DNA from: Hungatella sp.
GTDB lineage: Bacteria > Bacillota > Clostridia > Lachnospirales > Lachnospiraceae
Assembly (NCBI GenBank): GCA_022792815.1
Contig: JAAWBS010000051.1
Location: 1 to 64,000, forward strand
Length of the DNA: 64,000 bases
Direction: 5' to 3'
Made by a program: the position numbers and the translations under genes. The notes beneath the pieces were generated by a model, which did not search any database, had not been told where the DNA came from, and saw only the letters and a program-made list of their open reading frames with translations. Shown here one piece after another: positions 1 through 64,000 of this stretch (the stretch's first letter is position 1; each line of letters begins with the position of its first letter).

Positions 1-435
1 TTAGCAATTGCGCATACTGCATCTTTTGCGTTTTGCCATGAAGGCGGATAAATCCAAAAATCTTTGACTGTTGTCCACTGATCTTCTTGTAATTTTCCGG
101 ATGTTCCCGTTTCCACGCTTTATATATGCCCGGCTCTTTTATCCTGCCTATCAGTTGGTAGCAATTCAATATTCTGTCAACTTGAAACCCCTGTTTTTTA
201 TATAAAGTAAGCGCCTTCTCATTATCCTGAATCACTTCCAGCTGATACACTCTGATTTTATTACTTATACATATAGCGCTGACCAGATTCATAATTCCCC
301 CATAATTCCTGTTCTGCGAAAATCGGGGATAACTCCTGTTCCAAGGTCATAGACTGTTTTTTCATTATCCCACTCTCTCACTCCATTCAAGATAAAACCG
401 ACAAGCGTTTTATCTGCAAAGGCTCCAACTGAAAC
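1..435 (-). pseudogene. GNAT-family N-acetyltransferase, frameshifted and partial
   Basis: Read on the minus strand, this stretch encodes the C-terminal part of a GNAT acetyltransferase. One frame gives VGAFADKTLVGFILNG followed by GTGVIPDFRRTGIMGEL, the beta-strand and acetyl-CoA loop region. It breaks at about 290 and continues in another frame as NLVSAICISNKIRVYQLEV and then NEKALTLYKKQGF, the usual last conserved GNAT motif. The reading frame is still open at base 1, so the 3' end lies outside the window. The N-terminal half of the family is absent: upstream sequence is the 3' end of a serine recombinase, and the two frames overlap between about 387 and 435. The simplest reading is a gene cut by a mobile element and then frameshifted. 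It is unlikely to be functional. Confidence 0.6.
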
Positions 436-1533
436 CTGAATTTGATAGACTTCAGCCACTGTCCATACGGCTTTTTGTCCTCATATATCTGTATTTCAGA
501 AATCAATGCTTCCATAAGCTACCGCCGTTCTACTTCATTCATCACAGCATACAGCCTTTCAAAAAATCAATACCTTATAGATATTATCTCCTGTCAGTTT
601 CTCAGCTTCAATCGCTTGCTTCTTTGCCCTTGTTTCAATAAGCTGTGTTTCCACATCCTCTATCTTATCGTACATCCGATAAAGGCGGTCATCAAGGTCA
701 GCCTTTCGTTTGATATAATGTCTGCCATCCAGATCAAGAGACTCAATTTCCTCCGTCAGCTTTTACTTGACAGAATAATATTGCCGCAACTGCTTTTCAT
801 ACGCTGCAAGCTCTCCGTCTATTGCGGCGGTATCCGCTTTGCTGTTAATCTTCTCCTGCATCATTGCTGCAAACTTAGGATTGCCGACTAACTTTATGAT
901 AATTTCAGCCACCGCATCATCTAACAGTTCCTCTCTGATCTGCCTTTTATAATCACACTTATGTCCGCGCGTCATAGTCCGATGCTTACAGCCATAATAA
1001 TAAAAATCCTTGTATTCCGTTCCGTCTTTTTTGCGCTTGATGCTCTTATTACAATACATACCTGCTCCGCAGATCGGACATTTAACAATTCCCGAAAGAA
1101 GGTATGATTTTATGTCTTTGCTTCTGTTTACATGTTCATATTTCTTTGCCTGTGAGATGAGCTTTACTTGTGCCGCCTGCAGACGTTTTCCTCAATAATC
1201 GCATTATGCTGTCCATCCACCAGAATATAGTCATACTGCTCTACAAGATGATACCCGCATTTCTGACAAATCGAGACAACTTAAAAACAAGGACAAATGA
1301 AATGCCGTCTTTCCCTGACTTGATATCCTCCATCATGTGATTAAATCCTATTCGCCCCTCCCAATAGACTTGCCGGATTTTCCGGCATCCTCATATGTGC
1401 CAACAATTTCATAATCATTATAATCGGCAAACGCTTTCATTTTTGCTTTCTGTTCGTCTAATGAATGACCGTCTATCTGCATGGCTGCGGATACTCTTGT
1501 ATATGTATAAACCTTGACTTTTCCTCTTTTCAT
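387..1533 (-). pseudogene. Large serine recombinase (TndX/TnpX type), decayed
   Basis: Fragments of one large serine recombinase lie in order on the minus strand. The N-terminal resolvase domain starts with MKRGKVKVYTYTRVSAAMQI and continues through DGHSLDEQKAKMKAF to GKSGKSIGRGE, where a stop breaks the frame. The next frame gives MMEDIKSGKDGISFVLVFKLSRFVRNAG. Most of the central recombinase domain is missing. A zinc-ribbon region follows (MYCNKSIKRKKDG, YYGCKHRT, HKCDYKRQ), then a coiled-coil stretch and the characteristic C-terminus LMEALISEIQIYEDKKPYGQW, ending near 387. The serine expected in the YTRVS motif is present, but at least three frameshifts or stops and a large internal loss make it inactive. 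It marks a degraded integrative element. Confidence 0.8.
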
Positions 1534-1548
1534 ATCAAGTTCTCCAAT

Positions 1549-2544
1549 CTATTTTTTATCCGCCTTTTTATCCAACATTTTTATCGAATTCAAATAATCT
1601 TGTTCCACATCACTTAAAGTACGCTCTTTATATTTCTTATATTCTCCGGTTGCCTTTTTCACCGCCTTCTTATGTGTCACGCTTCCGTTTCCGGATAATA
1701 ACTGTTCGCCGCTCATTGTCAGAATACGATCTAAATGTTTTGCCCAATCCTTCATGGTCATAGCCTGTTCCCGTTCTGCCTGACGCTCTGCAAAATCCAA
1801 ATATCCCGACACAAGCTGCCCCATTGCACGAAGTTCTTTTTCATTTAAATAATTTTTGGCAATGACAGCTTCCCGCAAAGTCGGCTGGTTTCCTGCAAAT
1901 GTAATAAGTCCCATAAATTCCTTTTCCGCATCCGCCCTTGTATAAATAACTTCCGCCGCCGTCTGTCCATGAATGGCATAATGAATCTTGTTTTGAACCT
2001 TCTGAAAAAACTGAATGGATATTTCGGCTTTCGGATCATAGTCAATGCTGGTAGCATAAATCTCCAAGACCTGTCTGTAAAATACCTTTTCAGACGCACG
2101 AATGTCTCTGATTCGTTCAAGCAGTTCCTTAAAATATCCACCGCCGCCTAAGTTTTTCAGACGTTCCTCATCCAATGCAAACCCTTTACGCATATATTCT
2201 TTCAAAATTCCGGTCGCCCATATTCTGAACTGCGTGCCCCGTTTTGATTTTACACGGTAGCCGACAGAAATTATTACATCAAGATTATAAAATTCTACGG
2301 GTTTATCCGAATTTGCAATGTGCAAAATTTGCACATTACCTTCTTTGGAAAGCTCGCCTTCTTCAAATATATTTTTTATGTGTTTTGAAATTACAGAGCG
2401 ATCTCTCTGAAATAACTCCGCCATCTGCGCCTTTGACAGCCAAACCGTATCGCCATCGAAGATTGTTTCAATCTTTAATAAACCGTCTTCTGTTGTATAA
2501 ATCATAATATTTGATCTTCCCATTTCCTCATCTCTATAATCCAT
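1549..2544 (-). CDS. RhuM-family (virulence RhuM-like) protein
   Basis: This intact 331-aa protein matches the RhuM family, whose members are common on integrative elements and genomic islands and whose molecular role is not settled. The N-terminal part reads TTEDGLLKIETIFDGDTVWLSK, then QMAELFQRDRSVISKHIKNIF, a winged-helix-like DNA-binding segment. NLDVIISVGYRVKSKRGTQF and FRIWATGILKEYMRKGF follow, which are family signatures. The C-terminal half is charged and helical and contains TFAGNQPTLREAVIAKNYLN. A longer in-frame extension reaches 2688, but the ATG at 2544 has a well-placed GAGGTG site and fits the family N-terminus. The gene sits just upstream of the recombinase remnant in transcription order, inside the AT-rich block, so it is probably cargo of the element. 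Confidence 0.8.
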   Translation of the reverse strand: MDYRDEEMGRSNIMIYTTEDGLLKIETIFDGDTVWLSKAQMAELFQRDRSVISKHIKNIFEEGELSKEGNVQILHIANSDKPVEFYNLDVIISVGYRVKSKRGTQFRIWATGILKEYMRKGFALDEERLKNLGGGGYFKELLERIRDIRASEKVFYRQVLEIYATSIDYDPKAEISIQFFQKVQNKIHYAIHGQTAAEVIYTRADAEKEFMGLITFAGNQPTLREAVIAKNYLNEKELRAMGQLVSGYLDFAERQAEREQAMTMKDWAKHLDRILTMSGEQLLSGNGSVTHKKAVKKATGEYKKYKERTLSDVEQDYLNSIKMLDKKADKK

Positions 2545-3195
2545 AGTCACCTCATTATCTAATATTTTATCTAGCAATAGTTTGGACACTCTTATCATGT
2601 ATATTATATCTCTTGTTACCATTATTAACAAGACACAGCTTTCAATTTTTCGGCAATTTTTCTCCTTTATTTCTTTTAACTTTCGCATGATTATCTCCTG
2701 TTATATCAGGTAAATTTTCTATATCTAAATCGGATGCATATTTTTCGATTAAATTTGCAAGCATATCCGCCAATCCGCTCCAATCACCAATCATCAGCAT
2801 TTCTTCCATGAACACAAAAAAGACAGCTACAAACTATTACGTTCATAACTGCCCTTACGCTGTTTTAATTCTTAAAAATCACAAATTCCCCGTCAATTTT
2901 TCCTGTACTTTTATCCATAAACTTACATACAAGTGACAGGTCATTACGCTGCCCATATCGGAATCCCACCGTCATTATATGACTGAATTTCAATCAAAAA
3001 TCCAGAAGTATCATTATCACAGATATGCTTCATCGCCCCACACAACTGCTGTACATTTTGTCAGTTTTTTATCGCTCAATGCCTTCGCTTCAGTAGTTTG
3101 TTTTCTATTTCTTCACATTTGCCTGAAAATGGGTTGAAGCGAGCATATATTTTCATTCATTACATCTTCCATCATGTCATTAAATAAATCTTTTC
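2545..3195 (-). other. Intergenic region with decayed coding remnants
   Basis: No intact gene is visible. On the minus strand short open stretches look like old protein remnants: ARFNPFSGKCEEIENKLL, then QLCGAMKHICDNDTSGFLIE with IQSYNDGGIPIW, and nearer the RhuM gene MEEMLMIGDWSGLADMLANL. They lie in different frames separated by stops. They do not match a family I can name, but the conserved-looking residue pattern suggests broken accessory genes of the same element rather than random sequence. Confidence 0.35.
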
Positions 3196-3792
3196 CTACA
3201 TACAATTCCTATTACAAAATCTGTTCATAAATATCATTTTACTAACCTCATATGTCACTGTCGCAGGAGCTTCCGCATATTCTGCTGAATTCACTTTTAA
3301 TCCTGCTGCCTGTATAGCTTCCACTACCAAATTTTTTTCTTCTACTACCTTACCACCCAACTTCTCAGCTATCCTACAGCTTGCTTTATTTGAACGAAAA
3401 GCATTCCAAACAATACACTCTACTGATTCATTTTCGAATACATTTACAAACAGTATCTTGGATGCTTCAAATGCATAGCCCTTCCCTTGATACTCCTCAA
3501 GTATTGCAATATCCACTTCCGGCATTTCCGCGTTACTGTAATCTAATTCAATGAAACCGACTCCCTGCAATGATACTTTTTCAGCTATCAAGTACCTTAC
3601 TTTGCTGTCCCGCTTTCCGTTAGCATAATCTTTAATACGCCCACACGGCTGCTCCCAAAAATCAGGCATTATCTCATATACTTTTGAAAAAGCGGAAGCA
3701 CTTTTATATGTAGACAAATAACCATTTACGATTGAATGATTCAAGTGAGATAATATAACTTTTGTTCCATATAAAACAAGTTCATTGTTCAA
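3196..3792 (-). CDS. GNAT-family N-acetyltransferase (RimJ/RimL-like)
   Basis: This 198-aa protein has the layout of RimJ/RimL-type GNAT enzymes, which transfer an acetyl group from acetyl-CoA to an amine. The segment VGFIELDYSN leads into VDIAILEEYQGKGYAFEA, where QGKGYA is the acetyl-CoA pyrophosphate-binding loop. It is followed by CIVWNAFRSNKASCRIAEKLGGK, the typical N-x-x-S-x-x-x-x-E-K-L-G motif. The substrate cannot be predicted. The start is TTG at 3792 behind an AGGAAG site; no in-frame ATG is well placed. The C-terminus ends in MNRFCNRNCM, which may be altered by decay. It belongs to the AT-rich block and may be cargo. Confidence 0.7.
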   Translation of the reverse strand: MNNELVLYGTKVILSHLNHSIVNGYLSTYKSASAFSKVYEIMPDFWEQPCGRIKDYANGKRDSKVRYLIAEKVSLQGVGFIELDYSNAEMPEVDIAILEEYQGKGYAFEASKILFVNVFENESVECIVWNAFRSNKASCRIAEKLGGKVVEEKNLVVEAIQAAGLKVNSAEYAEAPATVTYEVSKMIFMNRFCNRNCM

Positions 3793-3799
3793 AACATAA

Positions 3800-3943
3800 T
3801 CACTTCCTATAGTGTAGTTTATATTGAAAAATCTCTTTCCATTCGATACGAAATTCTAATGCATGACCTATCAAATCATTCGGAGCAACCTGAAACTCCT
3901 TTGCCAATTTTCTTACTTTATCATCAATTAAGTCCTTGATAAG
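3800..3943 (-). pseudogene. Orphan 3' ORF fragment at the island/rlmD junction
   Basis: An open minus-strand frame without its own start runs from the rlmD 3' end to a TGA at 3800-3802. It contains DDKVRKLAKEFQVAPNDLIG and HALEFRIEWKEIFQYKLHY. The sequence looks protein-like and AT-rich, in the style of the island rather than of rlmD. It resembles the C-terminus of a small helical, perhaps helix-turn-helix-associated, protein, but I cannot assign a family. It probably lost its 5' end when this block joined the rlmD gene. Confidence 0.35.
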
Positions 3944-5387
3944 TCGCCTTACTTTCCGCCTTCGTCAAATCCATCTCATCAAGGTTTACTTCTACCTCAA
4001 TATGATGCTCGACATTCAGTCTGGACAACAAACACACCGTCTCGATATTCGCCGTCGAAGGGAACATGTCCACACAGCAGATCCGCTCTGCCTCGTAGCC
4101 GCGGGCCCTCAGAACTTCTAAGTCCCGCACCAGGCTGGTGGGCTTGCAGGACACGTAGATCATCCGGTCAGTGCCGAAGCCGATGATCTTTTCCAGCGCC
4201 TTGGGATGGATGCCGTCTCTGGGCGGGTCCAGGACTATAAGGTCTGGTTTGTCTTTTAGGTCTCCCACTACTTTCAGCACATCGCCGGCGATGAAGGTAC
4301 AGTTCTTCAGTCCGTTTCGGGCTGCGTTCTCTCTGGCGGCTTCTACGGCTTCCTCCACGATCTCGACACCGGTTACTTTTTCGGCGACCGGAGCCAGAAC
4401 CTGGGCGATGGTGCCGGTTCCGCTGTAGAGATCGAAGATCACTTTTCCTTTAGTGTCTCCTATGTATTCCCGGACAGTCTCGTAGAGTACTTCGGCTCCT
4501 AAGGAGTTGGTCTGGAAGAAGGAGAAAGGGGTGATCTCAAAGCGGAGACCTAAGAGGTCTTCATAGAAGAACTCGCGGCCGTACAGGACAGTGGTGGCAT
4601 CGCTTTTTACCACGTCGGCCAGGCTGTCGTTGCGGATGTGGAGGATTCCGGCGTAGGTTCCTTCCAGGGGAAGAGATCGGAGCTGATCCGCCCAGCCGCT
4701 TAAGAGGGCCGTCTCAGGGGAGATCCCTTCGGTCTGACTGGTGGTTACCAGAGCTACCAGGATCTCTTTCGTCTTTGCGGCGCGGCGCACCAGAAGATGG
4801 CGGAGGTAACCTTCGTGTTTTATTTTTTTGTAGAATGGAACAGAGTTTGACTTAAAATAGGCTCGGGTGGCGGTGAGGATCTGGGTGAAGTCGGGGTGGA
4901 CGATCCTGCAGTGGTCTGTGTTGACGATGTCGTGAAAACTGCCTCGTCTGTGCAGGCCGAGAGCCAATGGACCGTCTTTTTCTTCGTCTCCGAAGGAGAA
5001 CTCCATCTTGTTGCGGTAGCCTTCGCTTTGAGGGCTGGGTTTTATGCCTTCAAAGGCGGGGGTCAGGGATAATGGGGACAGAAGAGTCTTGATCTGTTCT
5101 GTCTTGATGGTCAGCTGGGCCTCGTAGGGGATGGTCTGCATCAGGCATCCGCCGCAGGTCCCGGCATGGGGGCAGGGAGACAGGGCTGTCTCTAGGGAGG
5201 AGGGGCGGATGACGGATAACAGGCGGCCTTCGCATCTTCCGTTTCGCTTCTTGTTGATGACAAATTGGATCTCCTGGCCGGGAAGGGCGTTTTTTATGAT
5301 GGCTTTTTCTCCGTCTATGGTCACGATCCCTTTGTTGGGAAATTCGATTCGCTCTACGATTCCTGTGTAAGTTTGGCCTTTTTTCAT
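3924..5387 (-). CDS. rlmD: 23S rRNA (uracil-5-)-methyltransferase, RlmD/RumA family
   Basis: This 487-aa SAM-dependent enzyme should methylate C5 of a uracil in 23S rRNA. An N-terminal TRAM domain spans about residues 4-58 (GQTYTGIVERIEFPNKGIVT). Next comes the iron-sulfur cysteine cluster CPHAGTCGGC. The SAM-binding motif FDLYSGTGT lies near residue 320 and VLDPPRDG follows. The nucleophile is Cys414 in YVSCKP. The ATG at 5387 is chosen because the TRAM domain begins directly after it; an upstream in-frame ATG at 5459 adds an unconserved extension. Clostridial homologues normally continue past DLTKAESKATY with a tail of roughly 60-70 residues. Here the frame stops after QGLN, exactly where AT-rich island sequence begins. 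The catalytic domains are complete, so the enzyme may still work. Confidence 0.85.
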   Translation of the reverse strand: MKKGQTYTGIVERIEFPNKGIVTIDGEKAIIKNALPGQEIQFVINKKRNGRCEGRLLSVIRPSSLETALSPCPHAGTCGGCLMQTIPYEAQLTIKTEQIKTLLSPLSLTPAFEGIKPSPQSEGYRNKMEFSFGDEEKDGPLALGLHRRGSFHDIVNTDHCRIVHPDFTQILTATRAYFKSNSVPFYKKIKHEGYLRHLLVRRAAKTKEILVALVTTSQTEGISPETALLSGWADQLRSLPLEGTYAGILHIRNDSLADVVKSDATTVLYGREFFYEDLLGLRFEITPFSFFQTNSLGAEVLYETVREYIGDTKGKVIFDLYSGTGTIAQVLAPVAEKVTGVEIVEEAVEAARENAARNGLKNCTFIAGDVLKVVGDLKDKPDLIVLDPPRDGIHPKALEKIIGFGTDRMIYVSCKPTSLVRDLEVLRARGYEAERICCVDMFPSTANIETVCLLSRLNVEHHIEVEVNLDEMDLTKAESKATYQGLN

Positions 5388-5640
5388 GATCTTGGGGACT
5401 CCTTTTGGAAAACAATCGGGCATGGAAGAGGGGCTCTCTGCCGGCTGCGCGGGGCGCACCCTTTACTGGGAACAAATTTTTCTGTCGGTTCTTCTGCGCA
5501 ATCGAGCAGGGAAGAGTTTTCCCCTACTCGCGCGCCGGGTCCTGGTCAGCTTTGCTGACAAAATTCATGTCTGGGCCCGTGTGCATAAACATGGGACATC
5601 GCGGAGGCAATGTCCCTGGGTGATTGGCTGTGTTTACTTT
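5388..5640. other. Intergenic region with small hairpins
   Basis: No gene is supported. It contains a short hairpin GTCAGC-ttt-GCTGAC near 5547 and a 7-bp hairpin GGGACAT/ATGTCCC at about 5591-5614. The latter lies just downstream of the small membrane protein gene but has no T-run. The sequence is GC-rich and shows no clear promoter for rlmD. Confidence 0.4.
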
Positions 5641-5931
5641 TTATTTTTCTTCGTCAGACTCGGTCTCGTCTTCGAAGAAATCGTCGTCGAAATCATCGTC
5701 AAAGTCATCTTCGAAGTCTTCTAAGTAATCCGGGGTGAAAAAACGGTATACTCCGTAGGCAATGGCGGCTACGGCAGCTACGGCTCCGATGATCGCCAGG
5801 ATCCACAGAATGTTGTTCTTCTTTTTGTCTTCTTCTTCTTTTCTGTGGAGGAATTCGTTGAGTCTGGTGGAATTCATGATGTCTTCTACTCGGTTGATGG
5901 CATCTTTGCTCATCATGTCAAATTTATTCAT
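5641..5931 (-). CDS. Small single-pass membrane protein with acidic tail
   Basis: This 96-aa protein has three parts. The first is a charged N-terminal helix (about 1-40) rich in K and E. The second is one transmembrane segment of about 22 residues (ILWILAIIGAVAAVAAIAYG). The third is a very acidic C-terminal tail with repeated D-D-F units (DFEDDFDDDFDDDFFEDE). There is no signal-peptidase site. Proteins of this build occur in Lachnospiraceae but have no assigned function that I know of. The codon pattern and a plausible AAGGAAGG-like site before the ATG support a real gene. The tail's low complexity explains the long antisense frames here. Confidence 0.6.
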   Translation of the reverse strand: MNKFDMMSKDAINRVEDIMNSTRLNEFLHRKEEEDKKKNNILWILAIIGAVAAVAAIAYGVYRFFTPDYLEDFEDDFDDDFDDDFFEDETESDEEK

Positions 5932-6259
5932 GGTTTAATCCTTCCTTCCTTTTTATTCTTTTTGATAAATGGCGGTAGGGCTTTGAGCTGAGGGGCGAGA
6001 GGGGGGGACGGGCTCGCTGGCGCTTCGCTTGGCTTCCTTTCGGGACTGGCGGTTTTTCTCCGCAGTAGACCTCTCCTCCGCTTACGCTTCGGCTCGGTCA
6101 CGGGCTGTCGCCCTATAAAATAAGCCATAACCAGATTTTCTTATGTGCTAGCACAACGAAAATCTGATTCAGTCTTATTTTGCACTGCTCATTGCTTACG
6201 TGGACATTATACCAAACTTTTGTCTATTTTACTATCTATTTTTCCTGAAATTCTGGTTT
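5932..6259. other. Gene-free stretch with GC-rich block and nested hairpin
   Basis: Positions about 5985-6120 form an unusually GC-rich block with reiterated CGCTTCG/GCTTCGG motifs and look like a dispersed intergenic repeat rather than a gene. At 6131-6165 lies a 9-bp perfect stem CAGATTTTC/GAAAATCTG enclosing the 10-bp palindrome GTGCTAGCAC. It lies downstream of pcrA and could act as a terminator or a protein site. A 66-codon frame (5928-6128) crosses the block but has no family-like features. Confidence 0.35.
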
Positions 6260-8566
6260 TTATTCGCCGGTGTCTGCTTTCTTTAAATTTGCAAAGGACG
6301 CGAACATCTTCTTGACTCCTACACGGTCGAAACGGACGGTCACCTCGTAGTCTTTAGGGCCGTCTTTGATGGATTCGACGGTTCCCGGGCCGAATCTTAT
6401 GTGGAGGACCCGGTCGCCTTCCTCGTAGGACAGGGTCTTGGATTTTTCTACAGTGAAAGACTTCCCGAAGCCCGGCGTGGAGGAGCCCTGGGTGGCGTAG
6501 GGGTTTATGCCGGGGGCAAAGCCGCTGCTGCCGATACCTCTCTTTCGGCCGTAGGCGGCTTTCTGGGCGGCCCCTCCCGGAAGGCTGTCGGCTCCCTGAT
6601 TCCAGGGAAGGGATTCTTCTTTAAGATCCAGCCTGGGGGCGGGACGGCCTGAGCTTAAAAGCTCCTCGGGGATCTCCGAGATAAAACTGCTCAGCTTGCT
6701 GTACCGGGTCTCCCCGTTGACCATCCGCAGCCGGGCGGAGGTCAGCGTCAGGTGCCTCTTGGCACGGGTGATGCCTACGTAGCATAATCGGCGCTCTTCT
6801 TCTAACTGGCCGGGGTCCTCGGACATCAAGGTCATCCGGCTTGGGAACAGGCCGTCCTCCATGCCGCTTAAATATACGTCCTCAAACTCCAGCCCCTTGG
6901 CGCTGTGGAGGGTCATCAGGGTGACACGGCTCTCCGTGGGATCCACCTGATCGATATCCGCTACCAGGGAGACTTCCTCCAGAAATTCTTCCAGAGACGG
7001 GTCCTCGGCGTCCGTCCAGTAGCTGACGGCCTTACTCACCAGCTCCTGGATATTCTCCAAGCGGCTCTCCGACTCTACCTTGCCCTCTTCCTCAAGCTCT
7101 GCCTTGTATCCGGTCTCCTCCAAGATGTCCTCGATCAGCTGACGAAGGGTGTAGTCCTCTTTGCCGAACCGACAGCGAAACGACTCGATGAGATCGACGA
7201 AATGGCCGATCTTATCTGAGGCCTTTCCAAGGCCCGGGATGACTCGGGCTCTGGTCATGGCATCGTAGAGACTTAAGTCGTTGGCAGAGGCAAAGATGGT
7301 CACCTTTCCTATGGAAGTGGCGCCGATTCCCCGCTTGGGCACATTAACGATACGGCTGACAGCCAGATCATCCTTGCCGTTGGAGATGGTCTTTAAGTAG
7401 GCCAGGATATCTTTGATCTCTTTTCTCTGGTAGAAATTGATTCCTCCCACCAGACGGTAGGGAATGTTGCAGTGAAGACACTGTTCCTCCAGGAGGCGGG
7501 ACTGAGCATTGGTGCGGTATAAAACGGCGCACTCCTCATAGGGCACCTTCCTCTTTATGATGTCCTTGACGATAAATTCTGCCTCGTCGGCAGCCTGGTC
7601 GAACTGGCGGCAGGTGATGATATCCCCTTTGCCGTTGGCAGTCCACAAGGTCTTGTCTTTTCGCTCCCGGTTGTTTCTGATGACAGCGTTGGCCGCATCC
7701 AGGATATTCTGGCTGGAACGGTAGTTTTGCTCCAGCTTAATCACCGTCGCCCCGGGAAAAGAATCCTCAAAGCTTAAGATATTTTCGATGTCAGCTCCCC
7801 GGAACTTATAGATGGACTGGTCGTCGTCTCCCACCACACACAGATTGCCGTACTTCTGGGCAAGAAGGCGGACCAGCTCAAACTGTGCCTTGTTGGTGTC
7901 CTGGTATTCGTCCACCATAATATAGCGGAACCGCTCCTGGTAGTAGTCCAGAACCACGGGCTGGGCCCGAAACAGCTCCACGGTTTTCATGATCAGGTCA
8001 TCGAAATCCAGGGCATTGTTCTTCTTTAAAAATTTCTGGTACTCTTCATAGATTCTGCCGATGGTCTGTTCATGGACATCTCCCCCGGCATACTGCCCAT
8101 ACTCTCCCGGGGCGATCAGCCGATCTTTGGCCCTGGAGATCGTGTAGAGGACCTCCCGCTCCTTGTAGAGCCGGTTGTCGATTCCCAGTGCTTTATAGAC
8201 CTGCTTCATCACCGTCTTCTGGTCATCGGGATCATAGATGGTAAAATTGGTCTCATATCCCAGAAACTCGATGTGTCTTCTCAGGATCCGGACACAGAGG
8301 GAGTGAAAGGTACTGACCCAGACGCCTTCCGCCCCGAACTCCACCTGCCGGTCTACCCTCTCTCTCATCTCCCCAGCGGCCTTGTTGGTAAATGTGATGG
8401 CCATGATATTCCACGGCTTCACCTGCTTCTCCTCGATCAGACAGGCAATCCTGTGGGTCAGCACTCTGGTCTTCCCCGACCCGGCCCCTGCCAGGATCAG
8501 AAGCGGGCCTTCGGTACATAACACGGCCTCTCGCTGCATGGGATTGAGCATCTCATAGTTGTTCAT
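6260..8566 (-). CDS. pcrA: ATP-dependent DNA helicase PcrA/UvrD (superfamily 1A)
   Basis: This 768-aa protein is a 3'-5' DNA helicase used in repair and in displacing recombinase from DNA. All SF1A motifs are visible: Walker A GAGSGKT near residue 30, DEYQDT from Asp219, GDDDQSIYKFRGA, LEQNYRSSQNIL, TLHSAKGLEFEDV, and YVGITRAKRHL. The C-terminus carries the Tudor-like module typical of PcrA that binds RNA polymerase (GDRVLHIRFGPGTVESI to VKKMFASFANLKK). Length is normal for PcrA. The ATG at 8566 follows a GGCGGTGA site. The gene stands alone behind a terminator of the TSCPD gene and is transcribed with the neighbouring housekeeping genes on the minus strand. Confidence 0.95.
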   Translation of the reverse strand: MNNYEMLNPMQREAVLCTEGPLLILAGAGSGKTRVLTHRIACLIEEKQVKPWNIMAITFTNKAAGEMRERVDRQVEFGAEGVWVSTFHSLCVRILRRHIEFLGYETNFTIYDPDDQKTVMKQVYKALGIDNRLYKEREVLYTISRAKDRLIAPGEYGQYAGGDVHEQTIGRIYEEYQKFLKKNNALDFDDLIMKTVELFRAQPVVLDYYQERFRYIMVDEYQDTNKAQFELVRLLAQKYGNLCVVGDDDQSIYKFRGADIENILSFEDSFPGATVIKLEQNYRSSQNILDAANAVIRNNRERKDKTLWTANGKGDIITCRQFDQAADEAEFIVKDIIKRKVPYEECAVLYRTNAQSRLLEEQCLHCNIPYRLVGGINFYQRKEIKDILAYLKTISNGKDDLAVSRIVNVPKRGIGATSIGKVTIFASANDLSLYDAMTRARVIPGLGKASDKIGHFVDLIESFRCRFGKEDYTLRQLIEDILEETGYKAELEEEGKVESESRLENIQELVSKAVSYWTDAEDPSLEEFLEEVSLVADIDQVDPTESRVTLMTLHSAKGLEFEDVYLSGMEDGLFPSRMTLMSEDPGQLEEERRLCYVGITRAKRHLTLTSARLRMVNGETRYSKLSSFISEIPEELLSSGRPAPRLDLKEESLPWNQGADSLPGGAAQKAAYGRKRGIGSSGFAPGINPYATQGSSTPGFGKSFTVEKSKTLSYEEGDRVLHIRFGPGTVESIKDGPKDYEVTVRFDRVGVKKMFASFANLKKADTGE

Positions 8567-8604
8567 CTGTCACCGCCTTTTCCTTTTCAGACAGGGAAAA
8601 AAGG

Positions 8605-8643
8605 CCCTGCCGTCTCTTTCCTGACAGGACCTTTCTGAAACCA
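8605..8643 (-). terminator. Rho-independent terminator after the TSCPD gene
   Basis: On the minus strand AAGGTCCTG pairs with CAGGGCCTT (one mismatch) across a short loop and is followed by a T-run. It lies 10-45 bp after the TSCPD stop and before pcrA. Confidence 0.6.
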
Positions 8644-8651
8644 CTGCCTTT

Positions 8652-8906
8652 TTATCTGGATTCGTCATATGCCTGCCGCACCACTCTCGCCAGCTGGTCG
8701 GCACAGGATGTGTTCTTTTTACCGCAGGTATTGCCTCTGAAATACCCTTCGATCTGCTCCACGGTCATGCCGTCGATCACCTTGCTGATGGCCTTCAGAT
8801 TGCCGTTGCAGCCGTTGGTAAAGGAAACATTGGTCACCACATTTCCGTTGAGATCAAAGCTGATCTTGCTGGGACACACGCCCTGGGGTTTTACTTCATA
8901 TCTCAT
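8652..8906 (-). CDS. TIGR03905-family TSCPD domain protein
   Basis: This 84-aa protein matches the short TSCPD family. The TSCPD domain is otherwise found at the C-terminus of class II ribonucleotide reductases, where it carries cysteines. Here it reads GVCPSKISFDLNG, TNVSFTNGCNGNLKAIS, then VIDGMTVEQIEGYFRGNTCG and TSCADQLA. Four cysteines are spaced as if to bind a metal or form thiol pairs. A role in nucleotide reduction is only inferred from the domain name. The ATG at 8906 has an AGGAGA site eight bases upstream; an earlier in-frame ATG at 8930 lacks one. It lies 38 bp after ridA and is probably co-transcribed. Confidence 0.85.
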   Translation of the reverse strand: MRYEVKPQGVCPSKISFDLNGNVVTNVSFTNGCNGNLKAISKVIDGMTVEQIEGYFRGNTCGKKNTSCADQLARVVRQAYDESR

Positions 8907-8944
8907 AGGACATTCTCTCCTGTCTGTCATGGCTGCCTGCCGGA

Positions 8945-9328
8945 TTATTTCCCGCAGTAAACAACCGCCTCTATTTCAACTAATGCACCCTTGGGCAGTG
9001 CTGCCACTGCAAATGCTGCTCTGGCCGGGCATTCTCCGCTGAAAAATGTAGCATAGACCTCATTCATGGCGCCGAAATCACCGATATTCTGCAAGAGAAC
9101 CGTGGTTTTGACCACATTCTCCATAGACAGACCCTCGCTCTCCAAGATGGCCTTAATGTTGGTCAGGGATTGTCTGGTCTGGCTGGCGATGTCAGCTCCG
9201 GCAAACTCTCCGGTAGCAGGGTCGATGGGAAGCTGGCCTGACACATATACAAAATCTCCTGCCTGAATGGCCTGGGAGTAGGGGCCGATGGCTGCCGGTG
9301 CATGGGGGGTTGCGTATGCTTTTTTCAT
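8945..9328 (-). CDS. ridA: RidA-family enamine/imine deaminase
   Basis: This 127-aa protein belongs to the RidA (YjgF/YER057c/UK114) family, which hydrolyses reactive 2-aminoacrylate and other enamines released by PLP enzymes. Characteristic segments are PAAIGPYSQAI, FVYVSGQLPIDPATGEF, and the C-terminal signature FFSGECPARAAFAVAALPKGALVEIEA, which contains the conserved active-site arginine (P-A-R). The length is standard for the trimeric family. The ATG at 9328 has an AAGGAGA site; the longer in-frame extension to 9394 is not conserved. It heads the minus-strand pair ridA-TSCPD and is divergent from the rfb operon. Confidence 0.95.
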   Translation of the reverse strand: MKKAYATPHAPAAIGPYSQAIQAGDFVYVSGQLPIDPATGEFAGADIASQTRQSLTNIKAILESEGLSMENVVKTTVLLQNIGDFGAMNEVYATFFSGECPARAAFAVAALPKGALVEIEAVVYCGK

Positions 9329-9512
9329 AGGTTGTTCTCCTTCTCGTTGTTTTCTCATAACTTGTATTATACAAAATCCTGTCGGGGATTTCAATTACTT
9401 TGTGGAGGAATCTTGTTTTCCCTCCTGTTCCCTCTCAGCTCTCCTAAAATCCCCACAGATTTACCGTTTTCATCAATAACGGCGATTGATCCTGGAAAAA
9501 TCAAAAAACCCC

Positions 9513-9541
9513 TTGACAGTAACGTTACGTCACCTTATATA
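9513..9541 (+). promoter_or_regulatory. Promoter of the rfbABD operon with central palindrome
   Basis: A consensus TTGACA (9513-9518) is separated by 17 bp from TATATA (9536-9541), which overlaps an alternative TATAAT. The spacer holds the perfect palindrome GTAACGTTAC (9519-9528), a possible repressor site. rfbA starts 33 bp downstream. Confidence 0.7.
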
Positions 9542-9573
9542 ATGGCTCTAAAGTAAAAAATGGAGGACATACT

Positions 9574-10455
9574 ATGAAAGGCATTATTTTAGCAGGAGGC
9601 TCCGGCACAAGGCTCTACCCTCTGACCACGGTGACATCCAAGCAGCTGTTGCCCATCTACGATAAGCCCATGATCTACTATCCCTTATCCGTGCTGATGA
9701 CTGCCGGCATCCGGGAGATTCTCATCATCTCCACTCCGGAGGACACGCCCCGGTTTGAACATCTTCTGGGCAATGGCCATCAGTTCGGCTTAAGCCTCTC
9801 CTACGCAGTCCAGCCCTCCCCCGACGGACTGGCCCAGGCATTTATCATCGGAGCGGACTTTATCGGCGACGACCATGTGGCCATGATCCTGGGAGACAAT
9901 ATCTTTGCGGGGCACGGACTGAAAAAGAGGCTTCTCAGGGCTGCCAACAAGCAGGAGGGAGCCACCGTGTTCGGCTACTACGTGGACGACCCGGAGAGAT
10001 TCGGCATCGTGGAGTTTGACTCCGACGGGCGGGCCGTATCCATCGAGGAAAAACCGCCCCATCCCAAATCCAATTACTGTGTCACAGGCCTTTATTTTTA
10101 TGACAACCGCGTGGTGGAGTACGCAAAGAATCTGTCCCCCTCTCCCAGAGGCGAGCTGGAGATCACGGATTTAAACCGGATCTATCTGGAGAAAGGCAAG
10201 CTGGAGGTGGAACTGCTGGGACAGGGCTTTACCTGGCTTGACACGGGAACCCACGAGTCCCTGGTGGATGCCACCAACTTTGTCCGCACCGTAGAGTCCC
10301 ACCAGCACCGGAAGATCGGCTGCCTGGAGGAGATCGCCTACTTAAACCACTGGATCACCAGAGACCAGCTGCTGGAGAACATCGAACCTCTGAAGAAAAA
10401 TCAATACGGGCAGTATCTTATGGATGTCCTGGCAGGCAAATTCATCGACAATTAG
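9574..10455 (+). CDS. rfbA: Glucose-1-phosphate thymidylyltransferase RfbA
   Basis: This 293-aa nucleotidyltransferase makes dTDP-glucose from dTTP and glucose-1-phosphate, the first step of dTDP-rhamnose synthesis. The nucleotide-binding loop is [11 protein letters not shown] (residues 8-18). [28 protein letters not shown] and [20 protein letters not shown] follow, and the C-terminal region includes [13 protein letters not shown]. Length is exactly typical of RmlA. A TGGAGG site precedes the ATG. It is the first gene of a three-gene operon, 28 bp upstream of rfbB, under the promoter at 9513. Confidence 0.95.
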
Positions 10456-10483
10456 CAGTGAACCAAACAGGAGGAATAATTCT

Positions 10484-11509
10484 ATGAAAATTTTAGTCAC
10501 CGGCGGCGCCGGATTCATCGGCGGCAACTTCGTCCATCACATGGTAAACAAGTACCCGGATTACCGGATTGTGAACCTGGATCTGCTGACCTACGCGGGA
10601 AACCTGGAGACCTTAAAGCCTGTGGAGGACAAGCCCAACTACAAGTTCGTCAAAGGCGACATCGCCGACGAGCCCTTTATCATGGACCTGTTTGAGAACG
10701 AGCGCTTTGACGTGGTGGTCAACTTCGCCGCCGAGAGCCATGTGGACCGGTCCATCACGGATCCCGGCATCTTCGTCCAGACCAACGTCATGGGGACCAG
10801 AGTTCTTCTGGACGCGTCGAAGAAATACGGGGTAAAGCGCTATCATCAGGTGTCCACCGACGAGGTCTACGGGGACCTGCCCTTAGACCGGCCGGATCTG
10901 TTCTTCACCGAGGAGACCCCCCTTCACACCTCCAGCCCCTACAGCTCCTCCAAGGCCAGCGCAGACCTGTTTGTCCTGGCCTACTATCGGACCTTCGGCC
11001 TGCCGGTGACCATCTCCCGGTGTTCCAACAACTACGGACCCTATCATTTTCCGGAGAAGCTGATCCCCCTGATCATCAGCCGGGCCCTGGCCGACGAGGA
11101 GCTTCCGGTGTACGGAAAGGGAGAGAACGTCCGCGACTGGCTCCATGTGTCCGACCACTGTGAGGCCATCGACCTGATCATCCACAAGGGACGCGTGGGG
11201 GAAGTCTACAATGTAGGCGGCCACAACGAGCGGACCAACTTGGAGGTGGTAAAGACCATCCTCCGGGCCCTGGACAAGCCGGAGAGCCTTATCCGCTTTG
11301 TCACCGACCGTCCCGGACACGACATGCGCTACGCCATCGACCCCGCCAAGCTGGAGACGGAGCTGGGCTGGAAGCCCCGGTACAACTTTGATACCGGCAT
11401 CGCCCAGACCATCGACTGGTATCTGAACAACCGGGAGTGGTGGGAGCATATTATCTCCGGGGAATACACAGACTATTTTGAAAACATGTATGGAGAGAGA
11501 CTGGAATGA
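10484..11509 (+). CDS. rfbB: dTDP-glucose 4,6-dehydratase RfbB
   Basis: This 341-aa extended short-chain dehydrogenase converts dTDP-glucose to dTDP-4-keto-6-deoxyglucose. The NAD-binding glycine motif is TGGAGFIG (residues 6-13). FAAESHVDRSI and STDEVYGDLPLD follow; the latter carries the Asp-Glu pair that acts in dehydration. The catalytic Y-x-x-x-K is in SPYSSSKASADL. RCSNNYGPYHFPEKLIPL is diagnostic for the family. The ATG at 10484 has a GGAGGA site; an upstream in-frame ATG inside rfbA is rejected. The stop overlaps the rfbD start by four bases (ATGA), indicating translational coupling. Confidence 0.95.
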   Translation: MKILVTGGAGFIGGNFVHHMVNKYPDYRIVNLDLLTYAGNLETLKPVEDKPNYKFVKGDIADEPFIMDLFENERFDVVVNFAAESHVDRSITDPGIFVQTNVMGTRVLLDASKKYGVKRYHQVSTDEVYGDLPLDRPDLFFTEETPLHTSSPYSSSKASADLFVLAYYRTFGLPVTISRCSNNYGPYHFPEKLIPLIISRALADEELPVYGKGENVRDWLHVSDHCEAIDLIIHKGRVGEVYNVGGHNERTNLEVVKTILRALDKPESLIRFVTDRPGHDMRYAIDPAKLETELGWKPRYNFDTGIAQTIDWYLNNREWWEHIISGEYTDYFENMYGERLE

Positions 11510-12357
11510 AGATCTTTGTGACAGGAGTAAAAGGACAGCTGGGCCACGACGTGGTAAATGAGCTGGAAAAGAGAGGCCATCAGGCGGTTGGGGTGGACGT
11601 CGAGGAGATGGACGTCACCGACGAGGCGGCCGTGAGAGACGTGATCACCAGGGCGGCCCCAGACGCGGTGATCCACTGTGCCGCCTACACGGCCGTGGAC
11701 GCGGCGGAGGATCAGGAGGATCTGTGCCGCCAGGTCAACGCCCTTGGAACCCGGTATGTGGCCTCTGTCTGCCGCGACTTAGACTGCAGGCTGATGTATA
11801 TCAGCACCGACTATGTATTTAACGGTCAGGGCACCCGTCCCTGGGAGCCCGACGACGAGAGACAGCCTCTCAACGTCTACGGTCAGACCAAGTACGAGGG
11901 AGAACTCGCGGTGGAGGAGCTTAAGAAATATTTTATCGTCCGCATCGCCTGGGTGTTCGGCGTCAACGGGAAAAATTTCATCAAGACCATGCTGAACCTG
12001 GGACAGACTAAAGACAGCCTGACCGTGGTGGACGACCAGATCGGGTCTCCCACCTACACTCTGGATCTGGCAAGGCTTCTGGTGGACATGATCGAGACGG
12101 ACCGGTACGGGCGGTATCACGCCACCAACGCCGGGCTGTGCAGCTGGTATGAGTTTGCCTGCGAGATCTTCCGGCAGGCCGGCATGAAGGTGAAGGTCAG
12201 CCCGGTGTCCAGCGATCAGTATCCGGCAAAGGCCAAACGTCCGTCCAACAGCCGGATGGATCAGAGGAAGCTTCGCGAGAACGGGTTTGAACCGCTGCCG
12301 CCGTGGCAGGATGCACTGGGAAGGTATCTGAAGGAGATCGGAGCGGGAAAGGGCTGA
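11506..12357 (+). CDS. rfbD: dTDP-4-dehydrorhamnose reductase RfbD
   Basis: This 283-aa NAD(P)H-dependent reductase makes dTDP-L-rhamnose from dTDP-4-keto-L-rhamnose. The cofactor motif is TGVKGQLGHDV (residues 6-16). VIHCAAYTAVDAAE, YISTDYVFNGQG and the catalytic tyrosine-lysine in VYGQTKYEGE follow. The C-terminus has the usual RPSNSRMDQRKL. Its substrate normally comes from RfbC, the 3,5-epimerase. No rfbC is present between rfbB and rfbD or elsewhere in the window, so that step must be encoded elsewhere or the pathway yields another deoxysugar. A strong terminator follows. Confidence 0.95.
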   Translation: MKIFVTGVKGQLGHDVVNELEKRGHQAVGVDVEEMDVTDEAAVRDVITRAAPDAVIHCAAYTAVDAAEDQEDLCRQVNALGTRYVASVCRDLDCRLMYISTDYVFNGQGTRPWEPDDERQPLNVYGQTKYEGELAVEELKKYFIVRIAWVFGVNGKNFIKTMLNLGQTKDSLTVVDDQIGSPTYTLDLARLLVDMIETDRYGRYHATNAGLCSWYEFACEIFRQAGMKVKVSPVSSDQYPAKAKRPSNSRMDQRKLRENGFEPLPPWQDALGRYLKEIGAGKG

Positions 12358-12378
12358 CGGAACGCCCTTCTCATTAAA

Positions 12379-12412
12379 AAACAGGGAATGGCTGCCACGC
12401 CATTCCCTGTTT
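12379..12412 (+). terminator. Terminator of the rfb operon, probably bidirectional
   Basis: A 13-bp perfect stem AAACAGGGAATGG/CCATTCCCTGTTT encloses an 8-base loop, with A's on one side and T's on the other. It lies between the rfbD stop and the convergent AAA-ATPase pseudogene. Confidence 0.85.
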
Positions 12413-12438
12413 CCACCTTCCCGAAATCCAATCATTTC

Positions 12439-13922
12439 CTATCTTTGTTCCTTCTCAAGCCTCTCGATCACGCATTCGTGAAGCTTTTTCCTGGAGTCGT
12501 AATGGATCCCTACCAGAAGGATCTCGCCTGTGTATCCCTCGATCCACGATGCATACCGCTGCTTTTTAATCTGGTTGATGGCTCCTGCTGCCGACTTGTT
12601 CCATTTTAGTTCTACTACCAGGGCCGGCCTGTCCACATTGCGCTTTGGGAGATAGAATTTTCGTCGTTATATTTCAGGATGGAGGCTGTCTCATCATGAA
12701 TTTTGGCCACGCCGTCTGCCACCGCTTTTCCATCAAGTTCCCAGGTACTCCTAAGAAGGCTGGCGGAACTTTGAATTGACTGAACGACTCCGTCCCAGCC
12801 GGGACCTTCCACTACATTCAAAAACTCCTGGGACACTTCCTGATTTGGAATAAAGGTTTCCTCTGTCTCTTCATCAAATGTCAGATATCCCAGGTGAATC
12901 AGAAGGGTGAGGACATCGTCTTTCGTCACAAATGTGGTCATATCATTTTGAAATTTTCGTGGATTGATCTTACAGCGACTATTGCCGAGCATTTCAACCA
13001 CTGCTTCTTTCAGGCCGTCAAAATTCTGCTCAATATATACTTTTAAGGCCTCATAGGTCTCCGTACCGGTCCAGTAGCTTTTGTATTTTTTCCATGTGAT
13101 CGCATCGGCAACGGACTTGGGATTATACATGTGAATTTCGCCCAGCTGATATCCGTCATACCATCTTTGCATTTCTGTATAATCCAACCCTCGGCGGGCG
13201 CACTGCTCCTCCACCTCTTCGCCGGTAAATCCGAAATATTCCCCCATATTTTTGGGATCAATCATAGAATATTCATCAAACATATTGATCGCCGAGTGCT
13301 CTCCGTACTTTTTAATAGGGAGAATTCCTGTCATATATGCCAGCTCTACATATTCTGCACCCTTAAACAGCCCTCTCAGGAAATCGAGATATGTCTTCTG
13401 TATATCCCCGCGTTCTTTTGCAAATCGAAATACACAGTCCCATTCGTCGATAATGAAAATAAATCCCTCTTTCGTGCGTGCGTAAATCCGCCCAAGAACC
13501 CCGGGCAGTCCGTATTGGTCTGCTTCAAAGCAGGAACCGTATTCTTCCTGCAGCTCTCTGATCACCGATTCCTGTATCTTATCAATAAAAATGTCAAGAT
13601 GAGCGTCATCAAACAGGAAGCGCTGTATGTCAAGCCTTATGACGTTGTGCTGATTCAAATGGAGTTTGAATGACTCTTTGCTTTCAATCTTTTTTCCGGC
13701 AAACAGTTCTTTGGAGTCACAGCCTCTTCCATAATATGCCGCCAGCATATCTGCTGCCATGGATTTTCCAAATCGGCGCGGACGGCTGACACAGACATGT
13801 TTCACTCTGGATTTGTTGATCTTTTGATTCAAGAGAGCGATCATCTCTGTCTTATCAATATAGACGTCGTCCGTCACTGCCTGTCGATACGCCTCATTTC
13901 CCGGATTCAGATATAATCCCAT
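12439..13922 (-). pseudogene. AAA-ATPase-like/PD-(D/E)XK nuclease protein, frameshifted
   Basis: The N-terminal 435 codons (13922 down to 12615) encode the AAA-ATPase-like domain family (PF09820 type). Visible parts are GLYLNPGNEAYRQAV, CVSRPRRFGKS as the Walker A equivalent, FIFIIDEWDCVF as Walker B, MTGILPIKKYG, and YDGYQLGEIHMYNPKS. The C-terminal nuclease part continues in another frame (12636 to 12439) with LVVELKWNKSAAGAINQIKKQRY, which holds the E-x-K core of the PD-(D/E)XK fold. At the junction, KYNDENS runs straight into the nuclease core: about 25-35 residues, including the expected first catalytic Asp region, are missing. A non-triplet deletion therefore probably inactivated the gene. 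Members of this family are numerous and variable in gut anaerobes; their role is unknown. Confidence 0.8.
12451..12510 (+). repeat. 60-bp direct repeat, copy 1
   Basis: Near-identical to 13937-13996. It encodes, on the minus strand, the C-terminal IHYDSRKKLHECVIERLEK of the AAA-ATPase family protein. It is a trace of two tandem paralogous genes. Confidence 0.8.
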
Positions 13923-14161
13923 AATCTGCCAACTCCCTTCTCATGCCTCTCGATCACGTATTCATAAAGCTTTTTCCTGGAGTCGTAATGGATCCCCCGA
14001 CAGTCGGAAAATATTTCTGTGACATCCTCCGCCACCATGTGCCCCATGTCTGCCATAAAGACGTCAGGATCCCGCCCTGACTCCACGTCTTTCTCTGCAG
14101 CAATGTCAGAAAAACGAGACATCTCAAAGGCAGTATTTCTCGGATTGACGTAAATACCCAT
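13907..14161 (-). pseudogene. Collapsed remnant of a tandem AAA-ATPase/nuclease paralogue
   Basis: This 84-codon frame joins the first residues of the family (MGIYVNPRNTAFEMSRFSDI) to its last residues (GIHYDSRKKLYEYVIERHEKG), with about 35 unassigned residues between them. The ATPase and most of the nuclease domain are missing. The tail sequence nearly repeats the tail of the neighbouring frameshifted copy. The frame overlaps the start of that copy by 16 bp. It has a normal AAGGAGG site at 14170, so it may still be transcribed and translated as a short product. The likely origin is internal deletion of a tandem paralogue. Confidence 0.65.
13937..13996 (+). repeat. 60-bp direct repeat, copy 2
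   Basis: Near-identical to 12451-12510, with six or so differences. It encodes the C-terminal tail of the collapsed paralogue on the minus strand. Confidence 0.8.
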
Positions 14162-14222
14162 ATGTTTGTCCTCCTTTTGCGGTATCGATACGGCGGCAGG
14201 CTCCTTTCCTCTATCTTACCAC

Positions 14223-14250
14223 AAAAAAACCGGGGCAGAAACCCCCGGTT
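14223..14250 (-). terminator. Terminator at the end of the locus 1 operon
   Basis: On the minus strand AACCGGGG pairs with CCCCGGTT and is followed by seven T's. It begins at the stop codon of the MATE gene, the last gene of the long operon that starts near 24.6 kb. Confidence 0.85.
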
Positions 14251-15578
14251 CATATAAATGCTTTCCCAAGCCACTTTCCGCTCCTCAGCCGCCCCGTAAA
14301 GACCGCAGCCCGAAACGTCCAGTCCAGCCCCATGGCCATCCAGACTCCCAGGACTCCCACGTCCAGAATCTCCCGAAACAGGTAGCTGCATCCCACCCGG
14401 AAGACCCACATGGAGAACACGGAGACATAGAGGATAAAGGTCACGTCGCTGGCGGCGCGGAGCACGCAGGGGACGTTGAAAGCCAGAATCCAGGTCAGGC
14501 CGCAGATGAGGGCGTGGAACCGGATCAGCCGTCCTGCCGTCACGGCGGTCTCCTCGGTCAGGCGGTACAGCCTGGTGATCTCACCGGCCGCTCCCCAGGT
14601 CAGGGCCGACAGACCGGCCGCTATGAGGAAGGATGCCATGAGGATCTTCCTGGCGTACATTTGGGCCTGCTCCTTTTCTCCTGCGCCGATGCACTGGCCC
14701 ACCACCGTGGTCAGCCCCAGGCCGATGGCGTAGGCCGGCATCTGGGTAAAGTCGGCGATGGTCAGGGCCACGGCGTTGGCGGCGATGGCGGAGGTGCCGA
14801 AGGAGGCGACCACCCCCTGGACCAGCAGTTTGCCCACATGGAACACTCCGTCCTCCATGGCCATAGGGACTGCCAGGCGGAGGATGTTCCTTCTCATCAC
14901 CCGGTCTTTCGGCAGGCTTTTCCATTTCCTTATGCTGACCGCATGATTTCCTCCGGCCAGGACTGCCAGAAGGCAGCAGACTCCTGCGGCCTTGGCGCAG
15001 AGAGAGGCGAAACCGGCCCCGAAGACTCCCCACCGGAGGCCGTAGATGAAGATTCCGTTTAAGATCACATTGCCCACACTCATGACCACCGAGCCCAGGA
15101 GAGGGATCCTGGTGCTGCCCATCCCGCGAAACAGGGCGCCGCAGGCATCAAAGATCATGACGCAGGGGTAGGACAGGGCCGCCAGGTAGAAGTAAGTCAC
15201 TCCCTCCGACAGCACGTCCGGCCCGGCCGTGGGGAAGAGGCCGGACAGGACCAGAGGATTGGCCAGACAGCAGACAGCCGCCGCCAGCACCGAGAATCCT
15301 CCGGCCATGAAAAACAGCTGCCGGCCGGCCTGATTGCCGTGGTCTTCCTCCCCTCTGCCCAGATACTGGGTGCAGAGGATCCCTCCGCCCACTGCCAGGG
15401 CGGAGAAGATGCTGTGAAACAGCATGTTGATGGAGTTGACCAGGGAGATCCCCGATATAGCCGTCTCGCCCACCGGGGCCACCATCAGCATGTCCACGAT
15501 GCCGATGGTCCCCAGAAACAACTGCTCTATGATCAGCGGAACCATGAGATCCACCAGTTTTCTGCGCGTGAACATCAT
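14250..15578 (-). CDS. MATE-family efflux transporter
   Basis: This 442-aa protein has about 12 hydrophobic segments and two homologous halves, as in MATE (NorM/DinF-type) cation-coupled exporters. The first half starts RKLVDLMVPLIIEQLFLGTIG and contains GETAISGISLVNSINMLF. Further family-like segments are ACGALFRGMGSTRIPLLGS, ANAVALTIADFTQMPAYAIG and TTVVGQCIGAGEKEQA. The substrate cannot be told from sequence. It begins four bases after the isomerase gene with a GGAGCTG site, so it appears to be the last gene of the pectin operon. Its presence there is unusual: export of a toxic intermediate or a chance addition are both possible. Confidence 0.9.
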   Translation of the reverse strand: MMFTRRKLVDLMVPLIIEQLFLGTIGIVDMLMVAPVGETAISGISLVNSINMLFHSIFSALAVGGGILCTQYLGRGEEDHGNQAGRQLFFMAGGFSVLAAAVCCLANPLVLSGLFPTAGPDVLSEGVTYFYLAALSYPCVMIFDACGALFRGMGSTRIPLLGSVVMSVGNVILNGIFIYGLRWGVFGAGFASLCAKAAGVCCLLAVLAGGNHAVSIRKWKSLPKDRVMRRNILRLAVPMAMEDGVFHVGKLLVQGVVASFGTSAIAANAVALTIADFTQMPAYAIGLGLTTVVGQCIGAGEKEQAQMYARKILMASFLIAAGLSALTWGAAGEITRLYRLTEETAVTAGRLIRFHALICGLTWILAFNVPCVLRAASDVTFILYVSVFSMWVFRVGCSYLFREILDVGVLGVWMAMGLDWTFRAAVFTGRLRSGKWLGKAFI

Positions 15579-15581
15579 AAC

Positions 15582-16400
15582 TTATGTCAGCTCCTCCAGG
15601 ATTCCGGACAGGAAGGCAAGGCTCCTTCTGGCAGACTCCCTCTCGTCGGGGAGGCAGTTGGTCTCTAAGGCCAGAGCCCCCTCATAGCCGATGTCCTTTA
15701 AGGCCTGAAGGGTCTCCCGGAAATCGTAGTGGCCGTGGCCGGGATACCACCGGTCATTGTCCGCCACATGGACATGGCTCACATATCCTTTGGCGGACCG
15801 GATGGCCTCTCCGATGTCCGCCTCCTCGATGTTCATGTGAACCGTGTCCAGGTGCAGGCCGATGCGCCGGAAGGAGTTGGCCTTCAAAAACGCCACCCCC
15901 TCCTCAATCCGGGTCAGGAAGTCGCTCTCAAACCGGTTCATCAGCTCAAAGCCCAGCTTCACGTCGTGGCTCACCGCCAGCTCATCCAGGCGGTGGAGGC
16001 TGTCGGTAAGATACTTTTTAAAGTCTTCCAGGTTTCCGTCACAGTCCGAGACCCTTCCCGCCACCAGCCCCAGGATCACCAGAGCGTGGTCCGGCTCCGC
16101 GGTAATCATGTGCTGTTCCAGATGGCGCACGGCCGCCTTCCTCACCGCCGGATCCCCTGCTCCCAGGCTGTAGTGAAGCCGCTCATAGACAGAGCCGGTG
16201 CCGATGGAGGTCAGGACCATGGAATGGGCCTTTAAAAGGTCCCACAGTTCCTTCCGGTCGATCTCGGCGGAGTCAAAGATATGCATCTCCACGCCCCGAT
16301 ACCCGTCCTCCGCCATCTGAGGGATCGTGGTCCCATAAGGTCCGTGATATACCAGAAAGGTGCTTCCCGTAGTCAGCGTGCCTGTGGTTGCTATGATCAT
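15582..16400 (-). CDS. Sugar phosphate isomerase/epimerase-like TIM-barrel protein
   Basis: This 272-aa protein belongs to the xylose isomerase-like TIM-barrel superfamily (AP_endonuc_2). Supporting segments are GPYGTTIPQMAEDGYRGVEMHIFDSAEIDRKEL, KLGFELMNRFESDFL with a likely metal-binding Glu, IGLHLDTVHMNIEEAD with the His/Asp ligand pair, VHVADNDRWYPGHGHYDFRE, and GYEGALALETNCL. The Glu-Asp-His-Glu pattern fits a divalent-metal sugar isomerase or epimerase. The ATG overlaps the end of the GH28 gene by four bases, so it most likely acts on the sugar released there, such as galacturonate, rhamnose or a derivative. The exact reaction is not determinable. Confidence 0.8.
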   Translation of the reverse strand: MIIATTGTLTTGSTFLVYHGPYGTTIPQMAEDGYRGVEMHIFDSAEIDRKELWDLLKAHSMVLTSIGTGSVYERLHYSLGAGDPAVRKAAVRHLEQHMITAEPDHALVILGLVAGRVSDCDGNLEDFKKYLTDSLHRLDELAVSHDVKLGFELMNRFESDFLTRIEEGVAFLKANSFRRIGLHLDTVHMNIEEADIGEAIRSAKGYVSHVHVADNDRWYPGHGHYDFRETLQALKDIGYEGALALETNCLPDERESARRSLAFLSGILEELT

Positions 16401-17980
16401 CGAATCTCTCCTCTCTCTTCTCCGTCCAAAATCAGGCTGTCGATGTTGTGGAGATCAAAGGCCTCCCCCTCATTTCCCCGGATGCTCACCTGGTTTAAGA
16501 TCAGTTTTTTCGCGTTGTTCACATAGAGTCCCATCCTGGCCTTCTCCCCTAAGTCGTCCATCATGGCCGGCTCCATGGGAAGCGCCTCCGCGGCATAGTC
16601 GACGGACACATGGTCAAACTCGATGCAGTCGATCTTCTGCTCCGGCAGACCGTAGAGAAACGCTCCGGCCGCGTGGCAGTTGGTGCAGGTGATGTTGCGG
16701 AAGGTCAGCTGATTCACCGCCGGCGTCCGGTCGTCTACCGGAAGAGGAGTCTTACATTTTACATAGTCCGAGTGGGCGTCCGGGTCGCAGCAGTTATAGT
16801 AGGAATTGACCACAAAAGGAGTCCTCACATGGTCCATGGAGATGTCCTCAAAACAGATCCCCTCCACCACCGCATCCTTGCCGCGGCCCCGCCGCGTCTT
16901 CACTCTCAGGCCCCTGTCCGTGTTGCTGAATATGCATTTGCTCACGTGAAGGTTCTTCACCCCTCCCGCCATCTCGCTTCCTATGGTCACCGCACCGTGG
17001 CCGCTCTCCATGTAGCACTGGCGGATCTCCAGGTTCTGAGAGGGAGTCTTGTAGGCGTGCCCCATATAATATTTTCCCGACTTGACGGCGATGCAGTCGT
17101 CTCCCACGGAAAAATGGACTCCCACCACCTCCAGCCCGTCCACCGACTCCGGGTCCATGCCGTCGGTGTTGGGGGAATCCCATGGGTTCTTGATGGACAG
17201 ACCGATGAATCGAATCCGGCTGGAAAAATAGGGGTGCAGGTTCCAGGCCGGACTGTTCTGAACCGTAATCCCCTGGACCGTCACGTTGGTACAGCGATTC
17301 AAAAAGATCATCCTGGGCCGAAAGGCGACGATCTTGGCCCGGTCGTCTTCCCACCAGTTGTCCCAGGAAGCGCTGCCGTCCAGGGTTCCTCCCCCTGTGA
17401 TCACCACGTCGGACACGCCGATTCCCGTGATCATGCTGGCAAAGCAGTCTAAGGGATTGCCCTCCCAGGTCCCCAGGTTGTAGTCGCTCTCCTCGTCATA
17501 GCTCTGGATCATGCCGGGGAGCACCGGAATATCCTTCCGCTCCGTGATGCCGGAGAGCACTGCCTTCTCGTCGATGTCGATGCAGATGCTGCTCTTCAGA
17601 AACAGGCTGGTGACCTTATACACTCCCTCCGGGATGTAGACCCTTCCCTCCGGCGGGCAGGCCATGATGGCGGCCTGGATAGCGGCCGTGTCATCATGAA
17701 CCCCGTCCCCCGCGGCATGAAACCGCTTCACATTGAGGGTCACGGACTCCCTGGCGGTCCGAAACTCCGCCTTTGCCTCCATGCCTGTGTCCGTGCGGAC
17801 CGTGACCTGATACCGGGAGTCCGGCGCCAGCCCCTCTATGGTCTCCACCGCCTTGTCCGAACGTCTCCAGAAGGCTCCGTTTACCAGGATCTCATAGGCC
17901 TCCTCTGTGTTCCATATACCGAAATCCTCCACCTCCATCACCGCTCTCCGGGATGTGATCAAAATCATGGAAATCTTCAT
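16397..17980 (-). CDS. Glycoside hydrolase family 28 (polygalacturonase-like), cytoplasmic
   Basis: This 527-aa enzyme has a GH28 right-handed beta-helix domain. It hydrolyses galacturonic acid linkages in pectin or rhamnogalacturonan oligosaccharides. The catalytic motifs are intact: NTDG (271-274), VGDDCIAVKSGK with Asp294 and Asp295, GHG around His328, and RGLRVKTRRGRG with the R-x-K pair. The N-terminus (about 8-80) is a fibronectin III-like domain (EDFGIWNTEEAYEILVNG), followed by the pectate-lyase-like entry KRFHAAGDGVHDDTAAIQAA. There is no signal peptide, so it should act on imported oligosaccharides. The ATG at 17980 follows AAGGAGGAG. It overlaps the isomerase gene and lies 12 bp after a permease gene. 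Confidence 0.9.
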   Translation of the reverse strand: MKISMILITSRRAVMEVEDFGIWNTEEAYEILVNGAFWRRSDKAVETIEGLAPDSRYQVTVRTDTGMEAKAEFRTARESVTLNVKRFHAAGDGVHDDTAAIQAAIMACPPEGRVYIPEGVYKVTSLFLKSSICIDIDEKAVLSGITERKDIPVLPGMIQSYDEESDYNLGTWEGNPLDCFASMITGIGVSDVVITGGGTLDGSASWDNWWEDDRAKIVAFRPRMIFLNRCTNVTVQGITVQNSPAWNLHPYFSSRIRFIGLSIKNPWDSPNTDGMDPESVDGLEVVGVHFSVGDDCIAVKSGKYYMGHAYKTPSQNLEIRQCYMESGHGAVTIGSEMAGGVKNLHVSKCIFSNTDRGLRVKTRRGRGKDAVVEGICFEDISMDHVRTPFVVNSYYNCCDPDAHSDYVKCKTPLPVDDRTPAVNQLTFRNITCTNCHAAGAFLYGLPEQKIDCIEFDHVSVDYAAEALPMEPAMMDDLGEKARMGLYVNNAKKLILNQVSIRGNEGEAFDLHNIDSLILDGEERGEIR

Positions 17981-17992
17981 CTCTTCTCCTCC

Positions 17993-18841
17993 TTATCCTT
18001 TCACGCCGCCTGCGGCGATTCCCTCCACAAACTGATCCTGAGCCATGAAAAAGACGATCAGAGTGGGAAGGATGGAGATCACCGACAGGGCCAGGATCTT
18101 GTTCCACTCAAAACCGGTCTCGCTGTCGGCGATGAGCCGCAGTCCCAGGGACGCCGGATATTTGCTGACCGTGTTGATGTAGATTAAGGGACCCTGGAAA
18201 TCGTTGGAGGACCACATAAACTGGAACAGGGCGCAGGACACGATGGCCGGCTTCACGATGGGGGTCATGATATAGATCAGTCTCTGGAAGGAATTGCAGC
18301 CGTCGATCTCCGCCGCCTCCTCCATCTCTCTGGACACGGAGCGCATAAACTGCACCAGCATGAACACAAAGTAGGGCTCATTGGCAAAAAATGCGGGGAC
18401 GACGAGAGGCTTGTAGGTGTCCACCCAGCCGATGCCCGTAAACAGCAGGAACTGGGGGATGTTTAACACCACCTGGGGCAGAAACAGGGTGCTCATCAGC
18501 ACGGCAAAGAGAAAGGTCTTGCCCACAAACTGAAACCGGGAAAACCCGTAGGCCGTGATCACCGAAGATACCACGGCTCCCACCACCTTGGGCAGCACGA
18601 TCAGATAGGTGTTGATCATAAAATGGCTGAAGTTAAACCCCGTGGCCGTCCACCCCTTGACGTACGCCTGAAAAGAGGGGTGTTTGGGGATAAAGCTGAT
18701 GGTGGAGTAGATCTCATTGTTGTCCGCCTTCAGGGAGGCTCCCACCATCCAGAGCATGGGATAGAACATGACGACGCCCACGGCAATCAGGACGGCGTAG
18801 CGCAGCACAACGGATATGGTCTGTCTTGTCTTTTTGCTCAT
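17993..18841 (-). CDS. Carbohydrate ABC transporter permease (MalG type), locus 1
   Basis: This 282-aa protein has six predicted membrane segments and is the MalG-type permease subunit of a CUT1 sugar importer. The coupling-helix EAA motif is EMEEAAEIDGCNSFQRLIYIMTP. The C-terminal AQDQFVEGIAAGGVKG matches the conserved end of the family. The ATG at 18841 has a GAGGTGAG site; an upstream extension to 18892 overlaps the partner permease and is not conserved. The ATPase is not encoded in the locus; such importers usually share an MsmK-type ATPase from elsewhere. Its partners are the permease at 18846 and the SBP at 20996. Confidence 0.9.
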   Translation of the reverse strand: MSKKTRQTISVVLRYAVLIAVGVVMFYPMLWMVGASLKADNNEIYSTISFIPKHPSFQAYVKGWTATGFNFSHFMINTYLIVLPKVVGAVVSSVITAYGFSRFQFVGKTFLFAVLMSTLFLPQVVLNIPQFLLFTGIGWVDTYKPLVVPAFFANEPYFVFMLVQFMRSVSREMEEAAEIDGCNSFQRLIYIMTPIVKPAIVSCALFQFMWSSNDFQGPLIYINTVSKYPASLGLRLIADSETGFEWNKILALSVISILPTLIVFFMAQDQFVEGIAAGGVKG

Positions 18842-18845
18842 ATTC

Positions 18846-19763
18846 TCACCTCTCATCATCAGAATAGTAGACCCAGTATTTCTGGCTGACAAATGCGATC
18901 AGGGTAAATACCGCCACGATCACAAACAGGATCCAGGCCATGGCGCAGGCCAGACCCATCTCATAGGACTTAAAGGCGTTCTGGTACACCAGCAGAGAGA
19001 TCAGGGTGGTGGAACCTAAAGGCCCGCCCTTGGTGATGATGTAGGCACTGTTGAACTCCTGGAACGCATTGCACAGCTGAGTCACCAGATTATAGAAGAT
19101 AACCGGGGTGATCAGGGGGACCGTCACGCTGAAAAACTGACGCCATTTCCCGGCACCGTCGATGGCCGCCGCCTCATAGAGATCCTGGGGCACTCCCTTA
19201 AGCGCCGCCAGGAAGATGACCATGGCGGAGCCGAACTGCCACACATGGAGAAGGCTGATGACCCACAGGGCGTACTTGGGGCTTCCCAGCCAGTTCACGG
19301 CCTCCCCTCCGAAGAGCCCCAGGATCTTGTTGATCAGACCCTCGGACTGGAACAAAAACTTCCACACGATGGACACGGCCACAGACCCGCCCAGGATCGA
19401 CGGGATATAGTAAACAGTCCTGAAAAATTTCACAAACTTGATCCTGAAATTCAGGATATAGGCGATAAACAGAGAAAAACCCAGTTTCAGAGGCACCGTG
19501 AGAAACGCATACTGAAACGTAATTTTATAAGCCGTCACATACTTCTTCGTCTCCAGGATCGTCTTGTAATTGTCCAGGCCGACAAAGGGCGCCTCCCCTT
19601 TAAACAGATTAAAGTCCTTGAGACTGTACCAGAAAGACGACAAAAACGGATAAAATTTAAAAAACAGAAACCCCAAAAGCCAGGGCATGATGTAGATCAG
19701 CCCGTGATTCTTCTTCCAGAATCTCTGCCACGGCGTTTTCCTGACTTCACTTGTCATCATCAT
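18846..19763 (-). CDS. Sugar ABC transporter permease (MalF/UgpA type), locus 1
   Basis: This 305-aa CUT1 permease has a short cytoplasmic N-terminus and six membrane segments. Family markers are MPWLLGFLFFKFYPFLSSFWYSL near residue 30, VPQDLYEAAAIDGAGKWRQFFSVTVPLITP as the EAA coupling loop, and QEFNSAYIITKGGPLGSTTLISLLVYQNAF. Three ATG codons in a row follow the AGGAGG site, so the start may be one or two codons shorter. It lies four bases from the MalG-type partner gene and overlaps the GH105 stop, showing one transcription unit. Confidence 0.9.
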   Translation of the reverse strand: MMMTSEVRKTPWQRFWKKNHGLIYIMPWLLGFLFFKFYPFLSSFWYSLKDFNLFKGEAPFVGLDNYKTILETKKYVTAYKITFQYAFLTVPLKLGFSLFIAYILNFRIKFVKFFRTVYYIPSILGGSVAVSIVWKFLFQSEGLINKILGLFGGEAVNWLGSPKYALWVISLLHVWQFGSAMVIFLAALKGVPQDLYEAAAIDGAGKWRQFFSVTVPLITPVIFYNLVTQLCNAFQEFNSAYIITKGGPLGSTTLISLLVYQNAFKSYEMGLACAMAWILFVIVAVFTLIAFVSQKYWVYYSDDER

Positions 19764-20890
19764 TCCTCCTCATGTCTGCACAACAGATACTCCCCGTAAG
19801 CCATCATCAGCACTCCCTGGGCCTTGGGATCGTCTTCCACCACCGGCTCCGACAGATAGTATTCCACGCTTCCGTTTCTCTCGTGTCTGGGCCCCAGCCC
19901 CGCCACCTCGCAGGTGCGTCCCAGGTGAAGCCTTCCGTCATGGTCCGTCACATGCCGTTCAAGGACTGCCTCCAGGATCTCCTCCCCGGTCCTCTGATAC
20001 TTATCCGCCAGCAAAAGCTCCAGCCTGCAGGCCTTTAAGACAGAGTAAGCCACCATCAGAGACCCTGACGTCTCCAGGTAGTTCCCGGGCTCCTGCGCCA
20101 GCACCGGCAGCTGATAAAACAGCCGGCTCTCCGGGTCCTGCCACCGAAGCATCCCCTTTACCGCCTCCCGGTACAGATCTCCCAGCTCTCTCTTCACGTC
20201 ATACAGTTCCTCGCTGGCCAGCTCATAGCAGTCCACCAGGGCCATCAGATACCAGCCGATGGAGCGAAGCCAGAAATTCGGCGACAGCCCGGTCTCCTTA
20301 TCCGCCCAGTCCCTCTCCTTGTACTCGTCATAGGCGTGGTGATAGAGTCCTGTGTTCTCGTCATACAGGTACTTCCTCACGCTCTGGAACTGACCCGCGA
20401 TGTCATAATAATTCTTCCGCCCGTTAAACCGGTTCTCATACTCCATATAGAAAGGCTGGGCCATATAAAGCCCGTCCAGCCACACCTGAAACGGATAGAT
20501 CAGCTTGTGCCAGAAATTTCCGATCTTCAGTCTGGGCTGATACCGGAGCTGCTCCATCAGCGTCCCCGCCGCCTTCCGATACCGCTCCTCCCCCGTCTCG
20601 TCATACATGAAATAAAACAGCTTCCCCGCATTGACAAAATCCAGGTTATACTCCCCCATCACATAGCTCTCGATCCCCCCGTCCTCTCTCACATAAGGGT
20701 CCATGAACCGAACCACATAATCCCGATAAAACCGGTCCCCGGTCACCTCGTACATCCTCCTGCACCCCAGAAGCAGGCAGCCGTCCTCATAATTCCACTG
20801 ATTGAAAGCCCTGCCTCCCCGGTCCTCCTTATAGATGTCCAACCCCTTATAATCCCTGATATAATCCTTAAAAAACTTCTGCACATCCAT
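19760..20890 (-). CDS. Glycoside hydrolase family 105 (unsaturated rhamnogalacturonyl hydrolase)
   Basis: This 376-aa protein fits the (alpha/alpha)6-barrel GH88/GH105 family. GH105 enzymes such as Bacillus YteR remove the unsaturated galacturonyl residue left by lyases at the end of rhamnogalacturonan oligosaccharides. Key segments are FNQWNYEDGCLLLGCRRMYEVTG, NLDFVNAGKLFYFMYDETG, and YPFQVWLDGLYMAQPFYMEY with the W-L-D-G Asp expected to be catalytic. FWLRSIGWYLMALVD and GSLMVAYSVLKACRL follow. It lacks a signal peptide and is cytoplasmic. The ATG near 20890 behind a GAGGG site is preferred over an upstream in-frame ATG. A hairpin separates it from the SBP gene. Confidence 0.88.
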   Translation of the reverse strand: MDVQKFFKDYIRDYKGLDIYKEDRGGRAFNQWNYEDGCLLLGCRRMYEVTGDRFYRDYVVRFMDPYVREDGGIESYVMGEYNLDFVNAGKLFYFMYDETGEERYRKAAGTLMEQLRYQPRLKIGNFWHKLIYPFQVWLDGLYMAQPFYMEYENRFNGRKNYYDIAGQFQSVRKYLYDENTGLYHHAYDEYKERDWADKETGLSPNFWLRSIGWYLMALVDCYELASEELYDVKRELGDLYREAVKGMLRWQDPESRLFYQLPVLAQEPGNYLETSGSLMVAYSVLKACRLELLLADKYQRTGEEILEAVLERHVTDHDGRLHLGRTCEVAGLGPRHERNGSVEYYLSEPVVEDDPKAQGVLMMAYGEYLLCRHEEE

Positions 20891-20942
20891 CATACATCCC
20901 TCACTTTCTCTCATTCCTTCCATACCACGCCCCAACGCCCAA

Positions 20943-20985
20943 AAACAGCCGCAGAATCTGCTTCCCAGTATTTCTGCGGCTGTTT
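20943..20985 (-). terminator. Intra-operon terminator-like hairpin after the locus 1 SBP gene
   Basis: A 14-bp perfect stem AAACAGCCGCAGAA/TTCTGCGGCTGTTT with a 15-base loop lies between the SBP stop and the GH105 start. It probably lets part of the transcription stop after SBP, giving more binding protein than enzymes and permeases. Confidence 0.7.
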
Positions 20986-20995
20986 CACTTCCTTT

Positions 20996-22393
20996 TTAAT
21001 ATGGATTGGATGCGTTCACATCATTGACAGAGTCGATCAGATACTGAGCCAGATCCGCCGGATCTCCGCCTGCACTCAAATTGTCAAACACTTCGTAATA
21101 AACGCCGGTCCTCTCCTTCAGAGCAGAATTCTCAAAGTTGGGGTCAAAGGAGTACGCACAGGTGGAAGAGGTGATGTTGCTTGCCTCCGCCACGTAAGGA
21201 TCCACCAGACCTTCGTCCTGAAGGATCTCCAGAGCCACAGTGTTGCAGGGAATTCCACGCTCCGTGGTCAGCAGCTTCACGCCGTTTTCGTTGGAAGTCA
21301 GGTATTCCAGAAGGAGAGCCGCCTCTTCCTTGTGCTGTGAGGTCTCCGTGATGGCAAATCCCTGAGACACCTTGCTCATGCCGAATCCGTTATTGCCGGC
21401 TCCGGTCATGTATCCGCCCATAACCACTTCCATTCCCTCGTTTACAGAGTTCACGATGTTGTTGGCCGCAGAATCATACTCCAGAACTCCCGCATAATGT
21501 CCGTCCATCCACTTGGGGTTGGATAAGAAGCTCTCCGCCCCGTCGCCCTGGATGGTGGCAATAGACGGCTCCACATGGTTCTCCTCCAGAGAATTGATGA
21601 AGTTCAGGCCGTCGATGACCTCGTCCACCGTGTACTGGACCTCCATGTCCTTCACCCATTCCTTGCCGTACTTCTGCTGCAGATACCACACCATGATCCA
21701 GAATCTCTCATATCCCTCACTGGCACAGGGATAATAGTCGTCTCCCAGTTTCTCCTTAAATACCCGTCCGGCTTCCAGCAGCTCATCCCATGTGGTGGGA
21801 ACGGCGATTCCCGCCTTATCAAACGTGGTCTTATTGAACATATACAGCTTGCTGGACACGCTGATGGGCACGCCCTGAAGCTTTCCGCCCACATTCATGG
21901 CAGCCAGATTGGTCTCCGGGAAATTCTCCAGAGAAATGATGTCCGAATACTGGTTTAAGTCCACGAACTTGGAGCCGTCGCCGGAATACTGATACAGCCA
22001 GTTCCAGTTGATCTGCATGAGATCCGGAGCCGTACCGCCTGCCAGCTGAGTGGCCACCTTGTCCTGCCAGCCGTCCCATGCGCTGTACTCGCACTCCACG
22101 GTGATCCAGGGATATTCCTTCATAAACTCGTCCACAGCCGCCAGGGTCGCTTTATGTCTGGACTCGCCGCCCCACCAGCTAAAGCGGATGGTCACCGGCT
22201 CCTGTCCCGAGGCCCCTGTCTCCGAAGAGGCTGCTTTGGTCTCCCCGCCTTCTGCCGCCGCGGAAGCCTGTGTCTCGGTCGGCGCCGCCCCGGTCGTACT
22301 CTGACCTCCTCCTCCGGAACCGCCGCACCCTGCCAGGGCGCCTGCAGTCAAACCAGCCGCCAACCCGATCGCTGCCAATCTCCTCATTCTCAT
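20996..22393 (-). CDS. Extracellular sugar-binding lipoprotein (SBP), locus 1
   Basis: This 465-aa protein is the substrate-binding component of the CUT1 importer. The N-terminal lipoprotein signal has a lipobox ending LAGC (Cys about 23), followed by a G/S/T-rich linker and a negatively charged spacer. The mature part starts EPVTIRFSWWGGESRHKAT and includes GGTAPDLMQINWNWL, LYMFNKTTFDKAGI and the C-terminal TTERGIPCNTVALE. These are typical of family 1 (PF01547/PF13416) binding proteins. Given the GH28 and GH105 neighbours, pectin-derived oligosaccharides are the likely ligand, by inference. It uses a GAGGAGG site. It is followed by the hairpin at 20943 and preceded by the double-cupin gene. 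Confidence 0.92.
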   Translation of the reverse strand: MRMRRLAAIGLAAGLTAGALAGCGGSGGGGQSTTGAAPTETQASAAAEGGETKAASSETGASGQEPVTIRFSWWGGESRHKATLAAVDEFMKEYPWITVECEYSAWDGWQDKVATQLAGGTAPDLMQINWNWLYQYSGDGSKFVDLNQYSDIISLENFPETNLAAMNVGGKLQGVPISVSSKLYMFNKTTFDKAGIAVPTTWDELLEAGRVFKEKLGDDYYPCASEGYERFWIMVWYLQQKYGKEWVKDMEVQYTVDEVIDGLNFINSLEENHVEPSIATIQGDGAESFLSNPKWMDGHYAGVLEYDSAANNIVNSVNEGMEVVMGGYMTGAGNNGFGMSKVSQGFAITETSQHKEEAALLLEYLTSNENGVKLLTTERGIPCNTVALEILQDEGLVDPYVAEASNITSSTCAYSFDPNFENSALKERTGVYYEVFDNLSAGGDPADLAQYLIDSVNDVNASNPY

Positions 22394-22430
22394 AATCGCA
22401 TTTCCTCCTCATTAAAATTTATAAATGTTC

Positions 22431-22452
22431 GGATCAAAATTTATTCTGATCC
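22431..22452. promoter_or_regulatory. Small inverted repeat between cupin and SBP genes
   Basis: GGATCA (22431-22436) and TGATCC (22447-22452) flank an AT-rich 10-base spacer, about 40 bp upstream of the SBP start in its direction of transcription. It could be an operator or an mRNA hairpin; nothing more can be said. Confidence 0.35.
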
Positions 22453-22498
22453 AAATGATGCACACATGACGCTTCCCCGCCGCCGGCCTCGCAAAAAC

Positions 22499-23224
22499 TT
22501 ATTTCTGTCCCTTCGGCACCTCGATCTCAAACCACACATAGTTCACATTCTCGTTCTCGTCAATCTCGATGGCGTGCTCCACATTGATGGGGATAAAAGC
22601 AAAATCCCCTTCTGCCAGCTCGATCTCTTCTCCCCCTGCCCGGTAGATAAACTTTGTCCCAGGCATCCCGTAGTACCACTGATACAGATTGTCGTGGCTG
22701 TGAGGCTCCGCCTTGTTGGGCCCCTTTCCGATGATGGCCCCCATGGTCATTCTGGTGACCCAGTGGGTATCCAGGATCGAGTAAGCCTTGATGGCCTCCG
22801 GCCGGAATCCCTCATTGTAGGGGATGCACTGGCTCAGGGGGCAGAATCTGGGAAGGGAGATATGCCATTTTCCCCACCACTCATGATCCTCGGGAAGCAT
22901 AAAGCAGGTCAGCTGCAGATACTCCACGTCCGTCACCGCATGGAACATGTTGGTCTCCTGGTCCATATTGGGGATAAATAAAGACGGCTCCGTCACCATA
23001 AACGCCTTGTCCCTGGTGGTGATGTATCCCTCTCCCGAAGTGATGTAGATCAGCTGCGTGGTATCCCCGAAGGTCTCCAGCTCCACCGTGTCGCCGGCCT
23101 TGATCCGGCACTTGTAAGTCTTCACGCCATCTACCATGCCCGGCAGCATCTCGGCTCTCTCCACTCTGTTCGCCATGACCTCAAACGTCATATTCTCCTT
23201 TTTCTGATACTGAATGATTCCCAT
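22499..23224 (-). CDS. Double-cupin protein, locus 1
   Basis: This 241-aa protein has two cupin barrels. The first half contains DGVKTYKCRIKAGDTVELETFG and a degenerate motif. The second half carries the likely metal site PHSHDNLYQWYY, then GEEIELAEGDFAFIPINVEHAIE. The two His of the H-x-H, the Gln, and the His before AIE could hold a metal ion. It is clearly related to the three tandem genes at 38975-41325, sharing TYKC-x-x-KAG, the YQW/HQW core and the ending NYVWFE. No signal peptide is present. Its place between two SBP genes suggests a role in handling the imported sugar acid, such as KdgF-like ring opening, but that is inference; substrate and reaction are unknown. Confidence 0.8.
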   Translation of the reverse strand: MGIIQYQKKENMTFEVMANRVERAEMLPGMVDGVKTYKCRIKAGDTVELETFGDTTQLIYITSGEGYITTRDKAFMVTEPSLFIPNMDQETNMFHAVTDVEYLQLTCFMLPEDHEWWGKWHISLPRFCPLSQCIPYNEGFRPEAIKAYSILDTHWVTRMTMGAIIGKGPNKAEPHSHDNLYQWYYGMPGTKFIYRAGGEEIELAEGDFAFIPINVEHAIEIDENENVNYVWFEIEVPKGQK

Positions 23225-23247
23225 TGGTCATTTCCTCCTCTTTCTCA

Positions 23248-24558
23248 TTAATCTGCTGCTTTCATCCTTTCAGCATAGGTTTTCCAGTATTCCTCACACG
23301 CGGTCAGGAGTCCGGCCCGGTCAGTCTCTCCCGTGACGTATCTGGCCCAGTCTTTTCCCGTAGCATCTGTCATCTCCCGAGGAAGAAGACCGGTATACTC
23401 CCCTGTCATCTCACCGTTTCTGTAATACCTGTAGGTCTCCTTTGCTATAGGGCCAAGCCCCTCTTCACATGCAGACTTCACTACCGGCACGATGCCCATG
23501 ACCTGTTTCTGATATTCCAGAGCTTCCTCATCGCTCACAAGCCATGTGAGAAACTCTCTGGCCTCTGCAGGATGTTCGGCTTTCTTTGTGATCCCCAGAC
23601 GCACCACATCCGTGAGAAGTCTGTTTTTGTCCCTGTCGTCGCCGAGAAGCACAGGACCGATCTGAGCCCACTGTTCCACCCTCTGGCCGGCCCGGCGCAT
23701 ACCGTCCACAGCCCTGGCGCTCTCGCCCACGATCATGGCGTATCGGCCAATATAAAAATAATTCCTGGCCAGATCCGTATCCAGCTGCAGAAGTCTCCGA
23801 TTGCCGTACCTCAGAGTCAGATCCGTGAAATCCAGAAGCGCGTTCCACTCCGGATCCTTCCCTATGGGTCTCTGGTTGGACTTTTTCAGATGCTCCACAT
23901 AGAGTTCCGGATTATCTTTCATGGAGATCATCTGAAGCATACCATATTCCACCCATGTGGAGATCTCGTGATAGGGGTTCATAAATTGCCTAATCCCTGC
24001 CTTCTCCAGATCCCGGCACAGCGCTTCCAGCTCTGTCCGAGTCTCTGGCAGCCTCTCCCAGCCCGCCTCTGCCAGAAGCCTGGTGTTATAGAGAATTCCC
24101 ATGCCGTATATGGCCTGAGGCACGGTGTAGCAGCGGCCTTCTGCCATGCCGTTATCCAGAAGCTCCGGAAAAATCAAGTCCAGAACCGGCATGTCATCCA
24201 GTGCATCCAGGTGGGGATACCACTGTCTCAGCTCCTCCCCTGCCCTCACCTCCATGATGTCCGGCAGAGTCCCCGTGGCCAGCTTCATATTCATCAGATC
24301 CCAGTAAGTATTTCTCTGCACCAGGGTCCACTGAATGGACTCCACCTCCGGGTGGCTTTTCAGATAGAGAGCTGTCAGTCCGTCGATAGACTCGTCCCAC
24401 TGAGCCTGTGCGATGCAGATAGTCAGAACTGCTCTCTCACCTGCCTTAGATCCCTCTTCGATGATCTCCGGTTCCGGGCCTTTACACCCTGACAGCAAAA
24501 ACAGCAGACCCCAGACTGCCAGCCGAAACCATCTGCGGTTGTTCTTCTGCCTTGACAT
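23248..24558 (-). CDS. Extracellular solute-binding lipoprotein, possible sensory partner of the kinase
   Basis: This 436-aa protein is a family 1-type SBP with a lipoprotein signal (FLLSGCKGPEPE). Landmarks are LTICIAQAQWDESIDGLTALY, TYWDLMNMKLATGTLPDIMEV, GMGILYNTRLLAEAGWERLPETRTELEALCRDLEKAGI. It resembles the locus 2 SBP (41374-42741) in many of these segments more than the other SBP of its own operon. The operon has only one permease pair, already matched by the SBP at 20996. This copy is the first gene after the promoter and is divergent from the histidine kinase. It may therefore deliver ligand to the kinase ectodomain, as XylFII does for LytS. The ATG at 24558 with an AGGAGGG site is preferred over an upstream in-frame start. 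Confidence 0.85.
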   Translation of the reverse strand: MSRQKNNRRWFRLAVWGLLFLLSGCKGPEPEIIEEGSKAGERAVLTICIAQAQWDESIDGLTALYLKSHPEVESIQWTLVQRNTYWDLMNMKLATGTLPDIMEVRAGEELRQWYPHLDALDDMPVLDLIFPELLDNGMAEGRCYTVPQAIYGMGILYNTRLLAEAGWERLPETRTELEALCRDLEKAGIRQFMNPYHEISTWVEYGMLQMISMKDNPELYVEHLKKSNQRPIGKDPEWNALLDFTDLTLRYGNRRLLQLDTDLARNYFYIGRYAMIVGESARAVDGMRRAGQRVEQWAQIGPVLLGDDRDKNRLLTDVVRLGITKKAEHPAEAREFLTWLVSDEEALEYQKQVMGIVPVVKSACEEGLGPIAKETYRYYRNGEMTGEYTGLLPREMTDATGKDWARYVTGETDRAGLLTACEEYWKTYAERMKAAD

Positions 24559-24594
24559 GGTACCCTCCTGCTCTCTACCTGCTTCTGTCACGAT

Positions 24595-24656
24595 TTTATC
24601 TTTTTCAACCATTTTTTTACACCTACAGATTTGCTTTTATGGTGGACAATTTTAAC
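24595..24656 (-). promoter_or_regulatory. Operator and promoter of the locus 1 operon
   Basis: Two half-sites, ACAGATTTGCT (24625-24635) and ACAATTTTAAC (24646-24656), lie 21 bp apart in direct orientation. On the minus strand a weak -35 follows next to the proximal half-site and a -10-like GATAAA lies at 24595-24600. The same arrangement, with near-equal distances, occurs upstream of locus 2. This fits activation by an AraC-type response regulator bound as a dimer on two turns of DNA. Confidence 0.6.
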
Positions 24657-24697
24657 TTTTTCCCCTGTCTTTCGTATATTTACCGGTTGATTTCTGC

Positions 24698-24703
24698 TAT
24701 AAT
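24698..24703 (+). promoter_or_regulatory. -10 element of the kinase-regulator genes, locus 1
   Basis: TATAAT at 24698-24703 lies 61 bp upstream of the kinase start. No good -35 is present 17 bp before it, and the direct-repeat operator ends about 40 bp upstream, so expression may depend on an activator. Confidence 0.5.
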
Positions 24704-24763
24704 ACTGATTTATGATAGGATTAATTTGACATGAATTACAAAATACGACAAGGCAGGTGTTCC

Positions 24764-26632
24764 ATGGATACGAAACCCTATTTCAGCATGCACACAAAAT
24801 TAATCTGTTTTCTGTCTGTCTGCCTTCTGATCCCCATGCTTGGCTACTGCCTGTATTCTTACCAGTATACCCGGACCAGCCTTGGGCGAAACTATCAGTG
24901 TCAGACCACGGATACCATGGAAGCTACCGCCCAGTCCATCAGCTCCTATATGGAGATCGCCGACGGCACTGCCAGAAGCCTTCATTTCAACACGGAGATC
25001 CTGCCGCTTCTGTCTCTGAACGGACAGAGGCTGTCCCCCAGCAGCCAGCTTCAGATCACAGCTCAGCTGTTTAACTACATGCAGCAGCTCTACGGCATCA
25101 TCCCCGATGCCTCCCAGATCCACATCGATGCCTACTGCCTGCGCCGGATCCTGCTGCTGACAGATACCTTTCAGCAGTACGAAAAAGAACATATTTACGT
25201 CCATTCCGAGCGGACCGCACCAGTGCCTCCCTATGAGACCATGGTGATGCCCACTCATCTCCAGTATGACTATAACTTTACCAACACGGAGCTGAACACC
25301 TATTCCCTGGTAGTCACTCTGGCCCTCCCCGTGTATGAGATCCCCTCCCTTACCCGCCTCATCGGCCGGCTGTCCATCGACATTCCCATCGAGGTCATCG
25401 GGGAGATGTGCGCTCCTCTCTACGGGCCGGAGGAAGGATTCTTCATCCTGGACTCCAACTACAATATCATCTTTTCCTCCGACCCGGCTTTCACCGCCTC
25501 CTACTGCAGGAACCCTGCACTTACCCGCCTGGTAGAACAGGCCCGCCTTTCCAAGGACACGGTGATCGAAGGAGCCATGGAAGAATTTCATTTCTGTGTG
25601 CCTGTCCTCGATTCTCCTGTGGACTGGTATCTGATCAAGACCACACCCAAGTCCTACGTCTACCGGGATGCGGACCGATTTTTCCGCCAGAGTCTTCTGG
25701 TGCTTATGCTATCCATTCTCTGCGCCCTGACCTTCAGCTTTTTCATCATCCTGAAGCAGACCCGGCCTCTGCGTCTTCTGACAAGATACACGGACACCAT
25801 CCAGAAAGGCAAGCTGGATGAACATCTGTCCGACTACATTGTCTACACAAAAAACGACGAGATCGGCAGTCTGATCCAGAGCGTCCAGAAAATGATGTAC
25901 ACCATCAACCACTTTGTCATCCGTGAGTACCAACTGGAGCTGGCCAACAAATCCAGTCAGCTGAAAGCCCTTCAAGCCCAGATCAACCCTCATTTTATCT
26001 ACAACACCCTCCAGTGCATCGCCGCGGAATCCTTAGAGACCAACAATCTGGAGGTCTATCGCTCCATCACCACCTTGGGGCATATGATGCAGTACTCCAT
26101 GGATACCCGCCGCAGCTGCGTAGAGCTGAAAGACGAGATCGCCAACTGTGTCAGCTATGTCAGCCTTCAGAAGATGCGGTTTGTCCACGCCGATGTGGAG
26201 CTTCGAACCGAGGCCGACCCGGACACCCTGTCTCTGCCCGTCCCCAAGATGATCCTCCAGCCCCTGGTGGAAAATGCCTTCAAACACGGAAATCTTCTGA
26301 AACTGCCCGATGCCTGTGTGGTGCTGCGGTCCTGTATCCGGGACGGCATCTTCCACATCCTGGTGGAGGACAACGGAACCGGCATTCGATTTGATATTCT
26401 GGAACAGGTCCGGGAACAGCTGAAACAGGCCAGAGAAGAGCTGACCTGCCAGAATGCAGGCAACTCCGACCGCATCGGCCTGTGCAATGTGTACATGCGG
26501 CTTCTCCTTCTGTATGACGGACAGAGCAGCCTGTCCGTACAGCCCAACGAAAACTGCGGAACCACGGTTCACATCGAGATCGCCGTCAACGCCATGGCCC
26601 ATGTGACCACGGAGGAGCCTTTGTCCAGATAA
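24764..26632 (+). CDS. Sensor histidine kinase, YesM/LytS type, locus 1
   Basis: This 622-aa membrane kinase has a first membrane segment near residues 10-32 (ICFLSVCLLIPMLGYCLYSY). A large extracellular Cache-like domain follows to about residue 300, then a second membrane segment (LLVLMLSILCALTFSFFIIL) and a HAMP region. The His-kinase dimer region has the phosphorylated His410 in LQAQINPHFIYNTLQ. The ATPase domain shows PLVENAFKHGN and VEDNGTGI. This is the HPK8/YesM family, which responds to sugars and phosphorylates a YesN-type regulator. The ATG at 24764 with a GCAGGTG site gives the right N-terminus. The regulator gene follows after 24 bp. The ligand may be presented by the divergent SBP at 23248. 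Confidence 0.93.
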   Translation: MDTKPYFSMHTKLICFLSVCLLIPMLGYCLYSYQYTRTSLGRNYQCQTTDTMEATAQSISSYMEIADGTARSLHFNTEILPLLSLNGQRLSPSSQLQITAQLFNYMQQLYGIIPDASQIHIDAYCLRRILLLTDTFQQYEKEHIYVHSERTAPVPPYETMVMPTHLQYDYNFTNTELNTYSLVVTLALPVYEIPSLTRLIGRLSIDIPIEVIGEMCAPLYGPEEGFFILDSNYNIIFSSDPAFTASYCRNPALTRLVEQARLSKDTVIEGAMEEFHFCVPVLDSPVDWYLIKTTPKSYVYRDADRFFRQSLLVLMLSILCALTFSFFIILKQTRPLRLLTRYTDTIQKGKLDEHLSDYIVYTKNDEIGSLIQSVQKMMYTINHFVIREYQLELANKSSQLKALQAQINPHFIYNTLQCIAAESLETNNLEVYRSITTLGHMMQYSMDTRRSCVELKDEIANCVSYVSLQKMRFVHADVELRTEADPDTLSLPVPKMILQPLVENAFKHGNLLKLPDACVVLRSCIRDGIFHILVEDNGTGIRFDILEQVREQLKQAREELTCQNAGNSDRIGLCNVYMRLLLLYDGQSSLSVQPNENCGTTVHIEIAVNAMAHVTTEEPLSR

Positions 26633-26656
26633 ACCTTGTGAAAGGGGGATTGTGTC

Positions 26657-28267
26657 ATGAAACTGCTGATTGTAGATGATGAATATCATGTGATCAGAAC
26701 CGTAAGGTATCTGCTTCGAATGTCCTGTCCTGAGATCCAGGAGATCCTGGAGGCCGGCTCTGCCCGGGATGCCATCTGCATCATCGAGCAGGAGCATCCA
26801 GAAATTTTGATCACCGACGTGGTCATGACCGATGCCACCGGCCTGGAGCTGATGAAATACTTAAAACATACCTCCCTTCCCGTCAAGGTCATCGTCATCT
26901 CCGGTTATAATAATTTTGAGTATATCCGGGAAACCCTGAGAGGGGGAGGGGTGGACTACCTCCTAAAGCCCATCGACGCGGACCAACTGGCGGACGCCGT
27001 GAGAAAAGCCGTGGAAGAATGGGAGAGAGAAGACTCTCAGAAAAAACAGACGATACAGCATCTGGAGATGATAAACAGCATGAGCGCCATCTGCAAAGAA
27101 ACTCTGCTGTACCGTCTCCTGACCCAGCCTCTGTCGGAGAAAACCTATCAGGAGCTTCTGGGTGTGGCTCCCGGTTTCAGACAGTGCCGCAATGCCATAG
27201 CAGGCTACTATGACTGCAGACCCTTTGTGAAGGACCGAAGCCAGCTCTCCTACAGCCTCTTGACAGACCGGATCTCGGCCCTGAACCGCTTTCTCGAGGA
27301 ACAGAACATGGGACTCTGCTTCTTCGGCCCGGACGACGGCTGGGAAGTCTTTCTCTTCCTCCACCGTCACACCTCTGACTCCCTGCGCCTTCTGGAAACG
27401 GAGATTGAGTCCTCATGCAGCAGTCTGCCCATACCGCTGACCTTCGGTCGAAGCCGTCCCCTGGCCTTTCCTCTTCTGGCCTCTGAGGCCCTCACCCAGG
27501 CCAAGGACGCTTTTTTCGGACAGGACATCTTCTCCCCCTCTCCCCCCATGACAACCTGCAGCCATGTACAGGACACGGAGAGGACGACCGAATATCCGGC
27601 TTTGGAGCGGGAGCTGTTCTCTGCCCTCATCACCGGCAACGAAAAGCTGATTGACCAGTCCATCGAGTTCTGGATTCAGGCCCTGTTTCCCGGCCCCGTC
27701 TGTTCTCTCCACCACGGGCTGGCTGTCATAGACCGGTTTCTGGCGCTGATGGAGGCATGGCGGAAGGAGCTGACCGGACAGTACCCCCACTTACAGCTCC
27801 CCCCGGCAGCCGCCTTTTCCTACTGCCGGTTTCTAAACCGACAGGGACGTTTCTCCCTGGACTCCTTCCGAAACAGGGTGAAGATGGAGATGGCCCAGCT
27901 GTCCGGAGAGCTGACCTCCCCCACCTTCCATCCCCAGAACGATGTGATCTATCAGATCGCCCACTACATCCGCTTAAACTACGACAAGCCTTTCAGCCAG
28001 TTTGCCTGCGCCCAGCTGTTTTTTATCAACAAAAACTACATGTGCCGGAAGTTTAAAAATACCTTCCATGTGAGCATGATCTCCTATTTAAACCAGATTC
28101 GCATAGACCGGGCCAAAGAGCTGCTGGAACATCCCGGTTTCAAGATCAAGGACGTGGCCAACCTGGTGGGATTTGAGGACGAGAAATATTTCTCCCGCCA
28201 GTTTCACAGGACTACAGGCATGTCGCCCAACGAGTACCGGGGACAGGCAGGGTCCCCCTCAGATTAA
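26657..28267 (+). CDS. Response regulator with AraC-type DNA-binding domain (YesN type), locus 1
   Basis: This 536-aa protein has a receiver domain at 1-120 with acidic pocket D7/D8, phospho-acceptor Asp54 (ILITDVVMTDATG) and Lys104 (LLKPID). A long middle domain of about 290 residues follows, of the kind seen in YesN proteins. The C-terminus has a double helix-turn-helix AraC domain: FFINKNYMCRKFKNTFHVSMISYL and then KIKDVANLVGFEDEKYFSRQFHRTTGMSPNEY. It should be phosphorylated by the upstream kinase and activate the divergent pectin operon through the direct repeats at 24625-24656. It has exactly the same length as the locus 2 regulator, consistent with duplication of the module. Confidence 0.93.
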   Translation: MKLLIVDDEYHVIRTVRYLLRMSCPEIQEILEAGSARDAICIIEQEHPEILITDVVMTDATGLELMKYLKHTSLPVKVIVISGYNNFEYIRETLRGGGVDYLLKPIDADQLADAVRKAVEEWEREDSQKKQTIQHLEMINSMSAICKETLLYRLLTQPLSEKTYQELLGVAPGFRQCRNAIAGYYDCRPFVKDRSQLSYSLLTDRISALNRFLEEQNMGLCFFGPDDGWEVFLFLHRHTSDSLRLLETEIESSCSSLPIPLTFGRSRPLAFPLLASEALTQAKDAFFGQDIFSPSPPMTTCSHVQDTERTTEYPALERELFSALITGNEKLIDQSIEFWIQALFPGPVCSLHHGLAVIDRFLALMEAWRKELTGQYPHLQLPPAAAFSYCRFLNRQGRFSLDSFRNRVKMEMAQLSGELTSPTFHPQNDVIYQIAHYIRLNYDKPFSQFACAQLFFINKNYMCRKFKNTFHVSMISYLNQIRIDRAKELLEHPGFKIKDVANLVGFEDEKYFSRQFHRTTGMSPNEYRGQAGSPSD

Positions 28268-28296
28268 TCCCGGGGAGAAGTCCGGATTCTTATCAG

Positions 28297-29481
28297 TCAT
28301 AACCGACAGACAAACATGCCGGCCATTTTCGTGATGCGAAGGGCCCCCCGATCCTGGATCTTTTTCCTGACAAACCGCTTAAACTCCAGTTGCCTCTGGC
28401 TTAAGATCTCGCTCTGATTGCCGTGGCAGGACAGGATGTAATCCAGGAGGGGCTCCGCCTCGTCCACCAGAAGATAGTCGTCGTACATGATCTTCTCCAC
28501 CCGGCTGAAGGTCTCCCTCAAGAGCCCCTCCCCGTTCTCCAGGCCAAACAGCTCATAGAGCGCCACCTCGGACAGTGTGATTCTGGGGTCAAACTCCTGG
28601 ACCAAGGAGGTGATCTCCTTCATGTGCTCCCGGCCGTAAGTGCTGCAGTAAAAGACTCCGCCCGGCCTTAAGACCCGCCTAATCTCCCTCAGGGCTTTCG
28701 GCAGGTTCTTCACATAGAACAGCACATGGTTGGCTATAACCCCGTCAAAACTGCCGTCCTCCCATGACAGATTCTGGCAGTCCTCCGTCTCGAAGATCAG
28801 GCCCTCTCTCCCGCTCTTTCTCAAAAGCTCCGCCGCATCCTCCACCATGCCGGAGGACACATCCGTCACATGGATCTCCTTGTCCTTGAGAAGTTCTGCC
28901 GGGATCTCCCGCCATAGCTGTCCATTGCCGCAGCCCACCTCCAGGATCCGCTCCATCTCCTCCAAGGGTATGTGGGAAGCGATCCAGGCAAACCACGGCA
29001 CCGGGTTGTGGGAAAACCTCCGGTGCAGATCGATGCGGGCGCTGATGTTGACGGAGGTCTTGTACTGGTCCACCACCGCATGCTCCATGTTGGTGATGTG
29101 GATCAGATTCAGGATGCTGTTCCAGTCCATCTCCCCCGAATCCTCCGCCATCCGGGAGGTATCCTCCAGAGTCTTCTCCATCATCTCAAGGTGACGGATC
29201 TTCTTGCGGATCAGCTCCTTTTGCAACTTCAGGGAGTTGGCCATATCCTCCCGGTCGTCGTTGATGGTCAGAGCCATGATCTCCTCCAGAGAAAAGCCCA
29301 GATATTTTAAGGACAGGATCTTCTGGAGCCGGCCGAAATCCTCGTCCGTGTACAGCCGGTATCCCGCCTCGCTCACCTTGCTGGGCTTTAAGATCCCCTG
29401 TCTGTCATAAAACCGGATGGTCCGGATGGTCACCCTGGCCTTCCTGGCAAATTCCCCGGAGGTGTAATACCCGTCAGTCAC
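28297..29481 (-). CDS. MerR-type regulator fused to a SAM-dependent methyltransferase
   Basis: This 394-aa protein combines two domains. Residues about 1-110 form a MerR winged-helix region (YTSGEFARKARVTIRTIRFYD, then GYRLYTDEDFGRLQKILSLKYLGFSLEEI) with a coiled-coil linker. Residues about 160-390 are a class I methyltransferase with motif I ILEVGCGNGQLWREIP, motif II-like EIHVTDVSSGMVEDA, then NLSWEDGSFDGVIANHVLFYV and the post-motif LREIRRVLRPGGVFYCSTYG. MerR proteins normally carry a C-terminal sensing domain; here it is replaced by an enzyme. The GTG at 29481 has a GGAGGA site and is preferred over an in-frame upstream start. It overlaps the P-II gene by eight bases, so both are co-transcribed. 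The substrate is unknown. Confidence 0.85.
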   Translation of the reverse strand: MTDGYYTSGEFARKARVTIRTIRFYDRQGILKPSKVSEAGYRLYTDEDFGRLQKILSLKYLGFSLEEIMALTINDDREDMANSLKLQKELIRKKIRHLEMMEKTLEDTSRMAEDSGEMDWNSILNLIHITNMEHAVVDQYKTSVNISARIDLHRRFSHNPVPWFAWIASHIPLEEMERILEVGCGNGQLWREIPAELLKDKEIHVTDVSSGMVEDAAELLRKSGREGLIFETEDCQNLSWEDGSFDGVIANHVLFYVKNLPKALREIRRVLRPGGVFYCSTYGREHMKEITSLVQEFDPRITLSEVALYELFGLENGEGLLRETFSRVEKIMYDDYLLVDEAEPLLDYILSCHGNQSEILSQRQLEFKRFVRKKIQDRGALRITKMAGMFVCRL

Positions 29482-30163
29482 TCTGCTCGTCCTCCACAAG
29501 CCGCAGCCCCGCGGTGCTGGTGACCGGAAGGGAGAAGATGATGGATTTGGCTTTGCTCTCCATCCCCGCCTCCTTCATCACCGCCTTCATGATCCCGTTC
29601 CTCTGCCCGGTTCGGCTGACGATAAAGATAATCTCCTTCTCCGAGGCCAGGGACACGCCGAAAAAGCTTTCCGCCCTCTCCATCCCCGTCCCTCTGGCAT
29701 GGATCACCGTGCCGCCGCCGGCCCCTGCGCTCTTGGCCGCCTCCATGATCAGATTGCTGTATCCCTGGTTGGCGATGACCACCAGAAGTTCATGGGTCGT
29801 ATCTTTCAATGTCCCTTCCTCCCCTTTCACAAATTCCTGCTGCTCCGTGAGAAACTTAAGCTCCCGCTTTCCTCCTATGCTGGCCAGAGGTACCGTAAAG
29901 GCGATGCCCGTCCCCGGCACGTCGATGCGAAACCGGTTCTGGAGCCCTTTTTTCAGGCTTCTCCAACTGTCGTCAGTGACCACCCCGAAGAGTACCGCCT
30001 TCTCCGCCGACTCCAGGCCGAAATAGTCCATCACCTCGCTGGCAGCCGTACCCCGGCCCAGAGTGATGAGATTGACCAACACTCCCTGCTCCTGGTAAAA
30101 TCCAAGGAACTTAGGCAGCATATTTCGGTTGGCAATGGTCGTCATCAGATAAAGTCCGCTCAT
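29474..30163 (-). CDS. Tandem P-II-like signalling protein
   Basis: This 229-aa protein contains two P-II-like (GlnB fold) halves. The first begins LYLMTTIANRNMLPKFLGFYQEQGV with LGRGTAASEVMDYFGLE. The second begins ELLVVIANQGYSNLIMEAAKSAGAGGGTVIHARGTG. Both keep the x-x-x-G-x-G/A-T segment where P-II proteins bind nucleotide. Normal P-II proteins are about 112 residues and trimeric; a tandem copy should change the assembly. The gene lies 15 bp after the DUF1538 membrane protein gene and is probably its cytoplasmic regulator, as GlnK is for AmtB. What it senses cannot be read from sequence. It is followed, with overlap, by the MerR-methyltransferase gene. Confidence 0.85.
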   Translation of the reverse strand: MSGLYLMTTIANRNMLPKFLGFYQEQGVLVNLITLGRGTAASEVMDYFGLESAEKAVLFGVVTDDSWRSLKKGLQNRFRIDVPGTGIAFTVPLASIGGKRELKFLTEQQEFVKGEEGTLKDTTHELLVVIANQGYSNLIMEAAKSAGAGGGTVIHARGTGMERAESFFGVSLASEKEIIFIVSRTGQRNGIMKAVMKEAGMESKAKSIIFSLPVTSTAGLRLVEDEQSD

Positions 30164-30178
30164 CTGCCGGATTCCTCC

Positions 30179-31717
30179 TTATAGTTCAATGATATCGTAA
30201 TCTCCATAGGCCTCCAGCCCCAGATCCGGGCCTTGGGCCGCCACGGGGATCCTTCCTTTCCTGGTCCGCAGCTGATAGATCAGCCCCAGAGTCTGGATGG
30301 TGATCAGAGGCGTCATGGCCACCATGGCCACCACCCCAAAGGCATCCCGCACCAGGTTGCCCCCCACTGCCTGACACACTCCCATGGCAAAGGGAAGAAG
30401 AAAAGCCGCGGTCATAGGGCCAGAAGCCACGCCTCCGGAGTCGAAGGCAATGGCCGTAAAGATCTTCGGAGTAAAAAGGGTCAGGATCAGGGCCAGAAGA
30501 TATCCGGGGATCACATACCAGAGAATGGTAATCCCGGTCAACACTCTGGTCATGGCCAGACCGATGGACACCGCCACACCGATGGACAGGCTCATCTTCA
30601 TGGCAGTGCCGGACACGGCTCCGTCCGTCAGCTCCTCCACCTGCTTCATCAGCACATAGACCGCCGGCTCTGCCAGGACGATAAAATAACCGATCACCAT
30701 GCCTACGGGGATGACGATCCATCTCACGGAAAGCCCTCCCAGGGTCTGGCCCAGAAAGCTTCCCGCCGGCATAAATCCCACATTGGCCCCTGTGAGAAAC
30801 AGCACCAGGCCCACATACGTATACACAAGCCCCACCAGAATTCTTCCCAGGGACCTCTTGTCCATCTTGAGAGACACCACCTGGAAGAAGGCGAAAAATG
30901 CCAGGACCGGCACCATGGACATCCCGATCTCCATCATATAGTGCGGGATGGAGGAGGTGAACATCTGCCTGAGAGCCACGGAATCTGCGGCCTCCACATG
31001 CTGAGTGACCGCATAGTCGCTGCCCTCCGGATGAAAGATCATGCCCAGCAGCAGCACCGCCAGCACAGGACCCACGGAACACAGAGCCACCAGGCCGAAG
31101 CTGTCGTCCGCCGCATGTTTATCGTTTCGGATGGAAGCGATACCCACACCCATAGCCATAATAAAGGGCACTGTCATAGGCCCGGTAGTCACTCCGCCGG
31201 AGTCAAAGGCAACGGCCAGAAAGTCCTCGGGCACGAAAAAGGCAAGAGACAGAGCCGCCATGTACAGTGTGATAAGCATCGGCGCCAGTGGGATTCCAAA
31301 CAGCATACGCACCAGGGCTGCCACCAGAAAGATCCCCACTCCGCAGGCAACGGCCAGAATCAGGGTCATATTTGGAATCGACGGCACCTGGCCGGCCAGT
31401 ACTTGCAGATCCGGCTCCGAAATGGTGATGACGAATCCCAGGATAAAGCCCAGGACCACCATAACCCACAGCTTTTTGCTTTTGGTCATGGTGCTTCCCA
31501 CCTTCTCTCCCATAGGGGTCATGGAAAGCTCCGCCCCCAGGGTGAAGAACATCATACCAACGATCAGCAGGACCCCGCCTGTGAGAAATTCCATCAGGAT
31601 GCCGGGCGGCACCGGAGCCACGCTGAAACATAAAAACATCACGATTCCCATGACCGGCAGAACTGCTTTGAAGGCTTCCTCCAGTTTTTCCTGGAGTTTT
31701 GTTTTATACAGTCCCAT
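30179..31717 (-). CDS. DUF1538 integral membrane protein, duplicated
   Basis: This 512-aa protein has about 12-14 membrane segments in two repeats. Each repeat contains the same core: AFDSGGVTTGPMTVPFIMAMG in the first and AFDSGGVASGPMTAAFLLPFA in the second. An inverted or parallel duplication of this kind is typical of transporters or channels. DUF1538 has no established substrate as far as I know. The linkage with a P-II-like gene points to a regulated transporter. The ATG at 31717 has an AAGGAGGAG site; the extension to 31777 covers the promoter and is rejected. It is the first gene of a three-gene operon (DUF1538, P-II, MerR-methyltransferase). Confidence 0.88.
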   Translation of the reverse strand: MGLYKTKLQEKLEEAFKAVLPVMGIVMFLCFSVAPVPPGILMEFLTGGVLLIVGMMFFTLGAELSMTPMGEKVGSTMTKSKKLWVMVVLGFILGFVITISEPDLQVLAGQVPSIPNMTLILAVACGVGIFLVAALVRMLFGIPLAPMLITLYMAALSLAFFVPEDFLAVAFDSGGVTTGPMTVPFIMAMGVGIASIRNDKHAADDSFGLVALCSVGPVLAVLLLGMIFHPEGSDYAVTQHVEAADSVALRQMFTSSIPHYMMEIGMSMVPVLAFFAFFQVVSLKMDKRSLGRILVGLVYTYVGLVLFLTGANVGFMPAGSFLGQTLGGLSVRWIVIPVGMVIGYFIVLAEPAVYVLMKQVEELTDGAVSGTAMKMSLSIGVAVSIGLAMTRVLTGITILWYVIPGYLLALILTLFTPKIFTAIAFDSGGVASGPMTAAFLLPFAMGVCQAVGGNLVRDAFGVVAMVAMTPLITIQTLGLIYQLRTRKGRIPVAAQGPDLGLEAYGDYDIIEL

Positions 31718-31748
31718 GGTTCTCCTCCTTATTTCAGTCAATGTATTC

Positions 31749-31777
31749 ATTATACATGACACCTTCGGGAATCCCAA
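31749..31777 (-). promoter_or_regulatory. Promoter of the DUF1538/P-II operon
   Basis: On the minus strand TTGGGA (31772-31777) and TATAAT (31749-31754) are 17 bp apart. The gene starts about 32 bp downstream of the -10. Confidence 0.75.
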
Positions 31778-31818
31778 GTTGTTTTATGTTAAGATTGCGT
31801 TAAAGATATCTTAAAAGA

Positions 31819-31850
31819 AAAACGCCAAAGAGCTCTCGCTCTGGCGTTTT
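31819..31850 (-). terminator. Terminator of the FAD oxidoreductase gene
   Basis: AAAACGCCA pairs with TGGCGTTTT, with further GAG/CTC pairing inside. On the minus strand it ends in a T-rich tract, 21 bp after the oxidoreductase stop. Confidence 0.85.
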
Positions 31851-31870
31851 CCTCCCCTGAATATGTGATC

Positions 31871-33202
31871 TTATGCCACCGGCTTCTCATCATCAAAAAG
31901 CACCACGCCTCTCTCGGCCAGCACCTTCTGGATCTCCTTTGCCGTCACCTGTCTGGGTTCACATCCCTTCCCGGCGCTTAAGGCAGCCCCCACGCCTGCC
32001 GCCTCTCCCACAGCCATACAGATGGCCATCACCCGGTAGGATGCATGGGCCCTGTGGGTGCCGGAGATACACCGCCCGGCCACCAAAAGTCCATCTAAGC
32101 CCTCCGGAATCAGGCATCCGTAGGGGATATCATAGGGGACGGCCGGCTGGGAATGTCTCTCCGCCTGTCCTCCTCCTACCGGGTTGTGGATATCGATGAG
32201 GAACCAGGCCTTGTGGACCACCACATCCTCAAAACGGGCTCCATGCTCCACATCCCCGTCCTGAAGAGTGTACTCGCCGCAGATCCTTCTGGTCTCCCGA
32301 ACCCCCAGCACATCTGCCGACGACTTGACACGGCAGTTCTCGTAGCCGGGCACGTTCTTTCGCAGAAACTCGACGATGGGACGTGTCTGACCCCGCAGGA
32401 TATGGGCTGCCTGAGAGATTCCCTCCAGAGAGAGGGTATCAAACCGGTTGGCCTGGGAGGCATTGACACTCCTCTCCCCCGGATAGTGGGTCTTGTGGAG
32501 CCGGACCACCGCCACGTTCTCAGGCAGTTCTCCCCGCTCATTGGCCTCATTGCACAGCTTCACATAGCCCCGGCCGTCGGGCAGACAGACCGGATCGCTG
32601 CCGCCGAAGCAGGTGAGAGCGCGGCTCTCATCCACCTGATCGATGACAAATTCCAGGGTACAGGGCTGACAGTGGCCGTCGCTCTCTCTTCCCACATGGA
32701 ACTTAGCTCCCGCCATGGCGGCCACATACCCGTCCCCGGTGGCATCGATGACACATTTGGCTCTGACTGCCATAAGCCCTCTGGGGGTGGTCAGGATCAC
32801 TCCCTCCACCCGGCTGCCGTCCTTGATGACATCGATGACAGAAGTCTGGAGATACAATCTGGCCCCGCTGTCATGGACGAGATCGGCGAGCAGCGTCTTG
32901 GCCTCCTCCGGGTCAACCGGAATCTCCCGGCCGTTTCGGGTAACCTTGGGGACACTTTCCGGGTGATTTCTGGCCAGCAGTGTCACCACCTCGTCGTACA
33001 TAGTCCCCTCCGACACGGCCCCCAGAATCGGGTCCACATGGCCGGCGGTCATCATCCCTCCCACTACGCCCAGACGCTCGATTAAGAGCGTGTCTGCCTT
33101 CTGGCGGGCAGAGGACACGGCGGCGCAGATTCCCGCCGGTCCCCCACCCACCACCACCACATCATACTGCTCTTCCTGCTCAATCTTCTTATAATATTCC
33201 AT
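31871..33202 (-). CDS. FAD-dependent oxidoreductase (PF12831 type)
   Basis: This 443-aa flavoprotein starts with the FAD-binding Rossmann motif VVVVGGGPAGICAAVSSARQ (residues about 15-34), then LLIERLGVVGGMMTAGHVDP. The middle contains CVIDATGDGYVAAMAGA. Near the C-terminus GLLVAGRCISGTHRAHASYRVMAICMAVGEAAG matches the conserved FAD-binding end of the family. The R-E-T-R-R-I segment (GVRETRRICGEY) is also characteristic. Substrates of this group are unknown for most members; many sit in sugar or acid utilisation loci. It is divergent from the LacI regulator gene and likely part of that regulon. An AGGAGG site precedes the ATG. Confidence 0.85.
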   Translation of the reverse strand: MEYYKKIEQEEQYDVVVVGGGPAGICAAVSSARQKADTLLIERLGVVGGMMTAGHVDPILGAVSEGTMYDEVVTLLARNHPESVPKVTRNGREIPVDPEEAKTLLADLVHDSGARLYLQTSVIDVIKDGSRVEGVILTTPRGLMAVRAKCVIDATGDGYVAAMAGAKFHVGRESDGHCQPCTLEFVIDQVDESRALTCFGGSDPVCLPDGRGYVKLCNEANERGELPENVAVVRLHKTHYPGERSVNASQANRFDTLSLEGISQAAHILRGQTRPIVEFLRKNVPGYENCRVKSSADVLGVRETRRICGEYTLQDGDVEHGARFEDVVVHKAWFLIDIHNPVGGGQAERHSQPAVPYDIPYGCLIPEGLDGLLVAGRCISGTHRAHASYRVMAICMAVGEAAGVGAALSAGKGCEPRQVTAKEIQKVLAERGVVLFDDEKPVA

Positions 33203-33293
33203 AGATCCCTCCTAAACTTTGTTGCTGTTCTCAGGTGCCCTTTAAACAGCAGCGAAACTTTCCTATTACTACTTGCACTATATCTCATGTTTC

Positions 33294-33322
33294 TTGACTT
33301 TTCCACCTGTTTTTTTTATACT
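33294..33322 (+). promoter_or_regulatory. Promoter of the LacI-type regulator gene
   Basis: TTGACT (33294-33299) and TATACT (33317-33322) are separated by 17 bp. The regulator ATG lies 27 bp downstream with a GGAGG site. Confidence 0.75.
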
Positions 33323-33349
33323 GGAAAAAAACAGACGGAGGCAATCGGA

Positions 33350-34393
33350 ATGGTCACGATCATCGATGTAGCGAACAGAGCCGGCGTGTCCCGCAGCACA
33401 GTATCCCTGGTCATCAATGACAGCCCCCTTGTGAAAACAGAGACCCGGATTCTGGTGAAAAAAATCATTGAGGAAATGGGATATGTCCCCAACAACAATG
33501 CCCGCAGCTTAAGCTCCAGCACTACCAACAACTTAGGTATCATCTACATGCAGGACAACCAGAGCTTTCCCGCCACTTCCTATGACTATGACCAGTCCAC
33601 AGGCCTCTACTCCATGAATATCGTCAACGGGATTATGCTTGGCCTTTCCGATACCAACTACGGCATCGTCACGGAGCGCTTCTGCTCCCTGGACTCCGGT
33701 CAGGATCTGCCTCTCTCCGTCAAATCCTGCCGGGTGGATGGAGTGATCATCGTAGGTTCTCCCTGCAGCAGCCGTCTGATCCGCAATCTCCAGAGGAGAA
33801 AGATCCCCTTTGTCCTGGCGGGAGCCGACTATATGGATGATTCCGTGGACTCGGTCTACGCGGTCCCCGACGAGGGAGTGCGCCTGTCCTTCGAATATCT
33901 GGTCAAAACCGGACATCACAGGATCTGTCTGCTCAACTGCCCCGAAACCTTCGGCTCCTTCCAAAAACGTCATGACGGCTTTTTAAAGTCTGCCCGAGAT
34001 GCAGGCACAGCCCTCATGGACCCCTGGGAGATCATCAGCCGGACCAACCGCGGAGAAGGGGGATACCTGGCTTTTAAGGCCTACTGGGAAGCCGGGAACC
34101 GCCCTGACGGCGTCATAGCCGCCAACGACAAGCTGGCTCTCGGCACTATGCGGTATTTCCACGAGGCCGGCATCCGGGTGCCTCGGGATATCTCCATCAT
34201 CGCCTATGAGGACAGCAGTCTCTGCGGCTACACCATCCCCAGCCTCACCAGCATCAACATCCAAAAAGAACAGATCGGCGAACAGGCCGCCCGGTGCCTG
34301 GTGGAACGCATCTCCAATCCTGGCAAGCCGCCCATGCAGATCCCGGTGACCCCCTACCTGGTATGCAGGGAAAGTGTCCTGAGCCGTCAGTGA
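33350..34393 (+). CDS. LacI-family transcriptional regulator
   Basis: This 347-aa protein has an N-terminal LacI helix-turn-helix (VTIIDVANRAGVSRSTVSLVIN) with hinge helix NNNARSLSS, and a periplasmic-binding-protein-like sensor domain. In the latter, SCRVDGVIIVGSP, GHHRICLLNCPE, RPDGVIAANDKLALG and IPSLTSINIQKEQIGEQAARCLVERI are typical. The ATG at 33350 gives the normal LacI start. It is divergent from the FAD oxidoreductase and convergent, with a 7-bp overlap, with the importer operon. The palindrome TTTTTAGAACGTTCTAAAAA at 38803 has the central CG symmetric form favoured by LacI-type repressors and is its probable target. Confidence 0.92.
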   Translation: MVTIIDVANRAGVSRSTVSLVINDSPLVKTETRILVKKIIEEMGYVPNNNARSLSSSTTNNLGIIYMQDNQSFPATSYDYDQSTGLYSMNIVNGIMLGLSDTNYGIVTERFCSLDSGQDLPLSVKSCRVDGVIIVGSPCSSRLIRNLQRRKIPFVLAGADYMDDSVDSVYAVPDEGVRLSFEYLVKTGHHRICLLNCPETFGSFQKRHDGFLKSARDAGTALMDPWEIISRTNRGEGGYLAFKAYWEAGNRPDGVIAANDKLALGTMRYFHEAGIRVPRDISIIAYEDSSLCGYTIPSLTSINIQKEQIGEQAARCLVERISNPGKPPMQIPVTPYLVCRESVLSRQ

Positions 34394-35376
34394 CCGGCTT
34401 TGTACCCCCCTGCCTTATCCTGGTCCTTTATCGGATCCGGCTTGAGCCGTGGTCTCCCCTCCGGCACGCGGAAAATACTTCCGTGATCCCCGGCATTGGT
34501 ATTGACCAGAAGTGTTCCCTCATAAAATGCGCAGCACTCCGGCTCCTCCTGTTCCAGAGCCGCATCCAGATCCGTGATATGGGCCCAAAGACATTGTTGA
34601 TTCAGATCAAAGATTAAGATGTGGAGGGGATACCCGGCATGAGGGCAGCCGAAGGTATAGTAAAGCCTGCCGTCCGCTATGGTACCTCCCTGGGTAAACA
34701 TCACCTCCGAGTCCACCGTAAACTGATCCAGGATATCTTCGGGTGTCAGCCTCACGAAGCCTCCCTGCCTCACATCCGGCAGAGCAAACCTGGTGATGAT
34801 ATAGGTATTTTTCTCCCCCTCCGGTACACACTCCCTTTTGGTCCGATATTTGGCGGAGAAGATGTACAGAGCCCTCTCCTCGGAATCGATCAAAAACGCC
34901 GGACACCCCCAGCAAGGGGGTAAAAAGTCCGTCTTCTCGATTCCGTCCGGGTGATAGGTGATGGTCTGAACAGTCCGGGCAGTGTAGGATTCCTTTCCCT
35001 CTGAGTCCCGGCTGCAGCAGATACTCTCCACCGCACAGCGGTAGAAATAGCCGTCCCGGTCAAATCCTGTCCCGGTTCCGACGGTTACATACAAAAGCGG
35101 AATGGGATTGCCCTCACAGTGTATGTCGCTGAACATACAGGAATTAGCATGATTTCGATAATCTTTCGAAGGCGTTCCCTCATTCCAGGAGCCCAGCGGA
35201 AACACACATAGAGGCTCCTTTTGCTTCCCCCTCAGGTCATGGACCCCGCAGATGCCGGTGTCGTGAAGGACAAATGCCCGGTCACCCCAGATGCCCATGC
35301 CCTGGACCGAATGGCTGCCCCTCCAGATGCGCATAAGCAGCCGGCTGCCGTCTTTCGCGTCAATCTTTTCTTCCAT
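34387..35376 (-). CDS. Unknown protein of locus 3, possibly beta-propeller
   Basis: I do not recognise this 329-aa protein. It is mostly beta-strand-like, with repeated blocks of a short aromatic strand and turn: GDRAFVLHDTGICGVHDL, LLYVTVGTGTGFDRDGYFYRCAVE, RALYIFSAKYRT, TIADGRLYYTFGCPHAGYPL, EGTLLVNTNAGDHGSIFRV. The recurrence suggests a propeller of the kind used by lactonases and lyases. It has many cysteines and no signal peptide. It is the last gene of the SBP-permease operon, 20 bp after a permease. The ATG at 35376 follows AAGGAGG; the longer frame to 35451 overlaps the permease. Its stop overlaps the convergent LacI gene by seven bases. A role in processing the imported sugar is inferred from context only. 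Confidence 0.6.
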   Translation of the reverse strand: MEEKIDAKDGSRLLMRIWRGSHSVQGMGIWGDRAFVLHDTGICGVHDLRGKQKEPLCVFPLGSWNEGTPSKDYRNHANSCMFSDIHCEGNPIPLLYVTVGTGTGFDRDGYFYRCAVESICCSRDSEGKESYTARTVQTITYHPDGIEKTDFLPPCWGCPAFLIDSEERALYIFSAKYRTKRECVPEGEKNTYIITRFALPDVRQGGFVRLTPEDILDQFTVDSEVMFTQGGTIADGRLYYTFGCPHAGYPLHILIFDLNQQCLWAHITDLDAALEQEEPECCAFYEGTLLVNTNAGDHGSIFRVPEGRPRLKPDPIKDQDKAGGYKAGH

Positions 35377-35396
35377 CCCGTTTCCTCCTTCTCCTC

Positions 35397-36242
35397 TCAT
35401 CCCTTCACGCCGGAGGTGGCAATGCCCTCCACAAAGTATTTCTGACAGCACAGCGTCAGGATAATCACCGGAACCACCGTGCTGGTAGCCGCCGCCATAG
35501 TCAGATCATAGCGAACCGCCTCATCCTGTAAGTACCACCGAACCACCTGGGAGATGGTGTACAGGTTCTTTTTGGTCAAAAAGATCAGAGGAGACAGGTA
35601 CTCATTCCAACAGGAGATAAAGGTCAGCACCATCAGGGACACCAGTGCCGATTTGGTGAGGGGCAGCAGGATGCGGACAAAAATAGCCGGATGGCTGGCT
35701 CCGTCGATCTTGGCCGCCTCCATCAGATCATTGGGCAGCCCCATATAAAACTGGCGGAGCATAAAGATAGCCGTGGCGCTGAACCAGTGGGGCAGGATGA
35801 TAGCCCAGTGGTTGTTGTACAGACCAATGGTCCGAAACAGCATGTACCGGGGGATGATGGTCACCTCCGCCGGAATCATCATGGTGGAGAGGAACAGAAA
35901 AAACACCACATTTTTGCCGCGGAAATTGATTTTCGCAAACCCGTAGGCGGCCATGGACGCAAAGGAGAGCTGAACCAGGATAGAAACTCCCGTGATCCAC
36001 GCGGTGTTCAGATAGGCCCTGACCATACTCACTTCATCGGAAGTCCAGATTTTCACATAGTTTTTCCACTGCAGCTTTTCCGGAAACCAGGAGAAATCCA
36101 TGGCAAACACTTCCGGAGCGGTCTTTAAAGACGAGCTGATCATCCACATAAGGGGAGCTAAGAACATCAGTCCGATGGCAGTGAAGACGATGGTCTTGAT
36201 TATCGCCACCAGCTGCTGTGTTTTTTTCATACCTAAATGCAT
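35397..36242 (-). CDS. Carbohydrate ABC transporter permease (MalG type), locus 3
   Basis: This 281-aa CUT1 permease has six membrane segments. It contains FTAIGLMFLAPLMWMISSSLKTAPEVF, the EAA loop LPNDLMEAAKIDGASHPAIFVRILLPL, and the family C-terminus CQKYFVEGIATSGVKG. The ATG at 36242 has a GAGAGGAGA site; an earlier in-frame start overlaps the partner gene. It follows the MalF-type gene after 14 bp. No ATPase gene is present in the operon. Confidence 0.9.
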   Translation of the reverse strand: MHLGMKKTQQLVAIIKTIVFTAIGLMFLAPLMWMISSSLKTAPEVFAMDFSWFPEKLQWKNYVKIWTSDEVSMVRAYLNTAWITGVSILVQLSFASMAAYGFAKINFRGKNVVFFLFLSTMMIPAEVTIIPRYMLFRTIGLYNNHWAIILPHWFSATAIFMLRQFYMGLPNDLMEAAKIDGASHPAIFVRILLPLTKSALVSLMVLTFISCWNEYLSPLIFLTKKNLYTISQVVRWYLQDEAVRYDLTMAAATSTVVPVIILTLCCQKYFVEGIATSGVKG

Positions 36243-36256
36243 ACGCTCATCTCCTC

Positions 36257-37174
36257 TCAATAGTGAACCCATTTTTTCTGGCTCCAGAAATTAAATCCTG
36301 TAATGAGCAGAATGATCACAAACAAAACCACGGCCTCCGCGGACGCATAGCCGAATTTATAGTTGGAAAACGCGTTGCCGTAAATCTCCGTGACCACAGA
36401 GGAGTTGGAGGACATGGTGGTTCCCATGGTAAAGATGTCTACGGAGCCAAAGACCTTAAAAACCGCGATCATACGGACAATCACCAGGTAAAAGGTGATG
36501 GGGGAGATCATGGGAAGCGTAATATTCACAAACTGGCTCAGACTCCCTGCCCCGTCTATGCCGGCGGCCTCATACAGATTCTTCGGTACATTCTGGATCG
36601 CCGCCATATAGATAATCAGCTCATAGCCCAGGGAAGTCCAGATTAAAATCAGTATAATAGGAATCTTGGTAAATCTGGCGTCCACGGTCCACTTCACCGG
36701 CTCGGAGACCAGGCGGATACCCATAAGTACATTGTTGATGATCCCGTCCTCGCGAAACAGAAATTTAAAAACCGCGCCGATAGCCACGATGGAGCACACA
36801 TATGGGATAAAAAAGAGCATGTGCAAAAATCTTTTTCCGTAGATCCGGTCTTTCAGACAATACGCCAGCACCATAGCCAAGAGGATGGAGAGAGGCACAC
36901 TGCCCACCACATAGACAAAGGTATTGACCAGAGCCTGCTTAAATCTGTGGTCGCCTATTAATTTGACAAAATTTTTTAATCCCACAAATTTCAGCTTTTC
37001 CCACCCGCCCAGGAAATTCCATTCCGTAAAAGACAAAAACAGGGAAAAGAGAAAGGGAAAGGCGGTCAGCACGATGAAAATCAGCAGTACTGGTGCGATA
37101 AATGCCCAGCCTGCAATATCCTCTTTTAGCTGCCGCCGGTTTGTTCTGCGTATTTTTTTTCTATCTTTCGGCAT
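36257..37174 (-). CDS. Sugar ABC transporter permease (MalF/UgpA type), locus 3
   Basis: This 305-aa CUT1 permease begins with a basic cytoplasmic segment (MPKDRKKIRRTNRRQ) and the first membrane helix FIAPVLLIFIVLTAFPFLFSLFLS. It carries the coupling loop VPKNLYEAAGIDGAGSLSQFVNITLPMISP. A much longer in-frame ORF reaches 37366 inside the SBP gene. The ATG at 37174 is chosen because it has a GGAGG site and starts directly before the conserved region. It lies between the SBP gene, with a hairpin in the gap, and the MalG-type gene. Confidence 0.9.
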   Translation of the reverse strand: MPKDRKKIRRTNRRQLKEDIAGWAFIAPVLLIFIVLTAFPFLFSLFLSFTEWNFLGGWEKLKFVGLKNFVKLIGDHRFKQALVNTFVYVVGSVPLSILLAMVLAYCLKDRIYGKRFLHMLFFIPYVCSIVAIGAVFKFLFREDGIINNVLMGIRLVSEPVKWTVDARFTKIPIILILIWTSLGYELIIYMAAIQNVPKNLYEAAGIDGAGSLSQFVNITLPMISPITFYLVIVRMIAVFKVFGSVDIFTMGTTMSSNSSVVTEIYGNAFSNYKFGYASAEAVVLFVIILLITGFNFWSQKKWVHY

Positions 37175-37207
37175 ATCTACCTCCACATCTGCCACAACGG
37201 CGGAGCA

Positions 37208-37230
37208 GACATATCCCGTAGGGATATGTC
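37208..37230 (-). terminator. Intra-operon hairpin after the locus 3 SBP gene
   Basis: GACATATCCC and GGGATATGTC form a 10-bp perfect stem around a 3-base loop. A second small stem CAGGAA/TTCCTG lies at about 37241-37260. They lie between SBP and permease genes and probably set higher SBP mRNA levels. Confidence 0.6.
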
Positions 37231-37280
37231 CGCCCTCAAACAGGAAATCTCTCCTTCCTGTGCCGTCAGCGCCGGAATCG

Positions 37281-38738
37281 TTACTGGGCGTCTTTGATAA
37301 ACTGATTGGCATTCTCCGCTGCCTCGGCCATAGCCTCCTCGGCGCTCTTCTCCCCGTTGATGGCAAACATGACCTGCTCGTTGAGACAGGAGTTTACATC
37401 GGAATAAGCGGTCAGCTCATCCTCGTAGTAAGCCGGCTTGGAGGGATCTCCCACGACTCTCGTAAAGGACTCCACGTCGATCCACTTCTTGGCCTCTTCC
37501 TCAGAACCGTAGATGACCTCAATGGCAGCGGCCGGGTCGTTGCCCTTCCAGCAGGACTGATGTCCGGCTGCGGGAAGATATCCGACTCCGTAGGTGGAAT
37601 ACCACTTGACGAATGCCCACGCAGCATCCTCATCCTGACAGTTGGTGGCGATTCCGGCATGGGAGAACGTGGGAACACCTGACATATAGTTGGTCTGTCC
37701 TTTTTCCACCACCGGATAGGGTGCAAAACCTGTGATCCAGTTCACATTGGGATAGGTCTCTTTGTCATGAAGGAAACGGGTCACATTGGTGATGACGGTC
37801 GATGCGGTCTGTCCCTGGCAGAAAGTCATCTGAGCCTGAAGGTTGTCGGCGCGGTAGGTCGCCTTGGGGAACCAGATCTTCTCCTCCAGCTCTGCCTTCA
37901 GTTCCCGGGCATAGGCTTCTACGATGATGGGGTCATCAAAGCTGGCCGTCTTGTCTTCTTTATAATAAGGATTCTTTCCCTTTACCTGAGCATAGGGGAA
38001 GGTCATATAGTTGACAGAATGATAGTCGGATCCTCCGTAGACCAAGACATTGCCGCTGTCGTCTTTCTTGGTCATCTTCCGGCTGGCCTCCAGGTACTCG
38101 TCCCAGGTCCACTCTGTGGGAAGGTCACCCAGCCCCGCCTCGTTCCAGGCATCCATGTTGATGGCTATGTAGTAGCTCAGACCGCCGCAGGGGAAGGTGT
38201 AGATGCTGCCGTCATACACATAGGCATCGGTTCCCCAGTTGGCTGCCAGATCGATTCCCTCTTCTTTGCAGCGGTCTGTCAGATCCATATACAGGCCGTT
38301 GGCCCATCTCTTGTAGGTGGTGCTCAGTCCGAAGGAGGCCAGAACATCCACTTCCCCCGCGTCCATTGCCACATTGACGCTGACATTGCCGTCGGAGTTA
38401 TTGTTGTAAGAATTTAGGTTTACCTTGATGTTGGGATAAATCTCGTTAAACGCTGCGATCATGGCATCCATGCCCTGGCTGCCCTTAAAGGGAATCCAGA
38501 AATTCACCTCTCCCGCGATGCTGGTGTCATCCTCCAGAATCCAGGAGGTGATATCTCCCTCTGCCCCGCCGGACGATTCCTGTCCCGCTGCCGTCTCTCC
38601 GCCTTTCGTCTCCTGCCCGGCCGCCGCCGTGGTCGTCTCAGCCGCCGGCTTCGTCTCTTCCTTGGAAGAAGATCCGCACCCGGCCAGCGCACTGCCGGCC
38701 ATAACCAACGCCAATGTCGATGCAATCCATTTTTTCAT
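37281..38738 (-). CDS. Extracellular sugar-binding lipoprotein (SBP), locus 3
   Basis: This 485-aa binding protein has a lipoprotein signal with lipobox SALAGC (Cys20), then an S/A/T/E/G-rich linker to about residue 60. The mature domain includes EVNFWIPFKGSQGMDAMIAAFNE, VDVLASFGLSTTYKRWANGLYMDLTDRCKE, GLSYYIAINMDAWNEAGLGDLPTEWTWDEYLEA and GVPTFSHAGIATNCQDEDAAWAFVKWYSTYG, all typical of family 1 SBPs. The ligand is unknown. It is the first gene of the operon under the promoter at 38848 and a palindromic operator at 38803, and uses an AGGAGGAA site. Confidence 0.92.
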   Translation of the reverse strand: MKKWIASTLALVMAGSALAGCGSSSKEETKPAAETTTAAAGQETKGGETAAGQESSGGAEGDITSWILEDDTSIAGEVNFWIPFKGSQGMDAMIAAFNEIYPNIKVNLNSYNNNSDGNVSVNVAMDAGEVDVLASFGLSTTYKRWANGLYMDLTDRCKEEGIDLAANWGTDAYVYDGSIYTFPCGGLSYYIAINMDAWNEAGLGDLPTEWTWDEYLEASRKMTKKDDSGNVLVYGGSDYHSVNYMTFPYAQVKGKNPYYKEDKTASFDDPIIVEAYARELKAELEEKIWFPKATYRADNLQAQMTFCQGQTASTVITNVTRFLHDKETYPNVNWITGFAPYPVVEKGQTNYMSGVPTFSHAGIATNCQDEDAAWAFVKWYSTYGVGYLPAAGHQSCWKGNDPAAAIEVIYGSEEEAKKWIDVESFTRVVGDPSKPAYYEDELTAYSDVNSCLNEQVMFAINGEKSAEEAMAEAAENANQFIKDAQ

Positions 38739-38770
38739 CTTAGTTCCTCCTAAAAATTAAAATTTTTATT

Positions 38771-38802
38771 GTTACGATCCACAGTCATATGAGAATCGTA
38801 AC
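38771..38802. repeat. Inverted repeat next to the locus 3 operator
   Basis: GTTACGAT (38771-38778) and ATCGTAAC (38795-38802) flank 16 bases that include the palindrome TCATATGA. It lies in the 5' untranslated region of the SBP mRNA, directly beside the main palindrome. It may be an mRNA-stabilising stem or a second protein site. Confidence 0.45.
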
Positions 38803-38822
38803 TTTTTAGAACGTTCTAAAAA
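38803..38822. promoter_or_regulatory. Perfect 20-bp palindromic operator, LacI type
   Basis: TTTTTAGAACGTTCTAAAAA reads the same on both strands. It starts about 25 bp downstream of the -10 of the SBP promoter, a position where a bound repressor would block transcription. The central A-A-C-G-T-T is the form common in LacI-family sites, and a LacI-type gene (33350) sits at the other end of the locus. Confidence 0.7.
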
Positions 38823-38847
38823 TTATGCTAAAAATAATCTTTATGCC

Positions 38848-38876
38848 ATTCTATCTGATTTTTTTAAAAAAGTCAA
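38848..38876 (-). promoter_or_regulatory. Promoter of the locus 3 importer operon
   Basis: On the minus strand TTGACT (38871-38876) and TAGAAT (38848-38853) are 17 bp apart. The predicted start of transcription near 38841 leaves a leader of about 100 bases holding the palindromes. Confidence 0.7.
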
Positions 38877-38898
38877 TAGCTCTTTGTATATAAATCAC

Positions 38899-38955
38899 AA
38901 AAGCCTCCCTGTAATAGATTTTTTCATGTTCAAAATCCACTACAGAAAGGCTTTT
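38899..38955 (-). terminator. Terminator of the locus 2 operon
   Basis: AAAAGCCT pairs with AGGCTTTT, and an inner stem CTGTA-TAGATTTT/AAAATC-CTACAG extends it into a long imperfect hairpin with T's at its end. It lies 19 bp after the last cupin gene and before the locus 3 promoter. Confidence 0.75.
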
Positions 38956-38974
38956 CGTTTGGGCTTAAATCCTC

Positions 38975-39739
38975 TTATTTTTTAAATTTTTCCTCATCCG
39001 TAAAGTGCTCAAACCACACATAGTACACTTCTTTTCCCGGCTCCGACACCAGGTCATGGTCTGCCCCCGCAGGGATAAAGCTCCAGTCCCCGGCAGTGTG
39101 ATTGATGGTCTCCATGTTGTTTTCTTTCTTATATCCAACGCTCATGGAGAAATCGGAATCGCCTACGCAGTAGTTCCACTGATGGACTGCCGGATGGCCC
39201 TCCTCCACGGTCCCCTCGCCGTTTGCTCTGGTGGTTCCCATAATCACGCGGCCTACCCATTTCTGACACAGCACCATCCTGGCCTCCGTGTTGGGACCCT
39301 TGCAGTCCTGGATATACTGGACACACTCGCTGTGGAGACGGAAATAGGGAAGGCGGATATGCCATGCATCGAAGGCGGCCTTATCCCACTGATTCATCTC
39401 AATCACATTGACGATGAATTCCATGTCCTCCTTTGCCCGGATCTCATAAGCCTCCTTGTCCATGTAGGGCACATAGAAAGCCAGCTCGGTGATGGCATGA
39501 ACTCCGTCGCAGTCCTTCAGCTCTCCCAGACCCTTTCCGAAGATGATCACCACACTCTCCTCGGCGTACAGCTTGGGAGACACCTTGCTTCCCGCCTTCA
39601 AAAAGCACTTGTAGCTGCGGATGCCGCCGTCGTACACTCCCGGCAGAAGCTCCGTCATGGCAAAGCCGTTTTCATCGTAGCTGTGCTCGATCTCCCCTGC
39701 CTTCACCACATAGTAATTCTTGTCATACTGCTTTTTCAT
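38975..39739 (-). CDS. Double-cupin protein, tandem copy 3 of locus 2
   Basis: This 254-aa protein is the last of three tandem paralogues. The first cupin half has LLPGVYDGGIRSYKCFLKAG and the central block VNVIEMNQWDKAAFDAWHIRLPYF. The second half shows the putative metal site VEEGHPAVHQWNYCVGDSDF and the closing motif AGDWSFIPAGADHDLVSEPG. The potential ligands are His in GHP, His/Gln in HQW and the His of DHDLV. It lacks a signal peptide. An AGGAGAA site precedes the ATG. It is the most divergent of the three: its central block reads IQDCKGPNTEARM instead of the DQDCKGPNTTSW of the other two. The function is unknown; see the discussion of the family under findings. Confidence 0.8.
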   Translation of the reverse strand: MKKQYDKNYYVVKAGEIEHSYDENGFAMTELLPGVYDGGIRSYKCFLKAGSKVSPKLYAEESVVIIFGKGLGELKDCDGVHAITELAFYVPYMDKEAYEIRAKEDMEFIVNVIEMNQWDKAAFDAWHIRLPYFRLHSECVQYIQDCKGPNTEARMVLCQKWVGRVIMGTTRANGEGTVEEGHPAVHQWNYCVGDSDFSMSVGYKKENNMETINHTAGDWSFIPAGADHDLVSEPGKEVYYVWFEHFTDEEKFKK

Positions 39740-39791
39740 GATTCCTGTTCTCCTTTTTCATCATAATAGGATCTTTTGACCCTTCCATCCT

Positions 39792-40568
39792 CTAATATGC
39801 TCCGTCATACTCCTCGCCCTTGGCCAGGGTGATGCAGAAGTCTTTCTCCCGGGTGTAGTGCTCATACCAGACATAGAATACCTCTTTGCCCGGGTCCGCC
39901 ACCAGGGCGTGGTCCGGTCCCGCCGGGATGAAGCTCCAGTCTCCGGCCTTATGGTCCATGGCCGGTTCCTCCCCCACCTTCAGGTGGAAATCCGCATCTC
40001 CCACGCAGTAGTTCCACTGGTGGACCTTGGGATGGCCCGCCTCCGTGGTGCCCTCGCCCACGGCCCGGACCACGCCTACCATGATGCGGCCCAGCTGTTT
40101 GGGGCTTAGGATGTGCCAGGAGGTGGTGTTGGGTCCCTTGCAGTCCTGATCATAGACCACGGCGTCGCTGAGCTTCATGAAGAAGGGCAGGCGCACATGG
40201 CAGGATTCGTAGATCTCCTTATCCCACTGGTTCATCTCCACCACGCTGAGAACGAATTCCATATCCTCCACCGCATGGATGGTGTAAGGCTCCTTGTCAA
40301 AGTTGGGTGCGTAGAAGGACAGCTCCGTGATCCTGTGCATCTCATGCTCCGACGTGATGTAGCCCTTTCCTTTGCCGAACATCAGAAGCACCGTGTCCTC
40401 CCCGCGAAGCTCCGGAGAGATCTCGCAGCCCGCTTTCAGGAAACATTTGTAGTTGCGGATTCCTCCGTCGTAAGTCCCCGGAAGCAGCTCGCTGACGGCA
40501 AATCCGTGTTCATCGTAATTCTGAGGGATATCCCCGCTTTTTACAAGATAATATTCCGCCATTTTCAT
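39792..40568 (-). CDS. Double-cupin protein, tandem copy 2 of locus 2
   Basis: This 258-aa paralogue has LLPGTYDGGIRNYKCFLKAG in the first cupin half, then EMNQWDKEIYESCHVRLPFF and DQDCKGPNTTSWHIL. The second half carries GHPKVHQWNYCVGDADFHL and AGDWSFIPAGPDHALVADPG. The Gln-Trp-Asn-Tyr core and P-A-G-x-D-H are shared by all three copies. It is cytoplasmic by lack of a signal. It begins seven bases after the stop of copy 1 with a GAGGGATG site and shows the same codon character, so the array is not recent debris. Retention of three distinct copies suggests different substrates, or a hetero-oligomer. Confidence 0.8.
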   Translation of the reverse strand: MKMAEYYLVKSGDIPQNYDEHGFAVSELLPGTYDGGIRNYKCFLKAGCEISPELRGEDTVLLMFGKGKGYITSEHEMHRITELSFYAPNFDKEPYTIHAVEDMEFVLSVVEMNQWDKEIYESCHVRLPFFMKLSDAVVYDQDCKGPNTTSWHILSPKQLGRIMVGVVRAVGEGTTEAGHPKVHQWNYCVGDADFHLKVGEEPAMDHKAGDWSFIPAGPDHALVADPGKEVFYVWYEHYTREKDFCITLAKGEEYDGAY

Positions 40569-40575
40569 CCCTCCT

Positions 40576-41325
40576 CTACTTTTTTTCCGGAAGCGGCTTC
40601 ACGATGAAATCTTTCTCTTTCGTGAAATGCTCAAACCACACATAATAGACTTCCTTGCCCGGCTCCGCCACCAGGGAGTGATCCAGACCGGCGGGAACGT
40701 AGCTGAAGTCCCCCGCTCTGGTTCTGACCGTCTCACCGTCCACGGTCAGGCTGAAGTCGGAGTCGCCTACACAGTAGTTCCACTGCTCCACCGCCGGGTG
40801 GCCTTCTTCCGTGGTTCCCTCTCCTACGGCCCGCACCACGCCGATCATGATGCGGCCCAGCTGGCCGCCGGTGATGACGAACCAGGATGTGGTGTTGGGT
40901 CCCTTGCAGTCCTGATCGTACTTGACGCACTTGCTGACGGTGCGGAAGAAGGGAAGACGGATATGGGAGCCGTTGTACACCTTCCAGTCCCACTGATTCA
41001 TCTCCACGATGCACATCATGAACTCCAGATCCGTGACGGCGTGAATCTCATAGGAAACCTTGTCAAAATGGGGAGCGTAAAAGCACAGTTCCTCTATATG
41101 ATAGGCATCGGCTGCGTCCGACACGTATCCCTTTCCTCTGCCGAAGAAGAACAGCACCAGCTTGTCCGGGTAAAGCTCCGGGGACACACTGCTTCCCGCT
41201 TTCAGAAAACATTTATAGTTCCGGATTCCCCCGCTGTAAGTTCCGGCCAGAACTTCCTCTCTGGAAAATCCCGCCTCGTCATATCTGGGAATCACATCCT
41301 CGTTTCTGGCAATATGGATCGCCAT
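40576..41325 (-). CDS. Double-cupin protein, tandem copy 1 of locus 2
   Basis: This 249-aa paralogue is the first of the array, right after the SBP gene. It contains VLAGTYSGGIRNYKCFLKAG, FFFGRGKGYVSDAADAYHI, CIVEMNQWDWKVYNGSHIRL, DQDCKGPNTTSWFVI, and GHPAVEQWNYCVGDSDFSL, in which Glu replaces the His of HQW in the other copies. It closes with AGDFSYVPAGLDHSLVAEPG. The His-to-Glu change could alter the metal site or its charge. No signal peptide is visible. An AAGGAGGAT site precedes the ATG. A hairpin at 41348 separates it from the SBP gene. Confidence 0.8.
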   Translation of the reverse strand: MAIHIARNEDVIPRYDEAGFSREEVLAGTYSGGIRNYKCFLKAGSSVSPELYPDKLVLFFFGRGKGYVSDAADAYHIEELCFYAPHFDKVSYEIHAVTDLEFMMCIVEMNQWDWKVYNGSHIRLPFFRTVSKCVKYDQDCKGPNTTSWFVITGGQLGRIMIGVVRAVGEGTTEEGHPAVEQWNYCVGDSDFSLTVDGETVRTRAGDFSYVPAGLDHSLVAEPGKEVYYVWFEHFTKEKDFIVKPLPEKK

Positions 41326-41347
41326 GTCTCATCCTCCTTATCTCACC

Positions 41348-41366
41348 CCGGGCGCTACACGCCCGG
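41348..41366 (-). terminator. Intra-operon hairpin after the locus 2 SBP gene
   Basis: CCGGGCG and CGCCCGG form a 7-bp GC stem around a 5-base loop, eight bases after the SBP stop. There is no T-run, so it may protect the upstream mRNA from 3' decay rather than terminate. Confidence 0.55.
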
Positions 41367-41373
41367 CGGCCGG

Positions 41374-42741
41374 TTATTTATTGGCAGCGTAATTGGTCCA
41401 TACTTCCTGGTAGCGCTTGAAGAACTCTTCCCTGTCGATCTGTCTTCCCACATACAGAGACCACACTTCGCCCAGGCTGTCCTTTACCTCGTCGGGAGTC
41501 CAGGGAGTCATAACCTCATGGGTCCTGCCCTCCTGCAGCAGAGCAAATACATCCTGACCCAGGCAGTTTAAGTTCTCGGACACCTCCACGCTTCCCAGCG
41601 CCGGGATGTTGCCCATGACTTCCTGATTCCAGGTAGTTGCATACTCGCTGGATGCCAGGTAGTTTAAGAACTTCTTGGCCTCTTCCACTTCGGGGCTGTC
41701 CTTGTAGACCGCGGCATAGATGGTAGCGGTCTGCAGCTTGTTCTTTCCGGGCTCGTCGGAGATGGGAACCATGCCCTGAACCACATGGTCGGCCAGTTCC
41801 GGATTCACATCCATGATGTTGGGGATCTCCCAGGAACCTTCGTCGTCCACCATGGCGGCCTCCTCCAGGAAGAACGCGTTTCTTCCCACCCACTTGTCTG
41901 TGGCGATGGCGTCGTCATTGCCGTAGGGGATCACCAGATCATAGTAATCCAGCATGGCATTTAAGTCGGGATCATTGGCCAGATCCATGTCTTTTCCGGA
42001 TTTCAGCTCCTCAAAATATCCCAGCGGGTCATCTTTTACGGTGATCCAGGTGCTGCCCAGATGGTTGGTCAGACTGAGAGAGGTCTCTGCATAGTGATGG
42101 ACAAAGGGTTTGATCCCCGCTGCCTCCAGATCCTTACACAGCTGCTCCATCTCGCTGATGGTATCGGGAGTCTTCTCCCAGCCCACCTGCTTTAAATACT
42201 TCATGTTGTAGAGAATGCCCCAGCCTTCCATGTGGATGGGGAATACCTGAACCGTCTTTCCGTCCACGGAGCACATGGCCACCTGGTCGGCGCTTAAGTC
42301 GGGGGCAGACTCCAGGTCGCTTAAGTCCGCCAGATACTCGTTCCAGTTGGCGATCTGCTCACCGACTCCGCAGCCGAAGATGTCCGGCATGGTGCCCGCG
42401 GACAGATACCCCTTTAACAGATCCCAGTAGGTGGAGGAGCTGGGGAACTCATACTCGATGGTGCCGATCTGGGGGTTCTCCGCCTTGTAGGCCTCGATGA
42501 CCGCATCGAAGTTGTCGGTCCACTGTCCCAGAGCCAGCATGATGGTCAGATCGACGGAGCCGGGTGCCTTGTCGGAATCAGCTGCCTTCGTCTCCCCGCC
42601 TGCCGCCTGGGTTCCGCCGGAAGCAGCCTGGGTGGCCTGTGAGGGCTGTGCGCCGGAATCCCCGGAACTGCCCGTGCTGCAGCCTGCCAGAGATGTCGCC
42701 GTCATAGTCAGAGCCAGAAGAATTGCCGCGGTTTTTTTCAT
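41374..42741 (-). CDS. Extracellular sugar-binding lipoprotein (SBP), locus 2
   Basis: This 455-aa binding protein has a lipoprotein signal (MKKTAAILLALTMTATSLAGC, Cys21) and an S/G/A/T-rich linker. The mature part includes LTIMLALGQWTDNFDAVIEAY, TYWDLLKGYLSAGTMPDIFGC, EGWGILYNMKYLKQVGWEKTPDTISEMEQLCKDL and QEVMGNIPALGSVEVSE. It is closely related in pattern to the orphan SBP of locus 1 (23248), not to the locus 1 importer SBP. The ligand is unknown. The ATG at 42741 has an AAAGGAGGAA site. It follows both permease genes, an order different from loci 1 and 3. Confidence 0.92.
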   Translation of the reverse strand: MKKTAAILLALTMTATSLAGCSTGSSGDSGAQPSQATQAASGGTQAAGGETKAADSDKAPGSVDLTIMLALGQWTDNFDAVIEAYKAENPQIGTIEYEFPSSSTYWDLLKGYLSAGTMPDIFGCGVGEQIANWNEYLADLSDLESAPDLSADQVAMCSVDGKTVQVFPIHMEGWGILYNMKYLKQVGWEKTPDTISEMEQLCKDLEAAGIKPFVHHYAETSLSLTNHLGSTWITVKDDPLGYFEELKSGKDMDLANDPDLNAMLDYYDLVIPYGNDDAIATDKWVGRNAFFLEEAAMVDDEGSWEIPNIMDVNPELADHVVQGMVPISDEPGKNKLQTATIYAAVYKDSPEVEEAKKFLNYLASSEYATTWNQEVMGNIPALGSVEVSENLNCLGQDVFALLQEGRTHEVMTPWTPDEVKDSLGEVWSLYVGRQIDREEFFKRYQEVWTNYAANK

Positions 42742-42819
42742 AGTGTTTCCTCCTTTGATTGAAAAATGTTTATCATATGCCGGCAATAGCCGGCACTGGT
42801 AACTCGGTGATCCCCTTCT

Positions 42820-43650
42820 CTATCCTTTCACAGCACCTGCCGAGGCGCCTGCCAGCACCTGTTTCTGGGCGATGACAAAGAAGACGAAAAGAGGAAGAAT
42901 GGCCAAGGTCAGGGCCGCCAGGGCCACATCCCAGGCAAAAAACGCTTCGTTAAACAGAGCCTGCATGGAGATCTGGATGGTCCTCAAAGACTTCTTGGAG
43001 AGCATCAGCTGGGTCATCAGATAGTCGTTCCAGAACCACAGGGTGTTGATGGTGGCAAAGGTGAAGATGGAAGCCTTGATTAACGGAAATACGATGATCC
43101 AATATGTCTTAAAATGAGAACAGCCATCGATGAGGGCCGACTCCTCGATCTCCACCGGCACGCTCTTTACGGCTCCTGCCGTGATAAAGGTGCTGATGGG
43201 CACGGTGAGGGCCCAGAAGCACACGCTCAGCCCCCACAGGCTGTTAGTCAGCTTTAAATTGCTGGTGATCTTGGCAAAAGGGATCATCAGTGCCTGGAAT
43301 GGGATTGACATAAAGGCGATGAGCACAAAATACACCAGCCTGGTCAGCCTGTTGGGATGCCTGGTGATCCAGTATCCGCACATGCTGGCAAACACCACCC
43401 CTCCGAAGTTGGAGAGCACGGCGATGACAGCCGTATTTTTCAGGGAATTGGCAAAGTTCAGACGCCTCCACGCCTCCGAATAATTTCTCAGCGTAAATTC
43501 CTTGGGGAGGGCAAAGATATATTTTGCGATCTCCGAGTAAGGCTTAAAGGAGTTGGACACCACGATATAGAAGGGGACCAGCACCATGATCAGGCTCAGT
43601 GTCAGGGCGATGACAACGGCCCAGTGGATCAGATTCTTTTTGGCTCGCAT
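42820..43650 (-). CDS. Carbohydrate ABC transporter permease (MalG type), locus 2
   Basis: This 276-aa CUT1 permease has six membrane helices, beginning VVIALTLSLIMVLVPFYIVVSNSFKPYSEIAKY. The coupling loop is VPVEIEESALIDGCSHFKTYWIIVFPLIK and the C-terminus is AQKQVLAGASAGAVKG. The start codon touches the stop of the MalF-type gene (shared A at 43650), so the two are translationally coupled. No ATPase gene is in the locus. Confidence 0.9.
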   Translation of the reverse strand: MRAKKNLIHWAVVIALTLSLIMVLVPFYIVVSNSFKPYSEIAKYIFALPKEFTLRNYSEAWRRLNFANSLKNTAVIAVLSNFGGVVFASMCGYWITRHPNRLTRLVYFVLIAFMSIPFQALMIPFAKITSNLKLTNSLWGLSVCFWALTVPISTFITAGAVKSVPVEIEESALIDGCSHFKTYWIIVFPLIKASIFTFATINTLWFWNDYLMTQLMLSKKSLRTIQISMQALFNEAFFAWDVALAALTLAILPLFVFFVIAQKQVLAGASAGAVKG

Positions 43651-44540
43651 TACAGCTCCACCTCCTTTCTCGTGGTGACGGCCACCTGGATTAAGCTGAC
43701 CGCGGCGATGACCAGAACCAAAATCAGAGCCTTGGCGCTTCCGTATCCCATCTTGTTGGAAGAAAATGCGGTCTGGTACACGTTCATGGTCACTGCCTCC
43801 GACAGGCGGAAGGGATTGCCGTTGGTCAGGGAAATATTTAAGTCATAGACCTTTAAAGAATTGACCATACTCAGAAACAGGCACTGGGTAAAGGCCGGCA
43901 TGAGGAGCGGCAGGATGATGTACCGAAGCACATGCCCCGACCTGGCCCCGTCGATGGTAGCCGCCTCGATGTAGTCGCTGGAGATGGAGGTGAGGCCTGC
44001 CACATAGATGATCATCATGTACCCTGCCATACTCCAGGTCATCACGATGACCATGGCCCAGAAGGAGGAGGACTCGGTCTGGAACCAGGCCTGAGAAAAC
44101 CAGCCGATTCCTGTCACCTTCCCGATCAGCGGAAACAGCTCCGTGATGATAAACCGCCAGAGGAAGCCTAAGATAACGCCTCCCACGATCCTCGGAAGGT
44201 AGAAACCGGCCCGCATCACGTTGCGGAACGGAATACTCTTTGACAGGCCGTAGGCCCACCAGAAACCGATGAAGTTGGACAAGACCACCACACACACGGA
44301 AAACTTGACAGTGAACCACATGGAGGTCCAGTACTTGCTGTCATTTCTGATCACGTCCAGATAATTTTTCAGTCCCACAAAGTTATAATCGCCGTGGATC
44401 CCGTCCCAGTTGGTAAAGGAAAACCAGATCTCATAAAAAAACGGAATCAGTCCGATCACCACAAACAGAAGCACTGCGGGACCCATGAATAACAAGTAGT
44501 TGCTGATATTTTTTAGCTTTTTTTGTGTTTTTGACGGCAT
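43650..44540 (-). CDS. Sugar ABC transporter permease (MalF/UgpA type), locus 2
   Basis: This 296-aa CUT1 permease starts with a basic N-terminus (MPSKTQKKLKNIS) and LLFMGPAVLLFVVIGLIPFFYEIWFSFTNW. The coupling loop is ISSDYIEAATIDGARSGHVLRYIILPLLMP and the last part NPFRLSEAVTMNVYQTAFSSNKMGYGSAKA is typical. It is the first gene of the locus 2 operon, about 55 bp downstream of the -10 at 44598. The ribosome site GGGAGGG is rather far (about 11 bases) from the chosen ATG; no better in-frame start is seen. Confidence 0.9.
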   Translation of the reverse strand: MPSKTQKKLKNISNYLLFMGPAVLLFVVIGLIPFFYEIWFSFTNWDGIHGDYNFVGLKNYLDVIRNDSKYWTSMWFTVKFSVCVVVLSNFIGFWWAYGLSKSIPFRNVMRAGFYLPRIVGGVILGFLWRFIITELFPLIGKVTGIGWFSQAWFQTESSSFWAMVIVMTWSMAGYMMIIYVAGLTSISSDYIEAATIDGARSGHVLRYIILPLLMPAFTQCLFLSMVNSLKVYDLNISLTNGNPFRLSEAVTMNVYQTAFSSNKMGYGSAKALILVLVIAAVSLIQVAVTTRKEVEL

Positions 44541-44597
44541 GGATACATAGTCCCTCCCTGTTATTTGTATGTTCTGTTTTATTTCTTCTGAATATTA

Positions 44598-44660
44598 TCA
44601 TACTAAATCAGTCATTTTTCACACACTTACATTTTTGACAAAAGAGTGGACATTTTTGAC
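44598..44660 (-). promoter_or_regulatory. Operator and promoter of the locus 2 operon
   Basis: Two identical half-sites ACATTTTTGAC occur at 44629-44639 and 44650-44660, 21 bp apart, in direct orientation. On the minus strand a weak -35 at 44621-44626 directly abuts the proximal site, and the -10 TATGAT lies at 44598-44603, 17 bp further. This is the classic geometry for an AraC-type activator touching RNA polymerase at a poor -35. Locus 1 has the matching arrangement. Confidence 0.7.
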
Positions 44661-44764
44661 CTTTTCCCGTTTTGTATATACACAAGCTCTTTTTTTTGCT
44701 ATCCTTTATTCCATAATATCAGGGTCAAAAAGGGTAGTTTGACCCCTGTGATCGGAGAAAGCCT

Positions 44765-46756
44765 ATGAAACCAACATTTAAGAGCATCAGCTATAAGCTG
44801 CTGTCCACTCTGCTCCTTGCGGCTATCCTCTCCATGGCCATCTACTGTGTCTTCTTTTACTCCAACATGCGCACGTCGGCCCTGGAGCGATACATCTCCC
44901 AGACCGAACGGGCCTGGCAGGCCGCGGCGCATAATATCCAGCACGCCATCGACACCACCGTAGATGTGGCCAACAAGGGGATCTACTTAAACAGGTCCTT
45001 GAGGGACCTTCTCTTTTCCCGGAACCCGACCACGTTCTCTCACACCGAGTCCTCCAATTCCTCCCTGATGTTCTCCTATATGATGAACATCTATTCCGTC
45101 ACCCCGGATGCGGTCCAGATTCGGGTAGGCGCTTACAAGTCCGGCAATTCCCTTCTGCTGACTACAGAGAATCTGCAGCGGTACCTCAGACGGCAGGAGT
45201 TTCCCGAGGCAGACTCACCTCCGCCTGCACCCATGTTCCAGGCCTATCTTCTGCCTCCTCATCTGCCCTCCAGCTATGGACACCAGTTAAGCCATATCCC
45301 GCCCCCGGATCTGTCCGCCTCCCCCGGTCTGACCAACCCGGAGAAGTCGGTCTTCACCATCTGCCTGCCCCTGTACCACCTGCCCAACCCCAGTCAGCCT
45401 GTGGGGGAAGTGTCTATAGATATCTCTCTGAATCTGATGAAAAAGCTGTGCGGGTATCTGTATGACGACATGGAAGAATTTTATGTCATCGATTCTGACG
45501 GATATGTGATCTTCTCCTCCGACTCCTCTCAGATCGGACAGATCCAGTCAGAAGGCTGGCCAAAGGATATGACTCAAAAGGCGAAGCTCCTGGAGGACAA
45601 TCCATTCTTTGCGGACAGAAGCCACCCGAAGAATCTCCATATCTGCCGGAAGATCTCATCCTCCAACCTGGAATGGTATATGCTCCAGTCCATCCCCAAA
45701 AGGGAGATCTATCTTGAGACCAACCGGCAGCTGGCCACTCTGTTATCCGCCTATGTCCTCTGCCTGATGGTGGCCACGGCGGTGGATGCCCTCTCCATCC
45801 TCCGGTTCACCCGGCCTCTCAAAAAGGCATCGGAATTTATGAAATCCATCAATGTAAAAACGGTCAGCGCCCCCTTTTCTGACTATGTATCCTACCGACA
45901 CCAGGACGAGATCGGCGTTCTCTTCCACTCTCTGGAGGACATGATGAGCACCATAAACAATTTCATCATCCGCCAGTACGAGCTGGACATCCTGAACCGC
46001 ACCACGGAACTGAAGATGCTGGAGGCCCAGATCAACCCCCATTTTATCTACAACACCCTCCAGTGCCTGGCCACCAAATCCCTGGAGCACCACGACAAGG
46101 AGCAGTACGACTACATCTCTTCCTTCGGACAGCTGCTCCAGTATTCCATGGATGTGGACCACACCCTGGTTCCTCTCAAGGAGGAGGCTGCCCACGTAAA
46201 CCGCTACATCTCCCTGCAGAAGATCCGATTTCCCAACCACCTGTCCGTGGAGTGGAAGTTAGAGCCTGCCGCCGCCTCTGTCACCGTGCCCAAGATGATC
46301 CTCCAGCCTCTGATCGAAAATTCCTTCAAACACGGCTGTCTGATGAGAAAGGACCGGGGGCATCTCACCATAGGCGCTTCTCTGAACGAGGCGGACCTTT
46401 TGTCCGTCTATGTGTCCGACAACGGCTGCTCCCCTGACCCTGACCAGCTGGAACAGATCAATGACCGGCTTCTGGAGCTGAAGCGGGTCTATGTAAACCG
46501 GCTCTTCACGCCTCCCCACTTCTGTCTCCTAGAGAGCGGCTTAAGGGAGCCTCAGGACAAAGAAAGCCCCTATGCGGCCAACAATATCGGCCTCTCCAAC
46601 GTACTTCTCAGACTGCTGTTAAACTTTGGAAAAGGCTGTGATCTGACCCTGTCAGCCAACGAAGAAGGGGGAACCACGGTCCATCTGACTCTCACCTACA
46701 AGACCCTTTGGAACGCCCACCCCTGCCAATCATTTCACGAGGAGGACCGAACATGA
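44765..46756 (+). CDS. Sensor histidine kinase, YesM/LytS type, locus 2
   Basis: This 663-aa membrane kinase is the paralogue of the one at 24764. An N-terminal helix (LLSTLLLAAILSMAIYCVFFYS) leads to a large extracellular domain (about 40-310), followed by a second helix (LLSAYVLCLMVATAVDALSIL) and a HAMP region. The phosphorylated residue is His426 in EAQINPHFIYNTLQCLATKS. The ATPase domain has QPLIENSFKHGCL and VSDNGCSPDPDQL, then NNIGLSNVLLRLLLNFGKG. The G1 box reads DNGCSP rather than DNGxG, a deviation seen in some YesM-like kinases, so ATP binding may be altered. Its stop overlaps the regulator start (ATGA). Confidence 0.92.
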   Translation: MKPTFKSISYKLLSTLLLAAILSMAIYCVFFYSNMRTSALERYISQTERAWQAAAHNIQHAIDTTVDVANKGIYLNRSLRDLLFSRNPTTFSHTESSNSSLMFSYMMNIYSVTPDAVQIRVGAYKSGNSLLLTTENLQRYLRRQEFPEADSPPPAPMFQAYLLPPHLPSSYGHQLSHIPPPDLSASPGLTNPEKSVFTICLPLYHLPNPSQPVGEVSIDISLNLMKKLCGYLYDDMEEFYVIDSDGYVIFSSDSSQIGQIQSEGWPKDMTQKAKLLEDNPFFADRSHPKNLHICRKISSSNLEWYMLQSIPKREIYLETNRQLATLLSAYVLCLMVATAVDALSILRFTRPLKKASEFMKSINVKTVSAPFSDYVSYRHQDEIGVLFHSLEDMMSTINNFIIRQYELDILNRTTELKMLEAQINPHFIYNTLQCLATKSLEHHDKEQYDYISSFGQLLQYSMDVDHTLVPLKEEAAHVNRYISLQKIRFPNHLSVEWKLEPAAASVTVPKMILQPLIENSFKHGCLMRKDRGHLTIGASLNEADLLSVYVSDNGCSPDPDQLEQINDRLLELKRVYVNRLFTPPHFCLLESGLREPQDKESPYAANNIGLSNVLLRLLLNFGKGCDLTLSANEEGGTTVHLTLTYKTLWNAHPCQSFHEEDRT

Positions 46757-48363
46757 AAGTGCTGATTTCCGATGACGAATACCATGTAATCCAGGCCATC
46801 CGGCTTCTGGTGCCCTGGGACCAGCTGGGCATCCACCAGATTCTCACCGCCGGGAGCGGAAGAGAGGCCATGGAGATCATCGAAAGGGAACAGCCTCAAC
46901 TGGTGATCACGGATATCGTCATGGACGACAAAAGCGGCCTCGACCTGATGACCTTCATCGCGGCCAATTATCCTTCTACCAAAGTCATCGCCGTCTCCGG
47001 CCACAATGACTTCGAATACGTGCGGGCCATGCTCACCAAGGGCTGCACCGATTATCTCCTGAAGCCTCTGGAATCCGATTCCCTGATCCAGGTGGTAGAA
47101 AAGGCTGTCCTAAACTGGAGGGCAGAGCACGAGTCCTCCTTGCGGCACCAGAATCTGAAAGAACAGGTGCAGTCTCTCTCCCATCTGTACTCGGGGATTC
47201 TCCTATCCCAGATGCTCCGGGAACCGTCGTCTGAATGTTACCGGCAGCTGATGACTGTCAATCCCTTTTTTGCCGCTCTGGGCGGCTGTCTCATCGCGTT
47301 CTATGACACCGGGTATCTCCCCGCCGCCCCCAAAGACAGCCCTGCTCTTTTAGAGCGCTTTAAAGAGAGCTGTCAGGTGTATCTGGAACAGTCGGGAAGC
47401 GGCATCCTTCTCTCCAATCCCGACGCCCCCGGGGAAGTGGTCCTGTTCCTCTACGATAATCCGGACTCCCTGACCTCGTTCCTCCTAAAGACTGCCCAGT
47501 CTGTGTTCTCCCCCTATGGATACCCCTTCCACATAGGGATCAGCAGGAAATACGAGTTCCCCCTCTTTGTCTCCGCCGCTTTCGAGGAGGCCCGCGAGGC
47601 CTTCTTCCTCCACCGGACAGACGGCCGCTGTCCCTTGATCGCCGCGCCAGACAAGACATGCCCGCCGGATACCGCCGCCGGATGTTGGGACGGATCTCCC
47701 CCAGGCCTCCACGAGATCGAGAATCAACTCCGCTCTTCCCTTCTGACCGGCAATCAGAAAGAACTCTGCTCCCTTATCTCCCGGTGGCTCTCCCTGTTTC
47801 TTCCCGAAGAAGACTCCCTGCTCCTCCACGTCCGGCAGGCTATGGACGGCTTCCTGGCCTTTTACGGCGAATGCATCTCCATGCTGTGCAAAAAAAATCC
47901 CCGCTTCCGCCACGCCCCGGAGAACTGCCGCTTCTCCTATGACCGTTTTCTGGACAAACACGCTTTATTTTCCAGGGAACTCCTAAAAGAAGCCGCCCTT
48001 TCCGATCTCCTGCTTCTGTGGGAGGAACTGAAGAAAAGCAGTTCCAACAGGGACCGGATGCATCAGATTGCCCAGTATATGGAGCTCAACTATGACAAAC
48101 CCTTTGTCCAGTCCCAGTATGCCAGGCTTTTCTACATCAACAAAGACTACATGTGCCGGAAATTTAAGGACACCTTCGGCGTCAGCATGCTGACCTATTT
48201 AAATCAGATCCGCATCCAACATGCCAAGGCCCTTCTCTCAGACCCTAACATGAAAATCCGTGACATCGCCTACGCCGTGGGATTTGAGGATGAAAAATAT
48301 TTCGCCCGACAGTTTAAAAAGATCACCCACATGACCCCCGGAGACTACCGGGCTGCCCGGTGA
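46753..48363 (+). CDS. Response regulator with AraC-type DNA-binding domain (YesN type), locus 2
   Basis: This 536-aa regulator has a receiver domain with D7/D8, phospho-acceptor Asp54 (LVITDIVMDDKSG) and Lys104 (LLKPLE). A long middle domain follows, then the AraC module FYINKDYMCRKFKDTFGVSMLTYL and KIRDIAYAVGFEDEKYFARQFKKITHMTPGDY. The recognition helices are nearly the same as in the locus 1 regulator (VGFEDEKYF is identical), which agrees with the similar direct-repeat operators and allows cross-regulation. The ATG at 46753 has a GAGGAGGA site; a longer in-frame extension lies in the kinase gene and is rejected. It is predicted to activate the divergent permease-SBP-cupin operon. Confidence 0.93.
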   Translation: MKVLISDDEYHVIQAIRLLVPWDQLGIHQILTAGSGREAMEIIEREQPQLVITDIVMDDKSGLDLMTFIAANYPSTKVIAVSGHNDFEYVRAMLTKGCTDYLLKPLESDSLIQVVEKAVLNWRAEHESSLRHQNLKEQVQSLSHLYSGILLSQMLREPSSECYRQLMTVNPFFAALGGCLIAFYDTGYLPAAPKDSPALLERFKESCQVYLEQSGSGILLSNPDAPGEVVLFLYDNPDSLTSFLLKTAQSVFSPYGYPFHIGISRKYEFPLFVSAAFEEAREAFFLHRTDGRCPLIAAPDKTCPPDTAAGCWDGSPPGLHEIENQLRSSLLTGNQKELCSLISRWLSLFLPEEDSLLLHVRQAMDGFLAFYGECISMLCKKNPRFRHAPENCRFSYDRFLDKHALFSRELLKEAALSDLLLLWEELKKSSSNRDRMHQIAQYMELNYDKPFVQSQYARLFYINKDYMCRKFKDTFGVSMLTYLNQIRIQHAKALLSDPNMKIRDIAYAVGFEDEKYFARQFKKITHMTPGDYRAAR

Positions 48364-48410
48364 CCGCTCCCGAACTCAGACAGAGAGCCATCGAACGGGC
48401 ACACGCCTGC

Positions 48411-49583
48411 TTACCCTGACTCTGTCCGGTCAAGAAGCAGCACTCCCAGGACCATCACCGCGGGAAAAATCACTGCCATACCAAACCCGGACCGGATCCC
48501 GCGGGAGGCTTCCGCGGCCAATCCCACCGTCCCGGGTCCCATCATGCACCCTAAGTCTCCGGCCATGGACAGGAGAGCGAACATGGCAGTCCCGCCTCCC
48601 TTCAGTCTGGCTGCCGCCAGGCTGAAGGTTGACGGCCACATGATCCCCACAGATAATCCGCACAGGGCGCATCCGGCCAGCGACCATATGGGGCGGGAGG
48701 CATATGCCGCCGCCGCATAACCGGCCAGACAGAGACTGCTGCCCAAAAGCATACTCTTTTTTACGGAAACTCTTCCGCCCATCCTCGCATACAGGACCCT
48801 GGAACATCCCATAAGCGCCGCAAAGAGACAGGGCCCTGCCAGGTCTCCCACTGTCTTGGAGACCCCCAGTCCCGATTCCGCAAAGACGGAAGCCCATTGG
48901 CTCATAGCCTGCTCCGCCCCGCCGGCCCCCATCATCAGCAGTGCCGATATCACAAACACCCGCCCTGTGATCCAACTTCGCCACGGGGCCGATCCTCCCT
49001 CCTCCTTCAGGGAGCGGACCGGGACTCTGGCAAACCGGACCGCATTGCAGGCAGGAACCAGAGCCCAGAGAAGGCACAAAAGTCTCCAGTGCTCCCTCCC
49101 CACTGTCCCGAAGAACAGCGTGGACCCCAAGACCACCAGCACATGGCCCCAGCAGTAGAAGGAGTGGAGAAGACTCATGGAAGCAGATTTCTCTTTTGTG
49201 GGGCAGGCCTCCACGATGGGACTCAAGAGCACCTCGATCAACCCTCCTCCCACCGCGTACAGAACTGCCGCCGCCATGAGACCTCCAAAGCCCGGCAGCA
49301 CTGCCATGGCCCCGATCCCCGCCGCCGACACCACATGGGCAAAGACGACGGACCGCCGATACCCCACCCTCTCCACCGCTGCCGCCGACATCAGATCGAT
49401 CAGCAGCTGTATGCCGAAATTCATGGTGATCATCACCGTGATCTGGCGGACCGTAACACCGTAGGTTTCCTGAAATATCAAAAACAACAGAGGAGCCAGA
49501 TTATTGACGATAGCCTGAGTGACATAGCCCACATAGCTGGCTCTCAGAGTATCCCCATAATCCGTGGTTTTCTTCTTCCACAT
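48411..49583 (-). CDS. Major facilitator superfamily transporter
   Basis: This 390-aa protein has about 12 membrane segments in two halves. Features are SYVGYVTQAIVNNLAPLLFLIFQETYG, the loop 2-3-like AAAVERVGYRRSVVFAHVV, and GGGLIEVLLSPIVEACPT-like helix 4, then LCGLSVGIMWPSTFSLAAARLKGGGTAMFALLSMAGDLG. The last part resembles FucP-type sugar MFS proteins and YfkF-like exporters. The substrate is not clear. The ATG at 49583 is preferred because the family starts there; the longer frame to 49643 covers the promoter region. It is convergent with the locus 2 regulator and so is not part of that operon. Confidence 0.85.
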   Translation of the reverse strand: MWKKKTTDYGDTLRASYVGYVTQAIVNNLAPLLFLIFQETYGVTVRQITVMITMNFGIQLLIDLMSAAAVERVGYRRSVVFAHVVSAAGIGAMAVLPGFGGLMAAAVLYAVGGGLIEVLLSPIVEACPTKEKSASMSLLHSFYCWGHVLVVLGSTLFFGTVGREHWRLLCLLWALVPACNAVRFARVPVRSLKEEGGSAPWRSWITGRVFVISALLMMGAGGAEQAMSQWASVFAESGLGVSKTVGDLAGPCLFAALMGCSRVLYARMGGRVSVKKSMLLGSSLCLAGYAAAAYASRPIWSLAGCALCGLSVGIMWPSTFSLAAARLKGGGTAMFALLSMAGDLGCMMGPGTVGLAAEASRGIRSGFGMAVIFPAVMVLGVLLLDRTESG

Positions 49584-49649
49584 ATCCAAGGCCTTTCTCG
49601 ATTTATCTACTGATAGGATATGACGGCAGAGGCAAAAGGTCATGGTCAG

Positions 49650-49678
49650 TAGACAAATCGGCCTTTCTGCGCTATAGT
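49650..49678 (+). promoter_or_regulatory. Promoter of pepC
   Basis: TAGACA (49650-49655) and TATAGT (49673-49678) lie 17 bp apart, with the pepC ATG 50 bp downstream after an AAGGAGA site. Confidence 0.65.
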
Positions 49679-49728
49679 AGACACGGGATATTCCCCCGAC
49701 ACTATCTTACATAAGGAGACATGATCAA

Positions 49729-51063
49729 ATGAGCAGACACATCACCCAGGAACACCTGGGGCAATACAGTGATCGATTTAACAGCGACCGCACAAGCCGC
49801 GTGGCCCGGGATGCCGTCATGGCCGGCGGGCTCCTCAAGTCCTGTCAGAACCCGATGACAGCCAGGAGAGACAACTACGAATTCTCCGTCTCCCTGAAGC
49901 AGGGGGCCATCACTCACCAGAAGCAGAGCGGCCGCTGCTGGCTCTTTGCGGCCACCAACGTGATGCGGTTTCGGATTATACAGCACTATCACCTGGAAAA
50001 TTTTGAACTGTCTCAGAACTATCTGCTGTTCTGGGATAAGCTGGAGAAATCTAACTGGTTTTTAGAGAATATTCTGGACACCTTAGAAGAGCCTGTGGAC
50101 AGCCGGATCCTGTGCCACCTCCTGTCCGACCCCATCGGAGACGGAGGACAGTGGGACATGATGGCCAACTTAGTCCGCAAGTACGGCGTGGTTCCCAAGT
50201 ACAGCATGCCGGAGTCCGCCGTGTCCGGCAGCACCAGGGAGATGAACCGGATCATGACCGAGCTTCTCCGCGGCGATGCCTGTGTGCTGCGCCGGGCCCA
50301 CCGGGACGGCTCTGTCCGCCAGGACTTGGAGGAGAAGAAAGCCCTCATGCTCCAGGACATCTACCGCATGCTTTGTATCTGTCTTGGGGAGCCGCCGAAG
50401 ACCGTGGATATGGAAGCCAGGGATAGAGACGGAAACCTGATCCAGGACATCGGCCTCACCCCCCTGGAGTTCTTCAAAAAATATGTGGACATGGATTTAA
50501 GCGATTATGTCAGCCTCATCAACGCTCCCACCCAGGACAAACCCTTCCGCCGCAGATACACGGTCCATATGCTGGGCAATGTGAAAGAGGGCAGCCCGGT
50601 GTGCTACTTAAATCTTCCCATTCAAGAGCTGAAACAGGCAGCTATGGCCCAGCTTAAGGACGGGGAGCCGGTGTGGTTTGGCTGTGATATGGGGCCTTTT
50701 GTAAACCGGGATACCGGAATTATGGATCCTGATATCTATGATTTTCAGGATTTCCTCCAGGTGGATTTCCCCATGGACAAGGCCCAGAGGCTGGACTACG
50801 GCCAGAGCCTGATGACCCACGCCATGGTGTTCCAGGGAGTCAATCTGAACGGGCAGGGAGAACCCACCCGTTGGAGAGTGGAGAACAGCTGGGGCGAAGA
50901 GCCCGGGAAAAAGGGATATTTTGTCATGAGTGATGCCTGGTTCACGGAGTACATGTACCAGGTGGTGGTGAACAAGAAATATCTGACCAAAGAACAGCTT
51001 GATCTCTTGGAGACCCAGCCCATCGTCTTAAAGCCCTGGGATCCCATGGGATCTCTGGCCTGA
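49729..51063 (+). CDS. pepC: Aminopeptidase C / bleomycin hydrolase (peptidase C1B)
   Basis: This 444-aa cytosolic cysteine peptidase removes N-terminal amino acids from peptides. The papain-type triad is visible: Cys70 in SGRCWLFAATN, His364 in LMTHAMVFQGVN and Asn386 in VENSWGEEPGKKGYF. The long stretch LVRKYGVVPKYSMPESAVSGSTREMNRIM is specific to C1B. Length is standard; members form hexameric chambers. The C-terminus ends MGSLA, consistent with the self-compartmentalised family, whose C-terminal arm reaches the active site. It stands alone between a promoter and a strong terminator. Confidence 0.95.
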   Translation: MSRHITQEHLGQYSDRFNSDRTSRVARDAVMAGGLLKSCQNPMTARRDNYEFSVSLKQGAITHQKQSGRCWLFAATNVMRFRIIQHYHLENFELSQNYLLFWDKLEKSNWFLENILDTLEEPVDSRILCHLLSDPIGDGGQWDMMANLVRKYGVVPKYSMPESAVSGSTREMNRIMTELLRGDACVLRRAHRDGSVRQDLEEKKALMLQDIYRMLCICLGEPPKTVDMEARDRDGNLIQDIGLTPLEFFKKYVDMDLSDYVSLINAPTQDKPFRRRYTVHMLGNVKEGSPVCYLNLPIQELKQAAMAQLKDGEPVWFGCDMGPFVNRDTGIMDPDIYDFQDFLQVDFPMDKAQRLDYGQSLMTHAMVFQGVNLNGQGEPTRWRVENSWGEEPGKKGYFVMSDAWFTEYMYQVVVNKKYLTKEQLDLLETQPIVLKPWDPMGSLA

Positions 51064-51083
51064 TCCCCGGCGGAAGGTGAAAG

Positions 51084-51117
51084 AAAGGGACGGGAGTCAA
51101 GCGCTCCCGCCCCTTTT
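51084..51117. terminator. Bidirectional terminator between pepC and the EamA gene
   Basis: GGGACGGGAG pairs with CTCCCGCCCC with one mismatch; T's follow on the plus strand and on the minus strand. It serves both convergent genes. Confidence 0.8.
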
Positions 51118-51118
51118 C

Positions 51119-52012
51119 TCATGGCTTTTTCCTGTCTCCCACCGGCACCTGAGCCAGGATGATGGCTCCAAACACCAGCAGACAGCCGCCAAGCTCCTTG
51201 GGTGACAGCTTCTGTCCCAGGATCACCCAGCCGGCCAGCAGAGAGAAAGCGGATTCCAGGCTGAGGATCAGAGATGCCACCACCGGATCCGTGTTCTTCT
51301 GGGCTACCACCTGGAGGGTGTAGGCCACACCGCAGGACATCACCCCCGCATATAGGATCGGCGCCCAGGCCGCTGTCATAGCCTGGAGTCTCGGCGCCTC
51401 AAAGATGCCGCACATCACACAGGAGATCACTCCAGCCGTGAAGAACTGCACGCAGGAAAGCGCCACCCCGTCTGCTCTCGGAGAAAAATAATCGATGACC
51501 ATGATATGAAAAGAAAAGCAGATGGCACAGAGGAACACATACACGTCCCCCTTCCCCACCTTCAGCCCTTCGGTCATGCACAGGAGATACATCCCCACAG
51601 TGGCCAGGACCACGCTGGCCCACACACTCCAGGCGATCTTCTTCTTTAAAAAGATCCCGAGAAGGGGCACGATGACAATATACAGGGCCGTGATGAATCC
51701 CGCCTTTCCCACCGTGGTGTGGGCCACTCCGAACTGCTGAAATGAGCTGGCCACAAACAGGAGACACCCACAGCAAAGGCCGCCGCGCCGCGTCATCTTC
51801 TGCCGCTCCTGGTCCGTCTTTCGCCCTTGTTCCCTCTTTCTAAGAAACAGGAGCACCGGGATCAGCACCGTGCCTCCGATCAGAAATCTGCAGGCATTAA
51901 AGGTGAAAGGACCTACATAGTCCATCCCCACACTCTGGGCCACAAAGGCCACACCCCAGATCAGTGCCGTGAGTACCAGCAGCAGATTGCTGCCTTTTGT
52001 CTTCCAGTCCAT
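51119..52012 (-). CDS. EamA-family (DMT superfamily) transporter
   Basis: This 297-aa protein has ten predicted membrane segments in two EamA repeats. Typical features are LLVLTALIWGVAFVAQSVGMDYVGPFTFNACRFLIGG in repeat 1 with VGKAGFITALYIVIVPLLGIF, and LYAGVMSCGVAYTLQVVAQKNTDPVVASLILSLESAFSLLAGWVILGQKL in repeat 2. Such proteins export amino acids or other metabolites; the substrate is not predictable. A GAGGAGGAA site precedes the ATG. It lies upstream of nothing on its strand except the pepC terminator, 60 bp after the ABC exporter genes, and might receive read-through from them. Confidence 0.88.
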   Translation of the reverse strand: MDWKTKGSNLLLVLTALIWGVAFVAQSVGMDYVGPFTFNACRFLIGGTVLIPVLLFLRKREQGRKTDQERQKMTRRGGLCCGCLLFVASSFQQFGVAHTTVGKAGFITALYIVIVPLLGIFLKKKIAWSVWASVVLATVGMYLLCMTEGLKVGKGDVYVFLCAICFSFHIMVIDYFSPRADGVALSCVQFFTAGVISCVMCGIFEAPRLQAMTAAWAPILYAGVMSCGVAYTLQVVAQKNTDPVVASLILSLESAFSLLAGWVILGQKLSPKELGGCLLVFGAIILAQVPVGDRKKP

Positions 52013-52072
52013 CTTCTATTCCTCCTCGGTTCGTAAATCTCCGTACCATCATAGTCCTAAGCCCCTGGGATG

Positions 52073-53857
52073 TCAACCCAGAATATCCTGAAACTGGGCC
52101 CGATACAGCTGATAGTAGGTCCCCCGCTGCTCCAGAAGCTGCCGGTGGGTGCCTTCCTCCAAAATCCTCCTGTCATCCACCACAAAAATCCGGTCCGCCT
52201 TCCGTATGGTGGACAGGCGGTGAGCGATGACAAAGGAGGTCCGCCCCGCAAGCAGCGCCTCGATCCCCCTTTGCACCACCAGTTCCGTGTGGGTATCGAT
52301 GCTGGATGTGGCCTCGTCCAGAATCAAAATCCGCGGTTTTGCGATGAGAATCCTGGCAAATGCGATCAGCTGCCTCTGTCCCACCGACAGGCCGCTTCCG
52401 CTCTGAATCACCGTGTCATAGCCCTTCTCTGTCTTTCGGATAAAGTCGTGGGCACCTACGGTTCTGGCCGCCCACTCCACCTCCTCCCGGGTGGCATCCA
52501 GCTTTCCGTATCGGATATTGTCCGCAATCGTCCCGGTAAATATGTAGTTTTCCTGGGTCATGATGCCCATCTGGCCCCGCAGGCTCTCCAACGTCACATC
52601 CTCCAAGGGATGGCCGTCGATGCGGATCTGGCCTGCGGTCACATCGTAAAACCTGGCGAGAAGATTGATGATGGTGGTCTTTCCCGCTCCCGTGGGACCC
52701 ACCAGGGCGATGGTCTCCCCCGGCGCGATGTCGAAGGAGATGTCCTCAATCACCGGCCTCTCCGGCTCGTCCGGGTAGGCGAAGGTCACATGGTCAAACT
52801 CCACTCTCCCGTCCGCCGGCGGCAGGATCGACGCCCCCGGGCTGTCCCTAAGCTCCGGCTCCGTGTCCAGGATGTCGAAAATCCGCTCCGCCCCGGAGAT
52901 ATTGTTGACCACCTTGTTGTAGAGGCTGGCCAGGTTGCGGATGGGACTCCAGAACATGCTCAGATAGGTGGCAAAAGCCAGAAACGTCCCCACGTCCGCC
53001 TTCCCCATATGGAGGAACCGGACGCCGATATAGTACAGGAGAAACCCTCCCATCCCCCAGGTGACATCCACCGTAGGGCCGAATCCGTCCGCCAGCCGGA
53101 CCGCGCGGATAAAGGACTTCTCGTGTTCGTCCAGGATCTGCCCGAAAGTCTCCCTGGATTCCTCCTCCCCGCAGAAGCTCTGGACCACCCGGATCCCGGA
53201 AAAGTTTTCGTGGGAAAATGCGTTGATATTGGAATTCTTCTTTCGAAACACCTGCCAGCGCCCGTGCCCCTGGATCATCACCCCATACATACCTGCCAGC
53301 AGAATGGGGAGCGTGGCGATGGCAGACATGGCCAAAGGCGGGCTCTTGATCACCATGATGGTGATCACCGCGGCCACGGTCACCATGTCCGGGATCAGGG
53401 TGGTGACGCTGTCGGACATCATGTCCTTTAGGGAATTGACATCGCCGATAATCCTGGCCAGGATCTTCCCCGTAGGGCGCCCGTCGAAAAAGGAAAGCCC
53501 CAGAGACTGGATATGGGTGTACAGCTCCTCCCGGATCGTAAGCACGATCTCATTGGAGATCTCCGCCATCATGACGGTCCGAATCTTGACTCCCAAAAGC
53601 CAGATCCCGTTGAGAGCCAGGGCTCCAAGCCCCAGGCGAAACAGCCCTCTTATATCTCCTCCCGCCACATGGACGTTGACCGCCCTCTCTATGAGAAGGG
53701 GATTTAACAGGGCGATGGCGATGGTGACTGCCATGATGCACAGCACAGCCCCGATCTTTTTCTTGTAGACAAAGAGATACCGGTACAGGCGGATCAGAGT
53801 CTCCCCCTTGGACACCTCTCTCTGAAACTCGTCCTCGCGATATGAATTTACAGACAT
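52073..53857 (-). CDS. ABC exporter subunit, half-transporter with canonical catalytic Glu
   Basis: This 594-aa protein has an N-terminal six-helix exporter domain (about 30-330) and a C-terminal ATPase. Walker A is GPTGAGKTTIIN, the signature is GLSVGQRQL (Val in place of the usual Gly), and Walker B is ILILDEATSS with the catalytic Glu. It overlaps the upstream half-transporter gene by ten bases, so the two form a heterodimer of the BmrCD/LmrCD/TM287-288 type. In such pairs only one ATP site is fully active: here the site made of this subunit's Walker motifs and the partner's LSGGQ. The likely role is drug or peptide export. Expression is probably controlled by the leader at 55600-55927. 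Confidence 0.92.
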   Translation of the reverse strand: MSVNSYREDEFQREVSKGETLIRLYRYLFVYKKKIGAVLCIMAVTIAIALLNPLLIERAVNVHVAGGDIRGLFRLGLGALALNGIWLLGVKIRTVMMAEISNEIVLTIREELYTHIQSLGLSFFDGRPTGKILARIIGDVNSLKDMMSDSVTTLIPDMVTVAAVITIMVIKSPPLAMSAIATLPILLAGMYGVMIQGHGRWQVFRKKNSNINAFSHENFSGIRVVQSFCGEEESRETFGQILDEHEKSFIRAVRLADGFGPTVDVTWGMGGFLLYYIGVRFLHMGKADVGTFLAFATYLSMFWSPIRNLASLYNKVVNNISGAERIFDILDTEPELRDSPGASILPPADGRVEFDHVTFAYPDEPERPVIEDISFDIAPGETIALVGPTGAGKTTIINLLARFYDVTAGQIRIDGHPLEDVTLESLRGQMGIMTQENYIFTGTIADNIRYGKLDATREEVEWAARTVGAHDFIRKTEKGYDTVIQSGSGLSVGQRQLIAFARILIAKPRILILDEATSSIDTHTELVVQRGIEALLAGRTSFVIAHRLSTIRKADRIFVVDDRRILEEGTHRQLLEQRGTYYQLYRAQFQDILG

Positions 53858-55581
53858 AGCATCAACTCCTCCGGCCGCTCATACTGGGCCACAAATGTGT
53901 CGTAATATCGTCCTTTCAGCGCCATCAGGCTCTCGTGAGTTCCCCTCTCTGCGACCTTCCCGTCCTCCAGCACCAGGATCTCGTCGGCATGGCGGACCGC
54001 GGAGATGCGGTGGGCGATGACGATCCTGGTGACTCCCTTTAACCTGGTAAGCTCCTTTTGGATCTCATGCTCCGTCTCCATGTCCAGCGCCGAGGTGGAA
54101 TCATCCAGAAACAGGATAGGAGCCTGTTTTGCCAGTGCTCTGGCCATGGAGAGACGCTGTTTCTGCCCGCCGGACAGCCCCACTCCCCTCTCGCCGATGA
54201 CAGTCTCGTACTTGTCAGGAAGACGGTCCACGAAACCGTGGGCCCGAGCCTGCCTCGCCGATGCCTCCATCACCTCCCTGGTCATGGAATCCCGGCTGCC
54301 CAGGCGGATATTCTCCGCCACCATGTCGGAGAACAGAAAGACATCCTGCATAACCACGGAGATATTTTTCCTCAGAGACTCCAGGGTCAGACTGCGGATA
54401 TCCACCCCATCCAGGGTGATCCGGCCCTGGCTCACATCGTAGAACCGCTCTGCCAGATTGACGATGGTGGTCTTGCCCGAGCCGGTGACCCCCATGATCC
54501 CCAGTGTCTTTCCCGGCTCCACAGTGAAGGTCACATCCTCCAGAATCTTCTGCCCCTCCAGGGTCAGGCCCACATGAAAGAAGCACAGCCGGCCTTCTGC
54601 CCGTCCCAGATCCTTTCCGCCTTCCGGGGAGGCGATAACCGGCTCCTCGTCCAGAATCTTCCGGATCTTCTTGTTGGACGCCACTGCCGCCGCCATGGCA
54701 TTGGTCACCCACCCCAGAATCTCCATGGGCCACACGATGTTGTTGGCATACTCGATAAAGGCCCCCAGATCCCCCAGGGTCAGCCTCCCCCTGACTACGA
54801 ACATGCCGCCCACCGTCACGGAGAGAAGCAGCATGGCCTTGGTGAAAAAGGAGATGTTGGGATTGTACTTCGCCATGGTCTTCGCCTGCTCCATGTTCAG
54901 GTCATAGTACCGGCTGTTGTGGCTGCGGAACTTCTCGATCTCATGCTGCCTGCGGTAAAATGCCTTTACGGTCCTGACACCGTTGAGATTCTCCTGCGCC
55001 ACCCCATTGAGCTTGGCGTTCTCCTGGGTGATCTCGTCATAGACCTTATCCAGCCCGTTCTCCAGTCTGACTGCCAGAAATCCGACTATGGGCATGATAC
55101 ACAGGGGAACCAGAGTCAGGACCGGGTCTAAGCGTATCATGGCAGTCAGCACCATAATCGTATGGACCACCGCCTCCACACACAGAAGTCCGATAAATCC
55201 CATGGCATCCCAGATCCGCTCCGCGTCGTCCTTGACTCTGGTCATCAGCTCACCGGTATTGTTTTTCTCGAAAAATCCCACTGACATCTTCTGAATATGG
55301 TCAAACAGGCTGCGCCGGATATCCTCCCCGATCTTCACTCCGATGCAGTCTCCGGTAAATTCCTGCAGATATTTAAAGATTCCTCTGCCCAGACCGATTC
55401 CCAGAAGGCCGAGAGCCAGCCTCAAAAGCTGCCCGGTCTGCCCTCCTACGATCACGTCGTCGATGATCCGGCCGATGATCTTGGGGGACTGAAGGTCTAA
55501 ATAGATGCCCAGGTACAGGCATACCAAGGCGAAGAGGTAGTACCATCTGTATTTCAAAAAATAGGTTCCAAGTCCTTTCAT
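53848..55581 (-). CDS. ABC exporter subunit, half-transporter with degenerate Walker B
   Basis: This 577-aa partner subunit has a six-helix domain beginning YFLKYRWYYLFALVCLYLGIYLDLQSPKIIG and an ATPase domain. Walker A is GVTGSGKTTIVN and the signature is a canonical GVGLSGGQKQR. Walker B reads ILFLDDSTSALD, where Asp replaces the catalytic Glu. Together with the partner's LSVGQ this defines the degenerate ATP site typical of heterodimeric exporters. The ATG at 55581 with an AAAGGAGG site is used; the in-frame extension to 55665 runs through a terminator hairpin and is rejected. It is the first structural gene after the leader. Confidence 0.92.
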   Translation of the reverse strand: MKGLGTYFLKYRWYYLFALVCLYLGIYLDLQSPKIIGRIIDDVIVGGQTGQLLRLALGLLGIGLGRGIFKYLQEFTGDCIGVKIGEDIRRSLFDHIQKMSVGFFEKNNTGELMTRVKDDAERIWDAMGFIGLLCVEAVVHTIMVLTAMIRLDPVLTLVPLCIMPIVGFLAVRLENGLDKVYDEITQENAKLNGVAQENLNGVRTVKAFYRRQHEIEKFRSHNSRYYDLNMEQAKTMAKYNPNISFFTKAMLLLSVTVGGMFVVRGRLTLGDLGAFIEYANNIVWPMEILGWVTNAMAAAVASNKKIRKILDEEPVIASPEGGKDLGRAEGRLCFFHVGLTLEGQKILEDVTFTVEPGKTLGIMGVTGSGKTTIVNLAERFYDVSQGRITLDGVDIRSLTLESLRKNISVVMQDVFLFSDMVAENIRLGSRDSMTREVMEASARQARAHGFVDRLPDKYETVIGERGVGLSGGQKQRLSMARALAKQAPILFLDDSTSALDMETEHEIQKELTRLKGVTRIVIAHRISAVRHADEILVLEDGKVAERGTHESLMALKGRYYDTFVAQYERPEELMLCL

Positions 55582-55632
55582 AAGGTGCCTCCTTTCGTAT
55601 CTTTCCCAAAGCCTGCACAAATAAAAATGAAA

Positions 55633-55679
55633 AAGCTGCAGTAAAATGCCTCTTGCTTTAGGCACTTCTGCTGCAGCTT
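55633..55679 (-). terminator. Second leader terminator before the ABC exporter
   Basis: On the minus strand AAGCTGCAG pairs with CTGCAGCTT around an inner stem TGCCT/AGGCA, followed by TTTTTC and a second T-tract. It lies 50 bp upstream of the first exporter start, inside its own transcript, so it must be conditional. Confidence 0.75.
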
Positions 55680-55713
55680 ATGGTTAGTCTCCTCCTGTAG
55701 GGGGGACAAAAAT

Positions 55714-55736
55714 GCTGCAGTCTCACAGACTGCAGC
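55714..55736 (-). terminator. First leader terminator before the ABC exporter
   Basis: GCTGCAGTC and GACTGCAGC form a 9-bp perfect stem with a 5-base loop, followed on the minus strand by ATTTTTG. Its CTGCAG arms can also pair with those of the second hairpin, which would create alternative structures. Confidence 0.75.
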
Positions 55737-55770
55737 GTAAATGGGGTCACTGATCTTATGGGTTGCAGAA

Positions 55771-55848
55771 TCAATGAAATCTATACGGAAGCAGGCCGTG
55801 TTTCTTTTTTATGAGGTTTGCGAATCCGGTTCTCTCTTTCTTCATCAT
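55771..55848 (-). CDS. Candidate 25-aa leader peptide of the ABC exporter
   Basis: A short ORF begins with ATGATG at 55848 behind a very strong AAAGGAGG site and ends in TGA at 55771. The peptide is basic (MMKKERTGFANLIKKK and nine further residues ending YRFH). It lies about 45 bases into the transcript from the promoter at 55899 and 34 bases before the first terminator hairpin. The layout matches BmrB of Bacillus subtilis, a leader peptide whose stalled translation by ribosome-targeting drugs opens expression of the heterodimeric exporter BmrCD. No homologue of the peptide sequence is known to me. The call rests on the ribosome site and the context. Confidence 0.6.
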   Translation of the reverse strand: MMKKERTGFANLIKKKHGLLPYRFH

Positions 55849-55898
55849 GACGGCCTCCTTTCTTCCGGCTAAACTCGATCGTTTTTAGATTCTTTGTT

Positions 55899-55927
55899 AC
55901 TATACCACTGTTTTGACGGCCTGTAAA
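55899..55927 (-). promoter_or_regulatory. Promoter of the leader-ABC exporter transcript
   Basis: On the minus strand TTTACA (55922-55927) and TATAGT (55899-55904) are exactly 17 bp apart. Transcription should start near 55892, leaving a leader of about 310 bases before the exporter gene. Confidence 0.8.
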
Positions 55928-55985
55928 GCATTTTTTCATTTCTGTCTTGTTCTTGCCGTATTCTTTCGCGAGGCAGGTAGGGCAG

Positions 55986-57068
55986 CTATTCTTCCGCCAT
56001 AAACCCTCCGAACCCGGAACTGGACTTTTCTGTGCCATCCTGAAAGATCCACAAAGCCTCCACCTGATCCATGGATTCTACCAGGGCTTTTCCGTCCTCG
56101 AAGTCCATGTTGAACAGCGCGGTGGACAGACAGTCGGCCAGCCCGGAATCACGGCACAGGACGGACACGGAGTCGTACTCGTCCCATGGAGTCAGAAGCT
56201 GAGGGTGGATGATATGATGGTAAGTCTTTCCCTCCACCGTATAGTATCTCTGGTAGGAACCGCTGGTCACCAGGGACATATCCTCAAGCTCTATGGTGTG
56301 CAGGTACTTGGTCTGGCTGGATAAGTCCGGGTTCTGGATTCCCACTTTCCACATGGTTCCGTCTCCCCTGGTTCCGATGGCACGTACATTGCCCCCCACG
56401 CTGATAAGACCATATGACAGGCCGTCCTCCTCTAATGTTCGGCACACCATCTCCGTGGCATACCCTTTGGCGATAGAACCGACGTCCAGGCTCATGTCCG
56501 GGTCCGCAAGATATACCGTGGAGGCGGCCTCGTCGATCTGCACTTTAGTGATGTCCATATGCTCTGCCGCCTTCAGGAGCGCTTCCCGGGGCGGAAGAGC
56601 GGCTGTCTCGGGGTTATAGATCCCGTCGGTCCGATACTCATGCCAGATGGAGAGGACGCTGCCCATGGCTATGTTCATGTAACCGTTCGTCTTTTCATCC
56701 ATCAGGGCCGCCTCTTTCAGCATGTCGATGATCTTCTTGTCCACCTGCACCGGCCGGATCCCCGCGTTGTCATTGATGGTCTTGATGTTGGCGATTCCCT
56801 CATAGTCATTATAAATATCGTACAGTTGATGATACACAGCCAGTTCATCGTAGAGCTCCTGGACATAGCCGCGGAAGGTCTCCTCGTCCTTTGCATATCC
56901 CACGATGCTGGTCACTGTGTCAAATAAGTCCAGAAACTGGGCATCAAAGCGCTTCAGCTCCGGCTCCTTTTTCTTGCAGCCTGTCAACAGGCATGCCCAC
57001 ATCACCAGCACCGCTGCCGACAGGACCACAGCTGTGATCTGTTTTCTTTTCAAAAAAATTTTTTTCAT
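55986..57068 (-). CDS. apbE: FAD:protein FMN transferase (ApbE family)
   Basis: This 360-aa lipoprotein transfers FMN from FAD onto a Ser/Thr of exported target proteins. A lipobox (ACLLTGC) follows the N-terminal helix. Family segments are FDTVTSIVGYAKDEE, INDNAGIRPVQVDKKIIDMLKEA, NIAMGSVLSIWHEY, LDVGSIAKGYATEMV, LISVGGNVRAIGTRGDGTMWKVGIQNP and the C-terminal TSGSYQRYYTVEGKTYHHIIHP. Mg2+ ligands are expected in the last block. The ATG at 57068 has a GAGGTG site; a GTG nine bases upstream is also in frame. The natural target in this window is the four-domain FMN_bind protein at 60351, whose V-S-G-S-T motifs are acceptor-like. Confidence 0.93.
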   Translation of the reverse strand: MKKIFLKRKQITAVVLSAAVLVMWACLLTGCKKKEPELKRFDAQFLDLFDTVTSIVGYAKDEETFRGYVQELYDELAVYHQLYDIYNDYEGIANIKTINDNAGIRPVQVDKKIIDMLKEAALMDEKTNGYMNIAMGSVLSIWHEYRTDGIYNPETAALPPREALLKAAEHMDITKVQIDEAASTVYLADPDMSLDVGSIAKGYATEMVCRTLEEDGLSYGLISVGGNVRAIGTRGDGTMWKVGIQNPDLSSQTKYLHTIELEDMSLVTSGSYQRYYTVEGKTYHHIIHPQLLTPWDEYDSVSVLCRDSGLADCLSTALFNMDFEDGKALVESMDQVEALWIFQDGTEKSSSGFGGFMAEE

Positions 57069-57145
57069 CCATGTCACCTCTTTTTGAGAGTCTGAGAGCC
57101 TTGCAGCGACAGACAGGCGTGGCCTGCATGGCCTTCAGCCCCTGC

Positions 57146-57191
57146 TAGTATGCTGACACGTTTGCATTACGCCAAATGTGTCGGCACACTA
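57146..57191. repeat. Long imperfect inverted repeat between apbE and PAP2 genes
   Basis: Two 19-base arms (57146-57164 and 57173-57191) match at 16 positions around an 8-base centre; key parts are TGACAC and GTGTCG. It sits in the divergent intergenic region of about 310 bp and could be an operator or an RNA stem. No T-run follows. Confidence 0.55.
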
Positions 57192-57247
57192 GAGTATATC
57201 ACAAAAATTATTTTTCTGGAAGTTTTCTTAACATTTCTTAAACACCC

Positions 57248-57276
57248 TTGTTCTTGGCAATTGATTGTGCTATAAT
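57248..57276 (+). promoter_or_regulatory. Promoter of the PAP2 phosphatase gene
   Basis: TTGTTC (57248-57253) and TATAAT (57271-57276) are 17 bp apart, with a TG dinucleotide one base before the -10 (extended -10). The gene starts 100 bp downstream. Confidence 0.7.
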
Positions 57277-57377
57277 CCATGTTCAAGAGGCGACAGCCGC
57301 AAGGAAACCGGAGAGAGGAAGACATCGGGGGACAGACTGTTTCCGGAAATAAGGCCGCCGTCGGGAAGGTGAGGATT

Positions 57378-58034
57378 ATGAAATCGTTTTTGACCCGCTA
57401 TAAACATGCGTGGATCCTGTGCTATGGCTTTGTCTATCTGCCATGGTTTCTCTACCTGGAACGGACAGTCACCAGGAATTATCACATCATACACACCTGG
57501 ATAGATGATCTGATTCCCTTTAATGAGTATTTTATCATCCCTTATCTCTTGTGGTTCTTCTATGTGGCAGGTGCCATCGCTTATTTCTTTTTCAAAAATA
57601 AGCAGGATTACTACAAGATGTGTGCACTTTTGTTCACAGGCATGACCATCAGCCTGATCATCTGCACCATCTATCACAACGGTACGGATCTTCGGCCCAT
57701 GGTGGACCCTGACAAGAACGTGTTTACCTGGCTGGTATCCCGCCTTCATGCGGCAGACACCTCCACCAATATATTCCCCAGTGTCCATGTGTTCAACTCC
57801 ATCGTTGTCCACATCGCCATCGCAAGGAGCAGCTGTTTCAAGAACCGGCCCTGGATCGTGAGGCTGTCCTTCCTTCTGGCCGCTTCCATCTGTCTGTCCA
57901 CCGTATTTTTAAAACAGCATTCCGTGGTGGACGGATTTGGTTCCGTCATCATGTGCTATGCCCTGTATCCCCTGTTCTACGGTGAGGGGTACGCGGCCAA
58001 CAAGAGAAAACTGCCGAGAAAAGCTCTGGGTTAA
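57378..58034 (+). CDS. PAP2-superfamily membrane phosphatase
   Basis: This 218-aa protein has about five to six membrane helices and the PAP2 phosphatase motifs in a relaxed form: DLRPMVD as motif 1, FPSVHVFNSIVVHIAIA as motif 2 (PSxH), and STVFLKQHSVVDGFGS as motif 3 (S-x-x-x-x-x-x-H-x-x-x-D). Such enzymes dephosphorylate lipid phosphates such as phosphatidate, undecaprenyl pyrophosphate or inositol-phosphate lipids. The ATG at 57378 has an AAGGTGAGG site; the longer frame to 57279 is upstream leader sequence. It is a single-gene unit with its own promoter and terminator. Confidence 0.85.
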   Translation: MKSFLTRYKHAWILCYGFVYLPWFLYLERTVTRNYHIIHTWIDDLIPFNEYFIIPYLLWFFYVAGAIAYFFFKNKQDYYKMCALLFTGMTISLIICTIYHNGTDLRPMVDPDKNVFTWLVSRLHAADTSTNIFPSVHVFNSIVVHIAIARSSCFKNRPWIVRLSFLLAASICLSTVFLKQHSVVDGFGSVIMCYALYPLFYGEGYAANKRKLPRKALG

Positions 58035-58049
58035 TCCCCAGAGCTTTTC
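58020..58049 (+). terminator. Terminator of the PAP2 gene, shared with galT
   Basis: AAAAGCTCTGGG pairs with CCCAGAGCTTTT around a short AT loop. It overlaps the PAP2 stop codon and lies before the convergent galT stop; T's on both sides allow use in both directions. Confidence 0.85.
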
Positions 58050-58075
58050 ATCGCGGCAGCTTCCGTCTTCTCCAC

Positions 58076-59581
58076 TCACACGCAGAATCCCACAGACTTC
58101 AAAAATCTTTCAAAAAATCTCCGGCCCTCCGCCGTGCATTTGTAAACCCCCGAATCCTCCAGAACCCGCTCAAACACCAGTCCCACTTCCGCTTTCAGGA
58201 TCTCCTGTACATTCTCCCTTGTCACATGGTCATATCTGGGGAGGAACTCCTCCACCCATGCCCCGTGTTTGGCGATGGTCTCGTCGGAGCTTATATCTTT
58301 TCCCTCCACAATATACTCGCCCAGGCGGGTCAGCTCCTCTTTCAGCCTGGACGGCAGTACTGCCAGTCCCATGACCTCGATCAGGCCGATGTTCTCCTTC
58401 TTGATGTGGTGCAGCTCCTGGTGGGGATGGTAAACCCCCAGAGGGAACTCTTCTGTAGTGATGTTGTTGCGCAGAACCAGATCCAGCTCAAAATAATCCC
58501 CGTTTTTTCTGGCGATGGGTGTGATGGTGTTGTGAGGCTCTCCGTCTGTCTCCGCATAGACAAATGCCTCCTCATCCGTGTATCCTCTCCAGGCCTTTAA
58601 GATGATCTCACCTAAGTCCACCAGGCGGTCCGGATCCTTCGCCCTGAGACGGATCACCGACATGGGCCAGTGGACGATGCCTGCCTCCACATCCTCAAAC
58701 TCTTTCTTCTTAAATTTCTTCTCCATCGGAGCTTTGGCCATGGCAAAAGTATAGTGACCTCCCTGGAAATGGTCATGACTCAGGATGGAGCCGCCTACGA
58801 TCGGCAGATCCGCGTTGGACCCCAGGAAATAGTGGGGGAACAGTTCCACGAAATCAAACAGCTTGATAAAGGTAGCCCGCTCGATCTTCATAGGCACATG
58901 CTGACCGTTGAACACGATGCAGTGTTCATTGTAATACACGTAGGGAGAGTACTGAAATCCCCATGGACTATCGTTGATATTGATGGGAATAATCCGGTGA
59001 TTATTCCTGGCCGGATGATTGGCTCGTCCGGCATACCCTACATTCTCCATACAGAGGAGACACTTGGGATAACCGCTCTGCCTGGCCAGTTTGGCCGCGG
59101 CGATGGCCTTGGGGTCCTTCTCAGGCTTGGACAGATTGATGGTAATGTCCAGATCACCGTACTTGGACTTTGCCAGCCACTTGATATCCTTGCAGACCCG
59201 ATAGCGTCTGATGTAGTCGGAATCCTGACTCAGCTTATAGAAATAATCCGTGGCTTTTCTGGGAGACTCTTGATAGTACTTCCAGAACCCGTGGACCACC
59301 TCCACCGGTCTGGGCATCAGGCAATTCATCAGCTTTGTGTCAAACAGATCCCGATAGGTGATACTGTCCTCCTTCAGCACTCCGGTTTCATGGGCAAAGT
59401 CCAGCAGCTCTCTCAGCACTTCCTCCAGAACCACAGGCTCTTCTATGGCTCCCGGATCCTCGTACTCATCCAGGCCCAACACATCCAGAATCTGATTGGT
59501 GGCATAGATCCGGTCCACTTCCGTGATCAGCCCTGTGTCAAGTCCATACTGCACCAGTTTCTTAATCCCGCGATTTACCAT
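58076..59581 (-). CDS. galT: UDP-glucose--hexose-1-phosphate uridylyltransferase, class II (GalT)
   Basis: This 501-aa enzyme of the Leloir pathway exchanges UDP between UDP-glucose and galactose-1-phosphate. It is the longer Firmicutes-type class II GalT (TIGR01239), which differs from the E. coli type. Characteristic blocks are RPVEVVHGFWKYYQESPRKATDYFYKLS, YPKCLLCMENVGYAGR, NHRIIPININDSPWGFQYSPYVYYNEHCI, GSILSHDHFQGGHYTFAMAKAP with the His-rich centre, and NNITTEEFPLGVYHPHQELHHIKKENIGLIEVMGLA. A GGGAGG site precedes the ATG. No galK or galE is present nearby; a -10 TATAAT lies at about 59650 upstream. Confidence 0.95.
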   Translation of the reverse strand: MVNRGIKKLVQYGLDTGLITEVDRIYATNQILDVLGLDEYEDPGAIEEPVVLEEVLRELLDFAHETGVLKEDSITYRDLFDTKLMNCLMPRPVEVVHGFWKYYQESPRKATDYFYKLSQDSDYIRRYRVCKDIKWLAKSKYGDLDITINLSKPEKDPKAIAAAKLARQSGYPKCLLCMENVGYAGRANHPARNNHRIIPININDSPWGFQYSPYVYYNEHCIVFNGQHVPMKIERATFIKLFDFVELFPHYFLGSNADLPIVGGSILSHDHFQGGHYTFAMAKAPMEKKFKKKEFEDVEAGIVHWPMSVIRLRAKDPDRLVDLGEIILKAWRGYTDEEAFVYAETDGEPHNTITPIARKNGDYFELDLVLRNNITTEEFPLGVYHPHQELHHIKKENIGLIEVMGLAVLPSRLKEELTRLGEYIVEGKDISSDETIAKHGAWVEEFLPRYDHVTRENVQEILKAEVGLVFERVLEDSGVYKCTAEGRRFFERFLKSVGFCV

Positions 59582-59695
59582 CTTAAATCCTCCCGACAGA
59601 ATGATTGTAAAACTCCTCTCCCATCTTCGATGGGCTCTTCCACCCTATTATAATACATTTTTCTGAGGAAAGACATGGAAATTCCATAGATTTAC

Positions 59696-60208
59696 TTATA
59701 ATTTTTTCACAAAATTCCGAATCCGCTCTGTCACAAGACCGCCCAGCAAGCCGATGACCGCCCCGGCCACCACCCCGGCTGCCATCAAAAACGGCAGGTA
59801 GTAGAATACCCCCGAAGTCTGAACCACCAGAGCCGCGATGGAAAGCTGTCCGATATTGTGGCCGATCCCTCCCAGGATGCTGACTCCCACCTGACTGAAC
59901 CAATTAAACCTTCTGGCCAGTATCATGAAAATCAGGCTGAGAGTCCCGCCTGCCAGACTGTAGATCATGCTGGATGCATTGCCAAAGGTAAACCCCACCA
60001 GCACGATCCTCACTAATGAAACCGCCACGGTTCCCCGGATCCCAACCGTATAGAGACCGACGATGGTCACCAGATTAGCCAGCCCCAGTTTCACTCCCGG
60101 GATCGGGATGGGGATGGGAATGATCGCCTCCAGATAGCTGAAAATAAATGCCAGACCGATGAGCATCCCGTATGTAGCCACCCAGGCCCCTGTCTTCTTC
60201 GAATTCAT
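59696..60208 (-). CDS. Gx transporter-family / heptaprenyl diphosphate synthase component I-like membrane protein
   Basis: This 170-aa protein has about five membrane helices and matches the family annotated as heptaprenyl diphosphate synthase component I or Gx transporter (PF07456 type). It shows the repeated IPIPIPIPGVKLGLANLVTIVGLYTVG and GGIGHNIGQLSIAALVV segments. ECF-transporter S components share this general build, so it may bind a small substrate. In clostridia and Listeria such genes often lie beside FMN_bind and ApbE genes in flavin-based electron transfer clusters. Here the FMN_bind gene is directly upstream in the same direction, with two hairpins between. The ATG at 60208 has a GGAGACA site. 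Confidence 0.8.
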   Translation of the reverse strand: MNSKKTGAWVATYGMLIGLAFIFSYLEAIIPIPIPIPGVKLGLANLVTIVGLYTVGIRGTVAVSLVRIVLVGFTFGNASSMIYSLAGGTLSLIFMILARRFNWFSQVGVSILGGIGHNIGQLSIAALVVQTSGVFYYLPFLMAAGVVAGAVIGLLGGLVTERIRNFVKKL

Positions 60209-60249
60209 AGATGTCTCCTGTCATATTCTGCAAAATAACTGTGGCATAG

Positions 60250-60309
60250 GACGGGAGACACATCCTCCCGTCTCATGAGAAAAGAACAGGCAGTCCCCGC
60301 TGCCTGTTC
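60250..60309 (-). terminator. Two hairpins after the FMN_bind gene
   Basis: GAACAGGCAG/CTGCCTGTTC (60284-60309) is followed on the minus strand by TTTTC and is a good terminator. GACGGGAG/CTCCCGTC (60250-60272) lies next to it without a T-run and may belong to the 5' leader of the Gx-family gene. Confidence 0.75.
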
Positions 60310-60350
60310 CCTGCTATTCTTTTTATTGCTTTTATCCTCACGGCTCCGCT

Positions 60351-61712
60351 CTATTTGGCCTGGGACAGCGCCGCCTCTACGGCCTTCATCGCCGCCTCGC
60401 TGGTGACCGTGCTTCCCGAGACCGCGTCCACCTGAGCGCTTCCCGCTTCCTTAAAGGCCGGAGCCAGGGTCTTCAGGGCATCCAGACCTAAGCCCGGGGT
60501 CTCGTCGTCTCCTGTCAGTTCCACGGACTCGATGCTTCCGCTCTCGCCCACTGTCACCACTGCCTTGATGTCTCCTCCAAATCCCTTGGCAGTCCCCTCA
60601 TAGGTTCCCGGCTTGAACGACCCGGCTTTCGCTTCCGCCTGGTCTGACTGAGCCGCCTCACTGTCATCAGCCGCCTGAGACAGCGCCGCCTCTACGGCCT
60701 TCATCGCCGCCTCGCTGGTGACCGTGCTTCCTGAAGCCGCGTCCACCTGAGCGCTTCCCGCTTCCTTAAAGGCCGGAGCCAGGGTCTTTAGGGCATCCAG
60801 ACCTAAGCCCGGGGTCTCGTCGTCTCCCGTCAGTTCCACGGACTCGATGCTTCCGCTCTCGCCCACTGTCACCACTGCCTTGATGTCTCCTCCAAATCCC
60901 TTGGCAGTCCCCTCATAGGTTCCTGGCTTATAGGTCTTGGCTTCCGCTGCCGGCTTTTCGGCCGCACCGTTGCCGGCCGCCTGATCCAGGGCTGCCTGTA
61001 CGGCCTCCATGGCTGCCTTGCTGGTGACTGTACTTCCTGAGACCGCATCCACTTGGGCACTCCCTGCCTTCTCAAAGGCCGGAGCCAAGGTCTTTAAGGC
61101 ATCCAGACCCAGACCCGGGGTCTCGCCGTCTCCCGTCAGTTCCACAGACTTGATACTTCCGCTCTCGTCGATGGTCACCACTGCCTTGATATCGCCGCCG
61201 AAGCCCTTGGCGCTTCCCTCATAGGTTCCCGGCTTATAATTCGCCGCCGCCCCGGCTATATTCTCTTTTGCGGCTTCTGTCTCCGCCTCACTCTCCGCTG
61301 CCGGTCTGTCTATGATGCCGAGCTTTCCGGAAGCTTGGTCCAAAGCCTGCTGCACAGCCGCCATCGCTGCCTCGCTGCTGATGGTGGACCCGGACACCGC
61401 ATCAACCTTGGAACCGTTTACTTCCACAAACATAGGGGCAAGCTGCTCCAGAGCCGTGCCTCCGAGAGCCGGGGTCTCTCCCGCTCCGGTCAGGGTCACT
61501 GCTTCGATTCCCTTGTTTCCCACAGTAACCGTGGCAACCACCTCACCGCCAAAGCCCTGAGCGCTTCCCACATAAGTTCCCGGTGTATAATCTACCTTCT
61601 CTGCCGTCATCGTGTCAATGGCCTTATATAATGGTTCGGAACCGAAGATCGTTCCCACTGCCAGTACCAGCATCGCACCAAGACCTGCATACCCCTTTTG
61701 TTTTTGTGTCAT
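60351..61712 (-). CDS. Exported protein with four FMN_bind domains
   Basis: This 453-aa protein has an N-terminal membrane anchor or signal (GYAGLGAMLVLAVGTIFGS) and then four FMN_bind domains. They start near residues 45, 160, 265 and 370, each with the pattern PGTYxGSAxGFGG, a beta region, GLGLDALKTLAPAF and D-A-V-S-G-S-T. The Thr of this last motif is the expected site of covalent FMN attachment by ApbE. Linkers rich in A/E/K/S separate the domains. Four flavins on one surface protein would suit electron transfer out of the cell, as for PplA of Listeria. Copies 3 and 4 are nearly identical at the DNA level, a sign of recent duplication. The apbE gene lies 3.3 kb away on the same strand. 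Confidence 0.9.
   Translation of the reverse strand: MTQKQKGYAGLGAMLVLAVGTIFGSEPLYKAIDTMTAEKVDYTPGTYVGSAQGFGGEVVATVTVGNKGIEAVTLTGAGETPALGGTALEQLAPMFVEVNGSKVDAVSGSTISSEAAMAAVQQALDQASGKLGIIDRPAAESEAETEAAKENIAGAAANYKPGTYEGSAKGFGGDIKAVVTIDESGSIKSVELTGDGETPGLGLDALKTLAPAFEKAGSAQVDAVSGSTVTSKAAMEAVQAALDQAAGNGAAEKPAAEAKTYKPGTYEGTAKGFGGDIKAVVTVGESGSIESVELTGDDETPGLGLDALKTLAPAFKEAGSAQVDAASGSTVTSEAAMKAVEAALSQAADDSEAAQSDQAEAKAGSFKPGTYEGTAKGFGGDIKAVVTVGESGSIESVELTGDDETPGLGLDALKTLAPAFKEAGSAQVDAVSGSTVTSEAAMKAVEAALSQAK
60366..60615 (+). repeat. 315-bp period tandem repeat, unit A (FMN_bind domain 4)
   Basis: About 250 bp are nearly identical to 60681-60930, offset 315 bp (105 codons). Only a few mostly silent changes are seen, for example the codons around GSTVTS. 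Confidence 0.85.
60681..60930 (+). repeat. 315-bp period tandem repeat, unit B (FMN_bind domain 3)
   Basis: Partner of 60366-60615. Domains 1 and 2 (61000-61600) are homologous but more diverged, so units A and B arose or were homogenised most recently. Confidence 0.85.
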
Positions 61713-61820
61713 TCCTATACTCCTCCTGCATGGTTATTGGCCGCCGTAGAAAGACCCACGGCCCGCTTTTGCATTGATGAAGTATATTCTATCATATTTC
61801 TCAGGGCACTTCAATCGATT

Positions 61821-63599
61821 TTACTGGTTCTCATATTTTTTCCATCTAAAATTAGGGATCACATCGGACCACTTCTCGATGCCGATGATCTCCTTGGCAA
61901 ATTCCGTCACCTCCAGGGAACTTTTTTTATCGATCACCCGATAGACAGCCCAGGCCTTTTTGCGCATGGCCTGCTGTACCTTGTCAGGGGAAGACATATC
62001 ACACTCCCAGAGGCCGAGAGCCACATATTCCCTCGTCTCATACACATTGTCCACCTGACGATTCATGAGAATGGCATCGATATAGGGATTGCTGTCGGCA
62101 ATGTAGTAGGCATATGCCAGAGCCGCCGCCTGGATATCTTTTACATCTCCCCTGGTAGCGCTCTTGGACGTAAATCCCTGCTCCGACAAGATGATATGTC
62201 TCACGCTGCCGTCCGGGGCTAAAAGCTCCTGCCTCTGCATATAGTCGGTCAGGATATGGAGATTGCGGAAATTGACAATCCTGGTATCCACACTGTCCGT
62301 AGCCCTTCCGTTCTGATCGTCATCCCAAAATTCCGGCTCTGTCAGCGGGTCCGGATAGGGATGGTATGCCAGTCCCCAGCTGATATCTCCCCCTTCCCGC
62401 ACCATGGCGCCGAAAGTGTCAATCACATCCCGCGCCCCGTATTTTACCAGAGAGGCCTCCGGCTCCGTCCAGAAAAAATCTGTGGAAAAATAGATCCGGT
62501 CATTGCTGCTGACACTCTTGATCGCCGTGTAGAAGACGCGGAACGCTTTCATGTATTCCTTGATATAGGTGTCCAGATCCTTCTCACCGGCATAGTTCCA
62601 GATCTCATTGTTGTTGATCTCATTGCCGATGACCCAGTTGGAAATCTTCCCCTTGGAACCGGTCTGGCCAGAGTAGCGCTGGGCCAAAAAGGAGGCGACA
62701 GCCTTGATGGTCTCCACGCCCTCCCTGGTGTTGGCGTTGAAGCTGTAGTAACTGGCCTTGGATTTCTTCTCCACTCCGGGTAAAAACAGCTGAGGCGTCC
62801 TCTCATTCCACCCGTTTAAGATAATCGCCGTGACCATAATATCCTTGCCGGACATCGTGTCCACAATCTTGTCGTAGCTCTCCACCAGCTCTCTGTTGAA
62901 ATGGTAGGTCTTCCCGTCATACTGATAATCGATCCCTTCCCCTAAAATCTGGTGAAAAGCGATGTTGATCGAGGTGTGTTTCACCCCCAGCTCCATGGCA
63001 TCCGCGATCAGACCGCCGTCAATGAGGAGTCCCTTCTTGGTCAGAGGAGTCTTAAACTCCGCCTTGTTCCCCGCCACTGCCTCCGGATTCGTGATGTAGG
63101 ACGGCGCACTGACGGCATGATACCTGGTTCCGTCAAAAACCGCCAGCACATACTTGGAATACAGCCTGTCGCTGTCAAGGCCAAAATTCAGGGGAAGAGA
63201 ATAGCTTATGGCATCCCCCTTGGTCCACCACGCTTTATAGTCTGTCCTATCCCCCAGCTCATCCTCATAAGGTTCCATCTCAAAGAGATACCAGTAATTG
63301 TCAAAGACCGCCGGGTCCGATACCTCACCGGACACAGCTCCCGTGATGTTCACATTGGTTCCGTCTGTGGTACAGGAAAGAACGGCCTTTTCCGTGGGAG
63401 CCGCTGTCAGAACCTCCCCGGTCTCCTCTTTGCCGTCTGCTCCCGAAGCTTCAGAACCTGCCGCTCCCGTCAAAGTCTCCGCCTGCCGAAAGGCGAAAGA
63501 AGCCGCCTGTCCCTTGATCCCCATGCCGGCACTCATCCCATATATGACCAGAGCCATGACCGCAGCTGACCACAGCTTTCTTCTCGAATCTCTTCTCAT
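61821..63599 (-). CDS. Secreted DUF5722-type glycoside hydrolase-like protein
   Basis: This 592-aa protein has a signal peptide (AAVMALVIYGMSAGMGIKGQAAS, cleavage near A33) and a low-complexity linker, then a beta-sandwich-like part to about residue 190. A TIM-barrel domain follows. Barrel landmarks are KHTSINIAFHQIL, MVTAIILNGWNERTPQLF, SNWVIGNEINNNEIWNYAG with Glu327, WGLAYHPYPDPLTEPEFWDD and HIILSEQGFTSKS with Glu473. The two Glu at the ends of strands 4 and 7 fit the acid/base and nucleophile of clan GH-A glycosidases. The family has no activity I know of. It is a single-gene unit with its own promoter at 63655. Confidence 0.8.
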   Translation of the reverse strand: MRRDSRRKLWSAAVMALVIYGMSAGMGIKGQAASFAFRQAETLTGAAGSEASGADGKEETGEVLTAAPTEKAVLSCTTDGTNVNITGAVSGEVSDPAVFDNYWYLFEMEPYEDELGDRTDYKAWWTKGDAISYSLPLNFGLDSDRLYSKYVLAVFDGTRYHAVSAPSYITNPEAVAGNKAEFKTPLTKKGLLIDGGLIADAMELGVKHTSINIAFHQILGEGIDYQYDGKTYHFNRELVESYDKIVDTMSGKDIMVTAIILNGWNERTPQLFLPGVEKKSKASYYSFNANTREGVETIKAVASFLAQRYSGQTGSKGKISNWVIGNEINNNEIWNYAGEKDLDTYIKEYMKAFRVFYTAIKSVSSNDRIYFSTDFFWTEPEASLVKYGARDVIDTFGAMVREGGDISWGLAYHPYPDPLTEPEFWDDDQNGRATDSVDTRIVNFRNLHILTDYMQRQELLAPDGSVRHIILSEQGFTSKSATRGDVKDIQAAALAYAYYIADSNPYIDAILMNRQVDNVYETREYVALGLWECDMSSPDKVQQAMRKKAWAVYRVIDKKSSLEVTEFAKEIIGIEKWSDVIPNFRWKKYENQ

Positions 63600-63654
63600 G
63601 TTTCAACCTCCTGTCTTCTGCCTTTATCTGAAAAGATATGCATGATGTTAACTC

Positions 63655-63682
63655 ATTATATCGATTCTCTCAGAAAATACAA
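63655..63682 (-). promoter_or_regulatory. Promoter of the DUF5722 gene
   Basis: On the minus strand TTGTAT (63677-63682) and TATAAT (63655-63660) are 16 bp apart, followed 50 bp later by the gene start with an AGGAGG site. Confidence 0.7.
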
Positions 63683-63757
63683 GGTTGAAATCCCTTACTT
63701 AGTATTACGGTTTTCTTAATGGAGGATCAGACTGTGATTCCATAGATCTTCCATATG

Positions 63758-64000
63758 TTACTCTCCCGATCCCCTCTCGTATAGGAATCCAATATGCTCA
63801 TAGACCTCCCGAAAATCGATGGCAAAGCCGTAATCCCAGAGCCCCACCGGAATCCGGGCATCGAACCCGTAGATCACGGGATACTCCTCCTTCTCAAACC
63901 GGTAGACCAGCACCTTTTTGTGGTCCGGGTCGATCATCCAGTATTCCCTGACCCCGGCAACCAGATATTTGTTCAGCTTTATCACCGCATCTCTCTTGAT
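63758..64000 (-). CDS. Uma2-family (DUF820) putative endonuclease, partial
   Basis: The frame is open at the window edge; only the last 80 or so residues are present. It reads IKRDAVIKLNKYLVAGVREYWMIDPDHKKVL, then VYRFEKEEYPVIY and DARIPVGLWDYGFAIDFREVYEH. This is the C-terminal half of Uma2/DUF820 proteins, which have a PD-(D/E)XK-like fold. The conserved K-L-x-x-Y-x-x-A-G-V-x-E-Y-W and D-P are present. The N-terminal part lies outside. Such genes are numerous in some anaerobes and have no firm function. Confidence 0.8.
   Translation of the reverse strand: MKRDAVIKLNKYLVAGVREYWMIDPDHKKVLVYRFEKEEYPVIYGFDARIPVGLWDYGFAIDFREVYEHIGFLYERGSGE

Follow-up and report, generated by a model that had tools for sequence, protein, structure and literature searches.

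On the minus strand of the window, by which we mean the whole 64-kb stretch of DNA analysed, lies a two-gene ABC exporter preceded by a promoter, a leader ORF with a strong ribosome site and two terminator hairpins, with the upstream elements contained within 350 bases. An earlier reading of the letters alone (hereafter the sequence-only reading) had listed these parts, including a 25-codon ORF, without naming a strand, and all of them are present. Subunit A (53848..55581, minus strand; 577 aa) is BmrC-like and subunit B (52073..53857, minus strand) has 594 aa; the two genes overlap by 10 nt and both products are ABC_membrane plus ABC_tran proteins. Subunit A carries LDDSTS at the expected catalytic Glu, that is, Asp for Glu and a degenerate catalytic site, together with LSGGQ, and subunit B carries an intact catalytic Glu (LDEATS) with the signature LSVGQ. 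We take this combination to be the pattern of one degenerate ATP site, and therefore agree with the earlier description of the exporter as a heterodimer of this kind. Of 114 related subunit A genes, 112 have the Asp, and the remaining two gave no match to the pattern. Among the half-size chains in the list of PDB matches for subunit A, YheI/BmrC ranks first (E 3.9e-96), and in the list for subunit B other half-size exporters rank ahead of BmrD/YheH (5.1e-98).

The promoter (55899..55927, minus strand) consists of a -35 element TTTACA at 55927-55922 and a -10 element TATAGT at 55904-55899, separated by 17 nt and with a TG preceding the -10; from this spacing we predict a transcription start near 55892. 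A promoter scan of the region gives one match and shuffles average 1.3, so the scan by itself is no proof. Related loci carry similar elements: the identical TTTACA-17-TATAGT promoter is found at L006, L037, L038 and L039, and 60 of 64 loci, versus 313 of 1280 shuffles, have a promoter matching at least 9 of 12 positions no more than 130 nt from the leader start. An apbE-like gene (ApbE family) lies further upstream at 55986-57077, and the promoter sits between this gene and the leader.

The leader ORF (55771..55848, minus strand; ATG at 55848, TGA at 55771) has 25 codons and a stop (MMKKERTGFANLIKKKHGLLPYRFH) and is preceded by the strong ribosome site AAAGGAGG. It is presumably translated, judging from the Shine-Dalgarno (SD) sequence, the open frame and the position that the stop codon takes in relatives with respect to segment B, defined below. 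Terminator 1 (55707..55736, minus strand) begins 37 nt past the first base of the leader stop codon and hence outside the ORF; at 71 loci, the middle half of such distances spans 30-56.5 nt. Its hairpin (55736-55714, with the 5' arm at 55736-55727 and the D arm at 55723-55714) has 10 pairs and a stability of -16.0 kcal/mol, and is followed by a U tract at 55713-55707 (ATTTTTG). Terminator 2 (55633..55679, minus strand) is a hairpin of -24.8 kcal/mol followed by a U-rich tail, TTTCATTTTT. The RNA from 55893 to 55582 folds at -95.3 kcal/mol (z -4.97), and none of 100 shuffles was equally stable.

Within this leader we find four segments with alternative pairing possibilities. Segment A (55850..55860, minus strand) is the leader SD region, AAGGAGGCCGT. 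Segment B (55789..55800, minus strand) is located late in the leader ORF, within CACGGCCTGCTT, and is complementary both to A, the leader's own SD region, and to C: positions 55799-55789 pair with A to form an anti-antiterminator, and positions 55800-55791 (CACGGCCTGC) pair with C. Segment C (GCAGTCTGTG, 55733-55724, minus strand) is the B-pairing part of terminator 1, loop included. C and D form the arms of terminator 1, and B can pair with either A or C. The A:B duplex has 10 of 11 possible pairs and a stability of -16.0 kcal/mol, and B:C has 9 of 10 pairs and -10.8 kcal/mol versus -16.0 kcal/mol for C:D. We scored this arrangement with a detector that requires an SD, an ORF of 18-62 codons, A:B pairing, a stop codon -3 to 45 nt from B, a terminator, and B:C pairing that overlaps A:B. 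The A-B-C-D arrangement before the exporter is the top detector match of four on both strands of the 64-kb window. When the upstream region was shuffled 1000 times, its score was equalled in 1 of 1000 and any match at all appeared in 6 of 1000. The genome to which the window belongs has 12 ABC_membrane matches, of which the subunit A locus alone has a high detector score (41.8; the others score at most 32.3).

Is this arrangement conserved? The leader DNA, searched against 61 genomes, matched itself alone; as the leader has no DNA alignment between species, conservation was sought in the pairing. The leader peptide fared similarly: besides itself it had only weak matches in 299 genomes (next best E 0.05), and neither Pfam (at E 0.001) nor NCBIfam (at E 10) matched it. 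The exporter is found at E 1e-150 or better in 5 of 26 genomes of the genus, the window's own included. The other four exporters are 72-81% identical and are preceded by the same kind of promoter, a strong SD, an ORF of 25-32 codons and the same kind of hairpin. A hairpin of the terminator 1 type is present in all four of these relatives with both arms changed together (GCTGCAGTC in the window, GCCGCAGT in the relatives), the kind of covariation that the sequence-only reading suggested looking for. The terminator 2 hairpin is lacking in one of the four (L005), which speaks against the second hairpin being part of the conserved switch, as had been proposed. With a strict finder, two or more hairpins were seen in at least 28 of 70 detected loci, and terminator 2 is perhaps a back-up that is not general among relatives. 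Likewise, a TCTGCA just after the leader stop, which had been put forward as a pairing partner, is absent in the four same-genus relatives, and of the 70 detected loci 3, the window included, have it no more than 16 nt from the stop. The conserved pairing segment is instead B, inside the ORF.

To this genus set (5 loci) we added the best 80 of 584 named loci and 29 more from a family-wide search that matched 69 of 397 genomes, for a total of 114. Removal of 9 identical upstream regions left 105 distinct ones, of which 2 were too short and were left out, and 103 were used. The named records are mostly labelled Lachnospiraceae; exceptions include two Paenibacillaceae, one Anaerolineaceae and some records without a family label, and some named records carry genera that we take to be members of the Lachnospiraceae. 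The detector fired on 70 of the 103 exporter upstreams. Among controls it fired on 1 of 618 Markov-shuffled, 2 of 103 reversed and 0 of 103 reverse-complemented sequences. A repeat at the same thresholds gave 0 of 309 shuffles, looser thresholds gave 73 of 103 real upstreams versus 3 of 309 shuffles, and after thinning of similar upstreams the detector fires on 65 of 95. The 33 upstreams not detected include three from the same genus. By hand, two of these (L004 and L005) have B:C helices of 14 positions, and the third (L003) has six pairs barely touching its B. Cultured relatives with the module include Hungatella effluvii DSM 24995 (L051) and Anaerocolumna aminovalerica DSM 1283 (L062), the latter missed by the detector although its A and B can be seen. 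When both strands of 80 loci were scanned (1.15 million strand-bases), the detector gave 82 matches, of which 56 are at the expected place in 54 loci. The median score is 40.3 before the exporter versus 31.5 for the 26 matches elsewhere, although one of the latter (50.1) exceeds the window's 41.8.

Evidence for the pairing also comes from exchanging partners between loci. As RNAduplex over long stretches proved too permissive, ungapped helices were used instead, and the best register was sought anew for every swap. For 71 loci, including one (L004) whose leader was set by hand beforehand, own partners outperform swapped ones with a z of 8.5 for A:B and 9.0 for B:C. The loci fall largely into two classes in which A is GAGGCAG or GGAGGTAA, C (5' arm plus loop of terminator 1) is GCAGTCTG or GGTAATTTT, and the end of the ORF carries a string of nucleotides that recurs from locus to locus and resembles either CAGTCTGCCTC or AAAATTACCTCC, depending on the class. 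Within class G (n = 35) the z values are 5.3 for A:B and 5.6 for B:C, and within class T (n = 27) they are 2.0, which is weak, and 4.4; the within-class test leaves out the 9 of 71 loci belonging to neither class. Two-sided changes can be seen directly in B:C. For instance, in class G position 9 is TA in 15 loci, AT in 7 and CG in 1, and position 10 is GC in 9, CG in 4, AT in 4 and TA in 3 of 26, terminator-loop bases included. Several B:C positions show three or four kinds of pair, and the GCAG class is mismatched at position 5 in 20 of 26. For these counts L004 and L005 were anchored manually, and 10 of the 70 detected loci were omitted because they had neither core. The classes were split by the C core alone, such that a few GGTA-like loci fall in the GCAG table. 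Because the rows counted were pre-selected for pairing, the weight rests on the swap test and the detector. The position of the stop codon was examined as well: for 64 loci (six of the 70 were set aside as doubtful, here and in the frame counts below), a stop lies 10-27 nt past B in the leader frame in 57 of 64 versus 11 of 128 in the other two frames, a figure that is partly conditioned by the detector's demand for -3 to 45 nt.

We next asked which of these structures RNA folding would favor. In silico, the terminator, antiterminator and anti-antiterminator folds are mutually exclusive. Free folding of the RNA gives A:B at 67 and C:D at 69 of the 70 loci. For RNA that ends short of D, masking A yields B:C at 58 of 70 loci; leaving A accessible lowers this to 12 of 70, and A:B then forms at 56 of 70. 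Once the full terminator is included, B:C has the lowest energy at 5 of 70 loci even when A is masked, and the window is not one of the five. The terminator thus wins once D exists, and antitermination would have to be kinetic, taking place during transcription.

Sequence comparison, then, shows that the parts are present, that they recur upstream of related exporters, that B matches both C and A, and that the stop codon keeps a consistent geometry. From these we infer that B:C would prevent termination and that stalled ribosomes would be the signal, and we likewise only surmise which drugs act. The most probable reading, in which we have considerable confidence, is that a ribosome-mediated transcription attenuator couples expression of the BmrCD-like exporter to slow or stalled translation. 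In the absence of a ribosome, A (the leader SD) would pair with B, C would pair with D, and transcription would stop at terminator 1. During free reading, the ribosome would pass over B and halt just beyond it while C and D are made, held there briefly by the stop codon close behind B, and C:D would again form. A ribosome held on the early codons, for example by a drug on the 50S subunit, would cover A and leave B free. B would then capture C once C is made, D would have no partner, and the polymerase would pass into the exporter genes before D displaces B. The predicted output is off with an absent ribosome, off with a moving one and on with a stalled one. The ORF would serve to let the ribosome cover A or B, and the sequence of the peptide would carry little information.

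The distribution of the module was also followed beyond the initial set. Pattern searches blind to the exporter gave 33 loci (L146-L178), on 8 of which the detector fired; five of these are typical (L160, L161, L163, L175 and L176) and each precedes an exporter 45-54% identical to subunit A, although L175 and L176 duplicate two loci already in the set (L142 and L134). These strict whole-genome patterns were insensitive, matching 24 of 392 and 3 of 397 genomes, with many of the places matched by chance, and a backward control pattern also matched. At one locus (L059) a module and the exporter are separated by a gene that, judged by eye, is acetyltransferase-like. A class-wide search gave 27 loci with enough upstream DNA and the detector fired on 8. 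Clear modules are L191, L192 and L194 from the window's family and L195 from another. L193 and L197, from two further families, have scores of 33.1 and 34.5 that are within the range of chance matches, yet they resemble L195; L196 was missed by the detector and is similar by eye, and L206 and L212 look like chance. Outside the window's family there are therefore one clear and two or three doubtful modules in three families, with exporters 43-46% identical, and no module was seen at the remaining 18 class-wide loci, whose exporters are 37-43% identical. These comparisons support the view that a putative leader-ORF attenuator precedes many related BmrCD-like exporters, mostly in Lachnospiraceae.

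An obvious alternative is that the leader encodes a sequence-specific arrest peptide, as in ErmCL, that binds the drug-loaded ribosome at a set codon, and that the RNA merely transmits the event. A strong-SD leader ORF is kept among relatives, as this explanation would have it, and in vmlR the sequence of the uORF matters though lincomycin is not known as context-dependent, according to the part of that report available to us (PMC10201436). However, the peptides of the five same-genus species fail to align over their length (L004 and L006 have TSVA(Q/R)LA in common), and no conserved motif of the ErmCL type was found among the leaders compared. The peptide is thus not conserved across species. 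The residues that do recur derive from B, which is read in all three frames (41, 18 and 5 of 64); the endings SVCL and KITSG, considered as stalling motifs, were rejected, as they are the B element in different frames. Substitution patterns, including the synonymous-site comparison suggested by the sequence-only reading, point both ways. For 13 close pairs, picked by eye for alignable leaders, sharing members and including two without leader differences, the leaders outside B have a pooled pN of 0.135 and pS of 0.224 over few sites, giving a pN/pS of 0.61 and not 1. The exporters of the same pairs have a pN of 0.031, a pS of 0.414 and a pN/pS of 0.08, so constraint on the peptide is much weaker than on the exporter. 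At synonymous sites the leader is below the exporter over the 13 pairs together (0.22 vs 0.41, again with few sites and with pairs chosen for alignable leaders), and in one pair (L083/L097) the leader is nearly unchanged at all sites while exporter pS is 0.65. Some constraint on the leader sequence is therefore possible, given the pooled pN/pS below 1 and this near-static leader. Taken together, we consider an arrest peptide unlikely and infer that what the attenuator senses is ribosome stalling, more than the identity of any one peptide.

The remaining alternatives to a stalled-ribosome attenuator account for less of the data. The hairpins are downstream of the apbE-like gene and could be plain terminators that end its transcript or fix a low level of read-through, with no switching and an incidental ORF, but a promoter intervenes between that gene and the leader, as one is near the leader at the 60 of 64 loci noted above, and the B-C matching and stop position would go unexplained; we regard this as very improbable. 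Riboswitches also use alternative pairing of this kind, and a protein or small molecule might bind the leader RNA as a riboswitch or an RNA-binding antiterminator does. Against this, the leader SD itself supplies one strand of the switch, and Rfam has no match at gathering score in the whole window; at E up to 10, five matches to 55540-55960 are all far under their gathering scores, and among 10 relatives searched whole the sole match at gathering score, in L037, is to an SRP RNA located outside the leader. We give such a ligand only a slight chance. A trp-type attenuator that senses shortage of one amino acid would share the same 1-2-3-4 pairing logic. Yet its target here would be an exporter, stretches of a single residue are short, not exceeding 2 in 58 of 70 leaders and reaching 3 in 11 and 4 in one, no residue is common to all 70, and 71 leaders stripped of their last 12 residues have a mixed composition with Asn, Ile, Thr, Lys, Ser and others, so that we find this explanation barely credible.

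Based on these data, we lean toward a broader proposal: that an undescribed cis-RNA family guards BmrC-type exporters across Lachnospiraceae and perhaps neighbouring Clostridia. Its pairing would be conserved while its sequence and peptide hardly are, and it would act as a general sensor of stalled elongation that uses the SD as an anti-antiterminator strand, tells a stalled ribosome from both a moving and an absent one, and needs no arrest peptide. Inducible exporters help decide how gut bacteria survive antibiotics. If the proposal is true, one compact RNA design governs a drug-exporter family over a large part of the Lachnospiraceae, and the leader is a clean case of an ORF selected for ribosome position and not for the peptide it encodes. 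The pairing of A, B and C together with the stop position would also provide a rule for finding leaders where methods based on peptide conservation would fail.

This kind of attenuator is already known from bmrB, vmlR, cplR and yxjB and, as a prediction, from patAB; the sources cited here are compared on the parts of their text available to us. Among the open-access matches listed, we find no description of such a leader in Lachnospiraceae. A close likeness is to BmrB-BmrCD of Bacillus subtilis, with a leader ORF, an intrinsic terminator, a predicted antiterminator and anti-antiterminator, and a heterodimeric multidrug exporter (PMC4191407), and in the window, too, a small ORF lies ahead of a BmrC/BmrD-like exporter pair and in the same orientation. 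The sequence-only reading had drawn this parallel, and it holds as far as a leader-ORF attenuator before a BmrCD-like exporter is concerned. The layout is different, however, in that the terminator lies within the 53-codon bmrB (PMC4191407) and terminator 1 of the window lies outside the 25-codon ORF. Loss of the bmrB start codon lowers output and abolishes lincomycin induction (PMC4191407), an outcome that agrees with the prediction of the model proposed here. In the accessible text, the role of the bmrB anti-antiterminator is left open and no tie to the leader SD is described (PMC4191407).

In the leaders of the ABC-F genes vmlR (PMC9226507) and cplR (PMC10201436), a stalled ribosome on a short uORF favors the antiterminator over the terminator, in vmlR by preventing the anti-antiterminator (PMC9226507). 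These systems differ in having three-codon uORFs (Met-Ile-Asn and Met-Arg-Ile), in also controlling the SD of the main gene and in their targets (PMC9226507, PMC10201436); the leader ORFs detected here range from 24 to 61 codons. In addition, the SD of the vmlR uORF is in a single-stranded stretch before the anti-antiterminator (PMC9226507), whereas here the leader SD is one strand of it. In yxjB of B. subtilis, drug-stalled leader translation blocks termination as well, but with tylosin-dependent stalling, a hairpin that sequesters an SD and a methyltransferase gene as the target (PMC6851288). For patAB of Streptococcus pneumoniae an attenuator is predicted and its terminator was shown by mutation (PMC4319486); the portion of that report at hand mentions no leader ORF and leaves the inducing signal open. 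The single uORF toiL of Escherichia coli senses at least five classes of ribosome-targeting antibiotics, but acts on topAI translation and Rho-dependent termination and not on an intrinsic terminator (PMC12121999). On a larger scale, a genome-wide survey of premature terminators lists 205 ABC-transporter candidates and shows, for two lactobacilli, an ABC-leader upstream of an operon for multidrug export (PMC2965389). Relative to these systems, and with bmrB compared by its description, three features are new as far as we have seen: the leader SD would itself serve as an anti-antiterminator strand, the peptide is largely free to vary, and the distribution is broad.

Among the GCAG-class loci, which are grouped by the C core, 20 of the 26 share a mismatch at position 5 of the B:C helix, formed between the late segment of the leader ORF (B) and one arm of terminator 1 (C). 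This mismatch perhaps keeps B:C weaker than C:D, the pairing between the two arms of the terminator.

In the window, the TCTGCA motif forms the top of a hairpin that folding predicts across the leader stop codon (55777-55747, minus strand) and that could act as a pause hairpin. Further along the minus strand, between terminators 1 and 2, lies a strong SD-like string, AGGAGGAG (55696-55689), with no ATG shortly 3' of it. Near the point where the transcript is predicted to begin, the window (55893-55862) and, at the corresponding place, three of four same-genus relatives (L003, L004 and L006) carry a short inverted repeat centred on ATCG, as judged by eye.

At the related exporter locus L059 (1847-2969), a gene identified by eye as acetyltransferase-like separates a module from the exporter downstream, so that the operon under the switch may be longer at this locus. 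At another such locus, L038, the detector match at 305-520 (score 50.1) lies far upstream of the exporter and is probably due to chance.

Within 6 kb of window sequence, all on the minus strand, are genes for an ApbE-family protein (55986-57077), an Hpre_diP_synt_I protein (59696-60208) and a third product carrying four FMN_bind domains (60351-61712). Together they look like a gene set for flavin-based extracellular electron transfer.
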